A stretch of DNA of 64,000 bases from an uncultured Prevotella sp. (GTDB taxonomy: Bacteria; Bacteroidota; Bacteroidia; Bacteroidales; Bacteroidaceae). The stretch covers positions 62,001 to 126,000 of the forward strand of contig NZ_CAMJOS010000006.1 in assembly GCF_946407605.1 (NCBI RefSeq), written 5' to 3'. Positions 1-64,000 of this stretch are shown one piece after another (within the stretch, counting starts at the first letter, position 1; each line of letters opens with the position of its first letter). The notes under the pieces were generated by a model. The model saw nothing but the letters and a program-made list of their open reading frames with translations. It did no database searches and had not been told where the DNA came from. The translations under genes and the position numbers were made by a program.

Positions 1-1078
1 ACATCATCTCCAGCACACGCAGGTTCATATACATAGTCTGTGGTCCCAGTATCATGACGCCCTCGTCATAGGCCTCACGCCACAGCGATGCATCGTTCAG
101 CAACGCCAGGTTCAGGGCACCCTCGATGGGTACATACATGATGGCGAAGTTCAGACGGTTATAGCCCTCAGGCAGGTATCTGGTGTATTCCTTCTTGGCC
201 AGACGCTTCACCTGAGCCCTTACGCTCTCGATGTGCGACTTCAGGAATTCGCTCTTCTCATGCGTACCGTCCTCGGCATTCATATAGCGCTCGTAGGCTG
301 TCAACGACATCTTCGAGTCGACAACCACATGACGGTTATTGGGGAAATGCAGGATAAAGTCAGGTACCAAGCCCTTGCCGTCGTCGCCCTTCAGGCCCTT
401 GCCACCTTTGTCTTTCAGCGTCTCCTGGGTGTCAAACTGCTCACCTTCCTTCAACTCGAGGTCTTCGAGCAGCTGTTTCAGCTTCAACTCGCCAAAGTTA
501 CCTTGAACCTTCACCTCACCAGTCAGCGCACGTGTCAGGCGGTCGGCAGTCTCACCAATGGCCACACTTTGCTGCATGCTAATCTTGATGGTCTCGTCCA
601 GACGGGTCATCGCCTCAGTCTGCTGTTCCTTGGTCTTGTCGAGGGCCTCCTTCATATCCTTCAGACTCTTCTGCAAGGGGTCTATAATCTTTGAGACCTG
701 CTCCACATTTCTCTCGCCAAGTTCCTCCTGACGCATCTTCAACACCTTCTCCGAGGTGGTCTGCATCTGCTCCCTAATTAGGTTCAGCTGACTCTTGATC
801 TGTTCCTCGTTCATGGCCTTCAAGGCAGCAAGCTGTCCTTCATGAGCCTCCTTGGTCTGTTGCAGTTGTTGGTCGTAAGATGCTTTGGTCTGAAGCAGCT
901 GCTGGTCGCAGGATTCTTTTGTCTGCTGAAGTTGCTGGTCATAGGATTCCTTGGTCTGAAGCAGCTGTTTGTCGTACGAAGCCTTGAGGTCGGTAATGCG
1001 CGACTCATACATGCGCACCACAAATATCACCACCACGACGGCGATGACAATCACAGATATGACAAGGACGATCTCCAT
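1..1078 (-). CDS. rmuC: DNA recombination protein RmuC (C-terminal end truncated by window edge)
   Basis: Reverse-strand translation from ATG at 1078: MEIVLVISVIVIAVVVVIFVVRMYESRITDLK... coiled coil ...VPDFILHFPNNRHVVVDSKMSLTAYERYM...RLNFAIMYVPIEGALNLAL..., typical RmuC. Frame open to base 1. Not in the supplied ORF list. Confidence 0.9.
   Translation of the reverse strand, partial: MEIVLVISVIVIAVVVVIFVVRMYESRITDLKASYDKQLLQTKESYDQQLQQTKESCDQQLLQTKASYDQQLQQTKEAHEGQLAALKAMNEEQIKSQLNLIREQMQTTSEKVLKMRQEELGERNVEQVSKIIDPLQKSLKDMKEALDKTKEQQTEAMTRLDETIKISMQQSVAIGETADRLTRALTGEVKVQGNFGELKLKQLLEDLELKEGEQFDTQETLKDKGGKGLKGDDGKGLVPDFILHFPNNRHVVVDSKMSLTAYERYMNAEDGTHEKSEFLKSHIESVRAQVKRLAKKEYTRYLPEGYNRLNFAIMYVPIEGALNLALLNDASLWREAYDEGVMILGPQTMYMNLRVLEMM
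848..979 (-). repeat. 33-nt tandem repeat x4 inside rmuC (11-aa unit ~KESYDQQLQQT)
   Basis: Four consecutive 33-nt units: ctccttggtctgttgcagttgttggtcgtaaga / tgctttggtctgaagcagctgctggtcgcagga / ttcttttgtctgctgaagttgctggtcatagga / ttccttggtctgaagcagctgtttgtcgtacga. Confidence 0.9.
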
Positions 1079-1093
1079 AGGCCACTCAAAGGA

Positions 1094-2131
1094 TTAAATC
1101 AGGGGCATACCCAGCTGACGGCACTCCTCGCGCATGTCTTCGGGCCATATCGAGGCCTGAATCTCACCAATATGAGCCTTATGCAGCAGCACCATACAGA
1201 GACGGCTCTGACCAATACCGCCACCAATACTCAAAGGCAGCTTGTCGTTGAGCAGTTGCTGGTGGAAATAAAGCTGTTCGCGCTCCTGCTTGCCCTCAAT
1301 CTCAAGCTGACGCAGCAGCGATTCCTTATCGACACGGATACCCATTGACGATAGTTCGAAGGAACGACCCAGAACAGGATACCAGATGAGGATATCACCG
1401 TTAAGACCCTTACGTCCGTCCTCGGCCACTGTGCTCCAGTCATCATAGTCAGGGGCACGTCCATCGTGCTTCTCGCCATTGGCCAGCTTGCCACCAATGC
1501 CAATCACGAACACTGCACCATATTTCTCACAAATAGCATCCTCGCGCTCCTTGGGCGTCTTGTCTGGATACATCTGAAGCAGTTCCTCAGCATGTATGAA
1601 GTGAATCTTCTCAGGCAGGAAGGCCTTCAGCTGTGGATAGGTCTCGCAGGTCAGGTATTCCGTACGACGGATGGCTGCGTAGATGCGCTCCACAATATTC
1701 TTCAGGAAGGCCAGCGTGCGGTCTTCTTTGCGGATAGACGCCTCCCAGTCCCACTGGTCCACATAGAGCGAGTGCAGGTTATCCAGTTCCTCGTCAGCAC
1801 GAATGGCATTCATATCGGTATATATGCCGTAACCTGGCTCTATCTGATATTCTGCCAGCGTGAGTCGCTTCCACTTGGCCAGCGAATGCACCACTTCGGC
1901 ATAGGCGTCGCCCAAGTCTTTAATAGGGAAAGTGACGGCACGCTCCACACCGTTCAGGTCGTCGTTAATACCCAATCCCTTCAATACGAAGAGAGGTGCA
2001 GTAACACGACGCAGACGCAACTCGGTAGAGAGGTTAGCCTGAAAGAACTCCTTAATCAGCTTGATACCCTGCTCTGTCTGCTTCATGTCGAGCAGGCGCT
2101 GATAAGCTATTGGTTTGATAACTTGACTCAT
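1094..2131 (-). CDS. asnA: Aspartate--ammonia ligase
   Basis: MSQVIKPIAYQRLLDMKQTEQGIKLIKEFFQANLSTELRLRRVTAPLFV...GGGIGQSRLCMVLLHKAHIGEIQASIWPEDM. Start chosen at internal Met (2131). Confidence 0.95.
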   Translation of the reverse strand: MSQVIKPIAYQRLLDMKQTEQGIKLIKEFFQANLSTELRLRRVTAPLFVLKGLGINDDLNGVERAVTFPIKDLGDAYAEVVHSLAKWKRLTLAEYQIEPGYGIYTDMNAIRADEELDNLHSLYVDQWDWEASIRKEDRTLAFLKNIVERIYAAIRRTEYLTCETYPQLKAFLPEKIHFIHAEELLQMYPDKTPKEREDAICEKYGAVFVIGIGGKLANGEKHDGRAPDYDDWSTVAEDGRKGLNGDILIWYPVLGRSFELSSMGIRVDKESLLRQLEIEGKQEREQLYFHQQLLNDKLPLSIGGGIGQSRLCMVLLHKAHIGEIQASIWPEDMREECRQLGMPLI

Positions 2132-2286
2132 AAAACAATCTCTTAAATTACAATTTGGTCGCAAAGGTACTATAATATTATCAAATTGCAAAAAATCTGC
2201 CCCCTAATCTTTGTTATTCTACTGCATTTTCTGATATTTCTCTCACTTTTTGTCATTATGACCCATTGTTTATCAACCTTTTTTTG

Positions 2287-2294
2287 TATCTTTG
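2287..2294 (+). promoter_or_regulatory. Bacteroidetes-type -7 box (TATCTTTG), upstream TTG about 20 nt away
   Basis: TTG at 2266-2268 and TATCTTTG at 2287-2294 ahead of ATG 2329; argues against the nominal 2266 start. Confidence 0.6.
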
Positions 2295-2328
2295 CGCCCA
2301 GAAAATAACACTAACTATATTAGAACAA

Positions 2329-5300
2329 ATGAAGAATCTTTTCTATGCACTAACAGTAGTAATGTTGATGATGTGCGGCAACGCACAGGCTCAGCGAATG
2401 ACTGACAAACTTGACCGTGGTCTCGTGGCTGTACCCTCTGGTTCTGGCTCTTTCGTCAGCTGGAGAATCTTTGGCGAGGAATACTATGATACTGAATACA
2501 ACCTTTATCGTGACGGACAGAAGGTGAACGACACCCCCCTGCGAGTATCAAACTATGTGGATGCCAATGGCAAAGCTGGCTCTAAATATCAGGTTGCCCC
2601 TGTGGTGAAAGGTCAGGAGCAGGCCAAGTGCGAGGCTGTGACTCGTCTGAACCAGCAGTACATCCAGTTTGCCGTGAAGAAGCTCTATTCGCGTCGCGGC
2701 GCTGACATAACCAACAGTTACGATATCAATGATATTGCGTTGGCCGATGTTGATGGCGATGGTGTGAGCGAGTTCATCCTGAAGCGTAACTACACACCTG
2801 ATAAGAAGTCGCCTGCCAACGACTCTGCCTATAACTGCCTGGACTGTTACAACATCAAGGGCGAACGCCTGTGGTACATCGACTTGGGTCCCAACATGGT
2901 GAGTGGTCCTGACGAGCAGTACGACGCTGTGGGCTACGACTGGGACGGCGACGGCAAGGCCGAGATACTGATGCGTGGTGCAGACAACATGATTATCCAC
3001 CATCCTGATGGTACTACGACCAATATCGGCAACATGAATGTGAACACTCGCAACACTGTGCGACAGGACGATGACAATGCGGCCTACACCAACACAGGTG
3101 CCGAGTATCTGCTTTATTTGGAAGGTGCCACTGGTAAGCCTTACGCTATTGGCAACAACGGTGCACTGTGGATGAGCTATCCTCTGCCTCGCGGCACTGC
3201 TGACAACTGGGGTGACGGCTATGGTCACCGCTCTACGAAGCACTATTTCGGTGCCCCTGTGCTTGATGGTCGCAACGCCTATATCTTCCTAGGTCGAGGC
3301 TGCTATACGAAACACCACATGAAGGCTTTCAAAGTAGACCCACAGACCCACCAGCTGTCGCTCTACTGGGAATGGAGCAATAACGAGGGATGGAACAGTC
3401 CCTGGTATGGCAACGGCTATCATAACTTCGGCATTGCCGATGTGGACTGGGACGGACGCGATGAGATCTGCTTTGGTTCAATGGTGATTGACGATAACGG
3501 TAAAGGACTCTCAACCACTGGTCTGGGACACGGTGATGCACAGCATTGTTCTGACTTCGACCCCTATCGTCACGGACAGGAGATCTTCGCCTGTAACGAA
3601 GACGAGCCTGCCATGAACTATCGCAACGCTACCACTTCGAAGATTTACTACCGTCTGCAGTCCACTGGTGATGACGGACGTGCCCTCTGTGGCAATTTCT
3701 CTAATGACTATCCTGGTGCCATAGGCCACTCATCACAGTCAGGTACTATCTCGTGCGTTGCTGACAAGGTCATCTCTGGCGGTCCTACAGGCTTTACGAA
3801 TAACTTCCGCATCTATTGGGATGGCGACCTGCTGGAGGAAGGACTCGACGGAGCCAGCAGTCGCGAGGGTGCAGCCCGTGTGTTCAAGGCTGACGGCTCT
3901 GTGGTGTTCACTGCTGATGGTACTGCCAACTGCAACTGGACGAAGAACACCCCATCGGCCACTGGCGATGTGCTGGGCGACTGGCGCGAGGAAATCATCG
4001 TGCGTACCACCGATAATAAATATGTACGCGTATATACCACGAATATCAAGACCAACTATCGCAACTACACGCTGTGGCACGACCATCAGTATCGTCAGGC
4101 TATGGTGTGGGAGAGCATGGGCTACAACCAGCCACCTCACGCCAGCTACTTCTTGGGCGAGCTTGAAGGTATCACTATCGCTCCCCCACCCTTCACGATG
4201 ACAGGCCGCACAGAGATTGCCAACAACGGCACCATTGGTACAGCGAACAATGGTCAGCATGTACTGGTATGCGAGACCAACGACACCAAGATTTCCGTTG
4301 CTGATGGCGCCAACCCCTGGGTGGCTACGTTCAACGTGCCCTCGTGGGTGCAGGGCACCAACAGCACCATTACCAATGGCAATGCCAAGATCAACTATGT
4401 ATACTACACTTGTGAGGTCACTGGCGGCGCCTTCAGTGGCGAAACCCGCGTAGTGAAACAAGGCGACGGCACCCTCCTCCTGCCCAAGGTGGCACAGACC
4501 TATAGTGGCAACACCGATGTTTGGGCAGGCACGCTGTGCTTCGATGGCGCCCTACTCAACAGCCGTCTGTGGCTCAATCGCTTTGCTGTGCTGAAGAGCG
4601 ATGGTGGACAGTTCCGTAGCATCCACATGGACTACGACGCCCACCTCGTGATTGGTGATATCAACCAGGCCAGCACCTCCATTGTCACCACCGACACGCT
4701 GGCGCTGGGCTTCGGCTCTCGCGTCATCTTTGACCTGACAGACGTTGCTGCCGACCAGCTCAACGTCAACAAGGAGCTTACCATCGAGAAGAAGAACTGG
4801 AAATATGGTCCACAATACCTCATCCCCGTCTTTGAGTTCACGCCCCACACGGCCGAGATTCCTGAGGGAAAGTTCCTGCTAGGCTCTGTGGCAGCCATCA
4901 GCGGCAACATCAGCGATATTCGCATCGAGGGACTGGGTACTCAGCATAAGACCTCTCTCATCTACGAGAACGGCAAGCTTTATCTCGAGATTGCAGGCGT
5001 TCGCGATGCTGGTCATGTATTCTGGACTGGCAGCGAGAGCAGCATCTGGGATATGGCCATCACTGAAAACTTCCGCAATGCTGAGGGACAGGAGGGCAAT
5101 AAAGACTTCTTCGTATCAGGCGATGTGGTGACCTTCAACGATGATGCCACTCGTACCAACGTATCTCTGAGCACTGACCTCGAGGCCGACAGCGTTATCG
5201 TCGATAATGATGTCAAGGCCTACGTCTTCAATGGTTCTGGCTCGCTGGTGGGCAACACCACCCTTGTGAAGCGTGGCTCAAAGATGCTTACCATCAACAC

Positions 5301-6870
5301 CGAGAACTCCTACACTGGTGGCACACGCATCTCTGGCGGTATTGTCTCTGTCAACTCGCTGGCCAACGCCAACCAGCCTAAGGGAGCCCTCGGCGGCGTG
5401 GTAACAGCCAACACCAAGTTCGTCATCGAGAATGGCGGCGAGCTGCGCACCAATGCTGCCGTCACTAATGGTTCGCCCATCAAGTTCGAGACTGAAGAAG
5501 GCGGCATCATCAATAATACTGGTGACTTCATCGTCGATAAGGCCATGAGTGGCACAGTGCTCACCAAGAAGGGCAGCGGATGGATGAAACTCAACACCAG
5601 CAACACTGCTTTGAACAAGCTCATCATCGCAGCAGGTAATGTGCAGTGTATCAACGCTAACACGCCAGCCAAGACTGTTGAGTATCAGGGTGGTACGCTG
5701 CGTGAGAACACCAGCAGCAGCTATACCGTCAACGTGCCTAAGGGCAAGCAGGGCACCTGGTATCTGGCTAACCGCGCCACCTATACCAACAAGCTCACTG
5801 GCGAGGGCACCATCACCATCTACTGCGTCACGGAGAAGGGTACCAACTACTACGCCACACGTACCCCTATACAGTGTAACTTCGCTGACTTCGAGGGTAC
5901 CATCAAGGCCACCTCAAGTCTCGATGACCCCTCACTGCTGCGCTTCACCCTTAACACCTCGAGCGGTATGCCTAAGGGCACCTTCGAGATTGCTTCAGGC
6001 GCAGAAATTCAGAATAGCGGCAAGACCTTCCACGTAGGACGTGTTGCTGGTGCTGGTAACCTAGGCGGCAGCTGCACCTTCAGCAATGGCACCAGCGTTG
6101 GTGCCAACACCTGGCAGGTGGGCAATGATGATGACTGGAGCACCAGTGTTAAGGTCACCTCTAACGCCAACTTCGTGAAGGTAGGCACAGGTCGTATCAC
6201 ATGGAGTGGCGCCAGCACCAATACTGGTAGCACACAGATTAAGAATGGTGAGCTCTGCGTCACCAGCAATGGTAAGCTCGGCACAGGTCTGCTCACCGTT
6301 GCTGAGGGAGCCACACTCTCTGGTGCCAACACCACCAGCAAGGCACTCACCAACAGCGCCTATACCATCAACGGCACACTCAGACCCGGAGCCTCAGCCA
6401 CAGCCTCTAGCGGCACTCTGTTCTTTGGTGGCAAGAACGTTACGCTCAACGCCAGCTCTACCCTCGTCATCAATGCTCAGAGCTGCGCTACAGCTAATGT
6501 TGCTGGCTGTACTGCCATCGACGGCATCAACACGCTGACCATCAATGGTACCATCCGCATACAGCCCGTCCGCAACAACACCCTGCAGGAGGGCGACAGC
6601 ATCCGCATCTTCAACGCCACCCGCTTCACGGGCAATCCTGCCGTTGAGGGCGTCGACGGCATTGAGTGGGATGCTACTCGCATCGCCGAGGGTCTGCTCT
6701 TCGTCAAACATATTGATACAGCAGTCAGCCCCGTCACCCTTCACTCATCACCCGTCACCAAGGGAGTCATCTACGATCTCCGTGGTCGTCTCGTGCGCCA
6801 AAGCACTAACACTGAAGGTCTGAAGCCAGGCATCTACCTCATCGATGGACGCAAGATTGTAATTAAGTAA
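2329..6870 (+). CDS. Rhamnogalacturonan lyase (PL11-like) with autotransporter-type beta-strand repeats and a C-terminal T9SS sorting domain
   Basis: MKNLFYALTV signal; MTDKLDRGLVAVPSGSGSFVSWRIFGEEYYDTEYNLYRDG...; repeats such as NTENSYTGGTRISGGIVSVNS; C-term GVIYDLRGRLVRQSTNTEGLKPGIYLIDGRKIVIK. Confidence 0.88.
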   Translation: MKNLFYALTVVMLMMCGNAQAQRMTDKLDRGLVAVPSGSGSFVSWRIFGEEYYDTEYNLYRDGQKVNDTPLRVSNYVDANGKAGSKYQVAPVVKGQEQAKCEAVTRLNQQYIQFAVKKLYSRRGADITNSYDINDIALADVDGDGVSEFILKRNYTPDKKSPANDSAYNCLDCYNIKGERLWYIDLGPNMVSGPDEQYDAVGYDWDGDGKAEILMRGADNMIIHHPDGTTTNIGNMNVNTRNTVRQDDDNAAYTNTGAEYLLYLEGATGKPYAIGNNGALWMSYPLPRGTADNWGDGYGHRSTKHYFGAPVLDGRNAYIFLGRGCYTKHHMKAFKVDPQTHQLSLYWEWSNNEGWNSPWYGNGYHNFGIADVDWDGRDEICFGSMVIDDNGKGLSTTGLGHGDAQHCSDFDPYRHGQEIFACNEDEPAMNYRNATTSKIYYRLQSTGDDGRALCGNFSNDYPGAIGHSSQSGTISCVADKVISGGPTGFTNNFRIYWDGDLLEEGLDGASSREGAARVFKADGSVVFTADGTANCNWTKNTPSATGDVLGDWREEIIVRTTDNKYVRVYTTNIKTNYRNYTLWHDHQYRQAMVWESMGYNQPPHASYFLGELEGITIAPPPFTMTGRTEIANNGTIGTANNGQHVLVCETNDTKISVADGANPWVATFNVPSWVQGTNSTITNGNAKINYVYYTCEVTGGAFSGETRVVKQGDGTLLLPKVAQTYSGNTDVWAGTLCFDGALLNSRLWLNRFAVLKSDGGQFRSIHMDYDAHLVIGDINQASTSIVTTDTLALGFGSRVIFDLTDVAADQLNVNKELTIEKKNWKYGPQYLIPVFEFTPHTAEIPEGKFLLGSVAAISGNISDIRIEGLGTQHKTSLIYENGKLYLEIAGVRDAGHVFWTGSESSIWDMAITENFRNAEGQEGNKDFFVSGDVVTFNDDATRTNVSLSTDLEADSVIVDNDVKAYVFNGSGSLVGNTTLVKRGSKMLTINTENSYTGGTRISGGIVSVNSLANANQPKGALGGVVTANTKFVIENGGELRTNAAVTNGSPIKFETEEGGIINNTGDFIVDKAMSGTVLTKKGSGWMKLNTSNTALNKLIIAAGNVQCINANTPAKTVEYQGGTLRENTSSSYTVNVPKGKQGTWYLANRATYTNKLTGEGTITIYCVTEKGTNYYATRTPIQCNFADFEGTIKATSSLDDPSLLRFTLNTSSGMPKGTFEIASGAEIQNSGKTFHVGRVAGAGNLGGSCTFSNGTSVGANTWQVGNDDDWSTSVKVTSNANFVKVGTGRITWSGASTNTGSTQIKNGELCVTSNGKLGTGLLTVAEGATLSGANTTSKALTNSAYTINGTLRPGASATASSGTLFFGGKNVTLNASSTLVINAQSCATANVAGCTAIDGINTLTINGTIRIQPVRNNTLQEGDSIRIFNATRFTGNPAVEGVDGIEWDATRIAEGLLFVKHIDTAVSPVTLHSSPVTKGVIYDLRGRLVRQSTNTEGLKPGIYLIDGRKIVIK

Positions 6871-6872
6871 CA

Positions 6873-6903
6873 AAAAAAAGGAGGTCGAAACCTCCTTTTT
6901 TAT
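6873..6903. terminator. Bidirectional intrinsic terminator between the PL11 gene and cydB
   Basis: AAAAAGGAGG tcgaaa CCTCCTTTTT. Confidence 0.85.
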
Positions 6904-6921
6904 TTAGTAAGCGTGTTATTT

Positions 6922-8106
6922 TTAGTAAGCATGATCATCATTGGCTATCTCCGCTCGATCTATCTTCTTACTGTCTATCTTACGCCAGGCATAGACGATA
7001 TAAGCCAGGACGAAAGGTACGAGGAGCGAGACCCAGAACATGGTGTTGAGGGTGAAATAACTGCTGCATGAGTTCTCGAGTGTCAGTGATGACTGCAGGT
7101 CGGCAGTAGAGGGATAATAGGCCGTATGGTTCCACGCCGAGAGAAGCAGCAGAGGCAACACAGTGAGTACGGTGCCGATGCCAGCATACCAGATGCCATT
7201 ACTGGTTAATGGCGACGGGTGGAGGGTAACGGGATAAACCTCTTTGATGATGCCGTAGAGCACGAGTACGACGCCTATAAGAAGTACGACGGTGAGATAC
7301 CACATGTCGAGGGCATTATTGAGGTACTTATAGGGCTCCATCATAATCTGTCCGCTGTCATCATATGCATAGCCGTCCTTCACCATGAGATGGATGACAT
7401 AGGCCACGAAGAGCACAACGAAGATAACGGCCGAAGCCACCAACTGGTAATTAGCGCGACGGCGTATGACATCATCGGCAATATTGTTTTTGATGTAGAG
7501 AATGCCCAGCACACGCGAGAGATATAACACAGCCAAGCCCATGATGAGCACCCAGGGATTGAGCAGGGCATCGAGGCCGTGAGAGGCGTTGGCCCAATGA
7601 CTTATAACCACCGTTGACCATTGACCATTCACCATTGAATCAACATCAATGAGGTTGCCCTTCTCAACGATGAAATTAGAACCCTCGAAGAAGGTGGCCA
7701 CAGCGCCTCCAAGGAGCAAAGGACCCATGATGCCGTTGAACACGAGGAAACATTGGAAGGTCTTGGGCCCCAAGAAGTTGCCCAGCTTATTCTGGAACTC
7801 ATAACTCACTGCCTGCAACACAAACGAGAAGAGGATGAGCATCCACAACCAGTAGGCGCCGCCAAAGCTGGTGGAATAGAACAGTGGGAACGAGGCAAAG
7901 AAGGCACCACCAAAGGTGACCAGCGTAGTGAACGTGAACTCCCACTTGCGACCTGTGCTGTTTATCAGCAGGCGTCGCTCCTGTGGAGTCTTTCCCAACG
8001 CGAAAATCATGGAGTTAGCTCCCTGTACGAAGAGCAGGAAGACGAGAAGTGCTCCCAATAGTGACACGATGAAGCACCAGTAATGTTGCAAGAATTCGTA
8101 TGTCAT
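6922..8106 (-). CDS. cydB: Cytochrome bd ubiquinol oxidase subunit II
   Basis: MTYEFLQHYWCFIVSLLGALLVFLLFVQGANSMIF...; directly downstream of cydA. Confidence 0.93.
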   Translation of the reverse strand: MTYEFLQHYWCFIVSLLGALLVFLLFVQGANSMIFALGKTPQERRLLINSTGRKWEFTFTTLVTFGGAFFASFPLFYSTSFGGAYWLWMLILFSFVLQAVSYEFQNKLGNFLGPKTFQCFLVFNGIMGPLLLGGAVATFFEGSNFIVEKGNLIDVDSMVNGQWSTVVISHWANASHGLDALLNPWVLIMGLAVLYLSRVLGILYIKNNIADDVIRRRANYQLVASAVIFVVLFVAYVIHLMVKDGYAYDDSGQIMMEPYKYLNNALDMWYLTVVLLIGVVLVLYGIIKEVYPVTLHPSPLTSNGIWYAGIGTVLTVLPLLLLSAWNHTAYYPSTADLQSSLTLENSCSSYFTLNTMFWVSLLVPFVLAYIVYAWRKIDSKKIDRAEIANDDHAY

Positions 8107-9686
8107 AATGATGGTCCTTTCTTGATTTGTTTGAGCAGGATGTTAATCTCGACAGCCAACATGGTGGTGAAGAGGATAAGGAAGAGGATGAACGTAATCA
8201 TGACGCTCGACGACTGCAAGTCGCTGACGGCAGCCCATGTGGGCAGCATATCCTGAATAGTCCAGGGTTGACGACCGAACTCAGCCACCAGCCATCCGCT
8301 CTCAGAACAGATATAGGCCAGGGGCAACAGCAGGATAGAAGCCCAGCAGAGCCAACTCGGCACGCTGTCGGCCATCTGCCAGCCATCGGAGTTGCGTTCG
8401 TCTAACAGACCTAAGGCAGACAGCAGACGACGTATGATGACTGACAACAACGGCACTCTGAACACCAGCAGGATCAGCAGTCCAAAGAACGCGATGAACA
8501 GGCACCCTAAGCCCACCATCACACGGAAGGCCCAAAAATTGATAAACACCGAGGGCACCACGTCGTTGGCATCCTTCACGTAGCCATAGCCGAAATAAGG
8601 CATGTTTGTATTGAGAATTGACAAATGAGTATTGAGGATTGACTCGTCAGCACCTTCGACCTTCGCCTTGCGATAATCGGCAAGGGCCTGTATGGCCAAG
8701 CGTCCACGTGCAATCTTCTCATTGACAGAGAGTTCCCACGTGCCGTCAGCTTTCTGATAGCCGTTGAGCAGGTCGTTGATGCCAGGCACGAACCCGTCGA
8801 GAGTGTTAGTAGCCATCATCGACAGGCCGTAGGGCACCTCCACACCCTCTACAATCTTCAGTCCCATCTCATTACCACCATCGTAGAGCGCCTCCATAGC
8901 TGCCAACTTCATAGGCTGCACCTGAGCCACTGTCTGTCCACTCTTATGACCTGTAGCACCAGCACCCATGGCGGCCACGAAGCCCACCACAGCAGCAATT
9001 TTCAGACTCTCGATGGCCAGCTCGGTCTCGCGTTTCTTCAGCAGATACCAGCCACAGACAGCACACACGAAGATGGCACCGATAATCCATGAGGAGATAA
9101 CCGTATGACAGAACTTATCGATGGCGAAGGGTGAGAGGGCCACATCAAGGAACGAGGTCATCTCGTTGCGCATGGTGTCAGGGTTGAACTCACAGCCCAC
9201 AGGATACTGCATCCATGCGTTGGCCACGAGAATCCACCATGCTGAGATGGTAGCTCCCAGACCCGTGAGCCATGTGGAGGCCAGATGGAAACCAGCCGAC
9301 ACCTTCTTCCAACCAAAGAACATCACAGCGACGAAGGTCGACTCCATGAAGAACGCCACGATGCCCTCTACAGCCAGCGGTGCACCAAAGATGTCACCCA
9401 CGAACCACGAGTAGTTGCTCCAGTTGGTGCCAAACTCGAACTCGAGGATGATACCTGTGGCCACACCCATGGCGAAGTTCACGCCAAAGAGACGCTGCCA
9501 GAACTGTGCCGTCTTCTTCCAGAAGGCCGTACGTTTTTTGTAATAAAAAGTCTCGGCAATACCCATGATGACCGCCAAGCCGAGCGTCAGCGGCACGAAG
9601 AGCCAGTGGTAGATAGCCGTGAGTGCAAACTGCGCCCTCGACCAGTCAATGGTACCGGCATCGATGTTTAAGAGTAGGTTTGTCAT
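8103..9686 (-). CDS. cydA: Cytochrome bd ubiquinol oxidase subunit I
   Basis: WSRAQFALTAIYHWLFVPLTLGLAVIMGIAETFYYKK...NFAMGVATGIILEFEFGTNWSNYSWFVGDIFGAPLAVEG...; overlaps cydB start by 4 nt. Confidence 0.97.
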   Translation of the reverse strand: MTNLLLNIDAGTIDWSRAQFALTAIYHWLFVPLTLGLAVIMGIAETFYYKKRTAFWKKTAQFWQRLFGVNFAMGVATGIILEFEFGTNWSNYSWFVGDIFGAPLAVEGIVAFFMESTFVAVMFFGWKKVSAGFHLASTWLTGLGATISAWWILVANAWMQYPVGCEFNPDTMRNEMTSFLDVALSPFAIDKFCHTVISSWIIGAIFVCAVCGWYLLKKRETELAIESLKIAAVVGFVAAMGAGATGHKSGQTVAQVQPMKLAAMEALYDGGNEMGLKIVEGVEVPYGLSMMATNTLDGFVPGINDLLNGYQKADGTWELSVNEKIARGRLAIQALADYRKAKVEGADESILNTHLSILNTNMPYFGYGYVKDANDVVPSVFINFWAFRVMVGLGCLFIAFFGLLILLVFRVPLLSVIIRRLLSALGLLDERNSDGWQMADSVPSWLCWASILLLPLAYICSESGWLVAEFGRQPWTIQDMLPTWAAVSDLQSSSVMITFILFLILFTTMLAVEINILLKQIKKGPSL

Positions 9687-9767
9687 ATTATTTTAGGTTT
9701 TTAAATATTTGGGGATCTTGTGGGGGACCTATGGGTCTTATAGGCCTTATGGGGGTATGGGACGGGC

Positions 9768-9989
9768 CTATGGGCTTCGCTCTATAAGCTCCGAGGCCAC
9801 GAAGTCAGACTCAGCGCCGTCAGTGGCGTGCTGACCAATATAGTCAGGAAAGAAGAAGAGTTTGAGAACGGCGAAGATAATAATGAGTTTGATGATAATC
9901 ACGGCCCATAGCACTTTCCCCAGCGTCATGCTGCGGAAACCGTCATAATAAAGGTCAAAGGCGCGATGCCAGAACCCGATTTTCTCCAT
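9768..9989 (-). CDS. DUF4492 small membrane protein, cyd operon leader gene
   Basis: 73 aa MEKIGFWHRAFDLYYDGFRSMTLGKVLWAVIIIKLIIIFAVLKLFFFPDYI, upstream of cydAB. Confidence 0.85.
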   Translation of the reverse strand: MEKIGFWHRAFDLYYDGFRSMTLGKVLWAVIIIKLIIIFAVLKLFFFPDYIGQHATDGAESDFVASELIERSP

Positions 9990-10018
9990 AGGCCGTAACG
10001 AAAAATGTTTTCAAAGGG

Positions 10019-10026
10019 CAAAGATA
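10019..10026 (-). promoter_or_regulatory. -7 box (TATCTTTG) for DUF4492-cydAB
   Basis: Reverse complement of caaagata, about 30 nt upstream of the DUF4492 start. Confidence 0.55.
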
Positions 10027-10089
10027 GTGAAATAAAATAAAACATCCAAATTTGTGAGAGTTTTTTTTGGCTGTTTCGAAGAAAACCCG

Positions 10090-10097
10090 TATCTTTG
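10090..10097 (+). promoter_or_regulatory. -7 box (TATCTTTG) for the 10155 operon
   Basis: ttttttttGGc...TATCTTTGcag upstream of ATG 10155. Confidence 0.6.
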
Positions 10098-10154
10098 CAG
10101 GCGTTTCATGAGAAAGCTACACTAATTATAATTGAAAATAGGAATTATTAAAAA

Positions 10155-11024
10155 ATGAAGAAAGCACTGATAGCAGCATCTGCAATCTTAATGATTGGAC
10201 TGGCCGCACTGGTGGTATATTTGCTGATGGACAACAGACAGCTGGAGCAGGAGCGAATAGAGATGCAGGAGCTGGCCGAGTTGGACAAGCAGGAAATGGA
10301 GAACGACTACGAGCGTCTGTCGCTGCAGTATAGCGAGATGATGACGCAGATTAACAACGACTCGATTATTGCACAGCTGACACAGGAGCAGATGCGCACC
10401 CAGCAGTTGCTGCAGGAGCTGAAGCAGGTGAAGGCCAACGACGCTCGCGAGATTACCCGTCTGAAGAAAGAGCTGGCCACTGTTCGCGAGGTGCTGCGTT
10501 CGTATATCCGTCAGGTGGACTCGCTGAACCAGGTGAATCAGAACCTCATAGCTGAGAACGATCGTGTGAACAGGGAACTGGAACAGTCGAACCGTGCCAA
10601 CGAGGGTCTGAAGCAGGAGCGTCAGAACCTAACAGAGAAGGTGGCCATCGCCGCCCAGCTCGACGCCACAGGCATCAGCATGACGCTGCTGAACAAACGT
10701 CAGAAGGCAGCTAAGAAAATCAAGGATGCCAAGACTATTCAGGTGAACTTCACCATCGCTCGCAACGTGACTGCCGAGAATGGCAATCGCACGCTGTATG
10801 TACGCATCCAGACCCCTGCAGGTCAGACGCTGACAGCAGGCACCTTTGCCTATGAGAACCGTCAACTGGAGTACTCCATGAAGAAAGTGGTGGAGTATGC
10901 TGGCGAGGAGGTTAGCGTTCAGACCTTCTGGACTGTGGGCGAATACCTGGAGGCAGGACAGTATCGCGTCAGCATCTTTGACGAGGGCAACATGATTGGA
11001 ACCAAGACCTTTAACTTTGAATAA
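10155..11024 (+). CDS. Membrane-anchored coiled-coil protein of unknown function
   Basis: N-terminal TM helix, long heptad-rich coiled coil, C-terminal beta-type domain (NRTLYVRIQTPAGQTLTAG...); 289 aa. Confidence 0.75.
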   Translation: MKKALIAASAILMIGLAALVVYLLMDNRQLEQERIEMQELAELDKQEMENDYERLSLQYSEMMTQINNDSIIAQLTQEQMRTQQLLQELKQVKANDAREITRLKKELATVREVLRSYIRQVDSLNQVNQNLIAENDRVNRELEQSNRANEGLKQERQNLTEKVAIAAQLDATGISMTLLNKRQKAAKKIKDAKTIQVNFTIARNVTAENGNRTLYVRIQTPAGQTLTAGTFAYENRQLEYSMKKVVEYAGEEVSVQTFWTVGEYLEAGQYRVSIFDEGNMIGTKTFNFE

Positions 11025-11051
11025 AAAGGTAAAACTACTAAGAAAAAGATA

Positions 11052-12566
11052 ATGAATATGAAAGGACTGAATAGGGTGAAAAGCGGGGTGAAAAGGTTAT
11101 TGCCTTTTTACCTTTTGACCTTTTTGCCTTTATCCGCTGGAGCCCAGCAGATGTTGAGCCTGGACAGCTGTAGAGCTATGGCCTTGCGAAACAACAAGCA
11201 GATGGGCGTCAACCAGCTGAAGCAGGAGGTGGCTGCCAACCTGAGAAAGTCGGCACGCACCAAGTACCTGCCTCACATCAGTGCCATCGGCACTTATCAG
11301 TACACCAGCGAAGAGGTGTCAATCCTGAACAACGAACAGAAGGGTGCACTCTCGAACCTAGGCACTAACGCCATGACGAAGGTGGGTACGATGGCAGCGC
11401 AGATGGGCTATCCGTTGGATGCTCTTGCACAGCAGATGCCACAGCTGGCACAAGGTCTTGGCACAGCTACTGACCTGCTGAACAATGGTGGTCAGAAGAT
11501 TGTGGACGCCCTGCGTACTGACACTCGAAACATCTTTGCAGGTACCATCATGGTGACCCAGCCCGTGTTCCTGGGGGGTAGCATCACGGCTCTGAACCGC
11601 ATTGCTGACCTGAACGAGCAGATGACGAAAAACTCGAGCGACGCACAGCGCCAGGCTATCCTCTACAGTACTGACCAGACCTACTGGCAGGTGGTGTCGC
11701 TGAAGCATAAGCAGCGTCTGGCACAGAGCTATCTGGACCTCATCAAGAAGTTCGATAGCGACGTGCAGAAGATGATTGAGGAAGGTGTTGCCACCAAGAG
11801 CGACGGCCTCAGCGTCAGCGTGAAGGTTAACGAGGCCGAGATGACGCTGCAGAAGGTGAACGACGGCTTGGAGCTGTCGAAGATGCTGCTCTGTCAGATG
11901 GTGGGACTGCCTATGGACGAAGCCATCACCCTGGCCGATGAGGACAGCGAGGACTTAGGACTCACAGGCTCTGAGACCCCTGTCAGCCCCATCAGCACCA
12001 GAGTGTCGTCAGCCATTGAGAACCGTCCTGAGCTGAAGATGCTCGAAAACACCGTTGATATCAGCAAGCAAGCTACCAACGTGCTGAAGGCAGGCAACCT
12101 GCCTATGGTAGCCTTGACAGGTGGTTATGTGGTGAGCAACCCCAATATGCTGGACGGCTTCGAAAAGAAGTTCGGCGGCTTCTGGAATGTGGGCGTGCTG
12201 GTTCGTGTGCCCCTTTGGAACTGGGGCGATGTAGCCTATAAGGTACGTGCCTCGAAGGGTGTCACCGCCATTGCCAACCTCGAGTTGCAGGAGATTCGTG
12301 AGAAGATTGAGCTGCAGGTGAACCAAAACAGCCTGAAGGTCGATGAGGCCAACAAGCGCCTGATGCTCGCACAGACAGGCATCAAGAAGGCTGAGGAGAA
12401 CCTGCGTACTGCCAACCTCGGCTTCAAGGAAGGTGTCATCGCCCCCACGGTGGTGATGGAGGCCCAGACGGCCTGGCTGCAGGCACAGTCACAGCTCATC
12501 GATGCCCAGATTGACGTGAAGCTCACACATGTTGACCTGCAGAAGTCGCTGGGTACACTCTATTAA
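11052..12566 (+). CDS. TolC-family outer membrane efflux protein
   Basis: LSLDSCRAMALRNNKQMGVNQLKQEVAANLRKSARTKYLPHISAIGTYQ... followed by HlyD and ABC-2 genes. Confidence 0.92.
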   Translation: MNMKGLNRVKSGVKRLLPFYLLTFLPLSAGAQQMLSLDSCRAMALRNNKQMGVNQLKQEVAANLRKSARTKYLPHISAIGTYQYTSEEVSILNNEQKGALSNLGTNAMTKVGTMAAQMGYPLDALAQQMPQLAQGLGTATDLLNNGGQKIVDALRTDTRNIFAGTIMVTQPVFLGGSITALNRIADLNEQMTKNSSDAQRQAILYSTDQTYWQVVSLKHKQRLAQSYLDLIKKFDSDVQKMIEEGVATKSDGLSVSVKVNEAEMTLQKVNDGLELSKMLLCQMVGLPMDEAITLADEDSEDLGLTGSETPVSPISTRVSSAIENRPELKMLENTVDISKQATNVLKAGNLPMVALTGGYVVSNPNMLDGFEKKFGGFWNVGVLVRVPLWNWGDVAYKVRASKGVTAIANLELQEIREKIELQVNQNSLKVDEANKRLMLAQTGIKKAEENLRTANLGFKEGVIAPTVVMEAQTAWLQAQSQLIDAQIDVKLTHVDLQKSLGTLY

Positions 12567-12603
12567 TTAGGAATCAAGCATTAAGAATAAAGCATTATCA
12601 GAT

Positions 12604-13593
12604 ATGAGTAATCAAGCAAAAAAACAGCATCATAACATTCTGTATGCCATCATAGGTTTTGCAGCAGTGGTTATCATCGTGGCCCTCATCGGTTTTTTCA
12701 CCCTGGGTCGCGATCCAGAGCTTATTCAGGGACAGGTTGAGGTTTCTGAATACAGAGTTTCGAGTAAGGTGCCTGGACGTATCCTGGAGATTAGGGTCAG
12801 CGAGGGCGACTTCGTTCATGCTGGCGACACGCTCGCTATTATCGACGCCCCTGAGGTGAAAGCCAAGATGAAGCAGGCACAGGGCGTACAGGATGGTGCT
12901 GCCGCCTTGGACGATATGGCCAAGAACGGTGCACGCAAGGAGATGGTGCAGAGCGCCTTCCAGCTGTTGCAGCAGGCCAAGGCCGGACTGGAGATTGCAG
13001 AGAAATCGTACAACCGTGTGCAGCGCCTCTTCGACGAGGGTGTGATGAGTGCCCAGAAGCGCGACGAGGCCTATGCTATGTTTAAGGCCTCTGAGGCTCA
13101 GGTGAAAGCCGCCCAGAGTCAATATGATATGGCTGTCAACGGTGCCCGCTCTGAGGAGAAGCGTGCCGCCCAAGCTCAGCTGGAGCGTGCCAAGGGTGCT
13201 GTGCAGGAGGTCAACGCCTATATCGGCGAGACTGTGCAGATAGCCCAGATGGACGGCGAGGTGAGCAGCATCTATCCCAAGGTGGGTGAGCTCGTAGGTA
13301 CTGGCAGTCCTATCATGACCATCTCGATGATGAACGATATGTGGGGCACCTTCAATGTGCGCGAGGACCAGCTCAACGGCTTGCAGGTAGGCACAGAGTT
13401 CACGGCTTTCATCCCAGCCTTCAACAAAGAGATTACCATGAAGGTGTATCACATGAAGGACCAGGGCTCATATGCTGTGTGGAAGGCCACGAAGGCCAAC
13501 GGTCAGTACGACCTGAAGACCTTCGAGGTGAAGGCCCGTCCCACAGAGGCTATCGAGGGCTTGCGTCCTGGCATGTCGTTGATTATCAAGTGA
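12604..13593 (+). CDS. HlyD-family periplasmic adaptor subunit
   Basis: N-terminal TM, VSSKVPGRILEIRVSEGDFVHAGDTLAIIDAPEV..., coiled coil, ...GSPIMTISMMNDMWGTFNVREDQL. Confidence 0.92.
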   Translation: MSNQAKKQHHNILYAIIGFAAVVIIVALIGFFTLGRDPELIQGQVEVSEYRVSSKVPGRILEIRVSEGDFVHAGDTLAIIDAPEVKAKMKQAQGVQDGAAALDDMAKNGARKEMVQSAFQLLQQAKAGLEIAEKSYNRVQRLFDEGVMSAQKRDEAYAMFKASEAQVKAAQSQYDMAVNGARSEEKRAAQAQLERAKGAVQEVNAYIGETVQIAQMDGEVSSIYPKVGELVGTGSPIMTISMMNDMWGTFNVREDQLNGLQVGTEFTAFIPAFNKEITMKVYHMKDQGSYAVWKATKANGQYDLKTFEVKARPTEAIEGLRPGMSLIIK

Positions 13594-13594
13594 T

Positions 13595-13647
13595 TTGAGA
13601 GTTGAGAGTTGAAAGTTGAAAGTCAACGTAGTTAAGGTTGAGAGTTG
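13595..13647 (+). repeat. Intergenic heptad repeat array (gagagttgagagttgaaagttgaaag)
   Basis: TTGAGAG/TTGAAAG units directly after the HlyD stop codon (13591-13593). Confidence 0.8.
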
Positions 13648-14814
13648 AAGACGCTGAGACTTATATTTGATACTGCGCTGCACGAGATGCAGACCATCAG
13701 TCGCCACTACATCTATCTGTGCTGTATGGTGATCTTCCCGTTGATGACGATGGTGTTCTTCACCACGTTGATGGACGACGGACTGCCTACAGAGATGCCT
13801 ATAGGTGTGGTGGACCTTGACAACACGTCAACGTCGCGCTCGCTGATACAGCGTCTCGACGCCTTCCAGATGTCGAGGGTGGTGGCCCATTATCCCAGCG
13901 TCAACGAGGCTCGCCGTGCTATTCAGGAAAATCATATCTATGCTTTCATGCTGATTCCCAAGGGCACCACCGACCAGCTGCTGGCCAGCCGTCAACCCAA
14001 GATCTCATTTTATTATTCCTATACCACCCTTGCCTCAGGTGCCCTGCTGATGCGCGACCTGAAGACCATCTCCACGCTGGGCTCTGCCTCTGTGGGACAG
14101 GCCACCATGCGTGCCAAGGGCTTTACTGACGCTCAGATACAGGCGTTTCTGCAGCCCATCCGTTTGGATCTGCACCAGATAGCGAACCCCTGGACCAACT
14201 ACAACGCTTATCTCTCCACCATGCTGGTGCCAGGTATGATGATGTTGTTCATCTTCCTCATCTCGGCCTATTCGCTGGGTACGGAGTTGAAATTCAACAC
14301 ATCGAAGGAATGGATGGCACGTGCCAACAATCGCGGCGTGGTGGCCATCATTGGAAAGTTCCTGCCTCAGACCCTTATCTGGCTGGCGCTGGTCTATAGT
14401 TACGAGTTCTACGTCTTCTATGTGCTGCACTTCCCCCACGAGGGCAGTCCCTGGATGCTTATCCTGCTGGGACTTATGCAGGTGCTGTCGGCCCAGGGCT
14501 TTGGCATCTTCGCCTTTGGTCTGATGCCTTCGCTGCGCATGTCTATGAGTGTGTGCTCGCTGTGGGCTGTGCTGTCGTTCTCTATGGTGGGTTCCGCCTT
14601 CCCAGTCATGGGCATGGATGGTGCCTTACAGTTGCTGTCGTGGCTGTTCCCCCTGCGCCATTATTACATGCTGTACCAGATTACCGTGTTCAACGGCTAT
14701 CCCTTGCTCGAGGCGTGGTTCCATTTCGCAGCGATGGCAGGCTTCATGCTGCTGCCTTGGCTGGTGATTGGAAAAATCAAGAATGCAATGTTGAATTATG
14801 TCTACATACCGTAA
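13645..14814 (+). CDS. ABC-2 type transporter permease
   Basis: FPLMTMVFFTTLMDDGLPTEMPIGVVDLDNTSTSRSLIQRLDAFQ..., six C-terminal TM helices; start may be TTG at 13645. Confidence 0.87.
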   Translation: MKTLRLIFDTALHEMQTISRHYIYLCCMVIFPLMTMVFFTTLMDDGLPTEMPIGVVDLDNTSTSRSLIQRLDAFQMSRVVAHYPSVNEARRAIQENHIYAFMLIPKGTTDQLLASRQPKISFYYSYTTLASGALLMRDLKTISTLGSASVGQATMRAKGFTDAQIQAFLQPIRLDLHQIANPWTNYNAYLSTMLVPGMMMLFIFLISAYSLGTELKFNTSKEWMARANNRGVVAIIGKFLPQTLIWLALVYSYEFYVFYVLHFPHEGSPWMLILLGLMQVLSAQGFGIFAFGLMPSLRMSMSVCSLWAVLSFSMVGSAFPVMGMDGALQLLSWLFPLRHYYMLYQITVFNGYPLLEAWFHFAAMAGFMLLPWLVIGKIKNAMLNYVYIP

Positions 14815-16048
14815 TAGTTTCAGACGACGAATAGACGATACCTTTTTCATCTGGCGTGAAGAGATGAAAAATGTGGTCAAGGACGAGGGCGTGCTCATCT
14901 TCTTTATCATCGTGCCGCTGCTCTATCCCCTACTCTATTCCTGGATCTATAACAATGAGACAGTCCACGAGGTGCCTGTGGCAGTAGTCGACGACTCACA
15001 CACGGCGCTCTCACGACAGTTTCTGAGGATGTGCGACGCCTCGCCTGACGTGCATGTGGCCTACTATGCGCAGGACCTTGACGAGGCCAAGTCGCTGGTG
15101 AGTCGCCAGCTGGTCAAGGGCTTCTATCTCATCCCCAGCGACTTCGAGACAAAGGTCAATCGCATGGAGCAGGCCACCATTGGCGTGTATTGCGACATGA
15201 GTCTGATGCTCACCTATAAGGCTATCTACCAGACGGCCATGCTGGTATCGATGCAGATGGGAGCAGATATTCAGACCAAGTTAGGCCAGCACTTTACCAA
15301 GCGCGAGGAGGTGATTGCGGCCCGTCCGTTGGACTATGCCGATGTGGCCATCTTCAACCCTCAGGGCGGCTATGGCTCGTTTGTGCTGCCTGGCGTGCTT
15401 ATGCTGATACTGCAACAGACGCTGGTGCTGGGCATTGGTATGTCGGCAGGTACGGCTCGCGAGCGCAACCACTATAAACAGCTTATTCCTATCAGCCGTC
15501 CCTATCAGAACGTGTTTCGTATCATCTTCGGCAAGTCGCTATGTTATTTCATGATCTACGCCCTCATGGGCACATGGCTCGTAGTGGTGGTGCCTCGTAT
15601 GTTCCACTTCCCCCAGCTTGCCACATGGCAGCCACTTCTTCTGCTGATGCTGCCCTATACGCTGGCCTGCATCTTCTTTGGTATGGTGGTGTCGTGCATG
15701 GTGAGATATCGTGAGAATGTGATGCTGTTGATGGTCTTTGTGTCAGTACCCCTGCTGTTTATGACGGGTGTCAGCTGGCCTCAGAGCAATATTCCTGGCA
15801 TCTGGCAGGGCGTGTCGTGGGTGTTCCCCTCCACCTTTGGCGTGAAGGCCTACGTGCGTCTCAACTCTATGGGTGCTACGTTAAGCGATGTATCAACAGA
15901 GATTACCGTTTTGTGGCTCCACACCTTCCTGTATTTCTGGCTGGCATGCGTGGTCTATGGCTATCAGATCTACCTGACGCGCCAAGATGCCTTCTGGCGC
16001 ATCCGCGAGATGAAGGAAAGAAAAAAAGCTAGGAAAAAAAGCAAATAA
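14798..16048 (+). CDS. ABC-2 type transporter permease (second subunit)
   Basis: FFIIVPLLYPLLYSWIYNNETVHEVPVAVVDDSHTALSRQFLRM...; overlaps the preceding permease gene. Confidence 0.87.
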   Translation: MSTYRNSFRRRIDDTFFIWREEMKNVVKDEGVLIFFIIVPLLYPLLYSWIYNNETVHEVPVAVVDDSHTALSRQFLRMCDASPDVHVAYYAQDLDEAKSLVSRQLVKGFYLIPSDFETKVNRMEQATIGVYCDMSLMLTYKAIYQTAMLVSMQMGADIQTKLGQHFTKREEVIAARPLDYADVAIFNPQGGYGSFVLPGVLMLILQQTLVLGIGMSAGTARERNHYKQLIPISRPYQNVFRIIFGKSLCYFMIYALMGTWLVVVVPRMFHFPQLATWQPLLLLMLPYTLACIFFGMVVSCMVRYRENVMLLMVFVSVPLLFMTGVSWPQSNIPGIWQGVSWVFPSTFGVKAYVRLNSMGATLSDVSTEITVLWLHTFLYFWLACVVYGYQIYLTRQDAFWRIREMKERKKARKKSK

Positions 16049-16054
16049 TACTTC

Positions 16055-17101
16055 TTACTGAACCAACAAACGGCGTGCAAACTCGATGATGGTGTCGTAG
16101 CCTTTGGCGAAGTCCTCATCAGTCTGTTGTACGTTGTAGTCAGGTTCTATGCCAAACTCTGTTGAGTTGCCCTGTGCGTCGTACATCGGCACAGCAGAGA
16201 AGCGTACGCTCCAGCCGTTGGGCAGACTGCTGTTGAAGGGCATGCCCGCGCCTCCACCCGTATGGTCGCCCACCAGTATCACGTTGGGCAGCGTCTTCAT
16301 ATATACGGCAAACTCGTTGGCAGCACTATATACCTGACGATTGGTCAGCAACACTGCCTTTTTGTTCCATCTGAGGTTTGACGATGGTTCCAGATAGCGA
16401 GCCTCACGACCAGAGAAGTCCTGGTGTCCTGGTCCCGTCTTATGCTGGTAGTAGCCCACCAGCGTCTTCTCCTGACAGAAGCGTGCCGCCAGCTTCTCAG
16501 CGTTGGTCAACGTGCCCCCGCTGTTGTTGCGTATATCGATAATCACGCCCCTACACAGCAGCATGTATTTCATCACCTCGTCTATATTCCCCTCGCCAAT
16601 GGCGTTGTTGAAGCTCTCGTAGCGAATATAGCCGATGTTGTCGTCCAGAATCTTATAGTCCAGTCCAGAGGCAATCTGGTAGTCTGTACCCATATAGCGT
16701 CGCAGCAGGGTGTCGCTGAAGTTGGTGGGATAGTCCTCGTACCACGACCAATATCGCCCCAGGTCGTGAGCAGCCATCAGGTTCACGTGTCCGTCGCGCA
16801 GCTCGCCCAGCATGTCGCTCAGCACCTCAAACAACTGTTTGTTGGTCATCTGGTTGTTCACGCGTACCTTATATTTATTATATACCTGCTGCCAGTCCAG
16901 TCCATAGGCCTCGTGTTTATACTCAAAGAAACAGTAGTGCTCGTCCATAATCTTCCACAGCGCCTCGAAGTTGCCCATGGGCGTATCGTCATACTGCTCC
17001 TCATCCACGCAACTTGATAAAAGTAAAAAGGTAAAGAGGTAAAGAGGTAAAAAACTTTTTACCCACCCAATTATCTTGTCTATCATACGAGTTTCCATCA
17101 T
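16055..17101 (-). CDS. S41-family C-terminal processing peptidase, lipoprotein
   Basis: LLLSSCVDEEQYDDTPMGNFEALWKIMDEHYCFFEYK...GVIIDIRNNSGGTLTNAEKLAARF...LTNRQVYSAANEFAVYMK. ORF extends to 17116 but those codons lie in repeat DNA. Confidence 0.87.
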   Translation of the reverse strand: MMETRMIDKIIGWVKSFLPLYLFTFLLLSSCVDEEQYDDTPMGNFEALWKIMDEHYCFFEYKHEAYGLDWQQVYNKYKVRVNNQMTNKQLFEVLSDMLGELRDGHVNLMAAHDLGRYWSWYEDYPTNFSDTLLRRYMGTDYQIASGLDYKILDDNIGYIRYESFNNAIGEGNIDEVMKYMLLCRGVIIDIRNNSGGTLTNAEKLAARFCQEKTLVGYYQHKTGPGHQDFSGREARYLEPSSNLRWNKKAVLLTNRQVYSAANEFAVYMKTLPNVILVGDHTGGGAGMPFNSSLPNGWSVRFSAVPMYDAQGNSTEFGIEPDYNVQQTDEDFAKGYDTIIEFARRLLVQ

Positions 17102-17103
17102 TC

Positions 17104-17173
17104 TTTCAACTTTCACCTTTCAACTTTCACCTTTCAACTTTCACCTTTCAACTTTCACCTTTCAACTTTCACC
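17104..17173 (-). repeat. 14-bp tandem repeat x5 (tttcaactttcacc; minus strand GGTGAAAGTTGAAA)
   Basis: Five consecutive perfect units read directly. Confidence 0.95.
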
Positions 17174-17936
17174 TTTCCACCACGATTCCCACAAGGAATC
17201 GGTGAGAATAGACGTGCTGTTTCAGGTTGTTCACCTGCAACTGCTGGTAGTCGCCCAGATAGCCCAACGTGAGGGCTGTAGATGACGAGAAATGCCATGC
17301 TGCCGTGATCTGCTGGCGAAACGAGGGTTGCGAGACGAAGGTGGTTGGCACGATATTATGGTCGTAGTTGCCTAACGAGAAAATCTCGTAGTACGACTGT
17401 CCGTAGTTAGGACTGAACACCAGTCCGCATAGCGGCAGGTCCAGCTCATAGCGCAGCGAGAACTGCTTCAGCTGATAGGTGGCGATGCCTGATGGCCGCA
17501 GCTGCAGCCCTACGCGAGCCTGCGCAGGGTTGTTGCCGTTGCGAGTGTTATAGATAAACCCCAGCCCCAGATCGCACATAGCGCCCGCCTGCAGCTTCAG
17601 GTTGCCGTCCATCAGTTGCCAGGCATGATAGCGTCCTACGTAGAGGTTATAGCCGCCCTCCAGCTCTGTGCCTTTCTCAGCCCTGTCGTCACATTTCGAA
17701 AGGTTCAGCTGGTGCTGCCACACCCACGACCAATTTAAGTTTTTAGTTTTGAGGTTTGGAGTTTTGCCATACTCGCTAGTGGCGAGAAAGGTCAATCCTG
17801 TGCCTTTGAATTTCTCTTGTGAGAGGTAGGTGTCCAGTATCTGTGTGGGGCCTATGCCCAACTGGTAGCTCTTCTGAGCCAGCGTGCTGACGCTGATCAG
17901 AAGGCCGATAACCGTTAACCAATAACCCTTCACCAT
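17169..17936 (-). CDS. DUF3316 family protein
   Basis: [58 protein letters not shown].... Stop codon lies in the adjoining repeat array. Confidence 0.75.
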
Positions 17937-17967
17937 TATCCCTTAACCCTTCACCATTAACCGTTTC
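17905..17967 (-). repeat. Short-period repeat (GGTGAAGGGTTA/AATGGTTAAC) spanning the parC stop to DUF3316 signal-peptide codons
   Basis: gataaccgttaaccaataacccttcaccattatcccttaacccttcaccattaaccgtttca. Confidence 0.75.
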
Positions 17968-20677
17968 ACGCCTCATCGTCAAACAGTCTTAGTTGTCCTG
18001 TCATCTCGTCGATGATCTGCTGCTGACTCTTGCCTGCATCGGGGTCCAGGTCTTCTGGCTCCTCCGTGCTTTCTGCGTCCTCAGCTTCCTCAGACTCTTC
18101 AGGGAAACGCACAGGCTCCAGTTCCTCGATGCTCTCTATCTGCCACGTGCTGATGCGCTTGCCCTTGGCCTTGAAGCCTTTCACGGCTATGAACTGCTCT
18201 GCATCGATATCCTCGCTGCCGCGATATTCGTCGGCGCCGCCGTAGGTCACGCGTATCAGCGGATATACCACATCGCTCAGCAGCACCTGCTGCGATTGCG
18301 GGTTCTCGCCCACGTAGTTCTGCTTGCGCTTGGTGCCCTCCATCAGGAATCGTTTCATGTAGGGATAGCCCTGGTTGTCAGCATCGAACAGCACGCAGGT
18401 CCACACCTTGTCGGGCTGGAACTTCTCTATGCGCAGGATATTCTCTTCGTAGTGGTTGTTCAGGTCGAAGTTGGTCAAGTAGAAGTCACCGTTCTTCAGC
18501 ACCACCAGTATCTGGTCATCGTCGAAGAACTCGCCCAGCAGTCGTCCGTGCTCGTCGTAGTTCAGTCGGTTCACGTCTGGGTCGAACCACACCTTGCGGC
18601 CTCCCAGCGTGGAGTGTCCCTGACTCTTCAGCGTGATGCGATGTACAGGGAACTTTGTCAGGATATTACCTTTTGACGTACGTCCCTTGATGTCTATCGA
18701 TGCAAACGAGCGCTCCAGGAACAGGTTCATGCGTGGGTGGTCGTTCAGCACCGAGGCGTCGAGCGTCACCTTGATTACCTCTGCCTCTCCGTTGGGGTTG
18801 GCTGTGAAGTAAAGTATGCGCGTGCCCGGTGTGCCCATCGTCAGGTCCACCTCTCTGTCGCGCGTGATACCCGTCACGTTAAAGCGCTTGATATAACAGG
18901 TGCCTGCCTTGCCGTCGCGATACACCATGTTATAGATGGTGCGTTTGTCGTTCTTCTTAAACACGCCCAGCCAGATGATGTTCTTACCCACAAAGAGCTT
19001 CTCTGCTACGCGCACCACCTTGAATTTTCCGTCTTTGTAGAAGATGATGATGTCGTCGATGTCCGAGCAGTTGCACACAAACTCGTCCTTCTTCAGTCCC
19101 GTGCCGATAAAGCCCTCGCTGCGGTTGATGTACAGCTTCTGGTTTGCCTCCACCACCTTCGTGGCCTCGATGGTGTCGAAGTTGCGTATCTCCGTCAGTC
19201 GCGGATGGTCCTTGCCGTACTTGTCCTTCAGGAACTGGAACCACGCTGCCGTCACCTCCACCAGGTTGGCCAGGTCACGGTCTATCGCGTCGATCTCGGC
19301 CTGTATGCGCGCCATCAGCTCGTCGGCCTTCTCCTTGTTGAACTTCAGTATGCGCTGCATCTTGATTTCCAGCAGCTTCAGTATGTCGTCCTTCGTCACC
19401 TCACGCACCAGTGTGGGATAATATGGCGTCAGACGCTCATCGATATGCTCGCACACGGCATCGAGGTTTGGTGCCTGTTCAAACTTCTTGTCTTTATAGA
19501 TGCGCTCCTCGATGAAGATTTTCTCCAGCGAACAGAAGTGATACTGCTCCAGCAGCTCGCCCTTGCGAATCTCCAGCTCCTGACGTATCAGGTCTTTGGT
19601 GCGGTCAGCCGAGTGCTTCAGCACGTCGCTCACGGTGAGGAACTGCGGTTTGTTGTCCTTGATGACGCAGCAGTTGGGCGAGATGTTGATCTCACAGTCC
19701 GTGAAGGCATAGAGGGCGTCGAGTGTCTTGTCGCTACTCACGCCAGGTGCCAGATGCACCTGTATCTCCACCTCTGCCGATGTCAGGTCTGTGACATTTC
19801 TGGCCTTGATCTTTCCCTTCTCAATGGCCTTGGTGATGCTCTCTATCAGCGATGTCACCGTCTTCGAGTACGGCAGCTCGCGAATCACCAGCGTCTTCTG
19901 GTCCAGCTTCTCAATCTTCGCGCGCACCTTCAGCACGCCGCCGCGCTGTCCGTCGTTATATTTCGACACGTCGATGCTGCCGCCCGTCTGGAAGTCAGGA
20001 TACAGGTTGAATTCCTCGCCGTGCAGATAGCTGATGGCAGCGTCGCACAGCTCACAGAAGTTATGAGGCAGAATCTTCGAGCTCAGGCCCACGGCAATAC
20101 CCTCGGCACCCTGTGCCAACAGCAGCGGGAACTTCACTGGCAGCGTGATGGGCTCCTTGTTACGTCCGTCGTAGCTCAGCTGCCATTCTGTGGTCTTGGG
20201 GTTGAACACGGTGTCCAGCGCAAACTTGCTCAGTCGCGCCTCTATATATCGTGGTGCTGCGGCGCGGTCGCCTGTCAGAATGTTACCCCAGTTTCCCTGT
20301 GTGTCTATCAGCAGGTCCTTCTGTCCCAACTGCACCAGGGCGTCGCCTATACTGGCATCGCCGTGAGGGTGAAACTGCATGGTGTGTCCCACGATGTTGG
20401 CCACCTTGTTATACCTGCCGTCGTCCATGCGTTTCATTGAGTGCAGAATGCGTCGCTGCACGGGTTTGAAGCCGTCTTCTATATGCGGCACGGCACGTTC
20501 CAGAATCACATACGAGGCATAGTCCAGGAACCAGTTCTGGTACATGCCGCTCAGGTGGTGCACCACCGAGGCGTCAAACCTGTTCACTGGCTGGTAGTCC
20601 GAGTGTCCCTCTTTCGAGCTCTCCTCTATCTGTTCAGCACTTTCCTCTATCAGTTCGTCTTTTATCTCGTCGTCCAT
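17966..20677 (-). CDS. parC: DNA topoisomerase IV / gyrase subunit A family
   Basis: MDDEIKDELIEESAEQ...NWFLDYASYVILERAVPHIEDGFKPVQRRILHSMKRMDDGRYNKVANIVGHTMQFHPHGDASIGDALVQLGQ. Start at 20677, not 20779. Confidence 0.92.
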   Translation of the reverse strand: MDDEIKDELIEESAEQIEESSKEGHSDYQPVNRFDASVVHHLSGMYQNWFLDYASYVILERAVPHIEDGFKPVQRRILHSMKRMDDGRYNKVANIVGHTMQFHPHGDASIGDALVQLGQKDLLIDTQGNWGNILTGDRAAAPRYIEARLSKFALDTVFNPKTTEWQLSYDGRNKEPITLPVKFPLLLAQGAEGIAVGLSSKILPHNFCELCDAAISYLHGEEFNLYPDFQTGGSIDVSKYNDGQRGGVLKVRAKIEKLDQKTLVIRELPYSKTVTSLIESITKAIEKGKIKARNVTDLTSAEVEIQVHLAPGVSSDKTLDALYAFTDCEINISPNCCVIKDNKPQFLTVSDVLKHSADRTKDLIRQELEIRKGELLEQYHFCSLEKIFIEERIYKDKKFEQAPNLDAVCEHIDERLTPYYPTLVREVTKDDILKLLEIKMQRILKFNKEKADELMARIQAEIDAIDRDLANLVEVTAAWFQFLKDKYGKDHPRLTEIRNFDTIEATKVVEANQKLYINRSEGFIGTGLKKDEFVCNCSDIDDIIIFYKDGKFKVVRVAEKLFVGKNIIWLGVFKKNDKRTIYNMVYRDGKAGTCYIKRFNVTGITRDREVDLTMGTPGTRILYFTANPNGEAEVIKVTLDASVLNDHPRMNLFLERSFASIDIKGRTSKGNILTKFPVHRITLKSQGHSTLGGRKVWFDPDVNRLNYDEHGRLLGEFFDDDQILVVLKNGDFYLTNFDLNNHYEENILRIEKFQPDKVWTCVLFDADNQGYPYMKRFLMEGTKRKQNYVGENPQSQQVLLSDVVYPLIRVTYGGADEYRGSEDIDAEQFIAVKGFKAKGKRISTWQIESIEELEPVRFPEESEEAEDAESTEEPEDLDPDAGKSQQQIIDEMTGQLRLFDDEA

Positions 20678-20715
20678 ATCTTTGGTTTTCAGTTTGACTG
20701 CAAAAGTACAAAAAA

Positions 20716-21006
20716 ATGCGCAAAATACCAAAAATATTTCACTATTTTCGAACTTTTTTATTTTGCAGCTGCGCAACAATCAACAGTGGTGCCGCTATCG
20801 CCGAGAAGGGTCCCGTAGGTCCTAAGGTGGGTGAGGCTCAATCTACTTACATTCTGGGCATGTGGAGCTCGCAGGGTGAGCAGAACAACATCAAGAAGGC
20901 TGCCGAGAACGGTGGCATCACGAAGGTTTCTCAGGTGGAATACATCGACAAGAGCATCTTCCTGGGTCTGGTCATCAAGCACACCACTCGTGTTTACGGC
21001 AAGTAA
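20716..21006 (+). CDS. TRL-like family protein (PF13146-like), N-terminus doubtful or truncated
   Basis: ...CATINSGAAIAEKGPVGPKVGEAQSTYILGMWSSQGEQNNIKKAAENGGITKVSQVEYIDKSIFLGLVIKHTTRVYGK. N-terminal part MRKIPKIFHYFRTFLFCS is atypical and comes from sequence divergent to parC. Confidence 0.6.
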   Translation: MRKIPKIFHYFRTFLFCSCATINSGAAIAEKGPVGPKVGEAQSTYILGMWSSQGEQNNIKKAAENGGITKVSQVEYIDKSIFLGLVIKHTTRVYGK

Positions 21007-21030
21007 GAACCTATAATTGCTCTTATAATT

Positions 21031-21068
21031 GGTCGCAGCCATGCCTCTCGGGGTGTGGCTGCGATCTT
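21031..21068 (+). terminator. Intrinsic terminator-like hairpin after the TRL-like gene
   Basis: TCGCAGCCA (21033-21041) ... TGGCTGCGA (21056-21064). Confidence 0.65.
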
Positions 21069-21190
21069 GTAAAACAACAAAAATCGCCCATTTCATCGAT
21101 ATTTTAAAGCTTAGCGCCCTCAGCCAATTGTCAAAATCTGTATCTATTATTTCCGAGATATTTACTTCTTTTTTATACTTTGTGACTTTT

Positions 21191-21345
21191 GACTTTGTGA
21201 CATTAAGGAGGTTTCACAAAGTCAAGGGATGTTATAAGAATTATATAATATTATAATATTATATAATTTATAGTATAGTAGTAAGCGATTCTTGCTGATG
21301 ATTTATGGAAGGTGCTTAATGTCACAAAATCACATGTCACAGAAT
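21191..21345. repeat. Complex inverted/direct repeat region upstream of the HU gene (TTTGTGAC/GTCACAAA motifs plus a 30-bp AT palindrome)
   Basis: IRs GACTTTGTGA/TCACAAAGTC and TTTGTGACATTAAG/CTTAATGTCACAAA; palindrome AATTATATAATATTATAATATTATATAATT at 21239-21268. Confidence 0.85.
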
Positions 21346-21413
21346 CACGTTTTCTGTTAACAGATTTTCACACTACAGGGCGCGTCGGATTTGGAAACGC
21401 AATGAAAATTTTG

Positions 21414-21421
21414 TACCTTTG
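21414..21421 (+). promoter_or_regulatory. -7 box (TACCTTTG) with TTTG -33 box at 21390-21393
   Basis: TTTG-N20-TACCTTTG upstream of the HU-like gene. Confidence 0.75.
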
Positions 21422-21544
21422 CATTGTCAAAAATTAAGCGCTGCAGTTGCTACTATTAAGACAAAAAATTGCGAGGATTAATCCGAGCAAAAACACGAGA
21501 ACTAAACTAAATGTTTAACCCTTAAAAAACACACAAACTAAACT

Positions 21545-22132
21545 ATGGCAATTCGTATTATTGCACAGCGCCGAGTGCTTAAAATCGGCAAGAATCCTGG
21601 AGTGAAGAAGTTCGTGATGCGCCCCGAGCTCTACACGTCGCTCACTGAGAAGAAGGTCTTCGCAGAGGCCGCCACCCATAGCGGCATCAGCGCAGGAGTT
21701 ATCAAGGCGGCTTGGGACGCAGCCGGCGAGGTCATCCGCACGTGGGCTACCGAGGGTCACAGCGTACCCCTGCCTGGTCTGGGCCACATGCGCTTCGGAG
21801 TCCGCTCGAAGGCTGTCGAGGGTCTGGACGATGTAAAGACCAGTCTGATCAGTACCCGCCGCATCGTGTTCACCCCCAGCGTGGACGTGAAGGACGAGCT
21901 GAAGAACACCGCCATCCAAATCACCTGCCTGGACGAGAACGGCAACGTGCTGAAGCGCGTAACCTCTGGCGACAGCGGCGAGATTGAGGACAACGAGAAC
22001 GAGAATGGAACCACGGAGAACGGAAACAACGGATCTACGGAGAATGGCGGCACCAACTCGAACACGAATCCCTCGAATCCCACGAATGGTGACAACACCG
22101 GTGGTGGTGACAACGGAGACGGCTACAACTAA
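21545..22132 (+). CDS. HU-related DNA-binding protein (Bacteroidetes HU-like family) with low-complexity N/G/T/E tail
   Basis: MAIRIIAQRRVLKIGKNPGVKKFVMRPELYTSLTEKKVFAEAATHSGISAGVIKAAWDAAGEVIRTWATEGHSVPLPGLGHMRFGVRSKAVE.... Confidence 0.88.
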   Translation: MAIRIIAQRRVLKIGKNPGVKKFVMRPELYTSLTEKKVFAEAATHSGISAGVIKAAWDAAGEVIRTWATEGHSVPLPGLGHMRFGVRSKAVEGLDDVKTSLISTRRIVFTPSVDVKDELKNTAIQITCLDENGNVLKRVTSGDSGEIEDNENENGTTENGNNGSTENGGTNSNTNPSNPTNGDNTGGGDNGDGYN

Positions 22133-22177
22133 GGTGAAAGTTGAAACTTGAAAGGTGAAACTTAATTATTTAATGCT

Positions 22178-22279
22178 ATGAAGAAAGAAACTTGGAAAAC
22201 CGTTATTCAGATTATCGTGTCGATTCTGACTGCAGCGCTGACGGCGCTGGGAACGACCTCTTGCATGGGATGCATGTAA
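22178..22279 (+). CDS. 'Smalltalk'-type 33-aa protein
   Basis: MKKETWKTVIQIIVSILTAALTALGTTSCMGCM*, immediately downstream of the HU-like gene; below the ORF-track cutoff. Confidence 0.8.
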   Translation: MKKETWKTVIQIIVSILTAALTALGTTSCMGCM

Positions 22280-22292
22280 AAGGTAAAAAGAA

Positions 22293-22330
22293 AAGAGGAG
22301 GAGGTAGCACAAGCTATCCCCTCCTCTTTA
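22293..22330 (+). terminator. Intrinsic terminator after the smalltalk ORF
   Basis: AAGAGGAGG...CCTCCTCTTTATTT hairpin. Confidence 0.8.
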
Positions 22331-22509
22331 TTTGCTGTAGTCCTTAGCATAATAGTTCAAATAATGTACACAACTGGAATTGCGGTTTAAAAAGGGTTAA
22401 ATTTTTACGCAAACATTTAACAAACATTAATTTATATGGCGAATGCAGAGAAATGCTTTACTTTTGTGAACAAAATTTATTGTATACTAACAAATAAAAC
22501 AATTAAGAC

Positions 22510-22989
22510 ATGAAAAAGTATTTCTTGAGTATGATGTCCGTCATGATGATGGCATTGGTGTGTGTAGGCTTCTCAGCCTGTGGTGATGACGATAATGACG
22601 GCGGCAGCGACGGTAATAGCGGCCTCGTTGGTGTTTGGAAACGCGTCTACAAGAGAACAACCACCTATCAGAAAAACGATGCTGGCCAGTGGGTTCAAGT
22701 TGGCGAACCACAGGAGAAAACATACCAATGGGGTGATGGTTTCCAGTTCTTTGACAACGGCAAATTTGTAGAGCTTGACTTTAACGAGGATGGCAGCTAT
22801 GAGGCAGATGACGATGAGCTTAAGTACAAGGTTGAGAACGGAAATCTGTATTACGTAGAGCTGGATCATGATAAAGGATGGGAATTATGGGGAGCCATCG
22901 TTATTTCTGGTAACCAGTTTGAACTGACAGAAGAAGAAATTGAAGGTTCTCGCAAAGAAGTGAAACTGAAGCGGTATGTCAGACTTTAG
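22510..22989 (+). CDS. Lipoprotein of unknown function (family member 1)
   Basis: MKKYFLSMMSVMMMALVCVGFSACGDDDNDGGSDG..., lipobox FSAC followed by an acidic stretch. Confidence 0.75.
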   Translation: MKKYFLSMMSVMMMALVCVGFSACGDDDNDGGSDGNSGLVGVWKRVYKRTTTYQKNDAGQWVQVGEPQEKTYQWGDGFQFFDNGKFVELDFNEDGSYEADDDELKYKVENGNLYYVELDHDKGWELWGAIVISGNQFELTEEEIEGSRKEVKLKRYVRL

Positions 22990-22990
22990 G

Positions 22991-23839
22991 ATGACGACTA
23001 TGAAAAAGATATTTATGATGATGTCGGCCTTGCTCACGGCTGTGGTGCTGAGTGTAGGACTGACGGCCTGCGGTGACGACGGCGATGATGATGATGGTGG
23101 CGGCAGCGGCGGCATCAACGTGAAGGCGCTGGTAGGCTCGAGCTGGTATAAGTCGGAGACCTATGCTGGCGGTGAAAATGTAGAGACGAAGAAGTACTCA
23201 CTCTCGTTCAAGACCGAGTATTTCGCCACTGTACAGATTTCTGGCAACGGCGACGATGCCGACGGCCACTATCGCTGGGACTACGGCGAGAAAGACTGTC
23301 CGTTTACCATCAGCGGCAACGTGATGACCATTGAGTATAAGGGCAACAACGACTTCCAAGAGACGTTGAAGGTGACTTTCAAGAACAACAAGCCCGTGGG
23401 TTGGACTGGTGGCGGAGGCAATGCTGATGCTTCAGACGACGGTGATGATACGCCCACCACGGCAGGTACTGCCGCCATGTTCGGCTATTACTTCCCTGAG
23501 GCCTTTAGAAAATCTGCCCAAAGCTATCTCGACATGGGCTATGTTGACAATCTAGACGAGACTCATATCAAGGGATGGCATGTCGTGGACGGATCCCAAA
23601 TTGAATGGGTGGAAATGGGCATGGCAGGCAAAGACCCCACTAAGATGTACAACTGCACGGTGATAGGCAAAGACACCAAAGGCAGAGCTACGGTCTATTA
23701 CTTTGCTTTCTTGTATGCCCAGGAAGAGTATCGCTATGTGATGAAGGGCTCTACCATTCAGCTGAGCAACGGCCAGTCGCTGGAATACAAGAATGGTCAG
23801 ATTGTTGAGAGTAACAGCGTCTATATCAAGATGAAATAA
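22991..23839 (+). CDS. Lipoprotein of unknown function (family member 2)
   Basis: MTTMKKIFMMMSALLTAVVLSVGLTACGDDGDDDDGGGSGG..., lipobox LTAC + acidic/Gly linker. Start at 22991 or 23000. Confidence 0.75.
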   Translation: MTTMKKIFMMMSALLTAVVLSVGLTACGDDGDDDDGGGSGGINVKALVGSSWYKSETYAGGENVETKKYSLSFKTEYFATVQISGNGDDADGHYRWDYGEKDCPFTISGNVMTIEYKGNNDFQETLKVTFKNNKPVGWTGGGGNADASDDGDDTPTTAGTAAMFGYYFPEAFRKSAQSYLDMGYVDNLDETHIKGWHVVDGSQIEWVEMGMAGKDPTKMYNCTVIGKDTKGRATVYYFAFLYAQEEYRYVMKGSTIQLSNGQSLEYKNGQIVESNSVYIKMK

Positions 23840-23908
23840 CTCTCAGACACAGTTTATTTTTATGAACAAAAATTATATTGTATACTAACAAACAAAACAA
23901 TTAACGAC

Positions 23909-24967
23909 ATGAAAAAGTATTTCTTGAGTATGATGACCATCATGATGATGGCATTGGTGTGTGTAGGCTTCTCAGCCTGTGGTGATGACGATGACAACAA
24001 TAACAATGGCGGCAACGGCGGCGGAAACAACAGCGGACAGCAAGTCAGTCCCCAGGACGTTGTAGGTGAATGGTTAGCAATCGCTTTCACACCAGAAGGC
24101 GGCAAAAGAATTGAGGTTAACCGCTCTCAGGAGTCTGTGTGGGAGTATTATAAAAGATACAATATTACTGCAAACGGAAATATTGAAGAGTGGTCTATCA
24201 ACTACAGGGGCGATGAAGAGATTCGTGGTCGTGAGGAGAAGACTCTGGTTGGTAAATACCGCATAGAGGGAAGCACCTTCATTATCTACGACTTCTACGA
24301 GGGCTACAAGAACGTCAAGGCTTACGAACAGGAAGGCGGCGGCACCATGTCTAAAGATCAGCGCAGAGCTACTGTCAGCATCTCGAATTCTATCTTTTTC
24401 ATCACCGTGGATGGCTATGGCACATACGAGCTGAAGAAAACTAGCAACAATAACGAAGGCGGCAATGGCGGCTCTTCGTCTATTACGGGCGACGGCGAGA
24501 CCTATGAGTTCGACTATGGCTATTGGTATGCATACGAAATAAGTGACTCAGCGACTGAGTACGTCATTCTGTTGTTTAACTGCGCTTATTACGAGGCTTT
24601 GGAAAGACAAGATGCCAGCATGCTCCCCAACAACCTGCAGACCATGACAATCATGTTCGATGTTGACGAGGCAGCCGCCAAGGCCATCCCTGCAGGCGAT
24701 TATGCGCCCTTTGAGGCTCTGCTGGCTTCTCTTACCAAGCAGCAGTTGATGGAAGGCGAGAAACACGGCAAGCAGTATACGGCATTCTCGGAGAATTCTC
24801 CTGTAAAGATCACCAAGAGCGGCGACAAATATACCATCTCATTGGGCGAGCTCGATTTCTATGAAATGTTCAGTGGTGACAGGGAAAATGTTGCGTTTAC
24901 CAGCAAGCCATTCACATTTACAGGTACCCTTTCACAAGTTCCTGAGAAATATTTCCAATACGAATAA
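23909..24967 (+). CDS. Lipoprotein of unknown function (family member 3)
   Basis: MKKYFLSMMTIMMMALVCVGFSACGDDDDNNNNGGNGGGN...; signal region nearly identical to the 22510 gene. Confidence 0.75.
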   Translation: MKKYFLSMMTIMMMALVCVGFSACGDDDDNNNNGGNGGGNNSGQQVSPQDVVGEWLAIAFTPEGGKRIEVNRSQESVWEYYKRYNITANGNIEEWSINYRGDEEIRGREEKTLVGKYRIEGSTFIIYDFYEGYKNVKAYEQEGGGTMSKDQRRATVSISNSIFFITVDGYGTYELKKTSNNNEGGNGGSSSITGDGETYEFDYGYWYAYEISDSATEYVILLFNCAYYEALERQDASMLPNNLQTMTIMFDVDEAAAKAIPAGDYAPFEALLASLTKQQLMEGEKHGKQYTAFSENSPVKITKSGDKYTISLGELDFYEMFSGDRENVAFTSKPFTFTGTLSQVPEKYFQYE

Positions 24968-24993
24968 AGTGAAATAAGTAAAATAGATTAAAG

Positions 24994-25024
24994 AAAGTGC
25001 ATCAGAAATGGTGCACTTTTTTTA
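24994..25024 (+). terminator. Intrinsic terminator
   Basis: AAAGTGCA tcagaaatgg TGCACTTT followed by T-run. Confidence 0.85.
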
Positions 25025-25057
25025 TAGAATTTATTTGGTTTTTTGCTCACTTATTCG

Positions 25058-25065
25058 TAATTTTG
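25058..25065 (+). promoter_or_regulatory. -7 box (TAATTTTG) with TTTG at 25034-25037
   Basis: TTTG-N20-TAATTTTG; implies translation from ATG 25091 rather than 25070. Confidence 0.6.
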
Positions 25066-25090
25066 CACCATGATAACAATAACTAAGAAG

Positions 25091-26662
25091 ATGAAGAAAA
25101 ATATTTTACTCCTTTTGATGCTGTCCATTACGCTGACTATCAGCGCACAGCGCACACCCACGATGGGCTGGAGCTCATGGAACACCTTTGCCCTGAACAT
25201 CAACGAACAACTGATACGCCAGCAGGCCGATGCGATGCACACCACGGGTCTGCAGAAGGCGGGCTATAAGTACGTGAACATAGACGACGGCTACTGGGAC
25301 GGTCGCGACGCCGAGGGTCACCTGCGGCTGAACACGAAGCTATTCCCCAACGGCATGCGCGCCCTGGTGGACTATATCCACTCATTAGGACTGAAGGCTG
25401 GCATCTACAGCGATGCGGGCGACAACACCTGCGGCAGCGGTAACCGTCATGCTTGGGGCCTGGGTGTAGGCTTCGCGGGGCACGAGGCGGAGGACTGCAA
25501 GCTGTACTTCATAGACTGGGACTTTGATTTTATCAAGGTGGACTACTGCGGCGGCATGCACATGAGGCTGGACGAGCGCGAGCAGTACACGAAGATATCG
25601 AACGCCATCAGAAACTGCGGCAAGAAGGACATTGTATATAACATGTGCCGATGGGCATTTCCTGGCACTTGGGGCGCTGACGTAGCCGACTCGTGGCGCA
25701 CCACGGGCGACATCTACGACGCATGGAAGAGCGTGAAGGGCATACTGGCCGAGAACCTCTACCTGAGCGCCTACTGTCACGACGGACACTACAACGACAT
25801 GGATATGCTGGAGGTGGGACGCTCGATGACGAAGGTGGAGGACGAGACGCACTTCGGCATGTGGTGCATCATGAGCTCGCCACTACTCATTGGCTGCGAC
25901 ATGGCTAACATCAAGCCCGAGGCCCTGAGACTGATGTGCAACAGCGACCTTATAGACCTGAACCAGGACAAGCTGCACCTGCAGGCCTACGTGGCCGACA
26001 AGCAGGGCGAGTGCTACATCATGGTGAAGGACATCAAGACGCTGGGCGGCAAGGAGCGCGCCGTAGCCGTCTACAACCCCAGCGACGAAGACCAGAAGGT
26101 GAGGCTCGACCCCAAGACCATCGATCTAGGCGGCGCCGTGCAGTACTACGACTGCGTGATGCAGGCACCCTATCTGTACGACCAGAACGCCATTCCCGTG
26201 TATGTTCCTGCCCACGGCACGAAGATATACAAGGTGAAAGGAGGGAAACGACTGGAGCGCACACGCTATGAGGCGGAGACGGCATGGCTGAGCCGCTATC
26301 AGGAGCTGCGCAACAACCAGGCCGCGAACACCGCCATCTACGAACAGAAAGAGGGCGCCGAGGGCGGATACATCGTCAGGTTCCTGGGCAACAGCGCCGA
26401 CAACGACCTGCAATGGCAGCACGTGAACGTGAAGAAGGGCGGCGTGAAGAAGATGACCATAGCCTACTTCACCGGCGACGAGCGCGAGATGGACATCTAC
26501 GTCAACGGCAGCTTCGTGAAGACCATCAAGGTGCCCGCCGGCGACTTCAACAAACGCGAGACGGTGATGATTGAGGTGAACCTGAAGAAGGGCGACAACA
26601 CCATCAGCATCAAAAACCCACGCGGCTGGTGTCCTGACATCGATGGCATGACGATAAATTAA
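25091..26662 (+). CDS. Alpha-galactosidase (GH27-like) with C-terminal carbohydrate-binding-like domain
   Basis: MKKNILLLLMLSITLTISAQRTPTMGWSSWNTFALNINEQLIRQQADAM...YKYVNIDDGYW...FDFIKVDYCGG; C-terminal YEAETAWLS...IYVNGSFVKTIKVP. Confidence 0.92.
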   Translation: MKKNILLLLMLSITLTISAQRTPTMGWSSWNTFALNINEQLIRQQADAMHTTGLQKAGYKYVNIDDGYWDGRDAEGHLRLNTKLFPNGMRALVDYIHSLGLKAGIYSDAGDNTCGSGNRHAWGLGVGFAGHEAEDCKLYFIDWDFDFIKVDYCGGMHMRLDEREQYTKISNAIRNCGKKDIVYNMCRWAFPGTWGADVADSWRTTGDIYDAWKSVKGILAENLYLSAYCHDGHYNDMDMLEVGRSMTKVEDETHFGMWCIMSSPLLIGCDMANIKPEALRLMCNSDLIDLNQDKLHLQAYVADKQGECYIMVKDIKTLGGKERAVAVYNPSDEDQKVRLDPKTIDLGGAVQYYDCVMQAPYLYDQNAIPVYVPAHGTKIYKVKGGKRLERTRYEAETAWLSRYQELRNNQAANTAIYEQKEGAEGGYIVRFLGNSADNDLQWQHVNVKKGGVKKMTIAYFTGDEREMDIYVNGSFVKTIKVPAGDFNKRETVMIEVNLKKGDNTISIKNPRGWCPDIDGMTIN

Positions 26663-26719
26663 CGAACACTTTTTTAAAACCACGAATTACACGAATATAA
26701 CTTCACAAAAGTACGGATT

Positions 26720-27652
26720 ATGGCAGTAGAAGAATCAAGATGGGCAATACTGTACTGTCCGAAGAAAGGATGGTTCAACACACGCAAGCGATGGAGCCGG
26801 CTGCAGCAGGAGCTGGACGCACGCAGCATACACTATGACTTCGTGCAGAGCGAGTCGGTGGAAAGCGTGGAGCGACTGATGACGATGCTCATCAACAACG
26901 GCTACAGAACCATCATCATCGTAGGTGGCGACACAGCACTCAACGATGCCGTGAACTGCTTGATGAGGCAGGAGAAGATGGTGCGCGACCAGGTGGCGCT
27001 GGGACTGGTGCCCAACGGACTGGCCAACGACTTTGCACGCTTCTGGGGCTTCGACGAGGACAACGACGCACAGACCGTAGAGTGGCTGCAGGCACGCAGG
27101 GTGAGAAAGATTGACGCAGGATGCATCACCTATCGCGACAAGAACGACCAGGAGCAGCACCGCTACTTCGTGAACTGCATCAACATTGGACTCACTGCCG
27201 ACATCATGAACCTGCGCATACAGGCTCGACAGGTGCTGGGCTCACGACAGCTGGCCTTCCTGTGGTCGCTGGTGCCCATGCTGTTTCACCCCCACGACTA
27301 TAAGATGCGACTGGAGATAGACTACGACGTGGTGGAACGCAGCGTGATGACGGTATGCGTGGGCAACGCCAGAGGCTACGGACAGACACCCAGCGCCACA
27401 CCATACAGCGGACTATTGGACGTGTCGGTGGTCTATAACCCCAAGATAAAACAGCTGCTCGAGGGCCTGTGGCTGCTGGTCACAGGACGCTTCCTGAACC
27501 ATAAGAGCGTGCACCCCTATCGCACCCGCGACATGAAGGCCGACACAGGCAAGGCGCTGGTGGGCGTCGACGGACGACTCATAGACCGACCCGTGGGCGA
27601 ATATCGCATCCATGTGGAGCCGGAGGTCATCAACTTCCTGATTCCTGCGTAG
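26720..27652 (+). CDS. Diacylglycerol kinase family lipid kinase
   Basis: ILYCPKKGWFNTRKRW...NNGYRTIIIVGGDTALNDAVNCL...LGLVPNGLANDFARFWGF. Confidence 0.87.
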   Translation: MAVEESRWAILYCPKKGWFNTRKRWSRLQQELDARSIHYDFVQSESVESVERLMTMLINNGYRTIIIVGGDTALNDAVNCLMRQEKMVRDQVALGLVPNGLANDFARFWGFDEDNDAQTVEWLQARRVRKIDAGCITYRDKNDQEQHRYFVNCINIGLTADIMNLRIQARQVLGSRQLAFLWSLVPMLFHPHDYKMRLEIDYDVVERSVMTVCVGNARGYGQTPSATPYSGLLDVSVVYNPKIKQLLEGLWLLVTGRFLNHKSVHPYRTRDMKADTGKALVGVDGRLIDRPVGEYRIHVEPEVINFLIPA

Positions 27653-27685
27653 AAAATAATGCAGCGCAAAAAAAACACGATAAGA

Positions 27686-27728
27686 GCCGAAAAGGGGACC
27701 AAAACAACCGCTTTTCGGTTTTTTTTCG
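27686..27728 (+). terminator. Intrinsic terminator
   Basis: CCGAAAAG...CTTTTCGG followed by T8. Confidence 0.8.
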
Positions 27729-27779
27729 TAAAAAAGCAAAATAATTGCCCAAATATTTTGTTATCACGAGAAAAATGCG

Positions 27780-27787
27780 TACTTTTG
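27780..27787 (+). promoter_or_regulatory. -7 box (TACTTTTG) with TTTG at 27757-27760
   Basis: TTTG-N19-TACTTTTG upstream of the glycogen debranching gene. Confidence 0.65.
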
Positions 27788-27842
27788 GAAAATCAAATCT
27801 AAAACGAGAATTATTAACAAAATTACAAAACCTATAGGACCT

Positions 27843-29792
27843 ATGAGTTATTTACGATTCGAGAAAGCCGTGATGACAAATCTGGAGGAAAGCCTGCGTC
27901 GTGAATTGCTCCGTACCAACCGCAGTGGTGCTTACAGCGCATCAACACTGGTGGACTGTAACACACGTAAGTACCACGGACTGCTGGTGGTGCCTGTGCC
28001 AGAGATTGACGATGAGAACCATGTGCTCTTGTCGTCGCTCGACTGTACAGTGGTGCAGCACGGAGCAGAGTTCAACCTGGGACTCCATAAGTATCAAGGC
28101 AACAACTTTAGTCCCAAGGGACATAAGTACATCCGTGAGTTTGATGCCAGCCTCGTGCCTACCACCGTCTATCGCGTGGGAGGCGTCATCCTGAAACGTG
28201 AGACCATCTTCCAAGCCTACGAGGACCGTATCCTCATCCGCTATACGCTGGAGGATGCACACTCAGCCACACTGCTGCGCTTCCGTCCGTTCCTGGCATT
28301 TCGCAGCGTACGCCAGTTCACACACGAGAACTCGGTGGCCAGCCGTGAGTACCAGCAGGTGGACAACGGCATCAAGACCTGTATGTACAGAGGCTATCCT
28401 GACCTCTTCATGCAGTTTAACAAGAAAAACGAGTTTATCTTCCAGCCCGACTGGTATCGCGGCATAGAATATCCGAAGGAGCAGGAGCGCGGCTACGCCT
28501 CTAACGAGGACCTCTACGTGCCTGGCTACTTCGAGCTGCCCATCAAGAAGGGCGAGAGCATCGTCTTCGCTGCCTCAACATCGCAGATCAAGTCGAGCTC
28601 GCTGAAGGCGCTGTTCCAGAAGGAGATTGACCTGCGCGTGCCGCGCGACAATTTCTACCACTGTCTGGTTACTGCCGCCCATCAGTTCCACAACCGCGAG
28701 GCTGACGATACCCGCTATCTGCTGGCTGGCTATCCCTGGTTCAAGTGTCGTGCACGCGACACCTTTATCTCGCTGCCTGGTCTGACGCTGTCTATCAACG
28801 AGGCCGACTACTTCGAGCTGGTAATGAACACCGCCGAGCGGGGTTTGCGCGAGTTTATGGAGGGTAAGCCGCTGACGGTAAAGATTTACGAGATGGACCA
28901 GCCCGACGTGCCCCTCTGGGCCGTATGGTCTATTCAGCAGTATGCCCGCTATATGGGTCGCGACAAGGCCTTCGAGAAATACGGCAAGCTGCTGCAAGAC
29001 ATTATTATATATATAAAGGATGGCAAGCATCCCAACCTCAGGCTCGACGACAACGGACTGCTCTTTGCCGACGGACGCGACAAGGCCATCACCTGGATGA
29101 ACTCTGTGGCCAACGGCAAGCCCGTGGTGCCCCGTTCGGGCTATATCGTAGAGTTCAATGCCCTGTGGTACAACGCCCTGAAGTTCTGTGCTTCGATGGC
29201 TGCCGAGAAGGGCGACGCCAAGGGTGCCGAGGCGTTGGAGAAGCTGGCCCAGAAGACCAAGCAGTCGTTTGTCGATACGTTTGTCAACGAGTACGGCTAT
29301 CTGCTCGACTATGTCGATGGCAACATGATGGACTGGAGCGTTCGCCCCAACCAGATCTTCGCCGTAGCACTCGACTACTCACCACTCTCGCAGCAGCAGA
29401 TGAAGAGCGTGGTGGATATCTGCACACGCGAGCTGCTCACACCCAAGGGACTGCGCTCGCTGTCGCCTAAGAGTGGCGGTTACAACCCCATGTACGTAGG
29501 TCCGCAGACACAGCGCGACTATGCCTACCATCAGGGTACGGCGTGGCCTTGGCTGGGCGGATTCTACATGGAAGCCTGCCTGAAGCTGTATAAGCGCACA
29601 CGACTGTCGTTCGTAGAGCGTCAGATGGTGGGCTACGAGGACGAGATGGACTATCATGCCATCGGCACCATCTCAGAACTGTTTGACGGTAACCCACCGT
29701 TCCATGGTCGCGGAGCTATGTCGTTTGCCATGAATGTGGCCGAGATCCTGCGCACCATGAAGCTGTTGGAAAAATATTCATATCAGAAGTAA
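27843..29792 (+). CDS. Glycogen debranching enzyme (amylo-alpha-1,6-glucosidase, GH133-like)
   Basis: LLRTNRSGAYSASTLVDCNTRKYHGLLVVPVPEIDDENHVLLSSLD...AGYPWFKCRARDTFISLPGL...YNPMYVGPQTQRDYAYHQGTAWPWLGG. Confidence 0.93.
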   Translation: MSYLRFEKAVMTNLEESLRRELLRTNRSGAYSASTLVDCNTRKYHGLLVVPVPEIDDENHVLLSSLDCTVVQHGAEFNLGLHKYQGNNFSPKGHKYIREFDASLVPTTVYRVGGVILKRETIFQAYEDRILIRYTLEDAHSATLLRFRPFLAFRSVRQFTHENSVASREYQQVDNGIKTCMYRGYPDLFMQFNKKNEFIFQPDWYRGIEYPKEQERGYASNEDLYVPGYFELPIKKGESIVFAASTSQIKSSSLKALFQKEIDLRVPRDNFYHCLVTAAHQFHNREADDTRYLLAGYPWFKCRARDTFISLPGLTLSINEADYFELVMNTAERGLREFMEGKPLTVKIYEMDQPDVPLWAVWSIQQYARYMGRDKAFEKYGKLLQDIIIYIKDGKHPNLRLDDNGLLFADGRDKAITWMNSVANGKPVVPRSGYIVEFNALWYNALKFCASMAAEKGDAKGAEALEKLAQKTKQSFVDTFVNEYGYLLDYVDGNMMDWSVRPNQIFAVALDYSPLSQQQMKSVVDICTRELLTPKGLRSLSPKSGGYNPMYVGPQTQRDYAYHQGTAWPWLGGFYMEACLKLYKRTRLSFVERQMVGYEDEMDYHAIGTISELFDGNPPFHGRGAMSFAMNVAEILRTMKLLEKYSYQK

Positions 29793-29804
29793 GGAGGGCC
29801 GACT

Positions 29805-31076
29805 ATGAAAGTATTAATGTTTGGATGGGAGTATCCTCCTCATGTATTCGGTGGACTTGCCACCGCTAACTACGGTATATCAGAGGGCTTGAAGGCACAG
29901 GGCGACATCGAGACGGTGCTTTGCCTGCCCCACCCCTTTGGTGATGAGAGTCAGCACGCCTGTCGCATCGTGGCTATGAACGCTGTGCCTATCGCTTGGC
30001 GCGATGTCAGCTACGACTACGTCAGACAGCGTGTGGGCAATATCATGGACCCAGAATATTACTTCAAGTGTCGTGAGCATATCTATGCCGACTTCAACTA
30101 TATGCACGTCAACGACTTAGGTGCTATGGAGTTTGCCGGAGGCTATCCCAGCAACCTGCACGAGGAGATCAACAACTACTCGATCATCGCTGGCGTCGTG
30201 GCTCGTACGGAGGAGTTCGACATCATCCACGCACACGACTGGCTCACCTTCCCTGCTGGCATCCACGCCAAGCAGGTCAGCGGCAAGCCCCTGTGCATAC
30301 ATGTTCACGCCACAGACTTCGACCGCAGCCGCGGCAAGGTGAACCCCACCGTCTATTCTATCGAGAAGAACGGTATGGACCATGCCGATTGCATCATGTG
30401 TGTGTCTGAGCTCACACGACAGACGGTCATCAACCAGTATCATCAGGACCCGCGTAAGTGCTTCACAGTACACAACGCCGTATATCCGCTGCCGCAGGAG
30501 TATCAGGACATCCCACGTCCTGACCATACGGGCAAGGAGAAGGTGGTGACCTTCCTGGGACGTATCACCATGCAGAAGGGACCTGAGTATTTCGTCGAGG
30601 CCGCTAATATGGTGCTGCATCGCACACGCAACGTGCGGTTCTGCATGGCTGGCTCTGGCGACATGATGGATGCGATGATCTACCTCGCTGCAGAGCGTGG
30701 CATCGCCGACCGCTTCCACTTCCCTGGCTTTATGCGAGGCAAGCAGGTGTACGAGTGTCTGAAGGCCAGCGACGTCTATGTCATGCCTTCTGTATCAGAG
30801 CCCTTCGGCATCTCGCCCCTCGAAGCTATGCAATGCGGCACGCCCTCTATCATCTCGAAGCAGAGTGGCTGCGCCGAGATTCTGAACAACTGCATCAAGG
30901 TGGACTACTGGGATGTGCATGCGCTGGCCGACTCCATCTACTCTATCTGTGTCAACGAGTCGCTCTTCAACTACCTCAAGGACGAGGGAAAGAAAGAGGT
31001 GGACCAGATTACGTGGGAGAAGGTGGGTCGCTGGATTCGCACACTCTATCGTCGCACACTCGGCTGGGAAGACTAA
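29805..31076 (+). CDS. GT4-family glycosyltransferase (glycogen synthase-like)
   Basis: MKVLMFGWEYPPHVFGGLATANYGISEGL...IIHAHDWLTFPAGIHAKQ...VYVMPSVSEPFGISPLEAMQCGTPSIISKQSG. Confidence 0.92.
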   Translation: MKVLMFGWEYPPHVFGGLATANYGISEGLKAQGDIETVLCLPHPFGDESQHACRIVAMNAVPIAWRDVSYDYVRQRVGNIMDPEYYFKCREHIYADFNYMHVNDLGAMEFAGGYPSNLHEEINNYSIIAGVVARTEEFDIIHAHDWLTFPAGIHAKQVSGKPLCIHVHATDFDRSRGKVNPTVYSIEKNGMDHADCIMCVSELTRQTVINQYHQDPRKCFTVHNAVYPLPQEYQDIPRPDHTGKEKVVTFLGRITMQKGPEYFVEAANMVLHRTRNVRFCMAGSGDMMDAMIYLAAERGIADRFHFPGFMRGKQVYECLKASDVYVMPSVSEPFGISPLEAMQCGTPSIISKQSGCAEILNNCIKVDYWDVHALADSIYSICVNESLFNYLKDEGKKEVDQITWEKVGRWIRTLYRRTLGWED

Positions 31077-31111
31077 TTTAATTAAGAATTAAGAGTTAAG
31101 AATTAATAGTT

Positions 31112-32518
31112 ATGAAAACAATTTGTTTATATTTCGAGATACATCAGATTATTCATCTGAAGAGATACCGTTTCTTCGATATCGGTACCGACCATTACTA
31201 TTACGATGACTACGAGAACGAGCGTAGCATCAGTGACATTGCAGAGCGCAGCTATATGCCCGCACTCAACACCCTGCAGCAGATGATCAAAGAGCACGGC
31301 AAGTACTTCAAGGTGGCTTTCTCGCTCTCAGGTACTGGCATCGAGCAGCTGGAGTATCATGCTCCTCAAGTCATCGAGAAACTGCAGGAGCTCAACGAGA
31401 CTGGCTGTGTAGAATTCCTCGCAGAGCCCTATAGTCACGGACTCTCGTCGCTGGCTAACCCTGAGGCTTTCGCTCGCGACATGAAGAAGCAGAGCGCCAA
31501 GATGGAGGAGCTCTTCGGCAAGAAACCTACTGTGGCACGTAACTCGTCACTGATCTATAGCGATGACATCGGCGCACAGATCGCTGCGCTGGGCTTCAAG
31601 GGCATGCTCACCGAGGGTGCCAAGCACGTGCTGGGATGGAAGTCACCACACTATGTGTACAACTGTAACATGGCACCATCGCTGAAGCTGCTGTTGCGCG
31701 ACGTAGAGCTGTCTGACGATATCTCTCTGCGCTTCAACAACGCCGAGTGGGAGGGCTATCCCCTCTTTGCCGATGCCTATATCGACCGCATCGCACGCTT
31801 CCCAGAGGAAGAGCAGATCATCAATATCTTCATGGAGCTGTCGGCACTGGGCATCGCTCAGCCCCTGAGTTCAAACATCCTGCAGTTCTTGCAGGCACTG
31901 CCCGCCTGTGCTAAGGAGAAAGGCATCACCTTCTCTACGCCTACTGAGATCTGCATGAAGACCAAGAGCGTGGGTGCCATCGACGTGCCTGACACGCTGT
32001 CGTGGGTTGATGAGGAGCGCGACTGCTCATGCTGGCTGGGTAACGCCATGCAGCGTGAGGCCTTCAACAAGCTGTATTCAGTGGCTGACCGTCTGCTCAT
32101 TGCCAACGACCCTCGCATCAATCAGGACTGGGACTATCTGCAGGCCTCTAACAACTTCCGCTTCATGACCACCAAGCCTTCTAACGTAGGTCTCGATCGT
32201 GGCATCTACAGCGGTCCGTTCGATGCCTTCACGAACTATATGAACATCCTGGGCGACTTTATCAACAGGGTCAACGCCCTCTATCCTGAGGAGATTGACA
32301 ACGAGCAGCTGAACTCGCTGCTGACCACCATCAAGAACCAGGGCGACGAGATCGAGATGAAGGACATCGAGATTGAGCGACTGAAGACCAAGTTGGCCAA
32401 GCTGCAGCCAGAGAAAAAAGAAGAGGAGCCCAAGAAGGCTGCCGCTCCAAAGAAGGCTGCCGCTAAGAAACCCGCTGCAAAGAAAGCTGCTCCAAAGAAA
32501 AAGGAAGAAGCTAAGTAA
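31112..32518 (+). CDS. GH57-family alpha-amylase-like protein with Lys/Ala/Pro-rich C-terminal tail
   Basis: MKTICLYFEIHQIIHLKRYRFFDIG...VARNSSLIYSDDIGAQIAALGFKGMLTEGAKHVLGWKSPHYVY...; tail KKAAAPKKAAAKKPAAKKAAPKKKEEAK. Confidence 0.92.
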   Translation: MKTICLYFEIHQIIHLKRYRFFDIGTDHYYYDDYENERSISDIAERSYMPALNTLQQMIKEHGKYFKVAFSLSGTGIEQLEYHAPQVIEKLQELNETGCVEFLAEPYSHGLSSLANPEAFARDMKKQSAKMEELFGKKPTVARNSSLIYSDDIGAQIAALGFKGMLTEGAKHVLGWKSPHYVYNCNMAPSLKLLLRDVELSDDISLRFNNAEWEGYPLFADAYIDRIARFPEEEQIINIFMELSALGIAQPLSSNILQFLQALPACAKEKGITFSTPTEICMKTKSVGAIDVPDTLSWVDEERDCSCWLGNAMQREAFNKLYSVADRLLIANDPRINQDWDYLQASNNFRFMTTKPSNVGLDRGIYSGPFDAFTNYMNILGDFINRVNALYPEEIDNEQLNSLLTTIKNQGDEIEMKDIEIERLKTKLAKLQPEKKEEEPKKAAAPKKAAAKKPAAKKAAPKKKEEAK

Positions 32519-32536
32519 TTACTGACAATCATCGTA

Positions 32537-32597
32537 TCGAAAAGGTCAGCTGGGAAACCGACTCTGGTAAGAGCTGGTCTCTGGCTGACCTTCGAAT
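32537..32597 (+). other. Strong hairpin (terminator or structured leader) between the GH57 and preA-like genes
   Basis: tcgaaAAGGTCAGC ... GCTGACCTTcgaa, 9-bp perfect stem extended by tcga pairing, about 33-nt loop. Confidence 0.65.
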
Positions 32598-32666
32598 TCT
32601 TTTAGGGGCGAAGGTCCCGTTATTCCTTTTTTCAAAAATTCGTATTAATTACTAACCAACCAAATT

Positions 32667-34112
32667 ATGAACATCTACGAGGAGGCTAACAGATGTCTGC
32701 TGTGTCAGGACGCACCATGTACCAAGGCCTGTAAGACTGGCGACCCAGCACGTGCTATTCGTGCCATCAGGTTCGATAACCACAAGCCTGCGCTGCAATG
32801 GGTGAAGGCCTGTACTGACGACGACCTGGAACGGGCCGAGCAGGCATGTATCCACTACAACTGGCCCATTCGCATCAAGGAGATGATGCGTGCCATTCAT
32901 CCTGATGATGTGACAGCGCCCTACCCTTCGCTGGCCATCGATTTCTGCGGCATCAAATGCGAGAACCCCTTTTTCCTGGCATCATCGGCAGTATGCACCA
33001 ACTACGAAATGGTGGCAAAAGCCTTCGAGGCTGGATGGGGCGGTGTGTTTTATAAGACCATCTGTCTGCAGGAAATCAAAGAGGTGTCGCCACGATTCGA
33101 CGCCATGCACAGTAACGCCACCCATGGCGACTTCTACGGCTTCCGTAATATGGAGCAGCTGAGCGAGAACCCCGTGGATATGGACTTCGACATACTGCGA
33201 CGGCTGAAGCAGGACTATCCCACGAAAGTGGTCATCGCCTCAATCATGGGACAGACGGAGGAGGAATGGATGAAGCTGGCAAAGATGGCGGAAGCGGCTG
33301 GCTGCGACGCTGTGGAGCTGAACTTCTCATGTCCGCAGATGAAGCATAAGGGCATGGGCAGCGACGTGGGACAGAGTCCTGAACTGGTAAAGACCTACAC
33401 CGCCTGCGTGAAGAAGAGCGTGAAGATACCCGTAATTCCTAAGATGACACCTAACATCACGCATATCGCAGAACCTGCGATGGCTTGCGTAGAGGCTGGG
33501 GCCGATGCTATCTCGGCCATCAACACCATCAAGAGCGTGACGATGGATACCTTCGCGGAGGTCACTGGACGGCGCACCATCTCAGGCTATTCTGGCAGAG
33601 CTGTAAGACCTATCGCCTTGCGTCACATCCTAGAACTGGCTCAGATGTGCGATGGAAGAATCGTGGAACTGAGCGGTATCGGCGGCATTGAGACATGGCG
33701 CGACGCAATGGAGTTCATACAGCTGGGATGCAGCAATGTGCAGGTGTGTACGGCTGTGATGCAATACGGCTATCGCATCATCGACGACCTGATTCTGGGT
33801 CTCCAGCGCTATATGGCAAAACGCGGTGTCAACGAGCTGCAGCAACTGGTGGGCGAGAGTCTGGAGAAGTTCCTGAACCCAGACCATCTGGATCGCGACA
33901 CCATCATCTATCCGAAATTCGACAAGGAGCTGTGCGTAGGCTGCGGACGTTGTGAGGTGTCGTGCTACGACGGAGGACACCAAGCTATTGTATTCAACTA
34001 TGAGACACGTCAACCCAGACTGATTGGCACGAAGTGCGTGGGTTGTCACCTCTGTCGACTGGTATGTCCTGCAGGAGCCATCGGCGTCTCGAAACGTATT
34101 CCGAAAAAGTAA
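32667..34112 (+). CDS. preA: Dihydropyrimidine dehydrogenase PreA-like protein with additional N-terminal cysteine-rich domain
   Basis: N-term RCLLCQDAPCTKACKTGDPARAIRAIRFDN; DHOD-like AIDFCGIKCENPFFLASSAVCTNYEMVAKAFEAGWGGVFYKT; C-term two 4Fe-4S motifs (CVGCGRCEVSC, CVGCHLCRLVCPAGAI). Confidence 0.88.
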   Translation: MNIYEEANRCLLCQDAPCTKACKTGDPARAIRAIRFDNHKPALQWVKACTDDDLERAEQACIHYNWPIRIKEMMRAIHPDDVTAPYPSLAIDFCGIKCENPFFLASSAVCTNYEMVAKAFEAGWGGVFYKTICLQEIKEVSPRFDAMHSNATHGDFYGFRNMEQLSENPVDMDFDILRRLKQDYPTKVVIASIMGQTEEEWMKLAKMAEAAGCDAVELNFSCPQMKHKGMGSDVGQSPELVKTYTACVKKSVKIPVIPKMTPNITHIAEPAMACVEAGADAISAINTIKSVTMDTFAEVTGRRTISGYSGRAVRPIALRHILELAQMCDGRIVELSGIGGIETWRDAMEFIQLGCSNVQVCTAVMQYGYRIIDDLILGLQRYMAKRGVNELQQLVGESLEKFLNPDHLDRDTIIYPKFDKELCVGCGRCEVSCYDGGHQAIVFNYETRQPRLIGTKCVGCHLCRLVCPAGAIGVSKRIPKK

Positions 34113-34151
34113 AAAGGTCTGTTTTTTCTTTGCGTTTCCCTCGATTTTCAC

Positions 34152-34159
34152 TACCTTTG
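34152..34159 (+). promoter_or_regulatory. -7 box (TACCTTTG) ahead of topB
   Basis: ctacctttgcag 9 nt before ATG 34168. Confidence 0.6.
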
Positions 34160-34167
34160 CAGTCCGT

Positions 34168-36054
34168 ATGATAGTATGTATAGCAGAGAAACCCAGCGTG
34201 GCGAAAGATATAGCGCGCATTATTGGCGCCAACAGCAGTCGCGACGGGTATATGGAAGGTAATGGATATCAGGTGACTTGGACGTTTGGACACCTGTGTG
34301 AACTGAAGATGCCAGAGGACTACACGCCCATGTGGAAGGCGTGGAGCCTGTCGGCACTACCCATGATACCACCACGCTTCGGCATCCGACTGAAGGATGA
34401 CGAAGGCATCAAGAAGCAGTTTGCCACCATCGAGAAACTGATGCAGCAGGCCGACGGCATCATCAACTGTGGTGACGCCGGACAGGAGGGTGAGCTCATT
34501 CAGCGATGGGTGATGCAGAAGGCGCAGGCTAAGTGTCCTGTGCAGCGTCTGTGGATATCGTCGATGACTGACGAGGCCATCCGTGAGGGCTTCGCCAACC
34601 TGAAAGACCAAGCGGAATATCAGTCACTCTACCTGGCAGGACTGTCAAGAGCCGTGGGCGACTGGCTTCTGGGCATCAACTGCACACGCCTCTACACCAT
34701 CAAATATGGTCAGAACCGTCAGGTGCTCTCCATTGGTCGCGTGCAGACCCCTACCCTCGCCCTCATCGTGAATCGTCAGAAGGAGATTGACAACTTCAAG
34801 CCAGAGCCTTACTGGGTGCTGGCCACCGTCTATCGCGATACCACCTTCACGGCTACCTCTGGTAAGTTCACCTCGAAGGAGGAAGGCGAAAAGGCCTTTG
34901 CTGCCATCGAGGGCAAGCCCTTCACTGTGACGAAGGTGGAGAAGAAAAACGGTAAGGAGACGCCTCCCAGCCTCTACGACCTGACGTCGCTGCAGGTGGA
35001 CTGCAACAAGAAATACGGCTTTTCGGCCGAGATGACGCTGAACATCATTCAGCAGCTCTATGAACAGAAGCTGACCACCTATCCGCGTGTGGATACAACC
35101 TTCCTGCCTGACGATGTCTACGACAAGTGTCCGCAGACCATGAACGGTCTGTTTCAGGTGAAAGTGGCAGGTCAGGCACCCTACGCTGACCTGATACGTC
35201 CCTTGGGTGGCAAGCCTCTGCTGAAGTCGAAGAAGGTGTTCGACTCATCGAAGGTCACAGACCACCACGCCATCATCCCTACTGGCATCGTGCCGCAGAA
35301 CCTCACTGACGTGCAACGTAAGGTGTACGACCTGATAGCACGCCGCTTCATCGCTGTCTTCTACCCCGACTGCAAGTTTGCCCAAACCACCGTGCTTGGA
35401 GAGGTCCAGCCTGTTGCGACTGAGTCGCAACAAACAGAACAGCCCACGCAACAAACAGAACAGCAGAAGGCCATAGAGTTCAAGGTCACAGGACGCACCA
35501 TTCTCGACCCAGGCTGGCGTTCCGTATATGCCAAAGACACACAGGCCGACGATGACGAGAAGAAGCCTGAAGAGGAAGAGCGCACGCTGCCTGTATTCGT
35601 GAAAGGCGAGAGTGGCGACCATATCCCCACACTGACGGAGAAATGGACCACACCTCCTAAGTACTACACCGAGGCCACACTGCTGCGTGCTATGGAGACG
35701 GCTGGTAAGCTGGTGGAGGACGAAGAGCTGCGCCGCGTGATGAAAGAGAACGGCATAGGTCGTCCGTCAACACGTGCAGCCATCATCGAGACGCTCTTCA
35801 AGCGCCATTATATCAAGAAAGAACGTAAGAACCTGCTGGCCACACCCACTGGCATAGAGCTGATAGACCTGATTCGCGAGGAACTGCTGAAGAGCGCCGA
35901 GCTGACAGGTATCTGGGAGAAAAAACTGCGCGACATAGAAGCGCAGAAGTACGACCCACAGCAGTTTATCAACGAGCTGAAACAGCAGGTGACGGAGATT
36001 GTGCGCGACGTGATCAGCGATTCCAGCAACCGTCGTGTGCCACCAGGACAATAA
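34168..36054 (+). CDS. topB: DNA topoisomerase III
   Basis: MIVCIAEKPSVAKDIARIIGANSSRDGYMEGNGYQVTWTFGHLCELK...RVQTPTLALIVNRQKEID...NGIGRPSTRAAIIETLFKRHYI. Confidence 0.95.
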   Translation: MIVCIAEKPSVAKDIARIIGANSSRDGYMEGNGYQVTWTFGHLCELKMPEDYTPMWKAWSLSALPMIPPRFGIRLKDDEGIKKQFATIEKLMQQADGIINCGDAGQEGELIQRWVMQKAQAKCPVQRLWISSMTDEAIREGFANLKDQAEYQSLYLAGLSRAVGDWLLGINCTRLYTIKYGQNRQVLSIGRVQTPTLALIVNRQKEIDNFKPEPYWVLATVYRDTTFTATSGKFTSKEEGEKAFAAIEGKPFTVTKVEKKNGKETPPSLYDLTSLQVDCNKKYGFSAEMTLNIIQQLYEQKLTTYPRVDTTFLPDDVYDKCPQTMNGLFQVKVAGQAPYADLIRPLGGKPLLKSKKVFDSSKVTDHHAIIPTGIVPQNLTDVQRKVYDLIARRFIAVFYPDCKFAQTTVLGEVQPVATESQQTEQPTQQTEQQKAIEFKVTGRTILDPGWRSVYAKDTQADDDEKKPEEEERTLPVFVKGESGDHIPTLTEKWTTPPKYYTEATLLRAMETAGKLVEDEELRRVMKENGIGRPSTRAAIIETLFKRHYIKKERKNLLATPTGIELIDLIREELLKSAELTGIWEKKLRDIEAQKYDPQQFINELKQQVTEIVRDVISDSSNRRVPPGQ

Positions 36055-36082
36055 AACAGGAAAGTTTGCGTTATATATAGGT

Positions 36083-38107
36083 ATGCGCAAACTTTTCACC
36101 ATATTATATATAGGGTTCATCGGCCTGCTCGTAGTAGGATGCGGTGCTGAGGGTGCCATGAAGAAGGGCGATAAGTTCTTCGAGCTGGGTGAGTACTATG
36201 ATGCTGCAACCCAGTATAAGAAGGCCTATGCACACACCAAGGCGAAGGAAAAGCCGCTGCGAGGACAGAGAGCCCTGAAGATGGCGGACTGCTATCGTCG
36301 CATCAACTATACACAGAAGGCCATCGCTGCCTATAACAATGCTGTTCGCTATAAGCAGGCGGACTCGACCGCTGTGTTCCATTTGGCACGTCTGCAACTG
36401 AAGAACGGCTCTTATAAGGATGCAGAGAAGACCTTTACGCTGCTACTTGACTCGATGCCCAACAATATACTGGTGAAAAACGGACTGCAGAGTGCCAAGA
36501 TGATTCCACAATGGAAGGCGGAAGCCGAGTATTCGGGCTATGAGGTGAAGAAGCAGGAGCTGTTTAACTCCAGACGAGCAGAATACTCGCCCATGTTGGC
36601 AGGCGACGATTACTCACAACTGTATTTCTCTTCAACACGAAATCAGGCCAGAGGCGACGAGCTGAGTGGCATCACAGGCACGAAAAATGCTGATATCTTC
36701 ATGTCGCAGATGGACGATAAAGGCAAGTGGTCAAAACCGGAAGTTATTGATAGTGAACTGAATACGGAGCTAGACGAGGGCGCATGCGCCTTTACGCCAG
36801 ACTTCAAGACGATGTATCTGACCATCTGTCGCACAGACCCCACCTACCCCCGCTATGCACAGATTGCCACCTCGCAGCGCAGCGATGCCTCGTGGGGCAA
36901 GGCCACACCACTGGAGATCACACGTGACACGCTATCCACCTTTGCACATCCTGCCATCTCGCCTGATGGCATGTGGCTCTATTTCGTCAGCGATATGCCT
37001 GGCGGCATGGGTGGCTACGACATCTGGCGCGTGGAGATAAATGCTCGTGGTATGGGTGGTGTAGAGAATCTGGGAGCGCCCATCAACACGCCTGGCAACG
37101 AGATGTTTCCTACGTTCCGTCCCAATGGCGACCTGTATTTCTCGAGCGACGGACACCCAGGATTCGGAGGTCTCGACATCTTTATTGCACAGCCCGATAC
37201 CACCCATTGGGAGCTGGAGCACCCTGGGGCACCACTTAACTCTGCTGGCGATGATTTCGGTATGACGTTCGAGGGTCTTCACAATCGCGGCTACTTCTGC
37301 TCGAACAGAGGTGATGCTCGCGGTTGGGACCATATCTTCTCGTTTGAGAAGCACGAGGTGGTGCAGACAGTGAAAGGCTGGGTGTATGAGAAAGACGGCT
37401 ACGAACTACCTGAGGCACAGGTATATATGGTAGGCAACGATGGCACTAACCTGAAGCTCAGCGTCAGAGGCGACGGTTCGTTTACAGAGTATATCAAGCC
37501 AGGAGTAGACTACGTATTCCTGGGTACCTGCAAGGGATACCTAAACCATAAGGAAGAGCTAAGGGTAGAACCTGTATTGGAGTCAGAGGAGTATGTGTTG
37601 CAGTTCCCGTTGGCATCAATCACAGCCCCCGTGCTCATCGACAATATCTTCTATGACTTCGACAAAGCCACCCTGCGACCTGAGTCGACAGAGGCATTGG
37701 ACAAGTTGATAGAGCTGTTGAACGAAAATCCCAACGTGACGATAGAGCTGAGCGCACATACCGACTATCGCGGCTCTGAGGCGTATAACGAACGACTATC
37801 GCAGAAACGTGCAGAGAGTGTGGTGAACTACCTGATAGAACATGGTATTGACGAAGCACGACTGCAACCTGTGGGCTATGGCAAGATGAAGCCTAAGACC
37901 ATCAAACGCAAGTTGACGGAGAAGTACGACTGGCTGAAAGAGGGCGACGTACTGACGGAAGAGTTTATACGCGCCATCGATGATGAGGAGAAGCAGGAGG
38001 TGCTGAACCAGTTGAACCGTCGTACGGAGTTCAAGGTTCTGCGCACCACCTATGGTATGGACCTTATACCTGCAGCCTCCACATCCGCTGAGTCAGATCA
38101 ACAATAA
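36083..38107 (+). CDS. OmpA-family protein with TPR, PD40/WD40-like and CRD regions; PorE-like T9SS component
   Basis: Lipobox VVGC; TPR; PD40-like repeats (AISPDGMWLYFVSDMPGGMGGYDIW, TFRPNGDLYFSSDGHPGFGGLDIF); CRD; OmpA domain NVTIELSAHTDYRGSEAYNERLSQKRAESVVNYLIEHGI. Confidence 0.88.
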   Translation: MRKLFTILYIGFIGLLVVGCGAEGAMKKGDKFFELGEYYDAATQYKKAYAHTKAKEKPLRGQRALKMADCYRRINYTQKAIAAYNNAVRYKQADSTAVFHLARLQLKNGSYKDAEKTFTLLLDSMPNNILVKNGLQSAKMIPQWKAEAEYSGYEVKKQELFNSRRAEYSPMLAGDDYSQLYFSSTRNQARGDELSGITGTKNADIFMSQMDDKGKWSKPEVIDSELNTELDEGACAFTPDFKTMYLTICRTDPTYPRYAQIATSQRSDASWGKATPLEITRDTLSTFAHPAISPDGMWLYFVSDMPGGMGGYDIWRVEINARGMGGVENLGAPINTPGNEMFPTFRPNGDLYFSSDGHPGFGGLDIFIAQPDTTHWELEHPGAPLNSAGDDFGMTFEGLHNRGYFCSNRGDARGWDHIFSFEKHEVVQTVKGWVYEKDGYELPEAQVYMVGNDGTNLKLSVRGDGSFTEYIKPGVDYVFLGTCKGYLNHKEELRVEPVLESEEYVLQFPLASITAPVLIDNIFYDFDKATLRPESTEALDKLIELLNENPNVTIELSAHTDYRGSEAYNERLSQKRAESVVNYLIEHGIDEARLQPVGYGKMKPKTIKRKLTEKYDWLKEGDVLTEEFIRAIDDEEKQEVLNQLNRRTEFKVLRTTYGMDLIPAASTSAESDQQ

Positions 38108-38402
38108 GCCAGCAACCCAGCATACCCAGCACCATAAAGAATGGTATGGGATGGATGTTTTGCGACACCATGCGTGCCAGCGATACCAAGCTGACAATCA
38201 GCGGTTCCCAACCACGATAGACCACAAATAATATGAGGCCAACGGCCAGGCAGAACGCTGTCCAATAATGCGACAGCTGAATTGACTTGTCAGGCAAGCA
38301 GCTCAGCACACGCTCCGTAAATCCATTGTCTTCTATCTGCTGCTGACGAGCAGGCTCGAAGAACTGTTGCAGTAGTTTATCATCTATTTCCGTCATATCC
38401 AT
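38064..38402 (-). CDS. Small membrane protein (DUF5056-like) cotranscribed with ECF sigma factor
   Basis: 112 aa, MTEIDDKLLQQFFEPARQQQIEDNGFTERVLSCLP..., two TM segments; 3' end overlaps the convergent OmpA gene. Confidence 0.7.
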   Translation of the reverse strand: MDMTEIDDKLLQQFFEPARQQQIEDNGFTERVLSCLPDKSIQLSHYWTAFCLAVGLILFVVYRGWEPLIVSLVSLARMVSQNIHPIPFFMVLGMLGCWLIVDLTQRMWRLQV

Positions 38403-38946
38403 TTTCTTTAAGGTAAGTAGTCAGTTTCTCTTTTCCCCTGCGCAAATGCGATTTCACCGTATTGGCAGGCATCTTTAATATTTTCGCTATCTCGTCAATT
38501 GAGTAGCCTTCTATCAGTTGCAGCGTCACGCAGGCCCGTTCGTCCTCCTTCAGTTGAGCCAGCGCGGTGCTAATATCCATCTTCAGTTGACTGGTTGATG
38601 ATGATACATGACCAGAAGCCAACTCCGTCTTGGAGTCTATACTCCCTTCACCATTCACCAGATACTTTTCACCATCTTTTCTCTTGTAATCGTAAAAAAC
38701 ATTATACGCAATGCGGAAGAGCCACGTTTGAAACGAAGCCACGCCGCGAAACTGCGTGATGTGCGTGTAAGCCTTCAGGAACGTGTCCTGAGCGAGGTCG
38801 TCACAGAGCGACTCGTCACCCAACGTCAGGTTGAGCAGAAACCTGCGCACAGGCGACTGATACTTCCTCACCAGCTGGTCAAAGGCCCGCCGATTGTGGA
38901 ACACAGCCACCTGGGCAACAAGGGATATGTCACTGAGCGAGTCCAT
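38380..38946 (-). CDS. ECF RNA polymerase sigma-70 factor
   Basis: FDQLVRKYQSPVRRFLLNLTLGDESLCDDLAQDTFLKAYTHITQFRG..FQTWLFRIAYNVFYDYKRK...IEGYSIDEIAKILKMPANTVKSHLRRGKEKL. Confidence 0.93.
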   Translation of the reverse strand: MDSLSDISLVAQVAVFHNRRAFDQLVRKYQSPVRRFLLNLTLGDESLCDDLAQDTFLKAYTHITQFRGVASFQTWLFRIAYNVFYDYKRKDGEKYLVNGEGSIDSKTELASGHVSSSTSQLKMDISTALAQLKEDERACVTLQLIEGYSIDEIAKILKMPANTVKSHLRRGKEKLTTYLKENGYDGNR

Positions 38947-38954
38947 CGTGAGTA

Positions 38955-39617
38955 TTATGCGTCTTCGCCTTCAGGATTGTTATTATTCTGATTGTTCTGA
39001 TTGAAAAGCTGGTCGTGCAGCGCTTGCTCCTGGCGCTTCTGACGGGCATTATAGCCTATCACCAGGTTGCCGCAGCCAATGAGCAAGATGAGTGCGCCGA
39101 TGGCGATGCCAAACTTACCAAGGATGAAGTACAGCAGGATAGCGAGACCCACACCCAGGAACATCTGTTTGATACCTTTATTCCACAGGTAGTCGTCGCG
39201 GTTGGCAATGGGCGACACAATATGAGGAGGCAGCGGTTTGCCGTTCTTGACAGCCATTTCCATCAGTCGCATCTTGTCCTTGCGGCTCTTATAGACGAAG
39301 TAGAGAATCAATCCAATAAGAGCGATAGGTGCAACGATAAAGATAAGGATGAGGACGAGGAAGAAGACCAGCACACCGCCCAGGGCTTCTACCAAGCCTT
39401 CGTCAGCGCCTACAAAATCGGAGAACGAACCAGAGTAGTTATAGTCCACATCTTCGTCTTCATCCCAGTTCCATTCATCATCATAAGCTGATTCACTCGT
39501 TGTCGTGTCTGAATACACAACCACCTCATCTACAGAGTCTTTCGGCGCCTTTGGGGCCGCCATCGATGTTGCCTGAAGGGCGAACATCATTGCCAAAGCC
39601 ATAAGAATCTTTTTCAT
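38955..39617 (-). CDS. Membrane protein of unknown function (DUF6249-like)
   Basis: MKKILMALAMMFALQATSMAAP..., TM segments, NRDDYLWNKGIKQMFLGVGLAILLYFILGKFGIAIGALILLIGCGNLVIGY. Confidence 0.65.
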   Translation of the reverse strand: MKKILMALAMMFALQATSMAAPKAPKDSVDEVVVYSDTTTSESAYDDEWNWDEDEDVDYNYSGSFSDFVGADEGLVEALGGVLVFFLVLILIFIVAPIALIGLILYFVYKSRKDKMRLMEMAVKNGKPLPPHIVSPIANRDDYLWNKGIKQMFLGVGLAILLYFILGKFGIAIGALILLIGCGNLVIGYNARQKRQEQALHDQLFNQNNQNNNNPEGEDA

Positions 39618-39716
39618 AATCATATTGTTTTTTAATTTCTTTCTGAACGTTTGACGAAACTTTAATCGTAAAAGTTGCACAAAGATAAGATTTTTTTCTT
39701 AATTTTGCAAGCGAAT

Positions 39717-40961
39717 ATGCAATTACCTGACGAATTTGTATGCAAAACCTGCGACTTGATGGGACAGGAACGCTTCGAACGCTATCTGCAGTCGTTCGAT
39801 GAGGAGCCTCCCGTCAGCATTCGTCTAAACCCCAAGAAAACATCTGACGACAGATGGCAAATGGCAGATAAGGCCGAGCCTGTGCCCTGGTGTCGCAACG
39901 CCTACTATCTGAGCAAGCGCCCCAATTTCACCTTCGACCCGCTGTTTCATGCAGGCTGCTACTATGTGCAGGAGGCCGCTTCGATGTTTATCGACGAGGC
40001 CCTTCGCCAACATCTTCCCTCTGACATCAGCCATCTCGCATCACTCGATATGTGTGCTGCCCCAGGCGGCAAGTCAACACTCCTGCGTGCTGCACTACCC
40101 CAAGACAGCGTGCTCTATAGCAACGAGCCCATCCGCAATCGTGCCAGCATCCTGCTGGAGAACGTGCAGAAGTGGGGCTACGAGCATCATTTCGTCACCA
40201 ACCTCTACCCAAAGGACTATCGCAAGGCGAAAATGCATTTCGACCTTATCCTCTGCGATGTGCCCTGCTCTGGCGAAGGCATGTTCCGCAAGGACGAGGC
40301 CACCATCAAGGAATGGAGCCCTCAGAACGTGGAGAAATGCTGGCAACTGCAGCGCGAGATAGTGAGCGACGCCTGGCAATGCTTGAATGAGGGTGGCATC
40401 CTTATATATAGTACGTGTACCTTTAATACAAAGGAAAACGAGGAGAACGTGCGCTGGATGATGGAAGAGCTGGGTGCCGAGGTGCTACCCATAGAGACAA
40501 AAGCCGAATGGCACATCACTGGCTCGCTTCTCGAAGGTTTCCATGAGCCAGTCTATCGATTCATCCCAGGCATCACCCGCAGCGAGGGCCTCTTTGCCTG
40601 CGTTTTAAGAAAAGGAAGTTTCAAAAGTGTTCCCCCATTGGGAAAAACTTGTTCCTCCATGGGGAAAAAACTATTCCTCCAAAGGGAAAAAACTATTTCT
40701 CCTATGGAAACAAATCAGATACACGCTGACGTGCCCCATGTGGAGCTGTCCTACCAGCAGGCGATGGCCTATCTGCGCGGCGAAGCCCTTCATTTGCCTG
40801 AAGAAACGCCACGCGGCGAGGTGGAGGCATGCTTCATGGGACAGTCATTAGGGCTGGCAAAGAACATTGGCACTCGCGCCAACAACCTCTACCCCAAGCC
40901 TTGGAGAATAAAGACAACACATATCCCCAACGAATACGAACCAATAATAAAACAGATATGA
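39717..40961 (+). CDS. RsmF/NOL1-NOP2-Sun family rRNA cytosine-C5 methyltransferase
   Basis: [45 protein letters not shown]...[18 protein letters not shown]...[23 protein letters not shown]. Confidence 0.92.
40629..40716 (+). repeat. 22-nt imperfect tandem repeat x4 inside the RsmF-family gene
   Basis: gttcccccattgggaaaaactt / gttcctccatggggaaaaaact / attcctccaaagggaaaaaact / atttctcctatggaaacaaatc. Confidence 0.88.
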
Positions 40962-41752
40962 AGCAATACTTAGACATACTTGACCGCATTCTGAAGGAAG
41001 GTGCACAGAAGGGCGACCGCACAGGCACTGGCACCCTGAGCATCTTTGGCACCCAAAGCCGATATAATCTGGCAGAGGGTTTCCCGTTGTTGACCACGAA
41101 GAAACTCTATCTGAAGGGTATCATCTATGAACTGCTCTGGTTTCTGAAAGGCAGCACCAACATCAAGTACCTGCAGGACAACAACGTACACATCTGGGAC
41201 GAGTGGGCTGACGAGAATGGCGAGCTGGGACCTATCTATGGACACCAGTGGCGCTCATGGCCTGACTACGATGGAGGCACCATCGACCAGATACAGTATG
41301 TGGTGGACCAGATTAAGAACAACCCCAACTCACGCCGCATGATTGTCTCAGCATGGAATGTGGCAGAGGTCAACAAGATGGCACTGCCTCCTTGTCACAC
41401 CATCTTCCAGTTCTATGTGGCTGACGGAAAGCTGTCGCTGCAGCTCTATCAGCGCTCTGCCGACACCTTCCTGGGTGTGCCCTTCAACATCGCATCGTAT
41501 GCGCTGCTCTGCATGATGATGGCTCAGGTTTGCGGACTGCAGCCTGGTGAGTTTATCCACACCACTGGCGACACCCACCTCTATCTGAACCACCTGGAGC
41601 AGGCCCGTCTGCAGCTGACACGTGAGCCTCGTAAGTTACCCACGATGAAGATCAATCCTGACGTGAAGAATATCTTCGACTTCAAATACGAAGACTTCCA
41701 ACTGGAGGGCTACGACCCCTGGCCACATATCAAGGCCGAGGTATCGGTATAA
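40958..41752 (+). CDS. thyA: Thymidylate synthase
   Basis: [72 protein letters not shown]...[12 protein letters not shown]. Confidence 0.97.
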
Positions 41753-41792
41753 ACAAGAAAAGAAAAATCCATTATTCATAATTATAGCTTAT

Positions 41793-43292
41793 ATGAACAG
41801 AAAACTATTTGTTATCCTTTTCAGTCTGATTTGCTGCTGCGCTATTTATGCACAGGAGAAGAGCGAACTTCAGAAACAAGCCGAGGCCGTAGATGCCTCG
41901 CAGAATATTGCGAAAGCACGCTCGCTGTATATCCGCGCCTTTGACGACTATGCCGCCAAGGGACAGACGAAGCAGGGTGTGGAGTGTGGTGTCAAAGCCG
42001 CTGCATTGTATTACAAAGAGAGCCTCTACAAAGAGTCGTTCGAGTTGCTGCGTCGCATAGACCAAGCGATTAATGCAGACCGCAAAGCGGCCAACAGTCA
42101 GAAGGCTGGCATGCATTACTGGGTCACCAAGGAGCGTATGCAGATGTACATCAAGATGAGACGTAGCGAGAGCGCCAAAGAGCATCTGAACACGATGGAA
42201 AACTATGCCAAACAGGCTAGCGACGAAACGCTGAACGACGACCTGCTCTATAGCAAAGCCATCTTCTACTACACCTTCGGACAGAATGCCGAGGGTAATG
42301 CGGTATTCAAGGTGATGGCCGACAAGCTGACGGCATCGAAGGAATACAACAAGGTGGACGAGGTATATCAGACACTGATTGCCAACGGACGCCGCTCAGG
42401 TAATGCCAGTATGGTGGCACAGACCTACAGCAGCTATATTGTCTGGAAAGACTCTATCAATGCGCTGAAGGTGGCTGACCAGATCGGGGCACTGAACAAG
42501 CAGATTGCTGACCACGAGGCCACGATAGAAGAGAAGGACAGCTCGCTGAGCTCACGTCAGGCCATGATTGTGAGTCTGGGTATCCTCGCTGCCATCCTCG
42601 CTGGTGCGCTGGTAGTAGGCGCCATCATCCTCATGCGCTTCATCGTGCTCACCCGCAAGCAGAAGAAGACCATCAACCTGGCTAACGAGACCAACGCCCT
42701 GAAGGCTAAGTTCATCAGTAACATCGCAGCCCACCTGGAGCCAGAACTAAAGAAACTGGACACCAACAACGCCAACGTCAAGGCTATGCTGGAATTCTCA
42801 AATCACATACAGACACTCTCAGATCTGGAGAACACGCCCAGCGACAGCATCGTGCTGGAGGAAACACAGGTACAGCCCTTCTGCGAGGCACTCATCGACC
42901 AGATTCGCGACAAGGTGAAGAACGGAGTCAACATCACCGTTAACGCCCAGAAGATGAGCGTCAGCCTCAACAAGAAATATGTGTCGCACATCCTGCTCCA
43001 CCTGCTGGAGAACGCAGCTATCTACACACCTGAGGGCGGCACCGTTTGTCTGGAGTTCAAGAAACGCAGTCCCCACACCTATCAGTTCCTGGTGTCAGAC
43101 ACAGGTCAGATTATCCCAGAAGAGAAGCGCGAGGATGTGTTCAAGCCCTTCCTCGAGATACACGACCTGACCACAGGCGACGGACTGGGACTGCCCATCT
43201 GTAAGCAGATGGCGCTGAAGATGAATGGCGACCTGGAGATTGATCCAAAGTTCACCAAGGGTACACGCTTCGTGTTAGACCTACACGTGTAA
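41793..43292 (+). CDS. Membrane histidine kinase-like ATPase with periplasmic TPR-like region
   Basis: Signal peptide, helical repeats, TM (MIVSLGILAAILAGALVVGAIILMRFIV), C-terminal HATPase_c (LLHLLENAAIYTPEGGTVCLEF...DTGQIIPEEKREDVFKPF...GDGLGLPICKQMALKMNGDLEI). Confidence 0.87.
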   Translation: MNRKLFVILFSLICCCAIYAQEKSELQKQAEAVDASQNIAKARSLYIRAFDDYAAKGQTKQGVECGVKAAALYYKESLYKESFELLRRIDQAINADRKAANSQKAGMHYWVTKERMQMYIKMRRSESAKEHLNTMENYAKQASDETLNDDLLYSKAIFYYTFGQNAEGNAVFKVMADKLTASKEYNKVDEVYQTLIANGRRSGNASMVAQTYSSYIVWKDSINALKVADQIGALNKQIADHEATIEEKDSSLSSRQAMIVSLGILAAILAGALVVGAIILMRFIVLTRKQKKTINLANETNALKAKFISNIAAHLEPELKKLDTNNANVKAMLEFSNHIQTLSDLENTPSDSIVLEETQVQPFCEALIDQIRDKVKNGVNITVNAQKMSVSLNKKYVSHILLHLLENAAIYTPEGGTVCLEFKKRSPHTYQFLVSDTGQIIPEEKREDVFKPFLEIHDLTTGDGLGLPICKQMALKMNGDLEIDPKFTKGTRFVLDLHV

Positions 43293-43340
43293 TTCTGCAT
43301 CAAAATATGATGCATGCATTATTAATTCTTCATTAACAAG

Positions 43341-43820
43341 ATGATAAGTATGATTGCTGCCGTAGCGCGCAACCGCGCTATTGGCTTCGAGAACAAACTG
43401 ATATACTGGCTGCCTAACGACCTAAAGCGCTTCAAGGCGCTAACCACAGGCCACACCATCGTGATGGGACGCAAGACCTTTGAGAGTCTGCCGAAAGGAG
43501 CACTTCCCAATCGTCGTAACTGCGTGCTGACACGCAGCACAGAGCAGTTGCCTGGCTGCGAGTGCTTCAAGGACTGGGACAGTTTCATCGCCTCGTGTCA
43601 GCCTGACGAGGACATATATATAATAGGTGGTGCCAGTCTCTATAGCGGACTGATTGACAAGGCCCAGCGCCTGTGTCTCACAGAGATTGACGATACCCCA
43701 GCACAGGCTGACACCTTCTTCCCAGACTACAGCGAATGGAAGGAGACGTGGCGCGAAGACCATGCTACAGACGAGAAGCATGCCTTTGCCTATAGCTTTG
43801 TGGATTATGTCAGAAGTTAA
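43341..43820 (+). CDS. folA: Dihydrofolate reductase
   Basis: MISMIAAVARNRAIGFENKLIYWLPNDLKRFKALTTGHTIVMGRKTFESLPKGALPNRRNCVLTR. Confidence 0.96.
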   Translation: MISMIAAVARNRAIGFENKLIYWLPNDLKRFKALTTGHTIVMGRKTFESLPKGALPNRRNCVLTRSTEQLPGCECFKDWDSFIASCQPDEDIYIIGGASLYSGLIDKAQRLCLTEIDDTPAQADTFFPDYSEWKETWREDHATDEKHAFAYSFVDYVRS

Positions 43821-43862
43821 GGAGTTAAGAAGTAAAGACGATAGAATAACAAAAACTGAGTT

Positions 43863-45026
43863 ATGAGTGAGTATCAGTATCATATCTTTTCACCATATAG
43901 GGTTTGCCCGCTGGGTGCCCATGTGGACCACCAGCACGGACTGGTGACAGGTTTCGCCATAGACAAGGGTGTGGACCTGTGGTTCAATATCAACAACAAT
44001 GGTCACGTGCATCTGGTATCGAAGACGTTTGAGGGCGAGGTGAACTTCGAGGTGGATGCTCCCTCACAGGTGAAGGAGCACCATTGGGGCGACTATGCCC
44101 GTGGTGCGAAATATGCGCTGAAGAAACGCTTCGAACTGAAAAACGGTATCGACGGCGTCATCCAAGGATCGCTGCCTGTAGGTGGCCTGTCATCATCAGC
44201 GGCAGTCCTCATCGCCTATGTGATGGCATTCTCAAAGGCCAACGGTATCACGCTGCAGCCTTTCGAGGTGGTGCAGATTGCCTCTGAGGCAGAGCGCGAG
44301 TATATTGGACTGAACAACGGACTGCTGGACCAGGCATGCATCGCCTTGGGAAAGAAAGACGGACTGCTGTTCCTTGACTGCGACAGCAACGAATGGCGCA
44401 TCATCAAGCGTCATCCAGAGATGCCTGAATTCAAGATTGGCATCTTCTTCTCTGGACTCACACGTTCGCTGGTGAATAGCGACTACAACCTGCGTGTCTA
44501 TGAATGTAAGACGGCAGCATGGAACATGCTGGCTTATACGGAGCAGCCTTTGAAGACCTTCGACAAGACTTTTTTGCGTGATATCCCCAAGGCGACCTTC
44601 GAGAAGACACGCATCGCAATGCCAGCACGTTTTGCCCGTCGTGCTGAGCACTTCTATAGCGAGTATCGTCGTGTTCGTCAGGGTGTCACCGCTTGGGAGA
44701 CAGGTAACTTGAAGCTCTTCGGCAAGCTCAGCTTCGACTCGTGTGAGAGCTCTATCCATAACTACGAATGTGGTTCGCCTGAGCTCATCGCCATCTACGA
44801 AATCATGCGGCAGCTGCCTGGCGTCTATGGTGGACGCTTCTCTGGAGCTGGCTTCAAGGGTGCCTGTATTGCCCTCGTCGATCCTGCCCATACTACAGAC
44901 ATCGAGAAGGTGCTCACCCAACGCTATCTGGATCAGTTCCCTGAATACGAAAAGACCTTCCAAGTATTCTGGGTATCGCCTGACGACGGAGCAAGATTTG
45001 TAGACCCCCTCAATCCCCCTGCTTAG
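43863..45026 (+). CDS. Galactokinase / GHMP kinase family
   Basis: FSPYRVCPLGAHVDHQHGLVTGFAIDKGVDLWF...GSLPVGGLSSSAAVLIAYVMAFSKANGI...GRFSGAGFKGACIALVDP. C-term DPLNPPA and stop are encoded by a palindromic repeat. Confidence 0.9.
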   Translation: MSEYQYHIFSPYRVCPLGAHVDHQHGLVTGFAIDKGVDLWFNINNNGHVHLVSKTFEGEVNFEVDAPSQVKEHHWGDYARGAKYALKKRFELKNGIDGVIQGSLPVGGLSSSAAVLIAYVMAFSKANGITLQPFEVVQIASEAEREYIGLNNGLLDQACIALGKKDGLLFLDCDSNEWRIIKRHPEMPEFKIGIFFSGLTRSLVNSDYNLRVYECKTAAWNMLAYTEQPLKTFDKTFLRDIPKATFEKTRIAMPARFARRAEHFYSEYRRVRQGVTAWETGNLKLFGKLSFDSCESSIHNYECGSPELIAIYEIMRQLPGVYGGRFSGAGFKGACIALVDPAHTTDIEKVLTQRYLDQFPEYEKTFQVFWVSPDDGARFVDPLNPPA

Positions 45027-45035
45027 GGGGAAGCT
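45003..45035 (-). repeat. Palindromic element copy 1 (reverse orientation)
   Basis: gaccccctcaaTCCCCCTgcttAGGGGGAagct; reverse complement ttccccctaagcagggggattgagggggtc matches copies 2 and 3. Confidence 0.9.
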
Positions 45036-45036
45036 C

Positions 45037-45477
45037 TTGCCCCACACATTTTCCTATGATTACATGCAAAAAAGGGATGATTTAAAAGGGTCTAAGTGGA
45101 GGACTGCTGACCCAATGACATACGAATTATTAAAAGAGGATGCTCGAAGTAATCGTAAGAACATGACAGAAGCAGAAAGCATTTTCTGGTCGGTGGTGAA
45201 GAAGAATGCTTTAGGAGAACGTTGTTTAAGACAACATATTGTAGGAGATTATATAGTTGACTTTTTGTTCCGTAGGAGTAAAGTTATAGTAGAGATTGAT
45301 GGAGGTTATCACTTCACAAACGAGCAACAGGAAAACGATGCTCTACGTACTGATTGGCTTGAGCATCAAGGCTACAAAATAGTACGTTTTACAAATGAGC
45401 AGGTTCTATTTGATACTAACAAAGTAATTGAAATAATAAAAGTCTCCCTAAGCAGGGAGATTAGAGGGTCTTTATGA
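45037..45477 (+). CDS. DUF559 / Vsr-like PD-(D/E)XK endonuclease-domain protein
   Basis: NMTEAESIFWSVVKKNALGERCLRQHIVGDYIVDFLFRRSKVIVEIDGGYHFTNEQQENDALRTDWLEHQGYKIVRFTNEQVLFDTNKVIEII; AT-rich. Start at 45037 or the internal Met (45064). Confidence 0.88.
   Translation: MPHTFSYDYMQKRDDLKGSKWRTADPMTYELLKEDARSNRKNMTEAESIFWSVVKKNALGERCLRQHIVGDYIVDFLFRRSKVIVEIDGGYHFTNEQQENDALRTDWLEHQGYKIVRFTNEQVLFDTNKVIEIIKVSLSREIRGSL
45441..45471 (+). repeat. Palindromic element copy 2 (forward orientation) at the 3' end of the DUF559 ORF
   Basis: agTCTCCCTaagcAGGGAGAttagagggtc. Confidence 0.88.
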
Positions 45478-46217
45478 AAAATATAATTTTAGCTGCTGGT
45501 TATGCAACCAGACTTGGGGAACTCACCAAGAACTTTCCCAAACCATTACTTAAAATAGGCAATAACACTATTTTGGGTAGAATGCTTGATGACATCGATA
45601 CAATCGATGACATCACCGAGCATATCATAGTTACAAATCATAAGTTTGCTCCCATATTCAAGCAATGGGCTGCAGAGCAGCATTATTCCAAACCAATAAC
45701 AATCGTCGACGATGGTACCGAAACCAACGAAACGCGCCTAGGTGCCGTAAACGATCTTCTTTTGGTATTAAACACTCCCCCTAAGCAGGGGGAGTCGGAG
45801 GGGGTCTTGGTGGTGGCTGCAGATAACTTGCTGTTCTTCTCATTCCAGGAATTCGTTGATTTCGCAAAGGCGAAGGGAACCAGCTGTATCATGTGCCACG
45901 AACAACCTTCAATAGAGAAGTTGCAGCGTACTGGTGTCGTAGAGTTGGATGCCAACAACAAGGTGCTGGGCATGGAGGAGAAGCCTCAGGTGCCCAAAAG
46001 TCACTGGGCAGTACCACCGTTCTATATCTATCTAAAGAAAGACCTCGACCTTGTACGTCACTCTGTAGAAAATGGTTGCGGCAAAGATGCACCAGGCAAT
46101 CTGGCTCATTATATGGTGGAGCACACCACAATGCACGCCTGGCCCATGAGTGCTGGACGCTTCGACATAGGCAGTCTCGACACCTACTACGAGGCGGTAG
46201 AGAAATATGGGAAATAA
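45474..46217 (+). CDS. Sugar-phosphate nucleotidyltransferase family protein
   Basis: MKNIILAAGYATRLGELTKNFPKPLLKIGNNTILGRMLDDI...; carries in-frame palindrome-encoded TPPKQGESEGV. Confidence 0.9.
   Translation: MKNIILAAGYATRLGELTKNFPKPLLKIGNNTILGRMLDDIDTIDDITEHIIVTNHKFAPIFKQWAAEQHYSKPITIVDDGTETNETRLGAVNDLLLVLNTPPKQGESEGVLVVAADNLLFFSFQEFVDFAKAKGTSCIMCHEQPSIEKLQRTGVVELDANNKVLGMEEKPQVPKSHWAVPPFYIYLKKDLDLVRHSVENGCGKDAPGNLAHYMVEHTTMHAWPMSAGRFDIGSLDTYYEAVEKYGK
45774..45807 (+). repeat. Palindromic element copy 3 (forward), inside the nucleotidyltransferase gene
   Basis: aCTCCCCCTAAGCAGGGGGAGtcggagggggtct; perfect 8-bp arms around AAGC. Confidence 0.92.
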
Positions 46218-46239
46218 GAAAGAGGAAATATGGAGAATA

Positions 46240-46271
46240 AAAAAAACAGGAGTTCAGCGCTCCTGTTTTTG
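46240..46271. terminator. Intrinsic terminator
   Basis: AAAACAGGAG ttcagcg CTCCTGTTTTT. Confidence 0.85.
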
Positions 46272-46292
46272 TTTGTTGTTCTGCTTAAAACC

Positions 46293-46772
46293 TTACTCTT
46301 CTGTATCAACCATCTCCATAATGGGCAACTGGTGCTCGAATGCTGAATAGAAAGATATCAGCGTCTGCGAGCTACTGAGTCCCAGCGGCTGCAGCTTGTC
46401 GTGGATGATGGTGAGCAGATGGTGGTTGTTCTGCGCGTAGATCTTGATGAACATATCAAAGTTACCAGTGGTATAGTGACACTCCGTCACCTCAGGAATA
46501 TGCTTCAGTTCCTCTACCACTCTGTCGAAATCCTCAGGATTCTTCAGGTTCAGACCAATGAAGGCGCAGGTCTCATAGCCCAGCTTCTCTGGGTCCATGA
46601 TAAACTGTGAGCCTTTCAGGATGCCCATATTTGTTAACTTCTGAATACGCTGATGAATGGCTGCACCACTCACATCACACGCACGAGCCACCTCTAAGAA
46701 AGGTATTCTCGCATCGGCTGCAATAAGTTTCAAAATCTGCTTATCCAGCCCGTCAAGTTTCTGATTTGCCAT
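46293..46772 (-). CDS. Lrp/AsnC family transcriptional regulator
   Basis: LDGLDKQILKLIAADARIPFLEVARACDVSGAAIHQRIQKLTNMGILKGSQFIMDPEKLGYETCAFIGLNLKNP. Confidence 0.94.
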   Translation of the reverse strand: MANQKLDGLDKQILKLIAADARIPFLEVARACDVSGAAIHQRIQKLTNMGILKGSQFIMDPEKLGYETCAFIGLNLKNPEDFDRVVEELKHIPEVTECHYTTGNFDMFIKIYAQNNHHLLTIIHDKLQPLGLSSSQTLISFYSAFEHQLPIMEMVDTEE

Positions 46773-46795
46773 ATTGCTATATTAATTTTGATGTG

Positions 46796-46803
46796 CAAAG
46801 GTA
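46796..46803 (-). promoter_or_regulatory. -7 box (TACCTTTG) for the Lrp/AsnC gene
   Basis: Reverse complement of caaaggta, 24 nt upstream of the start. Confidence 0.6.
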
Positions 46804-46865
46804 ACAAGAAAATCTGACAACTACAACAATTTGTGAAGAAAAAACGCGTTGCGTAGTTCAAATTG

Positions 46866-47321
46866 TTACTTTTCGGTAGCAGAATAGTTAACTTTCAAAG
46901 CAAACGATTGTTGTAAGGCTTTTTTAACATCTGAAATGATGCCGAAAGGAACATCGCGGTCTGCCTTGATAGAAACCGTCATGCGAGGCTGGTCTTCTGA
47001 CGACATTTTCGAACGTTCTGACTCCACATAAGCCTTGATATCATCGACAGTAGCCAGACTGTTGTTCAGCTGGATGTAAAAGCTGTCGACTGGTGCATCT
47101 TTCACACGACCAATATAGACATAGGTAACTGCCGACTTATGAGTAAGCTTCTGCAGTTCTGTGCCCTGCGGCACCTCATAACGTACCTGCAAATCCACAT
47201 CACGCATGTGGGTGACAATCATAAAGAAGAACAGCACCGTGAAGATAAGGTCGGGCAGCGACGCGGTGTTCAGCTCAGGCAACTCACGACTACGGCGACG
47301 ACGGAAGACTCCTCGTTTCAT
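46866..47321 (-). CDS. ExbD/TolR family biopolymer transporter
   Basis: RRRRSRELPELNTASLPDLIFTVLFFFMIVTHMRDVDLQVRYEVPQ. Confidence 0.9.
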   Translation of the reverse strand: MKRGVFRRRRSRELPELNTASLPDLIFTVLFFFMIVTHMRDVDLQVRYEVPQGTELQKLTHKSAVTYVYIGRVKDAPVDSFYIQLNNSLATVDDIKAYVESERSKMSSEDQPRMTVSIKADRDVPFGIISDVKKALQQSFALKVNYSATEK

Positions 47322-47908
47322 CGGCCACCTCCTTCCTCTGTGATAGCCTGTTCGCTGATACGCTGCGGATAAACCATATTGATAGCCTCACGCTGCTCGT
47401 TATTACAGTTGGCCAGCGTCCTTCCAAACTGCTTCTGTGCCAGTTCCTCGCGCAACTGGTGATAGGCCCTGACGATGGCATCCTGCATCTGGAAATACAT
47501 GTCGTAAGAGGCATCGCGATGCACATCCATCATAATGACATGACGATCGCTCACCTTATAGCGTCCCAGCAGATGCACCTCACGTTCACTCATCTCAGGC
47601 AATGTAGGGTCGTCGGCATCGTTGGCCACAAAGGTCTTCACACGTTCCGTCAACGCGTCCATTGCTATGGGCTCGTCGTTGCAGGTCATCACACCATCGG
47701 CACCCAGCTTCAGGCATAACGCATTACGTTTCTTGACGATAACCTCCTGTTCTTCCGTCTGGTTCTCAGGGTTTGGCAGCTGGCGAGGCAATCCCCAGTC
47801 GCTGTCCATTGATGAGGTTACGAGGAAGAAGATCAACAGCATGAACGATATGTCGGCTGTCGATGTGGTGTTCAGACCAGGCATCTCTCTTCTTCTTCGT
47901 GCAAACAT
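47318..47908 (-). CDS. ExbD/TolR family biopolymer transporter
   Basis: MFARRRREMPGLNTTSTADISFMLLIFFLVTSSMDSDWGLPRQLP. Confidence 0.9.
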   Translation of the reverse strand: MFARRRREMPGLNTTSTADISFMLLIFFLVTSSMDSDWGLPRQLPNPENQTEEQEVIVKKRNALCLKLGADGVMTCNDEPIAMDALTERVKTFVANDADDPTLPEMSEREVHLLGRYKVSDRHVIMMDVHRDASYDMYFQMQDAIVRAYHQLREELAQKQFGRTLANCNNEQREAINMVYPQRISEQAITEEGGGR

Positions 47909-47912
47909 TGCA

Positions 47913-48014
47913 TCAGTCGTTATGGGTGGTATATTGGTGAATCACGGCCCAAGCCATCAGCACCACTATCAGTGCCATCAGCACGTAAATGGTATAGAGC
48001 AGAACGTCAATCAT
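47913..48014 (-). CDS. 33-aa putative membrane microprotein between ExbB and ExbD
   Basis: Minus-strand ATG..TGA: MIDVLLYTIYVLMALIVVLMAWAVIHQYTTHND*; below ORF-track cutoff. Confidence 0.6.
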   Translation of the reverse strand: MIDVLLYTIYVLMALIVVLMAWAVIHQYTTHND

Positions 48015-48027
48015 ATCCTTACTATAT

Positions 48028-48882
48028 TTACTCTTTTACCCTTTTACTCTTTGAGATGATGTCCAACAGCGTGATAGCGCCTTCCTCCATCTGAATGGTC
48101 AGACGGTCTATGCGGCTATTGACAAAGTTATAGAACACCTGCAGTATCAAGGCCACCACGATACCAAAGATAGTGGTGAGCAGGGCCACCTTCATGCCCT
48201 CGGCCACGATGGTGGGACCAATATCACCTTCAGTCTGAATCTGGTCGAAAGCCATCACCATACCAATCACAGTACCCAGGAATCCCAGCGAGGGTGCGAT
48301 GGCGATGCACAGCTTAATCCATGAGGTGCCACGTTCCAGACGGGCTGTCTGCACAGAGCCGTAGCTGATGATGCTGCGCTCTATATCCTCGACAGGCTCG
48401 TCAATATGCATCAGTCCCTGATAGCAGACACTGGCCACAGGACCACGGGTATCGCGACAGATGGTTTTTGCTCCTTCCACATCGCCTGCTTCCACCTTTT
48501 TCTCAATGTCGGCAAGCAGTTTCTTGGTGTTAATCTCGGCCAAGGTGAGATAGATGATTCGCTCGATGCACAGCGCCAGGCCCAGCACCAATACCAGTGC
48601 CACCAATGACATGAATCGCGGGTCGCCCTCCATGAACTTCGTCTTCAACTGGTCGTGCAACCCAAAACCACCTTCGCTGGCCAGCGAGTCGAGTGCTGCC
48701 ATATCATCGGCACCTATCAGTTCTTCTACCGTCAGGTCGCCAACAGCACTATCGGCAGCCACCATCTGGGTCTCTGCCATAGAGTCAGCAACCTGCAAGT
48801 CTTGAGCCAAAGCCGGCTGTCCCAGCATCAACAAACCTGCCAGAATACCAGCAGTCATTAATCTTTTCATCATGTTATTCAA
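48028..48882 (-). CDS. MotA/TolQ/ExbB proton channel family protein
   Basis: Signal, then LVLGLALCIERIIYLTLAEINTKKLLADIEKKVEAGDVEGAKTICRDTRGPVASVCYQGL...APSLGFLGTVIGMVMAFDQI. Confidence 0.92.
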   Translation of the reverse strand: MNNMMKRLMTAGILAGLLMLGQPALAQDLQVADSMAETQMVAADSAVGDLTVEELIGADDMAALDSLASEGGFGLHDQLKTKFMEGDPRFMSLVALVLVLGLALCIERIIYLTLAEINTKKLLADIEKKVEAGDVEGAKTICRDTRGPVASVCYQGLMHIDEPVEDIERSIISYGSVQTARLERGTSWIKLCIAIAPSLGFLGTVIGMVMAFDQIQTEGDIGPTIVAEGMKVALLTTIFGIVVALILQVFYNFVNSRIDRLTIQMEEGAITLLDIISKSKRVKE

Positions 48883-48896
48883 AAATCAAGGGGGGA

Positions 48897-48988
48897 GCGG
48901 AGAGAACATTTTCGCCTTAGGGCTTTGAACCTGTTCCTCCTGGCGGAGAGAACAATTTCGCCTTAGGGCTTTGAACCTGTTCCTCCTA
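48897..48988 (-). repeat. 46-bp tandem repeat x2 abutting tRNA-Ser 3' end; each unit begins with a copy of the tRNA 3' terminus
   Basis: gcggagagaacattttcgccttagggctttgaacctgttcctcctg / gcggagagaacaatttcgccttagggctttgaacctgttcctccta, next 46-bp register = tRNA 3' end gcggagagaacagg.... Confidence 0.93.
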
Positions 48989-48989
48989 G

Positions 48990-49077
48990 CGGAGAGAACA
49001 GGATTCGAACCTGCGAACCGGTTTTGCCGGTTACACGCTTTCCAGGCGTGCCTCTTCAACCACTCGAGCACCTCTCC
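48990..49077 (-). tRNA. tRNA-Ser (anticodon GGA)
   Basis: GGAGAGGTGCTCGAGTGGTTGAAGAGGCACGCCTGGAAAGCGTGTAACCGGCAAAACCGGTTCGCAGGTTCGAATCCTGTTCTCTCCG; class II with long variable arm; anticodon loop CTGGAAA. Confidence 0.95.
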
Positions 49078-49154
49078 TTACTGTTAAGCGGATGCAAAGG
49101 TAATGCATAAAATTGACAAATGATTATTGGCAATTGATAATTTAATATTCTTTA

Positions 49155-49955
49155 TCATTTTACGCCAAACACACGAGCCACATTCTCGTTGGTACGCGCT
49201 GTCAGCTCGTCTTCGCTGATGCCATAGGCCTCTGCCATTCGCTGAATCACATAACTGATATAAGCCGACTCATTGCGCTGACCTCGCATGGGCACAGGCG
49301 CCATATAGGGGGCATCGGTCTCTAATACGATGCGGTCTAAGGGCACTGTCTGCGGAAGGGTTTCTGGCAGATGACTCTTCTTGAAGGTCAGCACACCACC
49401 CACTCCCAGCACGAACTTGTCGAACTGTAACAGTTCCTCGGCTTCTTTCTCGTTGCCAGTAAAACAATGGAACACGCCACCAGGTAACTCTTTCGCATAC
49501 CTTTTTAATATAGCCACCAGCTCGTTCTGCGCCTTGCGACAATGAATCATCAGGGGCAGTTGCATCTCTACTGACCATCGCACCTGTTCCTCGAAGGCTT
49601 CCAGTTGCTCCTGCTCAAACTCACGACTCCAATAGAAATCAAGGCCTACCTCGCCAATGGCGAGAACGGTGAAAGGTGAAGGGTGAAGGGTGAAAGGTGA
49701 CGGGAGGATAGATTTGATTTGCGCCATCTGTTCGCGCCAGTCGGCATGCACCTCTTCAGGATGCAGGCCAATCATGGGATAAAGGAAATCAGGGTATTGC
49801 TGACAGAGGCTGACGATGCGCTGCGATGACGGCAGGTCGATGGCAGGCAGGAAGATTGCTTTGCAGCCTGCCTCTCGAGCGCGCTGCATCACCTCTACCC
49901 TATCCTGGTCAAACTCCTCGCCATCCAAATGGCAATGTGTATCGATAAAGGTCAC
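49155..49955 (-). CDS. TatD-family DNase/hydrolase
   Basis: MTFIDTHCHLDGEEFDQDRVEVMQRAREAGCKAIFLPAID...YPMIGLHPEEV...AIGEVGLDFYW...VLETDAPYMAPVPMRGQRN. Confidence 0.94.
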   Translation of the reverse strand: MTFIDTHCHLDGEEFDQDRVEVMQRAREAGCKAIFLPAIDLPSSQRIVSLCQQYPDFLYPMIGLHPEEVHADWREQMAQIKSILPSPFTLHPSPFTVLAIGEVGLDFYWSREFEQEQLEAFEEQVRWSVEMQLPLMIHCRKAQNELVAILKRYAKELPGGVFHCFTGNEKEAEELLQFDKFVLGVGGVLTFKKSHLPETLPQTVPLDRIVLETDAPYMAPVPMRGQRNESAYISYVIQRMAEAYGISEDELTARTNENVARVFGVK

Positions 49956-50926
49956 TTCTCCCTGTGCATCATTTCGTTAGTATACTGGCGTAACTGCTCC
50001 TTGCGAGCGCTGTCCACATGGACCTGTTCCAACAGCTTCTTGCCCTGCTCGAAGTAGAAGTTGATCTTCTCCTCGCACAACTGACGAATGCCAATCTCGT
50101 CGTATAGACGGGTGACGGCAGCCACCTTCTCAGCCCTATTGAACTCTTTCGCCTCAATCCATCGCATCAGCTCAGCACGTTGCTGGGCGTTGGCACGATT
50201 CACGGCATTGATGAGCATATAGGTCTTCTTGTTCGAGGTGATATCACCACCAATGGCCTTGCCGAAGACCTTGGGATCGCCATAGACATCGAGCAGGTCG
50301 TCCTGCAGTTGGAAGGCCAGACCAATCTTCTCACCAAACTGATACAACAGGTCGGCATCCTCCTGTGAGGCATCACCCAAGATGGCGCCCATCTTCAGGG
50401 CACAGGCCAGTAACACACTGGTTTTCAGACGAATCATCTCGATATACTCATCTTCTGTAACGTCGTTGCGTGTCTCAAAGTCCATGTCATACTGCTGTCC
50501 CTCGCCAATCTCCAGCGCTGTCTCCGTAAACAGCTCCAGCACTTGAGGCAGATGGGCGGCATCACATGCTGCCACACGCTGATAGGCCAGCACCAGCATT
50601 GAGTCGCCACTGAGGATGGCGGTGTTGTCGTCCCACTTCTTATGTACGGTAAGCTGTCCGCGACGCATGTCGGCCTTATCCATCAGGTCATCATGCAGCA
50701 GCGTGTAGTTATGATACGTCTCCAGACCCAGGGCAGGCATCAGGATGTCCTCGGGTTTTTCCTTGAAGAGGTTATAACCCAGCAGCATCAGCACAGGACG
50801 GATGCGCTTGCCGCCCAGCGAGAGCACATAGCGTATGGGATCGTAGAGCGATGCGGGTTTTCTTTCATACGGCAGGGACTCTAATCCCTCGTTCACGATT
50901 CTCAAGATTTCTTCTGATGTTGTCAT
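49952..50926 (-). CDS. Polyprenyl synthetase family protein
   Basis: YVLSLGGKRIRPVLMLLGYNLF...LETYHNYTLLHDDLMDKADMRRGQLTVHKKW...LAFQLQDDLLDVYGDPKVFGKAIGGDITSNKKTYMLI. Confidence 0.95.
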   Translation of the reverse strand: MTTSEEILRIVNEGLESLPYERKPASLYDPIRYVLSLGGKRIRPVLMLLGYNLFKEKPEDILMPALGLETYHNYTLLHDDLMDKADMRRGQLTVHKKWDDNTAILSGDSMLVLAYQRVAACDAAHLPQVLELFTETALEIGEGQQYDMDFETRNDVTEDEYIEMIRLKTSVLLACALKMGAILGDASQEDADLLYQFGEKIGLAFQLQDDLLDVYGDPKVFGKAIGGDITSNKKTYMLINAVNRANAQQRAELMRWIEAKEFNRAEKVAAVTRLYDEIGIRQLCEEKINFYFEQGKKLLEQVHVDSARKEQLRQYTNEMMHREK

Positions 50927-50951
50927 ATCTCTTGTTTTTTACCTATTTTCT

Positions 50952-51650
50952 TTACAGTTTAAAGACCACTGGTATGCACACCTTGGTGCGACAGGGCTGG
51001 TCGTTCTCGATACCTGCAGTCCAACGGGGCATCATCCTCAGCACGCGGAGCACCTCGCGATCACACATGGGGTTGAGCGACTTCACCACCTTGACATCAG
51101 TCACGGAGCCGTCTTTGTTGACGATGAACTCTGCCACCACCTTACCTTGTATCTTACGTTCCTGCGCCAGTGGGGGATATTTCAGGTTGCGCTGCAGCCA
51201 TTTCATCATCTCCACAGCACCACCAGGAAACTGCGGCAGGTCCTGCACAATGCGGAAACTGATGACATCATCGTCCATAGGTGCTGGCGGCTCTATCTCC
51301 TCCTCACCGTCCAGGGCGCTCATGTCGTTGTCCATATCTGTCTCTACTGGCTCGTCATCCTTCAGCGGCTCCACCTGTTCTTCCTCCTCAGCCACCACCA
51401 GCTTCTTCGAGGGTTCTGGCTCCACCTTCGGGGCCAGCGCCAGCTCATTTTCAAGTTGCATCATCGATGGCAGTTCCTCGTCCATCGACAGCATATCCAG
51501 CAAGTCGGGGTCGTCCAGTGGGTCGTCAGGCGTCAGGCTGTAGTTCAGGCCAACGAAGAGGAAGGCCAGTGCAACCACCAACCCCAGCGCGAATCTGGCC
51601 CATCGTCCATGCTCCAGGTCCGCCTTCCTGCTTTTCTTTACTTCCAACAT
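50952..51650 (-). CDS. Energy transducer TonB
   Basis: MLEVKKSRKADLEHGRWARFALGLVVALAFLFVGL...PQFPGGAVEMMKWLQRNLKYPPLAQERKIQGKVVAEFIVNKDGSVTDVKVVKSLNPMCDREVLRVLRMMPRW. Confidence 0.93.
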   Translation of the reverse strand: MLEVKKSRKADLEHGRWARFALGLVVALAFLFVGLNYSLTPDDPLDDPDLLDMLSMDEELPSMMQLENELALAPKVEPEPSKKLVVAEEEEQVEPLKDDEPVETDMDNDMSALDGEEEIEPPAPMDDDVISFRIVQDLPQFPGGAVEMMKWLQRNLKYPPLAQERKIQGKVVAEFIVNKDGSVTDVKVVKSLNPMCDREVLRVLRMMPRWTAGIENDQPCRTKVCIPVVFKL

Positions 51651-51729
51651 TCGGTGTGCAAAAGTACTAAATAAAGCCGACAATAGGAAATATTTTTGTT
51701 TTTTCTTTTCATTTCTCTTACGAATTTCG

Positions 51730-51737
51730 TAACTTTG
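51730..51737 (+). promoter_or_regulatory. -7 box (TAACTTTG) ahead of porQ
   Basis: cgtaactttgtgc 11 nt before ATG 51748. Confidence 0.6.
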
Positions 51738-51747
51738 TGCCCGAATT

Positions 51748-52692
51748 ATGAAACGTTTGATGCTGTCAGTCCTGTTTTCGGCACTTGCCATGATGATTCA
51801 TGCGCAGGACAGCCAGACTGTGTTCAACTTCTTGCGACTACCCGTCAGCGCCCATGCTGCTGCACTGGGAGGCGACAACATCACACTGTCCGACGACGAT
51901 GCCTCGCTGGTGTTCCATAATCCTGCTTTACTCTATAATGTCAGCGACCGCACCTTAGGTCTCAACATGATGACCTACATGCAGGGCTCGATAACTGGTA
52001 GTGCCTCTTATTCTCAGACCATCGGTGAACGCGGCACATGGGGTGTGCAGGGACGTTTCATCAGCTATGGCGAGATGAAAGAGACCACCTATGACAACCA
52101 GCAGACGGGCACCTTTGGCGCCAGGGACATTGCGCTGGGTGGCACCTTCGCCTATGGACTTACCGACCTTATCAGTGGTGGCGTCACAGCCAAGATGGTA
52201 GCCTCATATATCGGACAGTACAACTCGCTGGCAGCGGCTGTCGACCTGGGTCTGAACTACTACGACCCTGACTCGGAATGGAGCATCAGCGCTGTGGCCC
52301 GTAATCTGGGAGGACAGCTCAAAGCCTATGATGATGACTTCGAGCGAATGCCCCTCGACCTGCAACTGGGTGTCAGCAAGCGACTTGTAGGCTCACCTCT
52401 GCGTTTCTCGGCTACGCTGGTGCGCCTCAACGACTGGCAGTATGGGATAGGCAAGCATTTCGTCTTAGGTGCCGACCTCCTGCTCTCTGAGCAGTTCTAC
52501 GTCGCAGCAGGCTATAACCCCCTGCGTGCCTCAGAGATGAAGATCACTGCTGGCGACGAGGAGAGCTCTCATGGTGCAGCCCTCTCGCTGGGTGCCGGCA
52601 TGATGCTTGAACGCCTGCAGCTCCACATCGCCTATGGCAAGTATCACGTCAGCAGCACCTCGCTGATGATTAACTTCAGCTATGCACTCTGA
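51748..52692 (+). CDS. porQ: Type IX secretion system protein PorQ
   Basis: DSQTVFNFLRLPVSAHAAALGGDNITLSDDDASLVFHNPALLYNVSDRTLGLNMMTYM; next to cmk. Confidence 0.88.
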   Translation: MKRLMLSVLFSALAMMIHAQDSQTVFNFLRLPVSAHAAALGGDNITLSDDDASLVFHNPALLYNVSDRTLGLNMMTYMQGSITGSASYSQTIGERGTWGVQGRFISYGEMKETTYDNQQTGTFGARDIALGGTFAYGLTDLISGGVTAKMVASYIGQYNSLAAAVDLGLNYYDPDSEWSISAVARNLGGQLKAYDDDFERMPLDLQLGVSKRLVGSPLRFSATLVRLNDWQYGIGKHFVLGADLLLSEQFYVAAGYNPLRASEMKITAGDEESSHGAALSLGAGMMLERLQLHIAYGKYHVSSTSLMINFSYAL

Positions 52693-52750
52693 CGTCCCAT
52701 CAAACCCATTAGACCCATTCACCCCATTAGACCCATTAGACCCATAAAAA
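52692..52750 (+). repeat. Intergenic ~9-nt repeat (cccattaga)n
   Basis: cccatcaaacccattagacccattcaccccattagacccattagacccat between porQ and cmk. Confidence 0.8.
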
Positions 52751-52754
52751 AAAC

Positions 52755-53444
52755 ATGAAAAAGATTACAATAGCAATAGACGGCCACTCTTCGTGCGGCA
52801 AAAGCACAATGGCCAAGGAACTTGCCCGTCGTGTGGGCTATGTTTATGTTGACACAGGCGCCATGTATCGCTGCGTCACCCTCTATGCCCTACGCCATCA
52901 GCTCTTTGCAGCCGACGGCAGCGTACTCGAGGAACAGTTGCGCCAGGTAATGCCTGATATCAACATCGACCAGCGCCTCATCGATGGCAAGACCACCACA
53001 TTCCTCAATGGCGAGAATGTGGAACTCGAGATACGCAGCCTCGAGGTGAGCAGTCACGTCAGCCCCATCGCTGCCATCCCCTTTGTGCGTACAGCCCTTG
53101 TGGCCCAGCAACAGAAGATGGGACTCGAAGGTGGTATCGTGATGGATGGACGCGATATCGGCACCACTGTCTTCCCCAATGCCGAACTCAAGATCTTCGT
53201 CACAGCCAGTGCAGAGGTACGTGCCCAGCGCCGCTACGACGAGTTGCAGCAAAAGGGAATGCCTGCCGACTATGCCGACATTCTGAAGAACGTACAGGAG
53301 CGCGACTATATCGACTCGCATCGTGATGTCTCTCCCCTCCGTCAGGCCGACGATGCCCTTCTCCTCGACAACAGCCACATGACCATCGACGAGCAGAACC
53401 AGTGGCTCATGCAGCAGTTCGAGAAAGCCATTTTAAAGGGATAA
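52755..53444 (+). CDS. cmk: Cytidylate kinase
   Basis: [48 protein letters not shown]...[37 protein letters not shown]. Confidence 0.96.
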
Positions 53445-53502
53445 TCCTTTCATTGAAAGGCCCTATTCCTTTAAATCAAAGGGGGCCTCTGTATAAAAAA
53501 AG

Positions 53503-55656
53503 CTACTTTCTGATAAGCGTGGAACCCTTGATGACTGAGGGACCATCGAGCTGGAGGGCGTAGAGACCGGAAGGTAAGGTGGTGAGCGAAAGACGATAGA
53601 CGGACTGGCCAGCAGGGAGACGGACATCACGCTGCAGACGACCTCCAATGGTGAAGAGTCGCAGACGGGCCGAGACAGCGAGGGGCTCAGGAAGCGTGAT
53701 GACGAGTTCACCACCACTAACGGCGATGCGGGCAGCAGTATGCTGCTGCGAGATAGTCTCCACGCGGTCGAGGCCAAGGATATAAAGGAGTCCCCGATAG
53801 ACATCAATCTCGCCATAGCCATACTCGTTGTTGGGCCACGACATTGACTCGTCATAATGGCGTGAGGTGTGACTGATAACATCCATGACCTGCTCTGGCG
53901 TGAGGTCAGGCTTGGCCTGTAGCCACAGGGCGATGGCACCAGCCACAGCAGGACACGACATCGAGGTGCCACTATTACTGTTCCAGGCATAGGTACGCCC
54001 ATTAAAGTCGACATGTGCCACATCCCACTTGATATCATCATTGTCAGGGTGCGTCTCGAGATAGAAACTGCTATACGATGAGACGATATTATTACCTGGT
54101 GCCATCACATCAGGCTTAAGACGCCCATCAAAGGTTGGTCCCACCGATGAGAACGGTGCACGCACACCCCCATTTCCCAGCCAGTATTTCTTCCACTCAC
54201 CATTCATATTCTGGATGCTGTCGCGATAGGTGGTGGAGCCCACACAGATGACGCAAGGCGCACTGGATGGGCTGTTGATATTACAGATATACTCGCCAGC
54301 ATCGAGGTTGGGGTTCAGCGCATTGGTAGTCAGACTGCCATTGACATGGAAATACTCCACATCCGCATCGATGCCCACCACCTCGACAGACACAGGATGG
54401 CGACTGCCCACATAGCCTGTGGTTAGGACAGAGACATCATAACAGATGTCGCGAGGGTCGTAACATGAGACATAGGCCTCAGCCTTTACAGCCAGCATAT
54501 AGTCATCGAACTTCAAGAGCGAAGACTGCACGGAGTCAGGCTGTGCCAGCACCTCGCGGGTATCTACCAGCAACGTGTCTGGTTTTTCGCGATAGACCAC
54601 GAATCGCAGGGAGAAATCATCCGCCGACTTGAAGGTGAGCATCATCTCCCGACCGCCACATGACAGGAAAGCCCCCATAGAAGGCTCACCCTGATATTTG
54701 CGGAACCACGTCTTACGAGAGGCATTATTGCCAGCCGACGAGACAATGATGCAGCCTGGTCCAGTGATACTGTCAAGCATCTCATAGAACAGGCAGTCAT
54801 AGCCCCAGAAGTCCTGGTCTGAGCCCTCACTAAACGATGCCACACAGGGCTTACCCACACTCTTGGCATAGTCGAACAGATACTTAAAGCCAAGGACATC
54901 GGTGGCGAAGGTATATTTATAGATGTCAGCCGAATCGATATAGGCCAGATCATCAGACACCGCATTGGCCACCAGACAGATATCAGCCTCAGGTGCCATA
55001 CCGCCATAGGGCGAGTTGTAGCCACTCCCCGCAGCAGTGCCTGTGGTGTGGGTGCCATGTGTGATATCGAGTCCATCGCGAGAATGTCCCAAAGCCAGCA
55101 AGGCCTCGCGCCCCACATAGTCGCGTCCCACATAGAAAGGACTGCCCACCGTATCCTGGGTAACCATATCCCACATGCAACGGATGCGATAATTGGTGGT
55201 GTCACGACTATAGAACGTAGGATGCGTCAGGTCGAACCCCACATCCATCACTCCCACCACGACGCCCTGTCCTGTAAAGGCCTGCGGCAGGTTCTGACCA
55301 GCATGGGCAGGCTGCACGTTGAGGTGCTCACGGATATGGTCGTTGGTGAGACTATTACCCCTCCTGGCCTCGATGCGCAGGATGCGGGAGTCGAGCGAGA
55401 GAGCACCCAACTGGTCAACAGGAATGCTGACGATATGCACGTTGCCTGCGCTGGTCAGCACACGACAGCCATGATCCTCAAGCGCCTGATGGTCAGAGAC
55501 TTTCACAAAGGCGCAGAGCTCTTTTGACGAAGCAGGAGAAGGGAGATGCCTGGCCAGCTGACGCACGAGAGGCGACAGCTTTCCGTATTGCGGACGCTGG
55601 GCAGGCGCGACAGATGCCAACAGCCAAAACAGCAGTATGGTCAGTTTAATCCTCAA
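53503..55656 (-). CDS. S8 subtilisin-like serine peptidase with possible T9SS C-terminal domain
   Basis: Signal peptide; GVVVGVMDVGFDLTHP, HGTHTTGTAAGSGYN, NSGTSMSCPAVAGAIAL; C-term ARLRLFTIGGRLQRDVRLPAGQSVYRLSLTTLPSGLYALQL...KGSTLIRK. Confidence 0.9.
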   Translation of the reverse strand: MRIKLTILLFWLLASVAPAQRPQYGKLSPLVRQLARHLPSPASSKELCAFVKVSDHQALEDHGCRVLTSAGNVHIVSIPVDQLGALSLDSRILRIEARRGNSLTNDHIREHLNVQPAHAGQNLPQAFTGQGVVVGVMDVGFDLTHPTFYSRDTTNYRIRCMWDMVTQDTVGSPFYVGRDYVGREALLALGHSRDGLDITHGTHTTGTAAGSGYNSPYGGMAPEADICLVANAVSDDLAYIDSADIYKYTFATDVLGFKYLFDYAKSVGKPCVASFSEGSDQDFWGYDCLFYEMLDSITGPGCIIVSSAGNNASRKTWFRKYQGEPSMGAFLSCGGREMMLTFKSADDFSLRFVVYREKPDTLLVDTREVLAQPDSVQSSLLKFDDYMLAVKAEAYVSCYDPRDICYDVSVLTTGYVGSRHPVSVEVVGIDADVEYFHVNGSLTTNALNPNLDAGEYICNINSPSSAPCVICVGSTTYRDSIQNMNGEWKKYWLGNGGVRAPFSSVGPTFDGRLKPDVMAPGNNIVSSYSSFYLETHPDNDDIKWDVAHVDFNGRTYAWNSNSGTSMSCPAVAGAIALWLQAKPDLTPEQVMDVISHTSRHYDESMSWPNNEYGYGEIDVYRGLLYILGLDRVETISQQHTAARIAVSGGELVITLPEPLAVSARLRLFTIGGRLQRDVRLPAGQSVYRLSLTTLPSGLYALQLDGPSVIKGSTLIRK

Positions 55657-56587
55657 ATCTCAAAAGTTCATCCCTGCATTGCTCCATCAGCCATTTTGGT
55701 GTAGAGGTAGCTCCGCAGATGCCTACCGTCTGAATATCCTTGAGCCACTCAGCATGAATCTCCTCCGGTCCCTCAATCTGATGCGTGTTGGGATTCACTC
55801 GCAGGCACTCGTTATAAAGCACCTTACCGTTAGAGCTCTTCCTTCCGCACACAAAGAGGATCAGGTCGTGACGTGCTGCAAACTGCGAGATGTTAGGCAT
55901 GCGGTTGGCCACAGAACGACAGATAGTATCAAAGCTCTGGAACACAGCATCAGGTGAGATATGCGCCTGGATATATGCCACGATACGGTGGAACTCATCC
56001 AGCGACTTCGTGGTCTGACTGTAAAGATAGATATCACGCGAGAAGTCGAGTTTCGTCACCTCGTCGAAGTTCTCAATGACGATAGCAGTTGACTGCGTCT
56101 GTCCCACCAATCCCAACACCTCAGCATGACCTTTCTTGCCAAAGATGACAATCTGGGGGGAAAGACTATCCTCTTTCCACCTTCCACTTTCCACTTTCCT
56201 CTTTCCTCTTTCTTGCGTCCCTTCGGTAGCAAGCGACCTTAGGTCGAGCGCCTCTTTCCACTTTTCCTTGATACGGTTCTGCAGCTTCAGCACCACAGGA
56301 CAGGTAGCATCGATAATCTCGATATTATTCTGACGGGCCAACTCGTAGGTGGCAGGCGGCTCACCATGAGCACGCAACAGCACCTTGACATCGTGCAACT
56401 CACGCATATCGTCGTGGTTGATGGTGACGAGTCCCATCTGTCGTAAGCGTTCACACTCCATGCCATTGTGTACAATATCGCCCAGGCAATAGAGCGTCTC
56501 GCCCTGTGCCAGCTCTTCTTCGGCTTTCTTGATGGCGGTGGTCACTCCAAAGCAGAAGCCACTGCCGTTGTCTATCTCTATCTGCAT
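55646..56587 (-). CDS. ispH: 4-hydroxy-3-methylbut-2-enyl diphosphate reductase, with internal repeat-like insertion
   Basis: MQIEIDNGSGFCFGVTTAIKKAEEELAQGETLYCLGDIVHNGMECERL...IDATCPVVLKLQNRIKEKW...VIFGKKGHAEVLGLVGQTQSTAIVIE. Confidence 0.93.
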   Translation of the reverse strand: MQIEIDNGSGFCFGVTTAIKKAEEELAQGETLYCLGDIVHNGMECERLRQMGLVTINHDDMRELHDVKVLLRAHGEPPATYELARQNNIEIIDATCPVVLKLQNRIKEKWKEALDLRSLATEGTQERGKRKVESGRWKEDSLSPQIVIFGKKGHAEVLGLVGQTQSTAIVIENFDEVTKLDFSRDIYLYSQTTKSLDEFHRIVAYIQAHISPDAVFQSFDTICRSVANRMPNISQFAARHDLILFVCGRKSSNGKVLYNECLRVNPNTHQIEGPEEIHAEWLKDIQTVGICGATSTPKWLMEQCRDELLRFED

Positions 56588-56633
56588 TTTTCTTTCTTTT
56601 ATGGGTCTTATGGGACTCATAGGCCTATTGGGC

Positions 56634-57728
56634 TTATAGGCTCCTGAAATAATCGTCTAACAAATCACCGGCAGCCACGAAGCTGGTCTTCTGTCCCAAG
56701 AGCACCGACTGCTCAGCGGCAGACAGTTTCTCGCGGATTTGCGGGTTGTTATAGAAGTTCAGGCGCAACTGCTCGTTGATGGTCTCATACATCCAGTACT
56801 TAGCCTGTTCGTTGCGACGATAGTCGAAGTAGCCATTCGCCTTCACGAAGTCAAAATACTCGTATATCATGTCCCACACCTCCTTGACGCCAGTGCCATA
56901 GAAACCACTGTAACACAGCACCTTAGGACTCCACCCACTCTCGGACATGGGGAAGAAATGGAGGGCGTTGCGGAAGTTGGTGGCAGCCATCTGACAGCGG
57001 TCCACATTATCGCCATCACACTTGTTGATGACGATACCATCCGATATCTCCATGATACCGCGCTTGATGCCCTGCAGCTCGTCACCAGTACCAGCCACCT
57101 GAATCAACAGGAAGAAGTCGACCATAGAATGACAGGCCGTCTCACTCTGTCCCACACCTACGGTCTCCACGAAAATCTTGTCGAAGCCAGCAGCCTCACA
57201 CAGGATGATGGTCTCACGCGTCTTACGGGCTACACCACCCAGAGAACCAGCAGATGGACTAGGACGGATGAACGAGTCGGGATGTATGGCGAGCTTCTCC
57301 ATACGGGTCTTGTCGCCCAGGATGCTACCCTTGGTACGTTCGCTACTGGGGTCTATGGCCAGCACAGCCAGTCGCCCACCCTTCTCTTTCAGCAGGTGGA
57401 TGCCAAACTCATCGATGCTGGTGGACTTACCAGCCCCTGGCACACCACTGATGCCGATGCGTACACTGTTGCCGCTATAAGGCAGACATTTGTTGATGAC
57501 CTCCTGCGCCTTGGCCTGATGGTCGGGGTTGACACTCTCTATCAGGGTCACCGCCTGACTGAGGATGGTGACATCGCCCTTGACGATACCCTCAACCATC
57601 TCAGCAGCTGACAACTCACGACGACGGAAACGGCCTCGTTTCAGGTAGGGGTTGACGATAGATGGCTGTTCCACACCACTATTCACCTGCAGGCCTGCAA
57701 ACTCTGAACTATTCTCGGGATGTTCCAT
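56634..57728 (-). CDS. meaB: Methylmalonyl-CoA mutase-associated GTPase MeaB
   Basis: VRIGISGVPGAGKSTSIDEFGIHLLKEKGGRLAVLAIDPSSERTKGSILGDKTRMEKLAIHPDSFIRPSPSAGSLGGVARKTRETIILCEAAGFDKIFVETVGVGQSE. Confidence 0.95.
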   Translation of the reverse strand: MEHPENSSEFAGLQVNSGVEQPSIVNPYLKRGRFRRRELSAAEMVEGIVKGDVTILSQAVTLIESVNPDHQAKAQEVINKCLPYSGNSVRIGISGVPGAGKSTSIDEFGIHLLKEKGGRLAVLAIDPSSERTKGSILGDKTRMEKLAIHPDSFIRPSPSAGSLGGVARKTRETIILCEAAGFDKIFVETVGVGQSETACHSMVDFFLLIQVAGTGDELQGIKRGIMEISDGIVINKCDGDNVDRCQMAATNFRNALHFFPMSESGWSPKVLCYSGFYGTGVKEVWDMIYEYFDFVKANGYFDYRRNEQAKYWMYETINEQLRLNFYNNPQIREKLSAAEQSVLLGQKTSFVAAGDLLDDYFRSL

Positions 57729-57781
57729 GATTATCTTGTTATTTCTTTCGTTATCACGTTATGTCGTTATGTCGTTAAAGA

Positions 57782-58876
57782 TCATTTCACGTTAACCTTG
57801 ATGACCACCTTCGCGTGGTCGGGATCATTGGTAATCATCAGCACACGGGGTTTCTGACGCGCCTTGAGCAACTGACTCCTGTCAGACATCGCAATCTTGA
57901 GCTTTGTCGACTCACGGGGTTGCAGCTCGCGCTTGTCGAGTGTCACCTTCAGGCCCTTCGTAAACATCTGTAATGATGATATCTTCAGGGCAGTACGTCC
58001 CGTGTTAGTGATGGTAATCACCTCACTTTTACGCTTCTTGCCTTTGACCACGCCCAGTGTCAGCGAGTCGGCAGAGAGCTCCAGATGGGGCGCATACTGT
58101 TTGTTGCTGCCAGCATACAACGTGGTGTTGGGCAGCAGCACCACCGACACAGGCAACTCCGTATCAGCACTCACCCTATTACCCAGCTGCTCAGCCAGAT
58201 AGACCGTGGTCTGCGTCAGTCCGAAGTCATGAAGATGCTCAGTGTTCAACATCAGCGTCACCTTGCCAGAACGACCAGGTGCCAGCGTCTCGGGTGTTGC
58301 CATCGAAATGAGATAAGGTGGCAGATGCTGTATGTTAGGCGTCATCACACTACCGCCATTGTTCAGCACGTGAATCTCCACCTCAGGATGCTCGCCCTGT
58401 TTCACATCATCAAACTCCACATTATTCACATCTGCCAGCAGGTCGCCAAAGGCATAGGGGTAGTTCTTCGAGTGGTCAGTCAACTCAGTCACCACCACAC
58501 CCTTCATTGTCAACCAAAGCGGCTTCTCTGAATGGTTGAACCATACAGCGGCCTGCTTCGTGAAATGTCCTAACTGACGGGCATCGAAGGTCATGGAGAT
58601 GGTGAACCTATCACCACCACCAATGCTCTTCTTGGGGTAGTCCACCTTGGTGCATCCACAGTCGGTCTTGACGTCAACGATAGAAAGATGACGACTGCCT
58701 TTGTTCTTCAGTTGGAAGGTGGCTGTCACAGGCATCTCAAAGCCCGTCTTTCCCACGTTAACCTCAGGATGGTCAACCTGTACCTTCTGGGCATTTAAAG
58801 GTAGAAAGGCAAACAGGTAAAAAGGTAAAATACCCAATACCCGCCATAACACCTTATTTATTTTCTTATGAGTCAT
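57782..58876 (-). CDS. DUF1573 domain-containing protein
   Basis: HPEVNVGKTGFEMPVTATFQLKNKGSRHLSIVDVKTDCGCTKVDYPKKSIGGGDRFTISMTFDARQLGHFTKQAAVWFN. Confidence 0.88.
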   Translation of the reverse strand: MTHKKINKVLWRVLGILPFYLFAFLPLNAQKVQVDHPEVNVGKTGFEMPVTATFQLKNKGSRHLSIVDVKTDCGCTKVDYPKKSIGGGDRFTISMTFDARQLGHFTKQAAVWFNHSEKPLWLTMKGVVVTELTDHSKNYPYAFGDLLADVNNVEFDDVKQGEHPEVEIHVLNNGGSVMTPNIQHLPPYLISMATPETLAPGRSGKVTLMLNTEHLHDFGLTQTTVYLAEQLGNRVSADTELPVSVVLLPNTTLYAGSNKQYAPHLELSADSLTLGVVKGKKRKSEVITITNTGRTALKISSLQMFTKGLKVTLDKRELQPRESTKLKIAMSDRSQLLKARQKPRVLMITNDPDHAKVVIKVNVK

Positions 58877-58889
58877 TCCTTTTACAATT

Positions 58890-61800
58890 TTAGTCTTTTA
58901 CTTCTATGGTTTGCGATTTGGCAACACCGCGGAACTCAGGACTATAGGCACAACTGGCGGTGCAGGTGCCTGTCTCATAGGTGCCCACGCGGTCAATGTA
59001 ATACTCTGTCTCAATGACGTGCTTACCCTTCGACAGCCTATCGAAATAATAGTTGGTAGAGCAGTCGCGAGGTGTGGTATAGTAGCCCCAGCGATACCCA
59101 CTCACCTGATAGACAGGCTCCATACATGCAGCCCGTTTGTCGATGACCTGTACAAAGTCATAATCGCGGTCAGCCTCGATGGTGATGCGGACTATCACGC
59201 GCTGACCCACATGACACTGGCCACTCATCACCTCATGCTTATCACTACTCAGCATCTCACGCTTCACGCTGATGCCACTGTTCTGCTCCTCAACCTCGCT
59301 GGTGTTCTGCATATACTGCATATAGACAGCACCCCACGAGGTTCCTGTAGAGGTCTTCTCGGCAGTAAACAGCTTCTTGTCATCACCAGACATGGCGGTC
59401 TTCACATAACCAATGCCGGCAGTAGCCTGTGAGGTCTCAATCTCGTTACCATCAACCTTCAGGACGGTCTTAGCCTGAGCCTTCAGTGCCTCGCTATTGC
59501 CATTGAGGAAGGCATACACAGCATCAGCACTATTGATAGGCGTATCCCAGGCCTGGTTGCGCTTCTCCTGCAACAGCCAGCGCTGCATCTCCTCGATGGT
59601 CTGCTTGTCATTGGGTGTCAGTCGTTTGATGGCCTCAATGGCAGCCACCTGTGTGGGTATGCGGAAGTTACGCCAGGAGTAGAAGGCACGTGGTGTGTCG
59701 TAATAGCGCCCCATCTCCTCTTTATAGACGGTATATTCCTTCAGACTCTTGATATAGGTCTTATCGTTCAGCACGATAGCCGACATCGCCTTGTCGTAGA
59801 TGCTCTGGTTACGTGTCTCCTTCTTTAATAATTTAATAAGGTATGCGTTAGCCTCCTGTACGTTGGCAGGCAGTGAACGACCATCAAGGGTACAGATGTA
59901 AAGCCACTGCAAGGCCATATGACTGGGGAACGTGGGTGTCCAGCCACGTTTGGCGTCTTTCTTCATCTCACGTACCATCTCCACAATCTCCTTACCCATA
60001 AAGCTGAAGGCATCACTGAGCATCTCACGGGTGTCAGACTGTTTGGTGGTCATCTGGTTCAGACGTACCAACATCTCACTGATCTCGACAGTCATATACA
60101 TCGAGCCAGTCATGCCAGGCCACCAGCTCCATGAGCCATCATCCTGTTGCAGGTCCTCAAGGTTCTCCAGCGAAGTGGCCAGACGCTGCTCCATCAGAGC
60201 CTCATCGAAGAAGTCAGCCAGACGTTCCTTCTGTTCCTGTTCACGGTTAGCATCTGCCACCCATGGTGTCTCGTCGAGTATCAGGTCCTTGAGTTCCTCG
60301 TTCTTCTGCAGACTGCTCATCAACGAGGTCTCGCTACCCTGTTCCCTACTCCAGGCCTCAAACACGCTCTTGGCCTGCGGGTTCTGCTTCAGTATATGAC
60401 GACCTATGGCGTTGGCATAGAAAGAGGCAGCCTGACAGAGGGCGCAGTTGTCGTGTGGATGACCCACAACAGGCAGGGCCTGAATCATCAGCCAGGCGGG
60501 GTTGTTGGTGTATTCAATTGAGAATTGAGAGTTGAGGTTCGAGGTCTGAGGCTTCAGACTATTGAGGTCAATAGTCTTTGTGCCAGGCTGGTTCTGCGTG
60601 AAAGGCACGGTCTTGGTCACACGTTCCTTGTTGGGCAGGATGGGCAGGTAGTGCTGCTCACCATCGCTGAAGCCACTGCCAATGACCATCACCTTGGCTA
60701 CGAGCAGACTGCGGGTCTCATGACTGCAATCATAGGGGAAGGCGACGGCAATGGTAGCGTTTGCGGTTATCTCCACATGCTGCTCATCAGCATAGACCAC
60801 CTCCATGGTCTCTGGGTCAAGCAACTCCAGTCGGGCTTTGCCGCTAATGGTCTTGTCACCGGTATTGAAGATACGGGCAGCGATAAAAGCCTTGTCGCCC
60901 TGACGCACAAAACGCGGCAGGTTAGGCTGTATCATCACATCCTTCTTAGCAACCACCTCATCAGCCAAGATACCAGTCTTCATATCCTGGGTATGGGCCA
61001 GACCCATGAAACGCCAGGTAGTCAGACTCTCAGGCAACGTGAACTTAATAGTCACCTTACCCTCGCTATCAGCCTGCAACTGAGGATAGAAGAAAGCGGT
61101 CTCAATCAGGTTCTCACGCATCTGAGGCGCCATCTCTCCTACTGTCCCTTCCGCTGCTTGACTACTTCCAGTAAGGCGTTTGGCATGACTACCAAGACTA
61201 CCTTCACCACCAACTATATCCAGTCCTGCTATGCGACCTTGCAGGGATTCATCAACATTTTCCGCATCCAAACCAGTGAAGGCGGCATCAGCACTCACCT
61301 CCTTCATTTCCACCACTTCGTCAACAACACTCTCGTTGACCATCAGGACTTTTGTCTCAGCCAATGCCCCAAGTGCTCTCCTGCCAGAGAACATTGGACG
61401 GGCATAATAGGCGGGATAGACAGAGTGGTCAAACTTATTAAACGACAGCTCACGATAGCTCAGCGGTTTCTGTGTCACGCTACCCAAACAGCTACTCATC
61501 ATCCAGGTGCGACTGTTCCATGTGGTCGAGGGCATGGGCAGGTTGAGATAAGGTATCAGCATCCAACTATGAGGCACGAGCTGATCCAGGCTCTTGTCAT
61601 AGAGCGTGGCCATCAGCTGCGCATTAAAGGGTTTCCCGTCAGGGCTAAAGGTGTTACATGGTTTACCGTCAGGTCCAACGATAGTCAGGGTCCATTCCTC
61701 CTGTTGTCCTGGTTCCAGACGATTACGGAAGGTCTCCCACTTCAATTGCAGATTACTGTCGGGCACAGGACGACGGAGTGACTTCTCATGATGATACGTC

Positions 61801-64000
61801 TTACCATCTTTTATCCAAGCATAGGTGATGGTGAGACCATTGCCATACGACTCCTGGTAGTTCAGCTTGCGGTTGACAAGCTCGTTGCTCTTGTCAATAG
61901 AGCCCCGCTCCACAATAGTATTCCCTGCCAGAAGGGTATAGACCATATGCACATCCTTAGCTGACGAGCCAACCTGTAATGTCACAGGCGTACCGTCATT
62001 AGGGAAATAATCATGGGACACAAAGAACCAGTCATCAGTCTCTGTGGCAGGACGCTTATCATCAAGCGAGAAGACCACGAAGTCCTGTTTCACCGTATCT
62101 TCACCACAGATAGCTTCCACCTGGTATTTTCCACTCTTCAACTTTGCCAGCGACACATACTTATTGGTATTGACGGTCAGCCAGTCCTGACTACGCTTAC
62201 CCTCCGGCGTCAAGCGATAACTCACCTCTCCTTCGATATCGGTGCCAGCGGCATTACGCAGATGGAACAGCAGTCCCGCATTACTCTCTGCCAGCACCTT
62301 TTCAGGCACGTCTATGCTGAGGGCAGTCTTCCTGTTACCCAAAGGCAATGACAGCTCACCATGATGGGTCTCACCAGCCTGGTCAGTCACATCAGCCATC
62401 ACCACGAAATTATAGAACATGGGATAACGGGTCTTGGGCATCACCAGAGGCGTAGGTATCGTAAACGAGCCATCAGCATCGGTCACAGTCTCTCCGCTCA
62501 TCATGATATTATCCTCTGTATCCTCACCTATCGTCACCTGATTCCAATAGCTGGAATAACGCCACCACCAATAGGCCCGGCGACGTTCCACCTTATATGT
62601 CACTGTGGCACCTTGCACAGGCACGCCAGCATACGAACGGGCAGTACCTTTCACCTGCAGGGTGTCACCATCGGCATAGTTCTCCTTCACCTCAGGTATC
62701 TCCACCTCAAAGGTAGGACGCTTGTATTCCTCCACAGAGAAGTACTTGCCTTGCACGCCAACCTCCACGGAGTACATGCCGGAGAGTCCCTGACGGGGCA
62801 GCGTAAAGTCAGCGGCACAGGTGCCATAGTCATCGGTGATCAGCGTCTGTGATGCCACCTCCTTATGATTGGCATCATAGAGTATGGCTTTCACGGTCTT
62901 ACCCTTCTCTACGCTGTGCTTATAGCCATCTTCCGTCTGATACAGGATAGCAGCCATGTGTACCTTCTGACCAGGACGGTAGATGGAACGGTCCAGGAAT
63001 ATCTCGGTATGCGACAGCACCCGTTGGGCTTCTCTGAAGCTGAACCAATTACTCTGATACACATCAGGACAGGCATTATCACTGGTGGTAAAGGCATAAA
63101 GCTCTGAAGGTCGCGTGCCATTGATCTTATACTCACACTCACCCTTTGCATCAGTCGTCAGCGTGACATAGTCCAGACGCACCCTCAAGCGCAACTGGGC
63201 ACCCTTCACGGGCTGTCCCGTGATAGCATCCACCACCACATAACGCATTCTTTCGTCTGGCAGTCTCTGCGAGAGCACACGCAGACCACTGACATACAGA
63301 AGGGCACGCTCTACATTGTCTGACTTCGGCGAGCTCTCAAACTCCAACATATAGATACCTACAGGCAGGGCGGGCAGTGTCAGCGAGTCTTCATAGAACT
63401 CATAAGGTGCCTTACCCTCATACTGTCGGGTCTGTGTCAGCTCAGGCATGGCTTTCAGATGAGGCTTCACCCTCTGATAACCATCCTTATTACGAAGATA
63501 TACACGCCCCAGCTCCCTGGCAGTGGTCTTCACCTGATAGACACGCATGGTCATCTTCGAGACGCTGCGCATCTGCTTCAGCTTAACCACATAAGGATGC
63601 TGAGGCAGGATGATCTCTTCACCACTGGCAAGGAACGTCAGAGCCTTCAGCTCGTTTTGATAATTCCTGAGCATATTCATGCGATGCCAGGAGCCCCAAC
63701 GCTGCAGGGCCATCTCGAGATAGCCCCACTGCTGTTTCGCTGTGGCATCGGTATGTTCACGCATATACCGATAATACAGGATAGCAGCCTCTCCCACCTC
63801 TGGCAGATCGGCATAGACATTGATGAGTGAGTCAATACGAGCCAGACAGGTAGAGCCTTCGCATTTCTCATACATGCCATTCATCTGCTGCGACAGCAAG
63901 GCGATACTGCTCATCAGCGCAGCCTCGCGGTTCGAGGTCTTGGAATAGTAGTCACGCAGCACGTCATAGCGCTGGGTCTCATAACCAATCACACTTAGCA
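58890..64000 (-). CDS. Alpha-2-macroglobulin family protein (N-terminus beyond window)
   Basis: MG2-like LSHTEIFLDRSIYRPGQKVHMAAILYQ; A2M domain ETAFFYPQLQADSEGKVTIKFTLPESLTTWRFMGLAHTQDMKTG; frame open through the window end. Confidence 0.92.
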   Translation of the reverse strand, partial: LSVIGYETQRYDVLRDYYSKTSNREAALMSSIALLSQQMNGMYEKCEGSTCLARIDSLINVYADLPEVGEAAILYYRYMREHTDATAKQQWGYLEMALQRWGSWHRMNMLRNYQNELKALTFLASGEEIILPQHPYVVKLKQMRSVSKMTMRVYQVKTTARELGRVYLRNKDGYQRVKPHLKAMPELTQTRQYEGKAPYEFYEDSLTLPALPVGIYMLEFESSPKSDNVERALLYVSGLRVLSQRLPDERMRYVVVDAITGQPVKGAQLRLRVRLDYVTLTTDAKGECEYKINGTRPSELYAFTTSDNACPDVYQSNWFSFREAQRVLSHTEIFLDRSIYRPGQKVHMAAILYQTEDGYKHSVEKGKTVKAILYDANHKEVASQTLITDDYGTCAADFTLPRQGLSGMYSVEVGVQGKYFSVEEYKRPTFEVEIPEVKENYADGDTLQVKGTARSYAGVPVQGATVTYKVERRRAYWWWRYSSYWNQVTIGEDTEDNIMMSGETVTDADGSFTIPTPLVMPKTRYPMFYNFVVMADVTDQAGETHHGELSLPLGNRKTALSIDVPEKVLAESNAGLLFHLRNAAGTDIEGEVSYRLTPEGKRSQDWLTVNTNKYVSLAKLKSGKYQVEAICGEDTVKQDFVVFSLDDKRPATETDDWFFVSHDYFPNDGTPVTLQVGSSAKDVHMVYTLLAGNTIVERGSIDKSNELVNRKLNYQESYGNGLTITYAWIKDGKTYHHEKSLRRPVPDSNLQLKWETFRNRLEPGQQEEWTLTIVGPDGKPCNTFSPDGKPFNAQLMATLYDKSLDQLVPHSWMLIPYLNLPMPSTTWNSRTWMMSSCLGSVTQKPLSYRELSFNKFDHSVYPAYYARPMFSGRRALGALAETKVLMVNESVVDEVVEMKEVSADAAFTGLDAENVDESLQGRIAGLDIVGGEGSLGSHAKRLTGSSQAAEGTVGEMAPQMRENLIETAFFYPQLQADSEGKVTIKFTLPESLTTWRFMGLAHTQDMKTGILADEVVAKKDVMIQPNLPRFVRQGDKAFIAARIFNTGDKTISGKARLELLDPETMEVVYADEQHVEITANATIAVAFPYDCSHETRSLLVAKVMVIGSGFSDGEQHYLPILPNKERVTKTVPFTQNQPGTKTIDLNSLKPQTSNLNSQFSIEYTNNPAWLMIQALPVVGHPHDNCALCQAASFYANAIGRHILKQNPQAKSVFEAWSREQGSETSLMSSLQKNEELKDLILDETPWVADANREQEQKERLADFFDEALMEQRLATSLENLEDLQQDDGSWSWWPGMTGSMYMTVEISEMLVRLNQMTTKQSDTREMLSDAFSFMGKEIVEMVREMKKDAKRGWTPTFPSHMALQWLYICTLDGRSLPANVQEANAYLIKLLKKETRNQSIYDKAMSAIVLNDKTYIKSLKEYTVYKEEMGRYYDTPRAFYSWRNFRIPTQVAAIEAIKRLTPNDKQTIEEMQRWLLQEKRNQAWDTPINSADAVYAFLNGNSEALKAQAKTVLKVDGNEIETSQATAGIGYVKTAMSGDDKKLFTAEKTSTGTSWGAVYMQYMQNTSEVEEQNSGISVKREMLSSDKHEVMSGQCHVGQRVIVRITIEADRDYDFVQVIDKRAACMEPVYQVSGYRWGYYTTPRDCSTNYYFDRLSKGKHVIETEYYIDRVGTYETGTCTASCAYSPEFRGVAKSQTIEVKD

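Follow-up and report, generated by a model that had tools for sequence, protein, structure and literature searches.

Putative export-signal cores of unrelated proteins in rumen Prevotella are recurrently built from 7- and 8-bp repeats

In rumen Prevotella, the putative export-signal cores of unrelated proteins are recurrently built from tandem repeats of 7 or 8 bp whose translation is hydrophobic in every reading frame. We describe these arrays in a 64,000-nucleotide stretch of an uncultured Prevotella sp. (the window; contig NZ_CAMJOS010000006.1 of GCF_946407605.1, positions 62,001 to 126,000), in other parts of the same genome, and in orthologous genes of related species. We consider it probable that a repeat-generating process at indel-tolerant sites, together with selection on the orientation and unit of the arrays, brings about fast replacement of leader and signal peptide. 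The export tag could then be rewritten quickly on a protein that is otherwise almost unchanged.

Repeat-encoded signal peptides in the window

The starting point was the signal peptide of a TolC-family protein (N-terminus MNMKGLNRVKSGVKRLLPFYLLTFLPLSAGAQQM; signal peptide MNMKGLNRVKSGVKRLLPFYLLTFLPLSAGA), whose core a preliminary description had placed in short-period repeat DNA. Sequence and translation are as given there, and the core contains an 8-bp array by TRF (11103-11131, 3.6 copies of the unit CCTTTTTA), with three copies at 8-bp spacing in a repeat search. The stretch quoted as repeat DNA is repetitive; it is, however, made of two parts, a purine one at 11074-11096 and a pyrimidine one at 11100-11131, which are roughly reverse complements of each other. 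We refer to the 8-bp unit of the TolC-type array as Y8. The same array recurs in the same place in two further genes, and the features of the three loci are as follows.

11052-12566, plus strand: TolC-family outer membrane efflux protein gene (open reading frame; Pfam OEP, E 1.3e-48)
11023-11050, plus strand: TolC leader, a purine-sense repeat remnant, AAAAGGTAAAA...AAGAAAAAGATAA, lying between the upstream stop codon and the ATG
11074-11096, plus strand: purine units of the TolC n-region, two GGGTGAAAAG copies, encoding VKSGVKR
11100-11131, plus strand: TolC h-region, the pyrimidine-sense 8-bp array TTGCCTTT TTACCTTT TGACCTTT TTGCCTTT, encoding LPFYLLTFLPL (TRF, repeat search, recoding null)
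16055-17101, minus strand: S41 peptidase lipoprotein gene with a Y8-encoded signal peptide (Pfam Peptidase_S41, E 3.5e-32)
17023-17051, minus strand: Y8 array encoding LPLYLFTFL of the S41 signal peptide (TRF; recoding null 0/20000)
17103-17177, minus strand: S41 leader, a purine-sense heptamer array (GGTGAAAGTTGAAA)n that adjoins the ATG (TRF, 10.7 copies)
57782-58876, minus strand: DUF1573 protein gene with a Y8-encoded signal peptide (Pfam DUF1573, E 2.9e-37)
58797-58830, minus strand: Y8 array encoding LPFYLFAFLP of the DUF1573 signal peptide (TRF; recoding null)
58877-58906, minus strand: DUF1573 leader, a degenerate purine-sense repeat (AAGTAAAAGACTAAAATTGTAAAAGGA) before the ATG

The two n-region copies of GGGTGAAAAG in TolC, at 11074-11083 and 11086-11095, approximate the reverse complement of the array unit. 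The repeat search pairs 11087-11096 with 11103-11112 and 11024-11034 with 11106-11116 as inverted arms; in the second pair, the leader sequence AAAAGGTAAAA is a perfect complement of part of the h-region array. Signal peptides in the window were judged by eye and with a crude rule, and denote putative export only. TolC has the layout of a Sec-type signal peptide (VK..VKR, LPFYLLTFLPL, SAGA-Q), and the S41 protein has that of a lipoprotein (LLLSSC). The near-identity of these peptides on unrelated mature domains, also claimed beforehand, was borne out: the three proteins belong to separate Pfam families.

Distribution of the arrays and chance expectation

A search of the whole genome with Y8 gave 20 forward and 29 reverse matches, and the reversed control gave 0. 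These merge into about 26 sites, of which 13 are N-terminal and pyrimidine-sense, 8 are in 5' leaders and purine-sense, and 5 are others; most of the N-terminal sites are clear signal peptides, and two or three lie in frames that are short or doubtful (L006, L181). In three further species the search gave 19 N-terminal sites, a few of them in doubtful frames, 19 leader sites, and 1 other. The signal-peptide DNA does match a repeat found outside coding sequence, as the preliminary description expected, since Y8 occurs there in purine sense in 5' leaders. Y8 abundance is genus-specific and bimodal: counts range from 0 to 197 across 150 genomes of the genus, 95 of which contain matches, and stay at control level in 149 genomes across the order. 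The Y8 abundance of a genome has no visible association with the use of Y8 in its own TolC signal peptide, and the signal-peptide unit matched units elsewhere in the same 10-kb locus in 1 of 24 cases, a comparison without power.

Families with Y8 signal peptides in this genome comprise OEP, S41, DUF1573, SusD, aspartyl protease, SPOR, trypsin-like, DUF4835, DUF5683, and TPR, and no similarity was detectable between the mature parts of this genome's Y8 signal-peptide genes. Repeat-encoded signal peptides also occur on the type IX secretion genes PorZ (L224) and GldK/PorK (L227), to which L219 and L237, respectively, are homologous. The arrays of L219 and L224, the same gene in two species, are about 65 and 36 nt long, an in-frame length change.

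How often chance yields such arrays was estimated in several ways. When the same peptides were recoded synonymously with the codon usage of the genome's own N-termini, the observed periodicity was reached in 3 of 20,000 trials for TolC, 0 of 20,000 for S41, and 53 of 20,000 for DUF1573. A 464-kb sample (the window plus 400 kb of the same genome, G000) holds 52 period-7 and 16 period-8 arrays, and local shuffling leaves 1 and 0; another genome of the genus, G016, has 8 and 0 in 400 kb. N-terminal pyrimidine arrays were found in 7 of 120 signal peptide-like genes of the sample versus 1 of 215 others, and in 22 of 322 versus 0 of 307 across 80 species, with codon shuffling expecting 0.18 in each set; "signal peptide-like" here denotes a crude hydrophobicity rule rather than SignalP, and many of the compared genomes are draft MAGs. 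The sole exception in the sample (MKRLSIFIFLFLNILIFNSC) resembles a lipoprotein missed by the crude test. N-terminal purine arrays, counted alongside in the two sets, numbered 0 and 1.

Arrays also occur in variable loops of two enzymes of the window, both named from sequence motifs.

49664-49700, minus strand: heptamer array in a variable loop of a TatD-like DNase (gene 49155-49955)
56165-56212, minus strand: heptamer array in a variable loop of IspH (gene 55646-56620)

Among 30 orthologues of each, about 8 TatD and 4 to 5 IspH loops have arrays, with units that differ by species; the remaining orthologues have no loop array, and some IspH loops are short. Signal peptides make up 3% of the coding DNA but hold 6 of its 25 arrays (p 1e-4), and an array score of 12 was reached once in 20,000 codon-shuffled stretches. 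Since similar arrays occupy loops of the cytosolic enzymes IspH and TatD, signal peptides are one permissive site among several, albeit an enriched one, and the loop arrays suggest a broad source of coding indels.

Other repeats are present as well. Long gene-poor stretches of G000 contain clusters of 9-bp repeats (CACAGATAC and similar; L064 5200-15200, L080 13500-14200, L076 11400-12200), and the window has longer tandem repeats of 46 bp (48896-49000), 22 bp (40623-40710), and 33 bp (852-976).

Turnover among orthologues and the origin of the arrays

The TolC set consists of 81 genes, 80 of which are named Prevotella orthologues at 63-74% identity. Their signal peptides use CCTTTTTA, GGCTTTT/GGCTATT, TTTATCA, TTTTCAA, TTTTCAC, or TTCTCACT, or have no array; arrays are present in 22 of 81, versus 0.005 expected from codon shuffling at the same score. 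On a tree of the mature proteins, with the signal peptide left out, the states (at least six 7/8-bp units or none) need at least 20 changes, a count that is blind to gain versus loss. Each distinct unit must nevertheless have arisen at least once. DUF1573 orthologues have arrays in 7 of 50 signal peptides, with four unit types. In both families orthologues thus carry unrelated signal peptides, as predicted, and an orthologue from a different genus (L051) does not share the peptide of the window. The earlier proposal that the repeat supplied a ready-made hydrophobic h-region holds insofar as arrays encode the cores. Its second half, de novo acquisition, is not supported: among the TolC and DUF1573 orthologues examined, almost all possess a signal peptide, which points to replacement. 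The position of the signal peptide is kept across orthologues.

Between close TolC relatives, replacement takes the form of a block. Homology runs to the stop codon of the upstream gene, is lost across the leader and the signal peptide, and returns where the mature protein begins (alignments L118/L120, L147/L164, and L156/L132/L162). The pair L101/L106 differs only by substitutions, so decay in place occurs too. Some arrays are inherited vertically in the same gene (L208/L239/L183; L227/L237), and array length is kept among the close relatives L137/L146/L150 and L208/L239. Separately, an 11-residue insert (LRVGDGTSGMR-like) directly follows the TolC cleavage site in several separate lineages (L128, L132, L143, L148, L257, L269); its DNA has no match elsewhere in the fetched loci.

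Leader and core arrays tend to occur together. In four genomes, a purine-sense array lies at most 70 nt before the ATG in 22 of 28 Y8 signal-peptide genes. For other genes in the fetched loci, which come from three of these genomes, the figure is 7 of 63, and it drops to 0 of 56 once leaders that were themselves search matches are set aside. Purine leader arrays are otherwise equally common on genes with and without signal peptides. The motif GGT[AG]A is found within 36 nt before the h-region in 20 of 28 Y8 signal-peptide genes versus 6 of 112 other signal-peptide genes. The reading register of Y8 is near-fixed (xLPFYLFTFLPL), which, as we read it, places a proline at either end of the hydrophobic core; copying of leader and signal peptide as a block would also account for it. 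The 28 aligned leader-plus-signal-peptide stretches share no sequence beyond the purine and pyrimidine units, and in this they do not resemble REP-, MITE-, or RPE-type elements.

In the explanation that we favor, many Prevotella genomes would keep making short tandem 7/8-bp arrays at indel-tolerant sites, and the source of arrays would be slippage or strand-switching, filtered by selection that acts on hydrophobicity and on the composition of the leader. Since neither period is divisible by 3, all frames of an array translate into one and the same cyclic peptide. The units are strand-asymmetric: one strand, usually pyrimidine-rich, is stop-free and hydrophobic (TTTTTACC reads FLPFYLFT), and the other usually has stops. 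None of the nine signal-peptide units tested has a stop in sense, and their GRAVY values are 0.73-1.96; the opposite strand carries stops in eight of nine. Selection would then sort arrays by orientation and unit, keeping the hydrophobic-coding strand as sense inside signal peptides, where about four copies make one h-region, and the purine strand in 5' leaders. The outcome would be a leader and signal peptide swapped fast ahead of a mature protein that stays conserved. GGTGAAA, the heptamer most often found in leaders, would give FHLSPFT in the other sense (GRAVY 0.44) and was not seen in this genome's signal peptides. Random insertion plus selection accommodates the near-fixed register and the shared GGT[AG]A less simply than copying of leader and signal peptide does. 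The missing association between the Y8 abundance of a genome and its TolC signal peptide, and the vertical inheritance of some arrays, also speak against the favored explanation.

Such copying is the core of an unlikely alternative, in which a block of leader, start codon, and signal peptide is exchanged between genes or species by recombination, and the repeats travel along and aid pairing. Block-like replacement between close orthologues, the common register and n-region motif, and the association of leader purine arrays with Y8 signal peptides (22 of 28 versus 0 of 56) all fit it. Against exchange, the n-regions of different Y8 genes in one genome are unlike beyond their purine units, and leaders vary both in length and in repeat unit: S41 combines a heptamer array in the leader with an octamer array in the signal peptide, and the heptamer-type signal peptide of L101 has no leader array at all.

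It is improbable that Y8 is an old signal peptide, ancestral in each gene, from which the other states descend by substitution with no ongoing repeat process. This history is consistent with Y8 recurring in several deep clades of TolC, with arrays that some genes inherit vertically, and with the L101/L106 pair; perfect arrays of TTTTCAA, TTTATCA, TTTTCAC, TTCTCACT, and GGCTTTT, however, cannot come from Y8 decay, and the IspH and TatD loop arrays differ by species.

A functional reading, which we judge very improbable, is an RNA switch: the leader purine array would pair with the pyrimidine array of the signal peptide, hide the start codon, and control translation of envelope proteins. The two arrays do occur as opposite-polarity pairs, and folding predicts strong pairing between them in several genes of G018, G152, and G000 (mean z -2.9), with the start region 0.13-0.25 unpaired in some. 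The hairpin is not predicted for the window TolC (start region 0.83 unpaired) or DUF1573, and folding rejects it as a common function there; moreover, mean start accessibility is 0.44 versus 0.50 in shuffles, and purine leader arrays are equally common on non-secreted genes. Predicted pairing that encloses the start codon is seen in L212, L221, L224, L239, L242, and L232 (G018, G152), and in these two genomes it may possibly represent translational control of envelope genes.

Phase variation, in which copy-number change shifts the frame and toggles the protein, is highly implausible, even though heptamer repeats drive it elsewhere (HMW1A, PMC8262952) and slippage by one unit shifts the frame because neither period is a multiple of 3. 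The arrays are short (about four copies) and mostly imperfect, their length is kept in the close relatives named above, and the genes, which include TolC, GldK, and PorZ, have no antigen bias. Chance resemblance, by which the T-rich codons of hydrophobic cores would make DNA look repetitive, draws on the pyrimidine bias of h-region codons, and is rejected by the synonymous-recoding and codon-shuffle nulls and by G016, where 0 of 128 signal peptide-like genes have pyrimidine arrays.

Implications and comparison with known systems

For the origin and fast divergence of signal peptides, the Prevotella repeats provide a source at the DNA level, visible in action within a single genus and with a frame-independent hydrophobic reading. 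They yield a testable rule for which units can become export signals, and in which orientation. They also explain how proteins that do not descend from a common ancestor come to carry near-identical signal peptides; shared signal peptides in these genomes are no evidence of homology. More tentatively, the paired purine-leader and pyrimidine-core array might be viewed as an "initiation plus export" module, self-generating and independent of frame, which can replace, and in principle could create, a signal peptide in one event. By the same tentative reading, a genome-wide tandem-repeat process might make signal peptides interchangeable parts.

Among the open-access papers searched we found none linking tandem repeats to Prevotella signal peptides, and an earlier description in subscription journals is possible. 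Rickettsia palindromic elements are longer palindromic elements of defined families, whereas the Prevotella arrays are tandem 7/8-mers of many units; in both, repeat DNA lies in reading frames at tolerant positions. The Rickettsia elements are mentioned in PMC10969869, among other papers, as inserts inside protein-coding genes. The heptamers of Haemophilus HMW1A (PMC8262952) are likewise tandem repeats tied to surface protein genes; there, varying copy number controls expression, whereas in Prevotella the short arrays are themselves protein-coding.

A closer parallel in placement is the TAACTGA heptamer, a direct repeat of Beggiatoaceae, Cyanobacteria, and some Bacteroidetes (MacGregor 2015, PMC4679880). 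Like the Prevotella arrays, it forms heptamer arrays just upstream of start codons, with stops on one strand and the other open in all frames, and strand-specific stops are named in that work as a control on placement. The Prevotella units (CCTTTTTA, GGTGAAA, TTTATCA, etc.) do not belong to this family. TAACTGA is one fixed unit without an opposite-polarity pair around the start codon, whereas Prevotella has many units and such pairs; signal peptides, hydrophobic cores, and transmembrane segments are never mentioned in the TAACTGA paper. For repeats that make targeting sequences, the parallel lies in the exported proteins of Plasmodium (Davies 2016, PMC5207086). That system is eukaryotic, its repeats are lysine-rich, its destination is the host-cell periphery, and its effect is experimentally shown, whereas ours is read from sequence; in both, the expansion of tandem repeats creates or tunes a protein localization signal.
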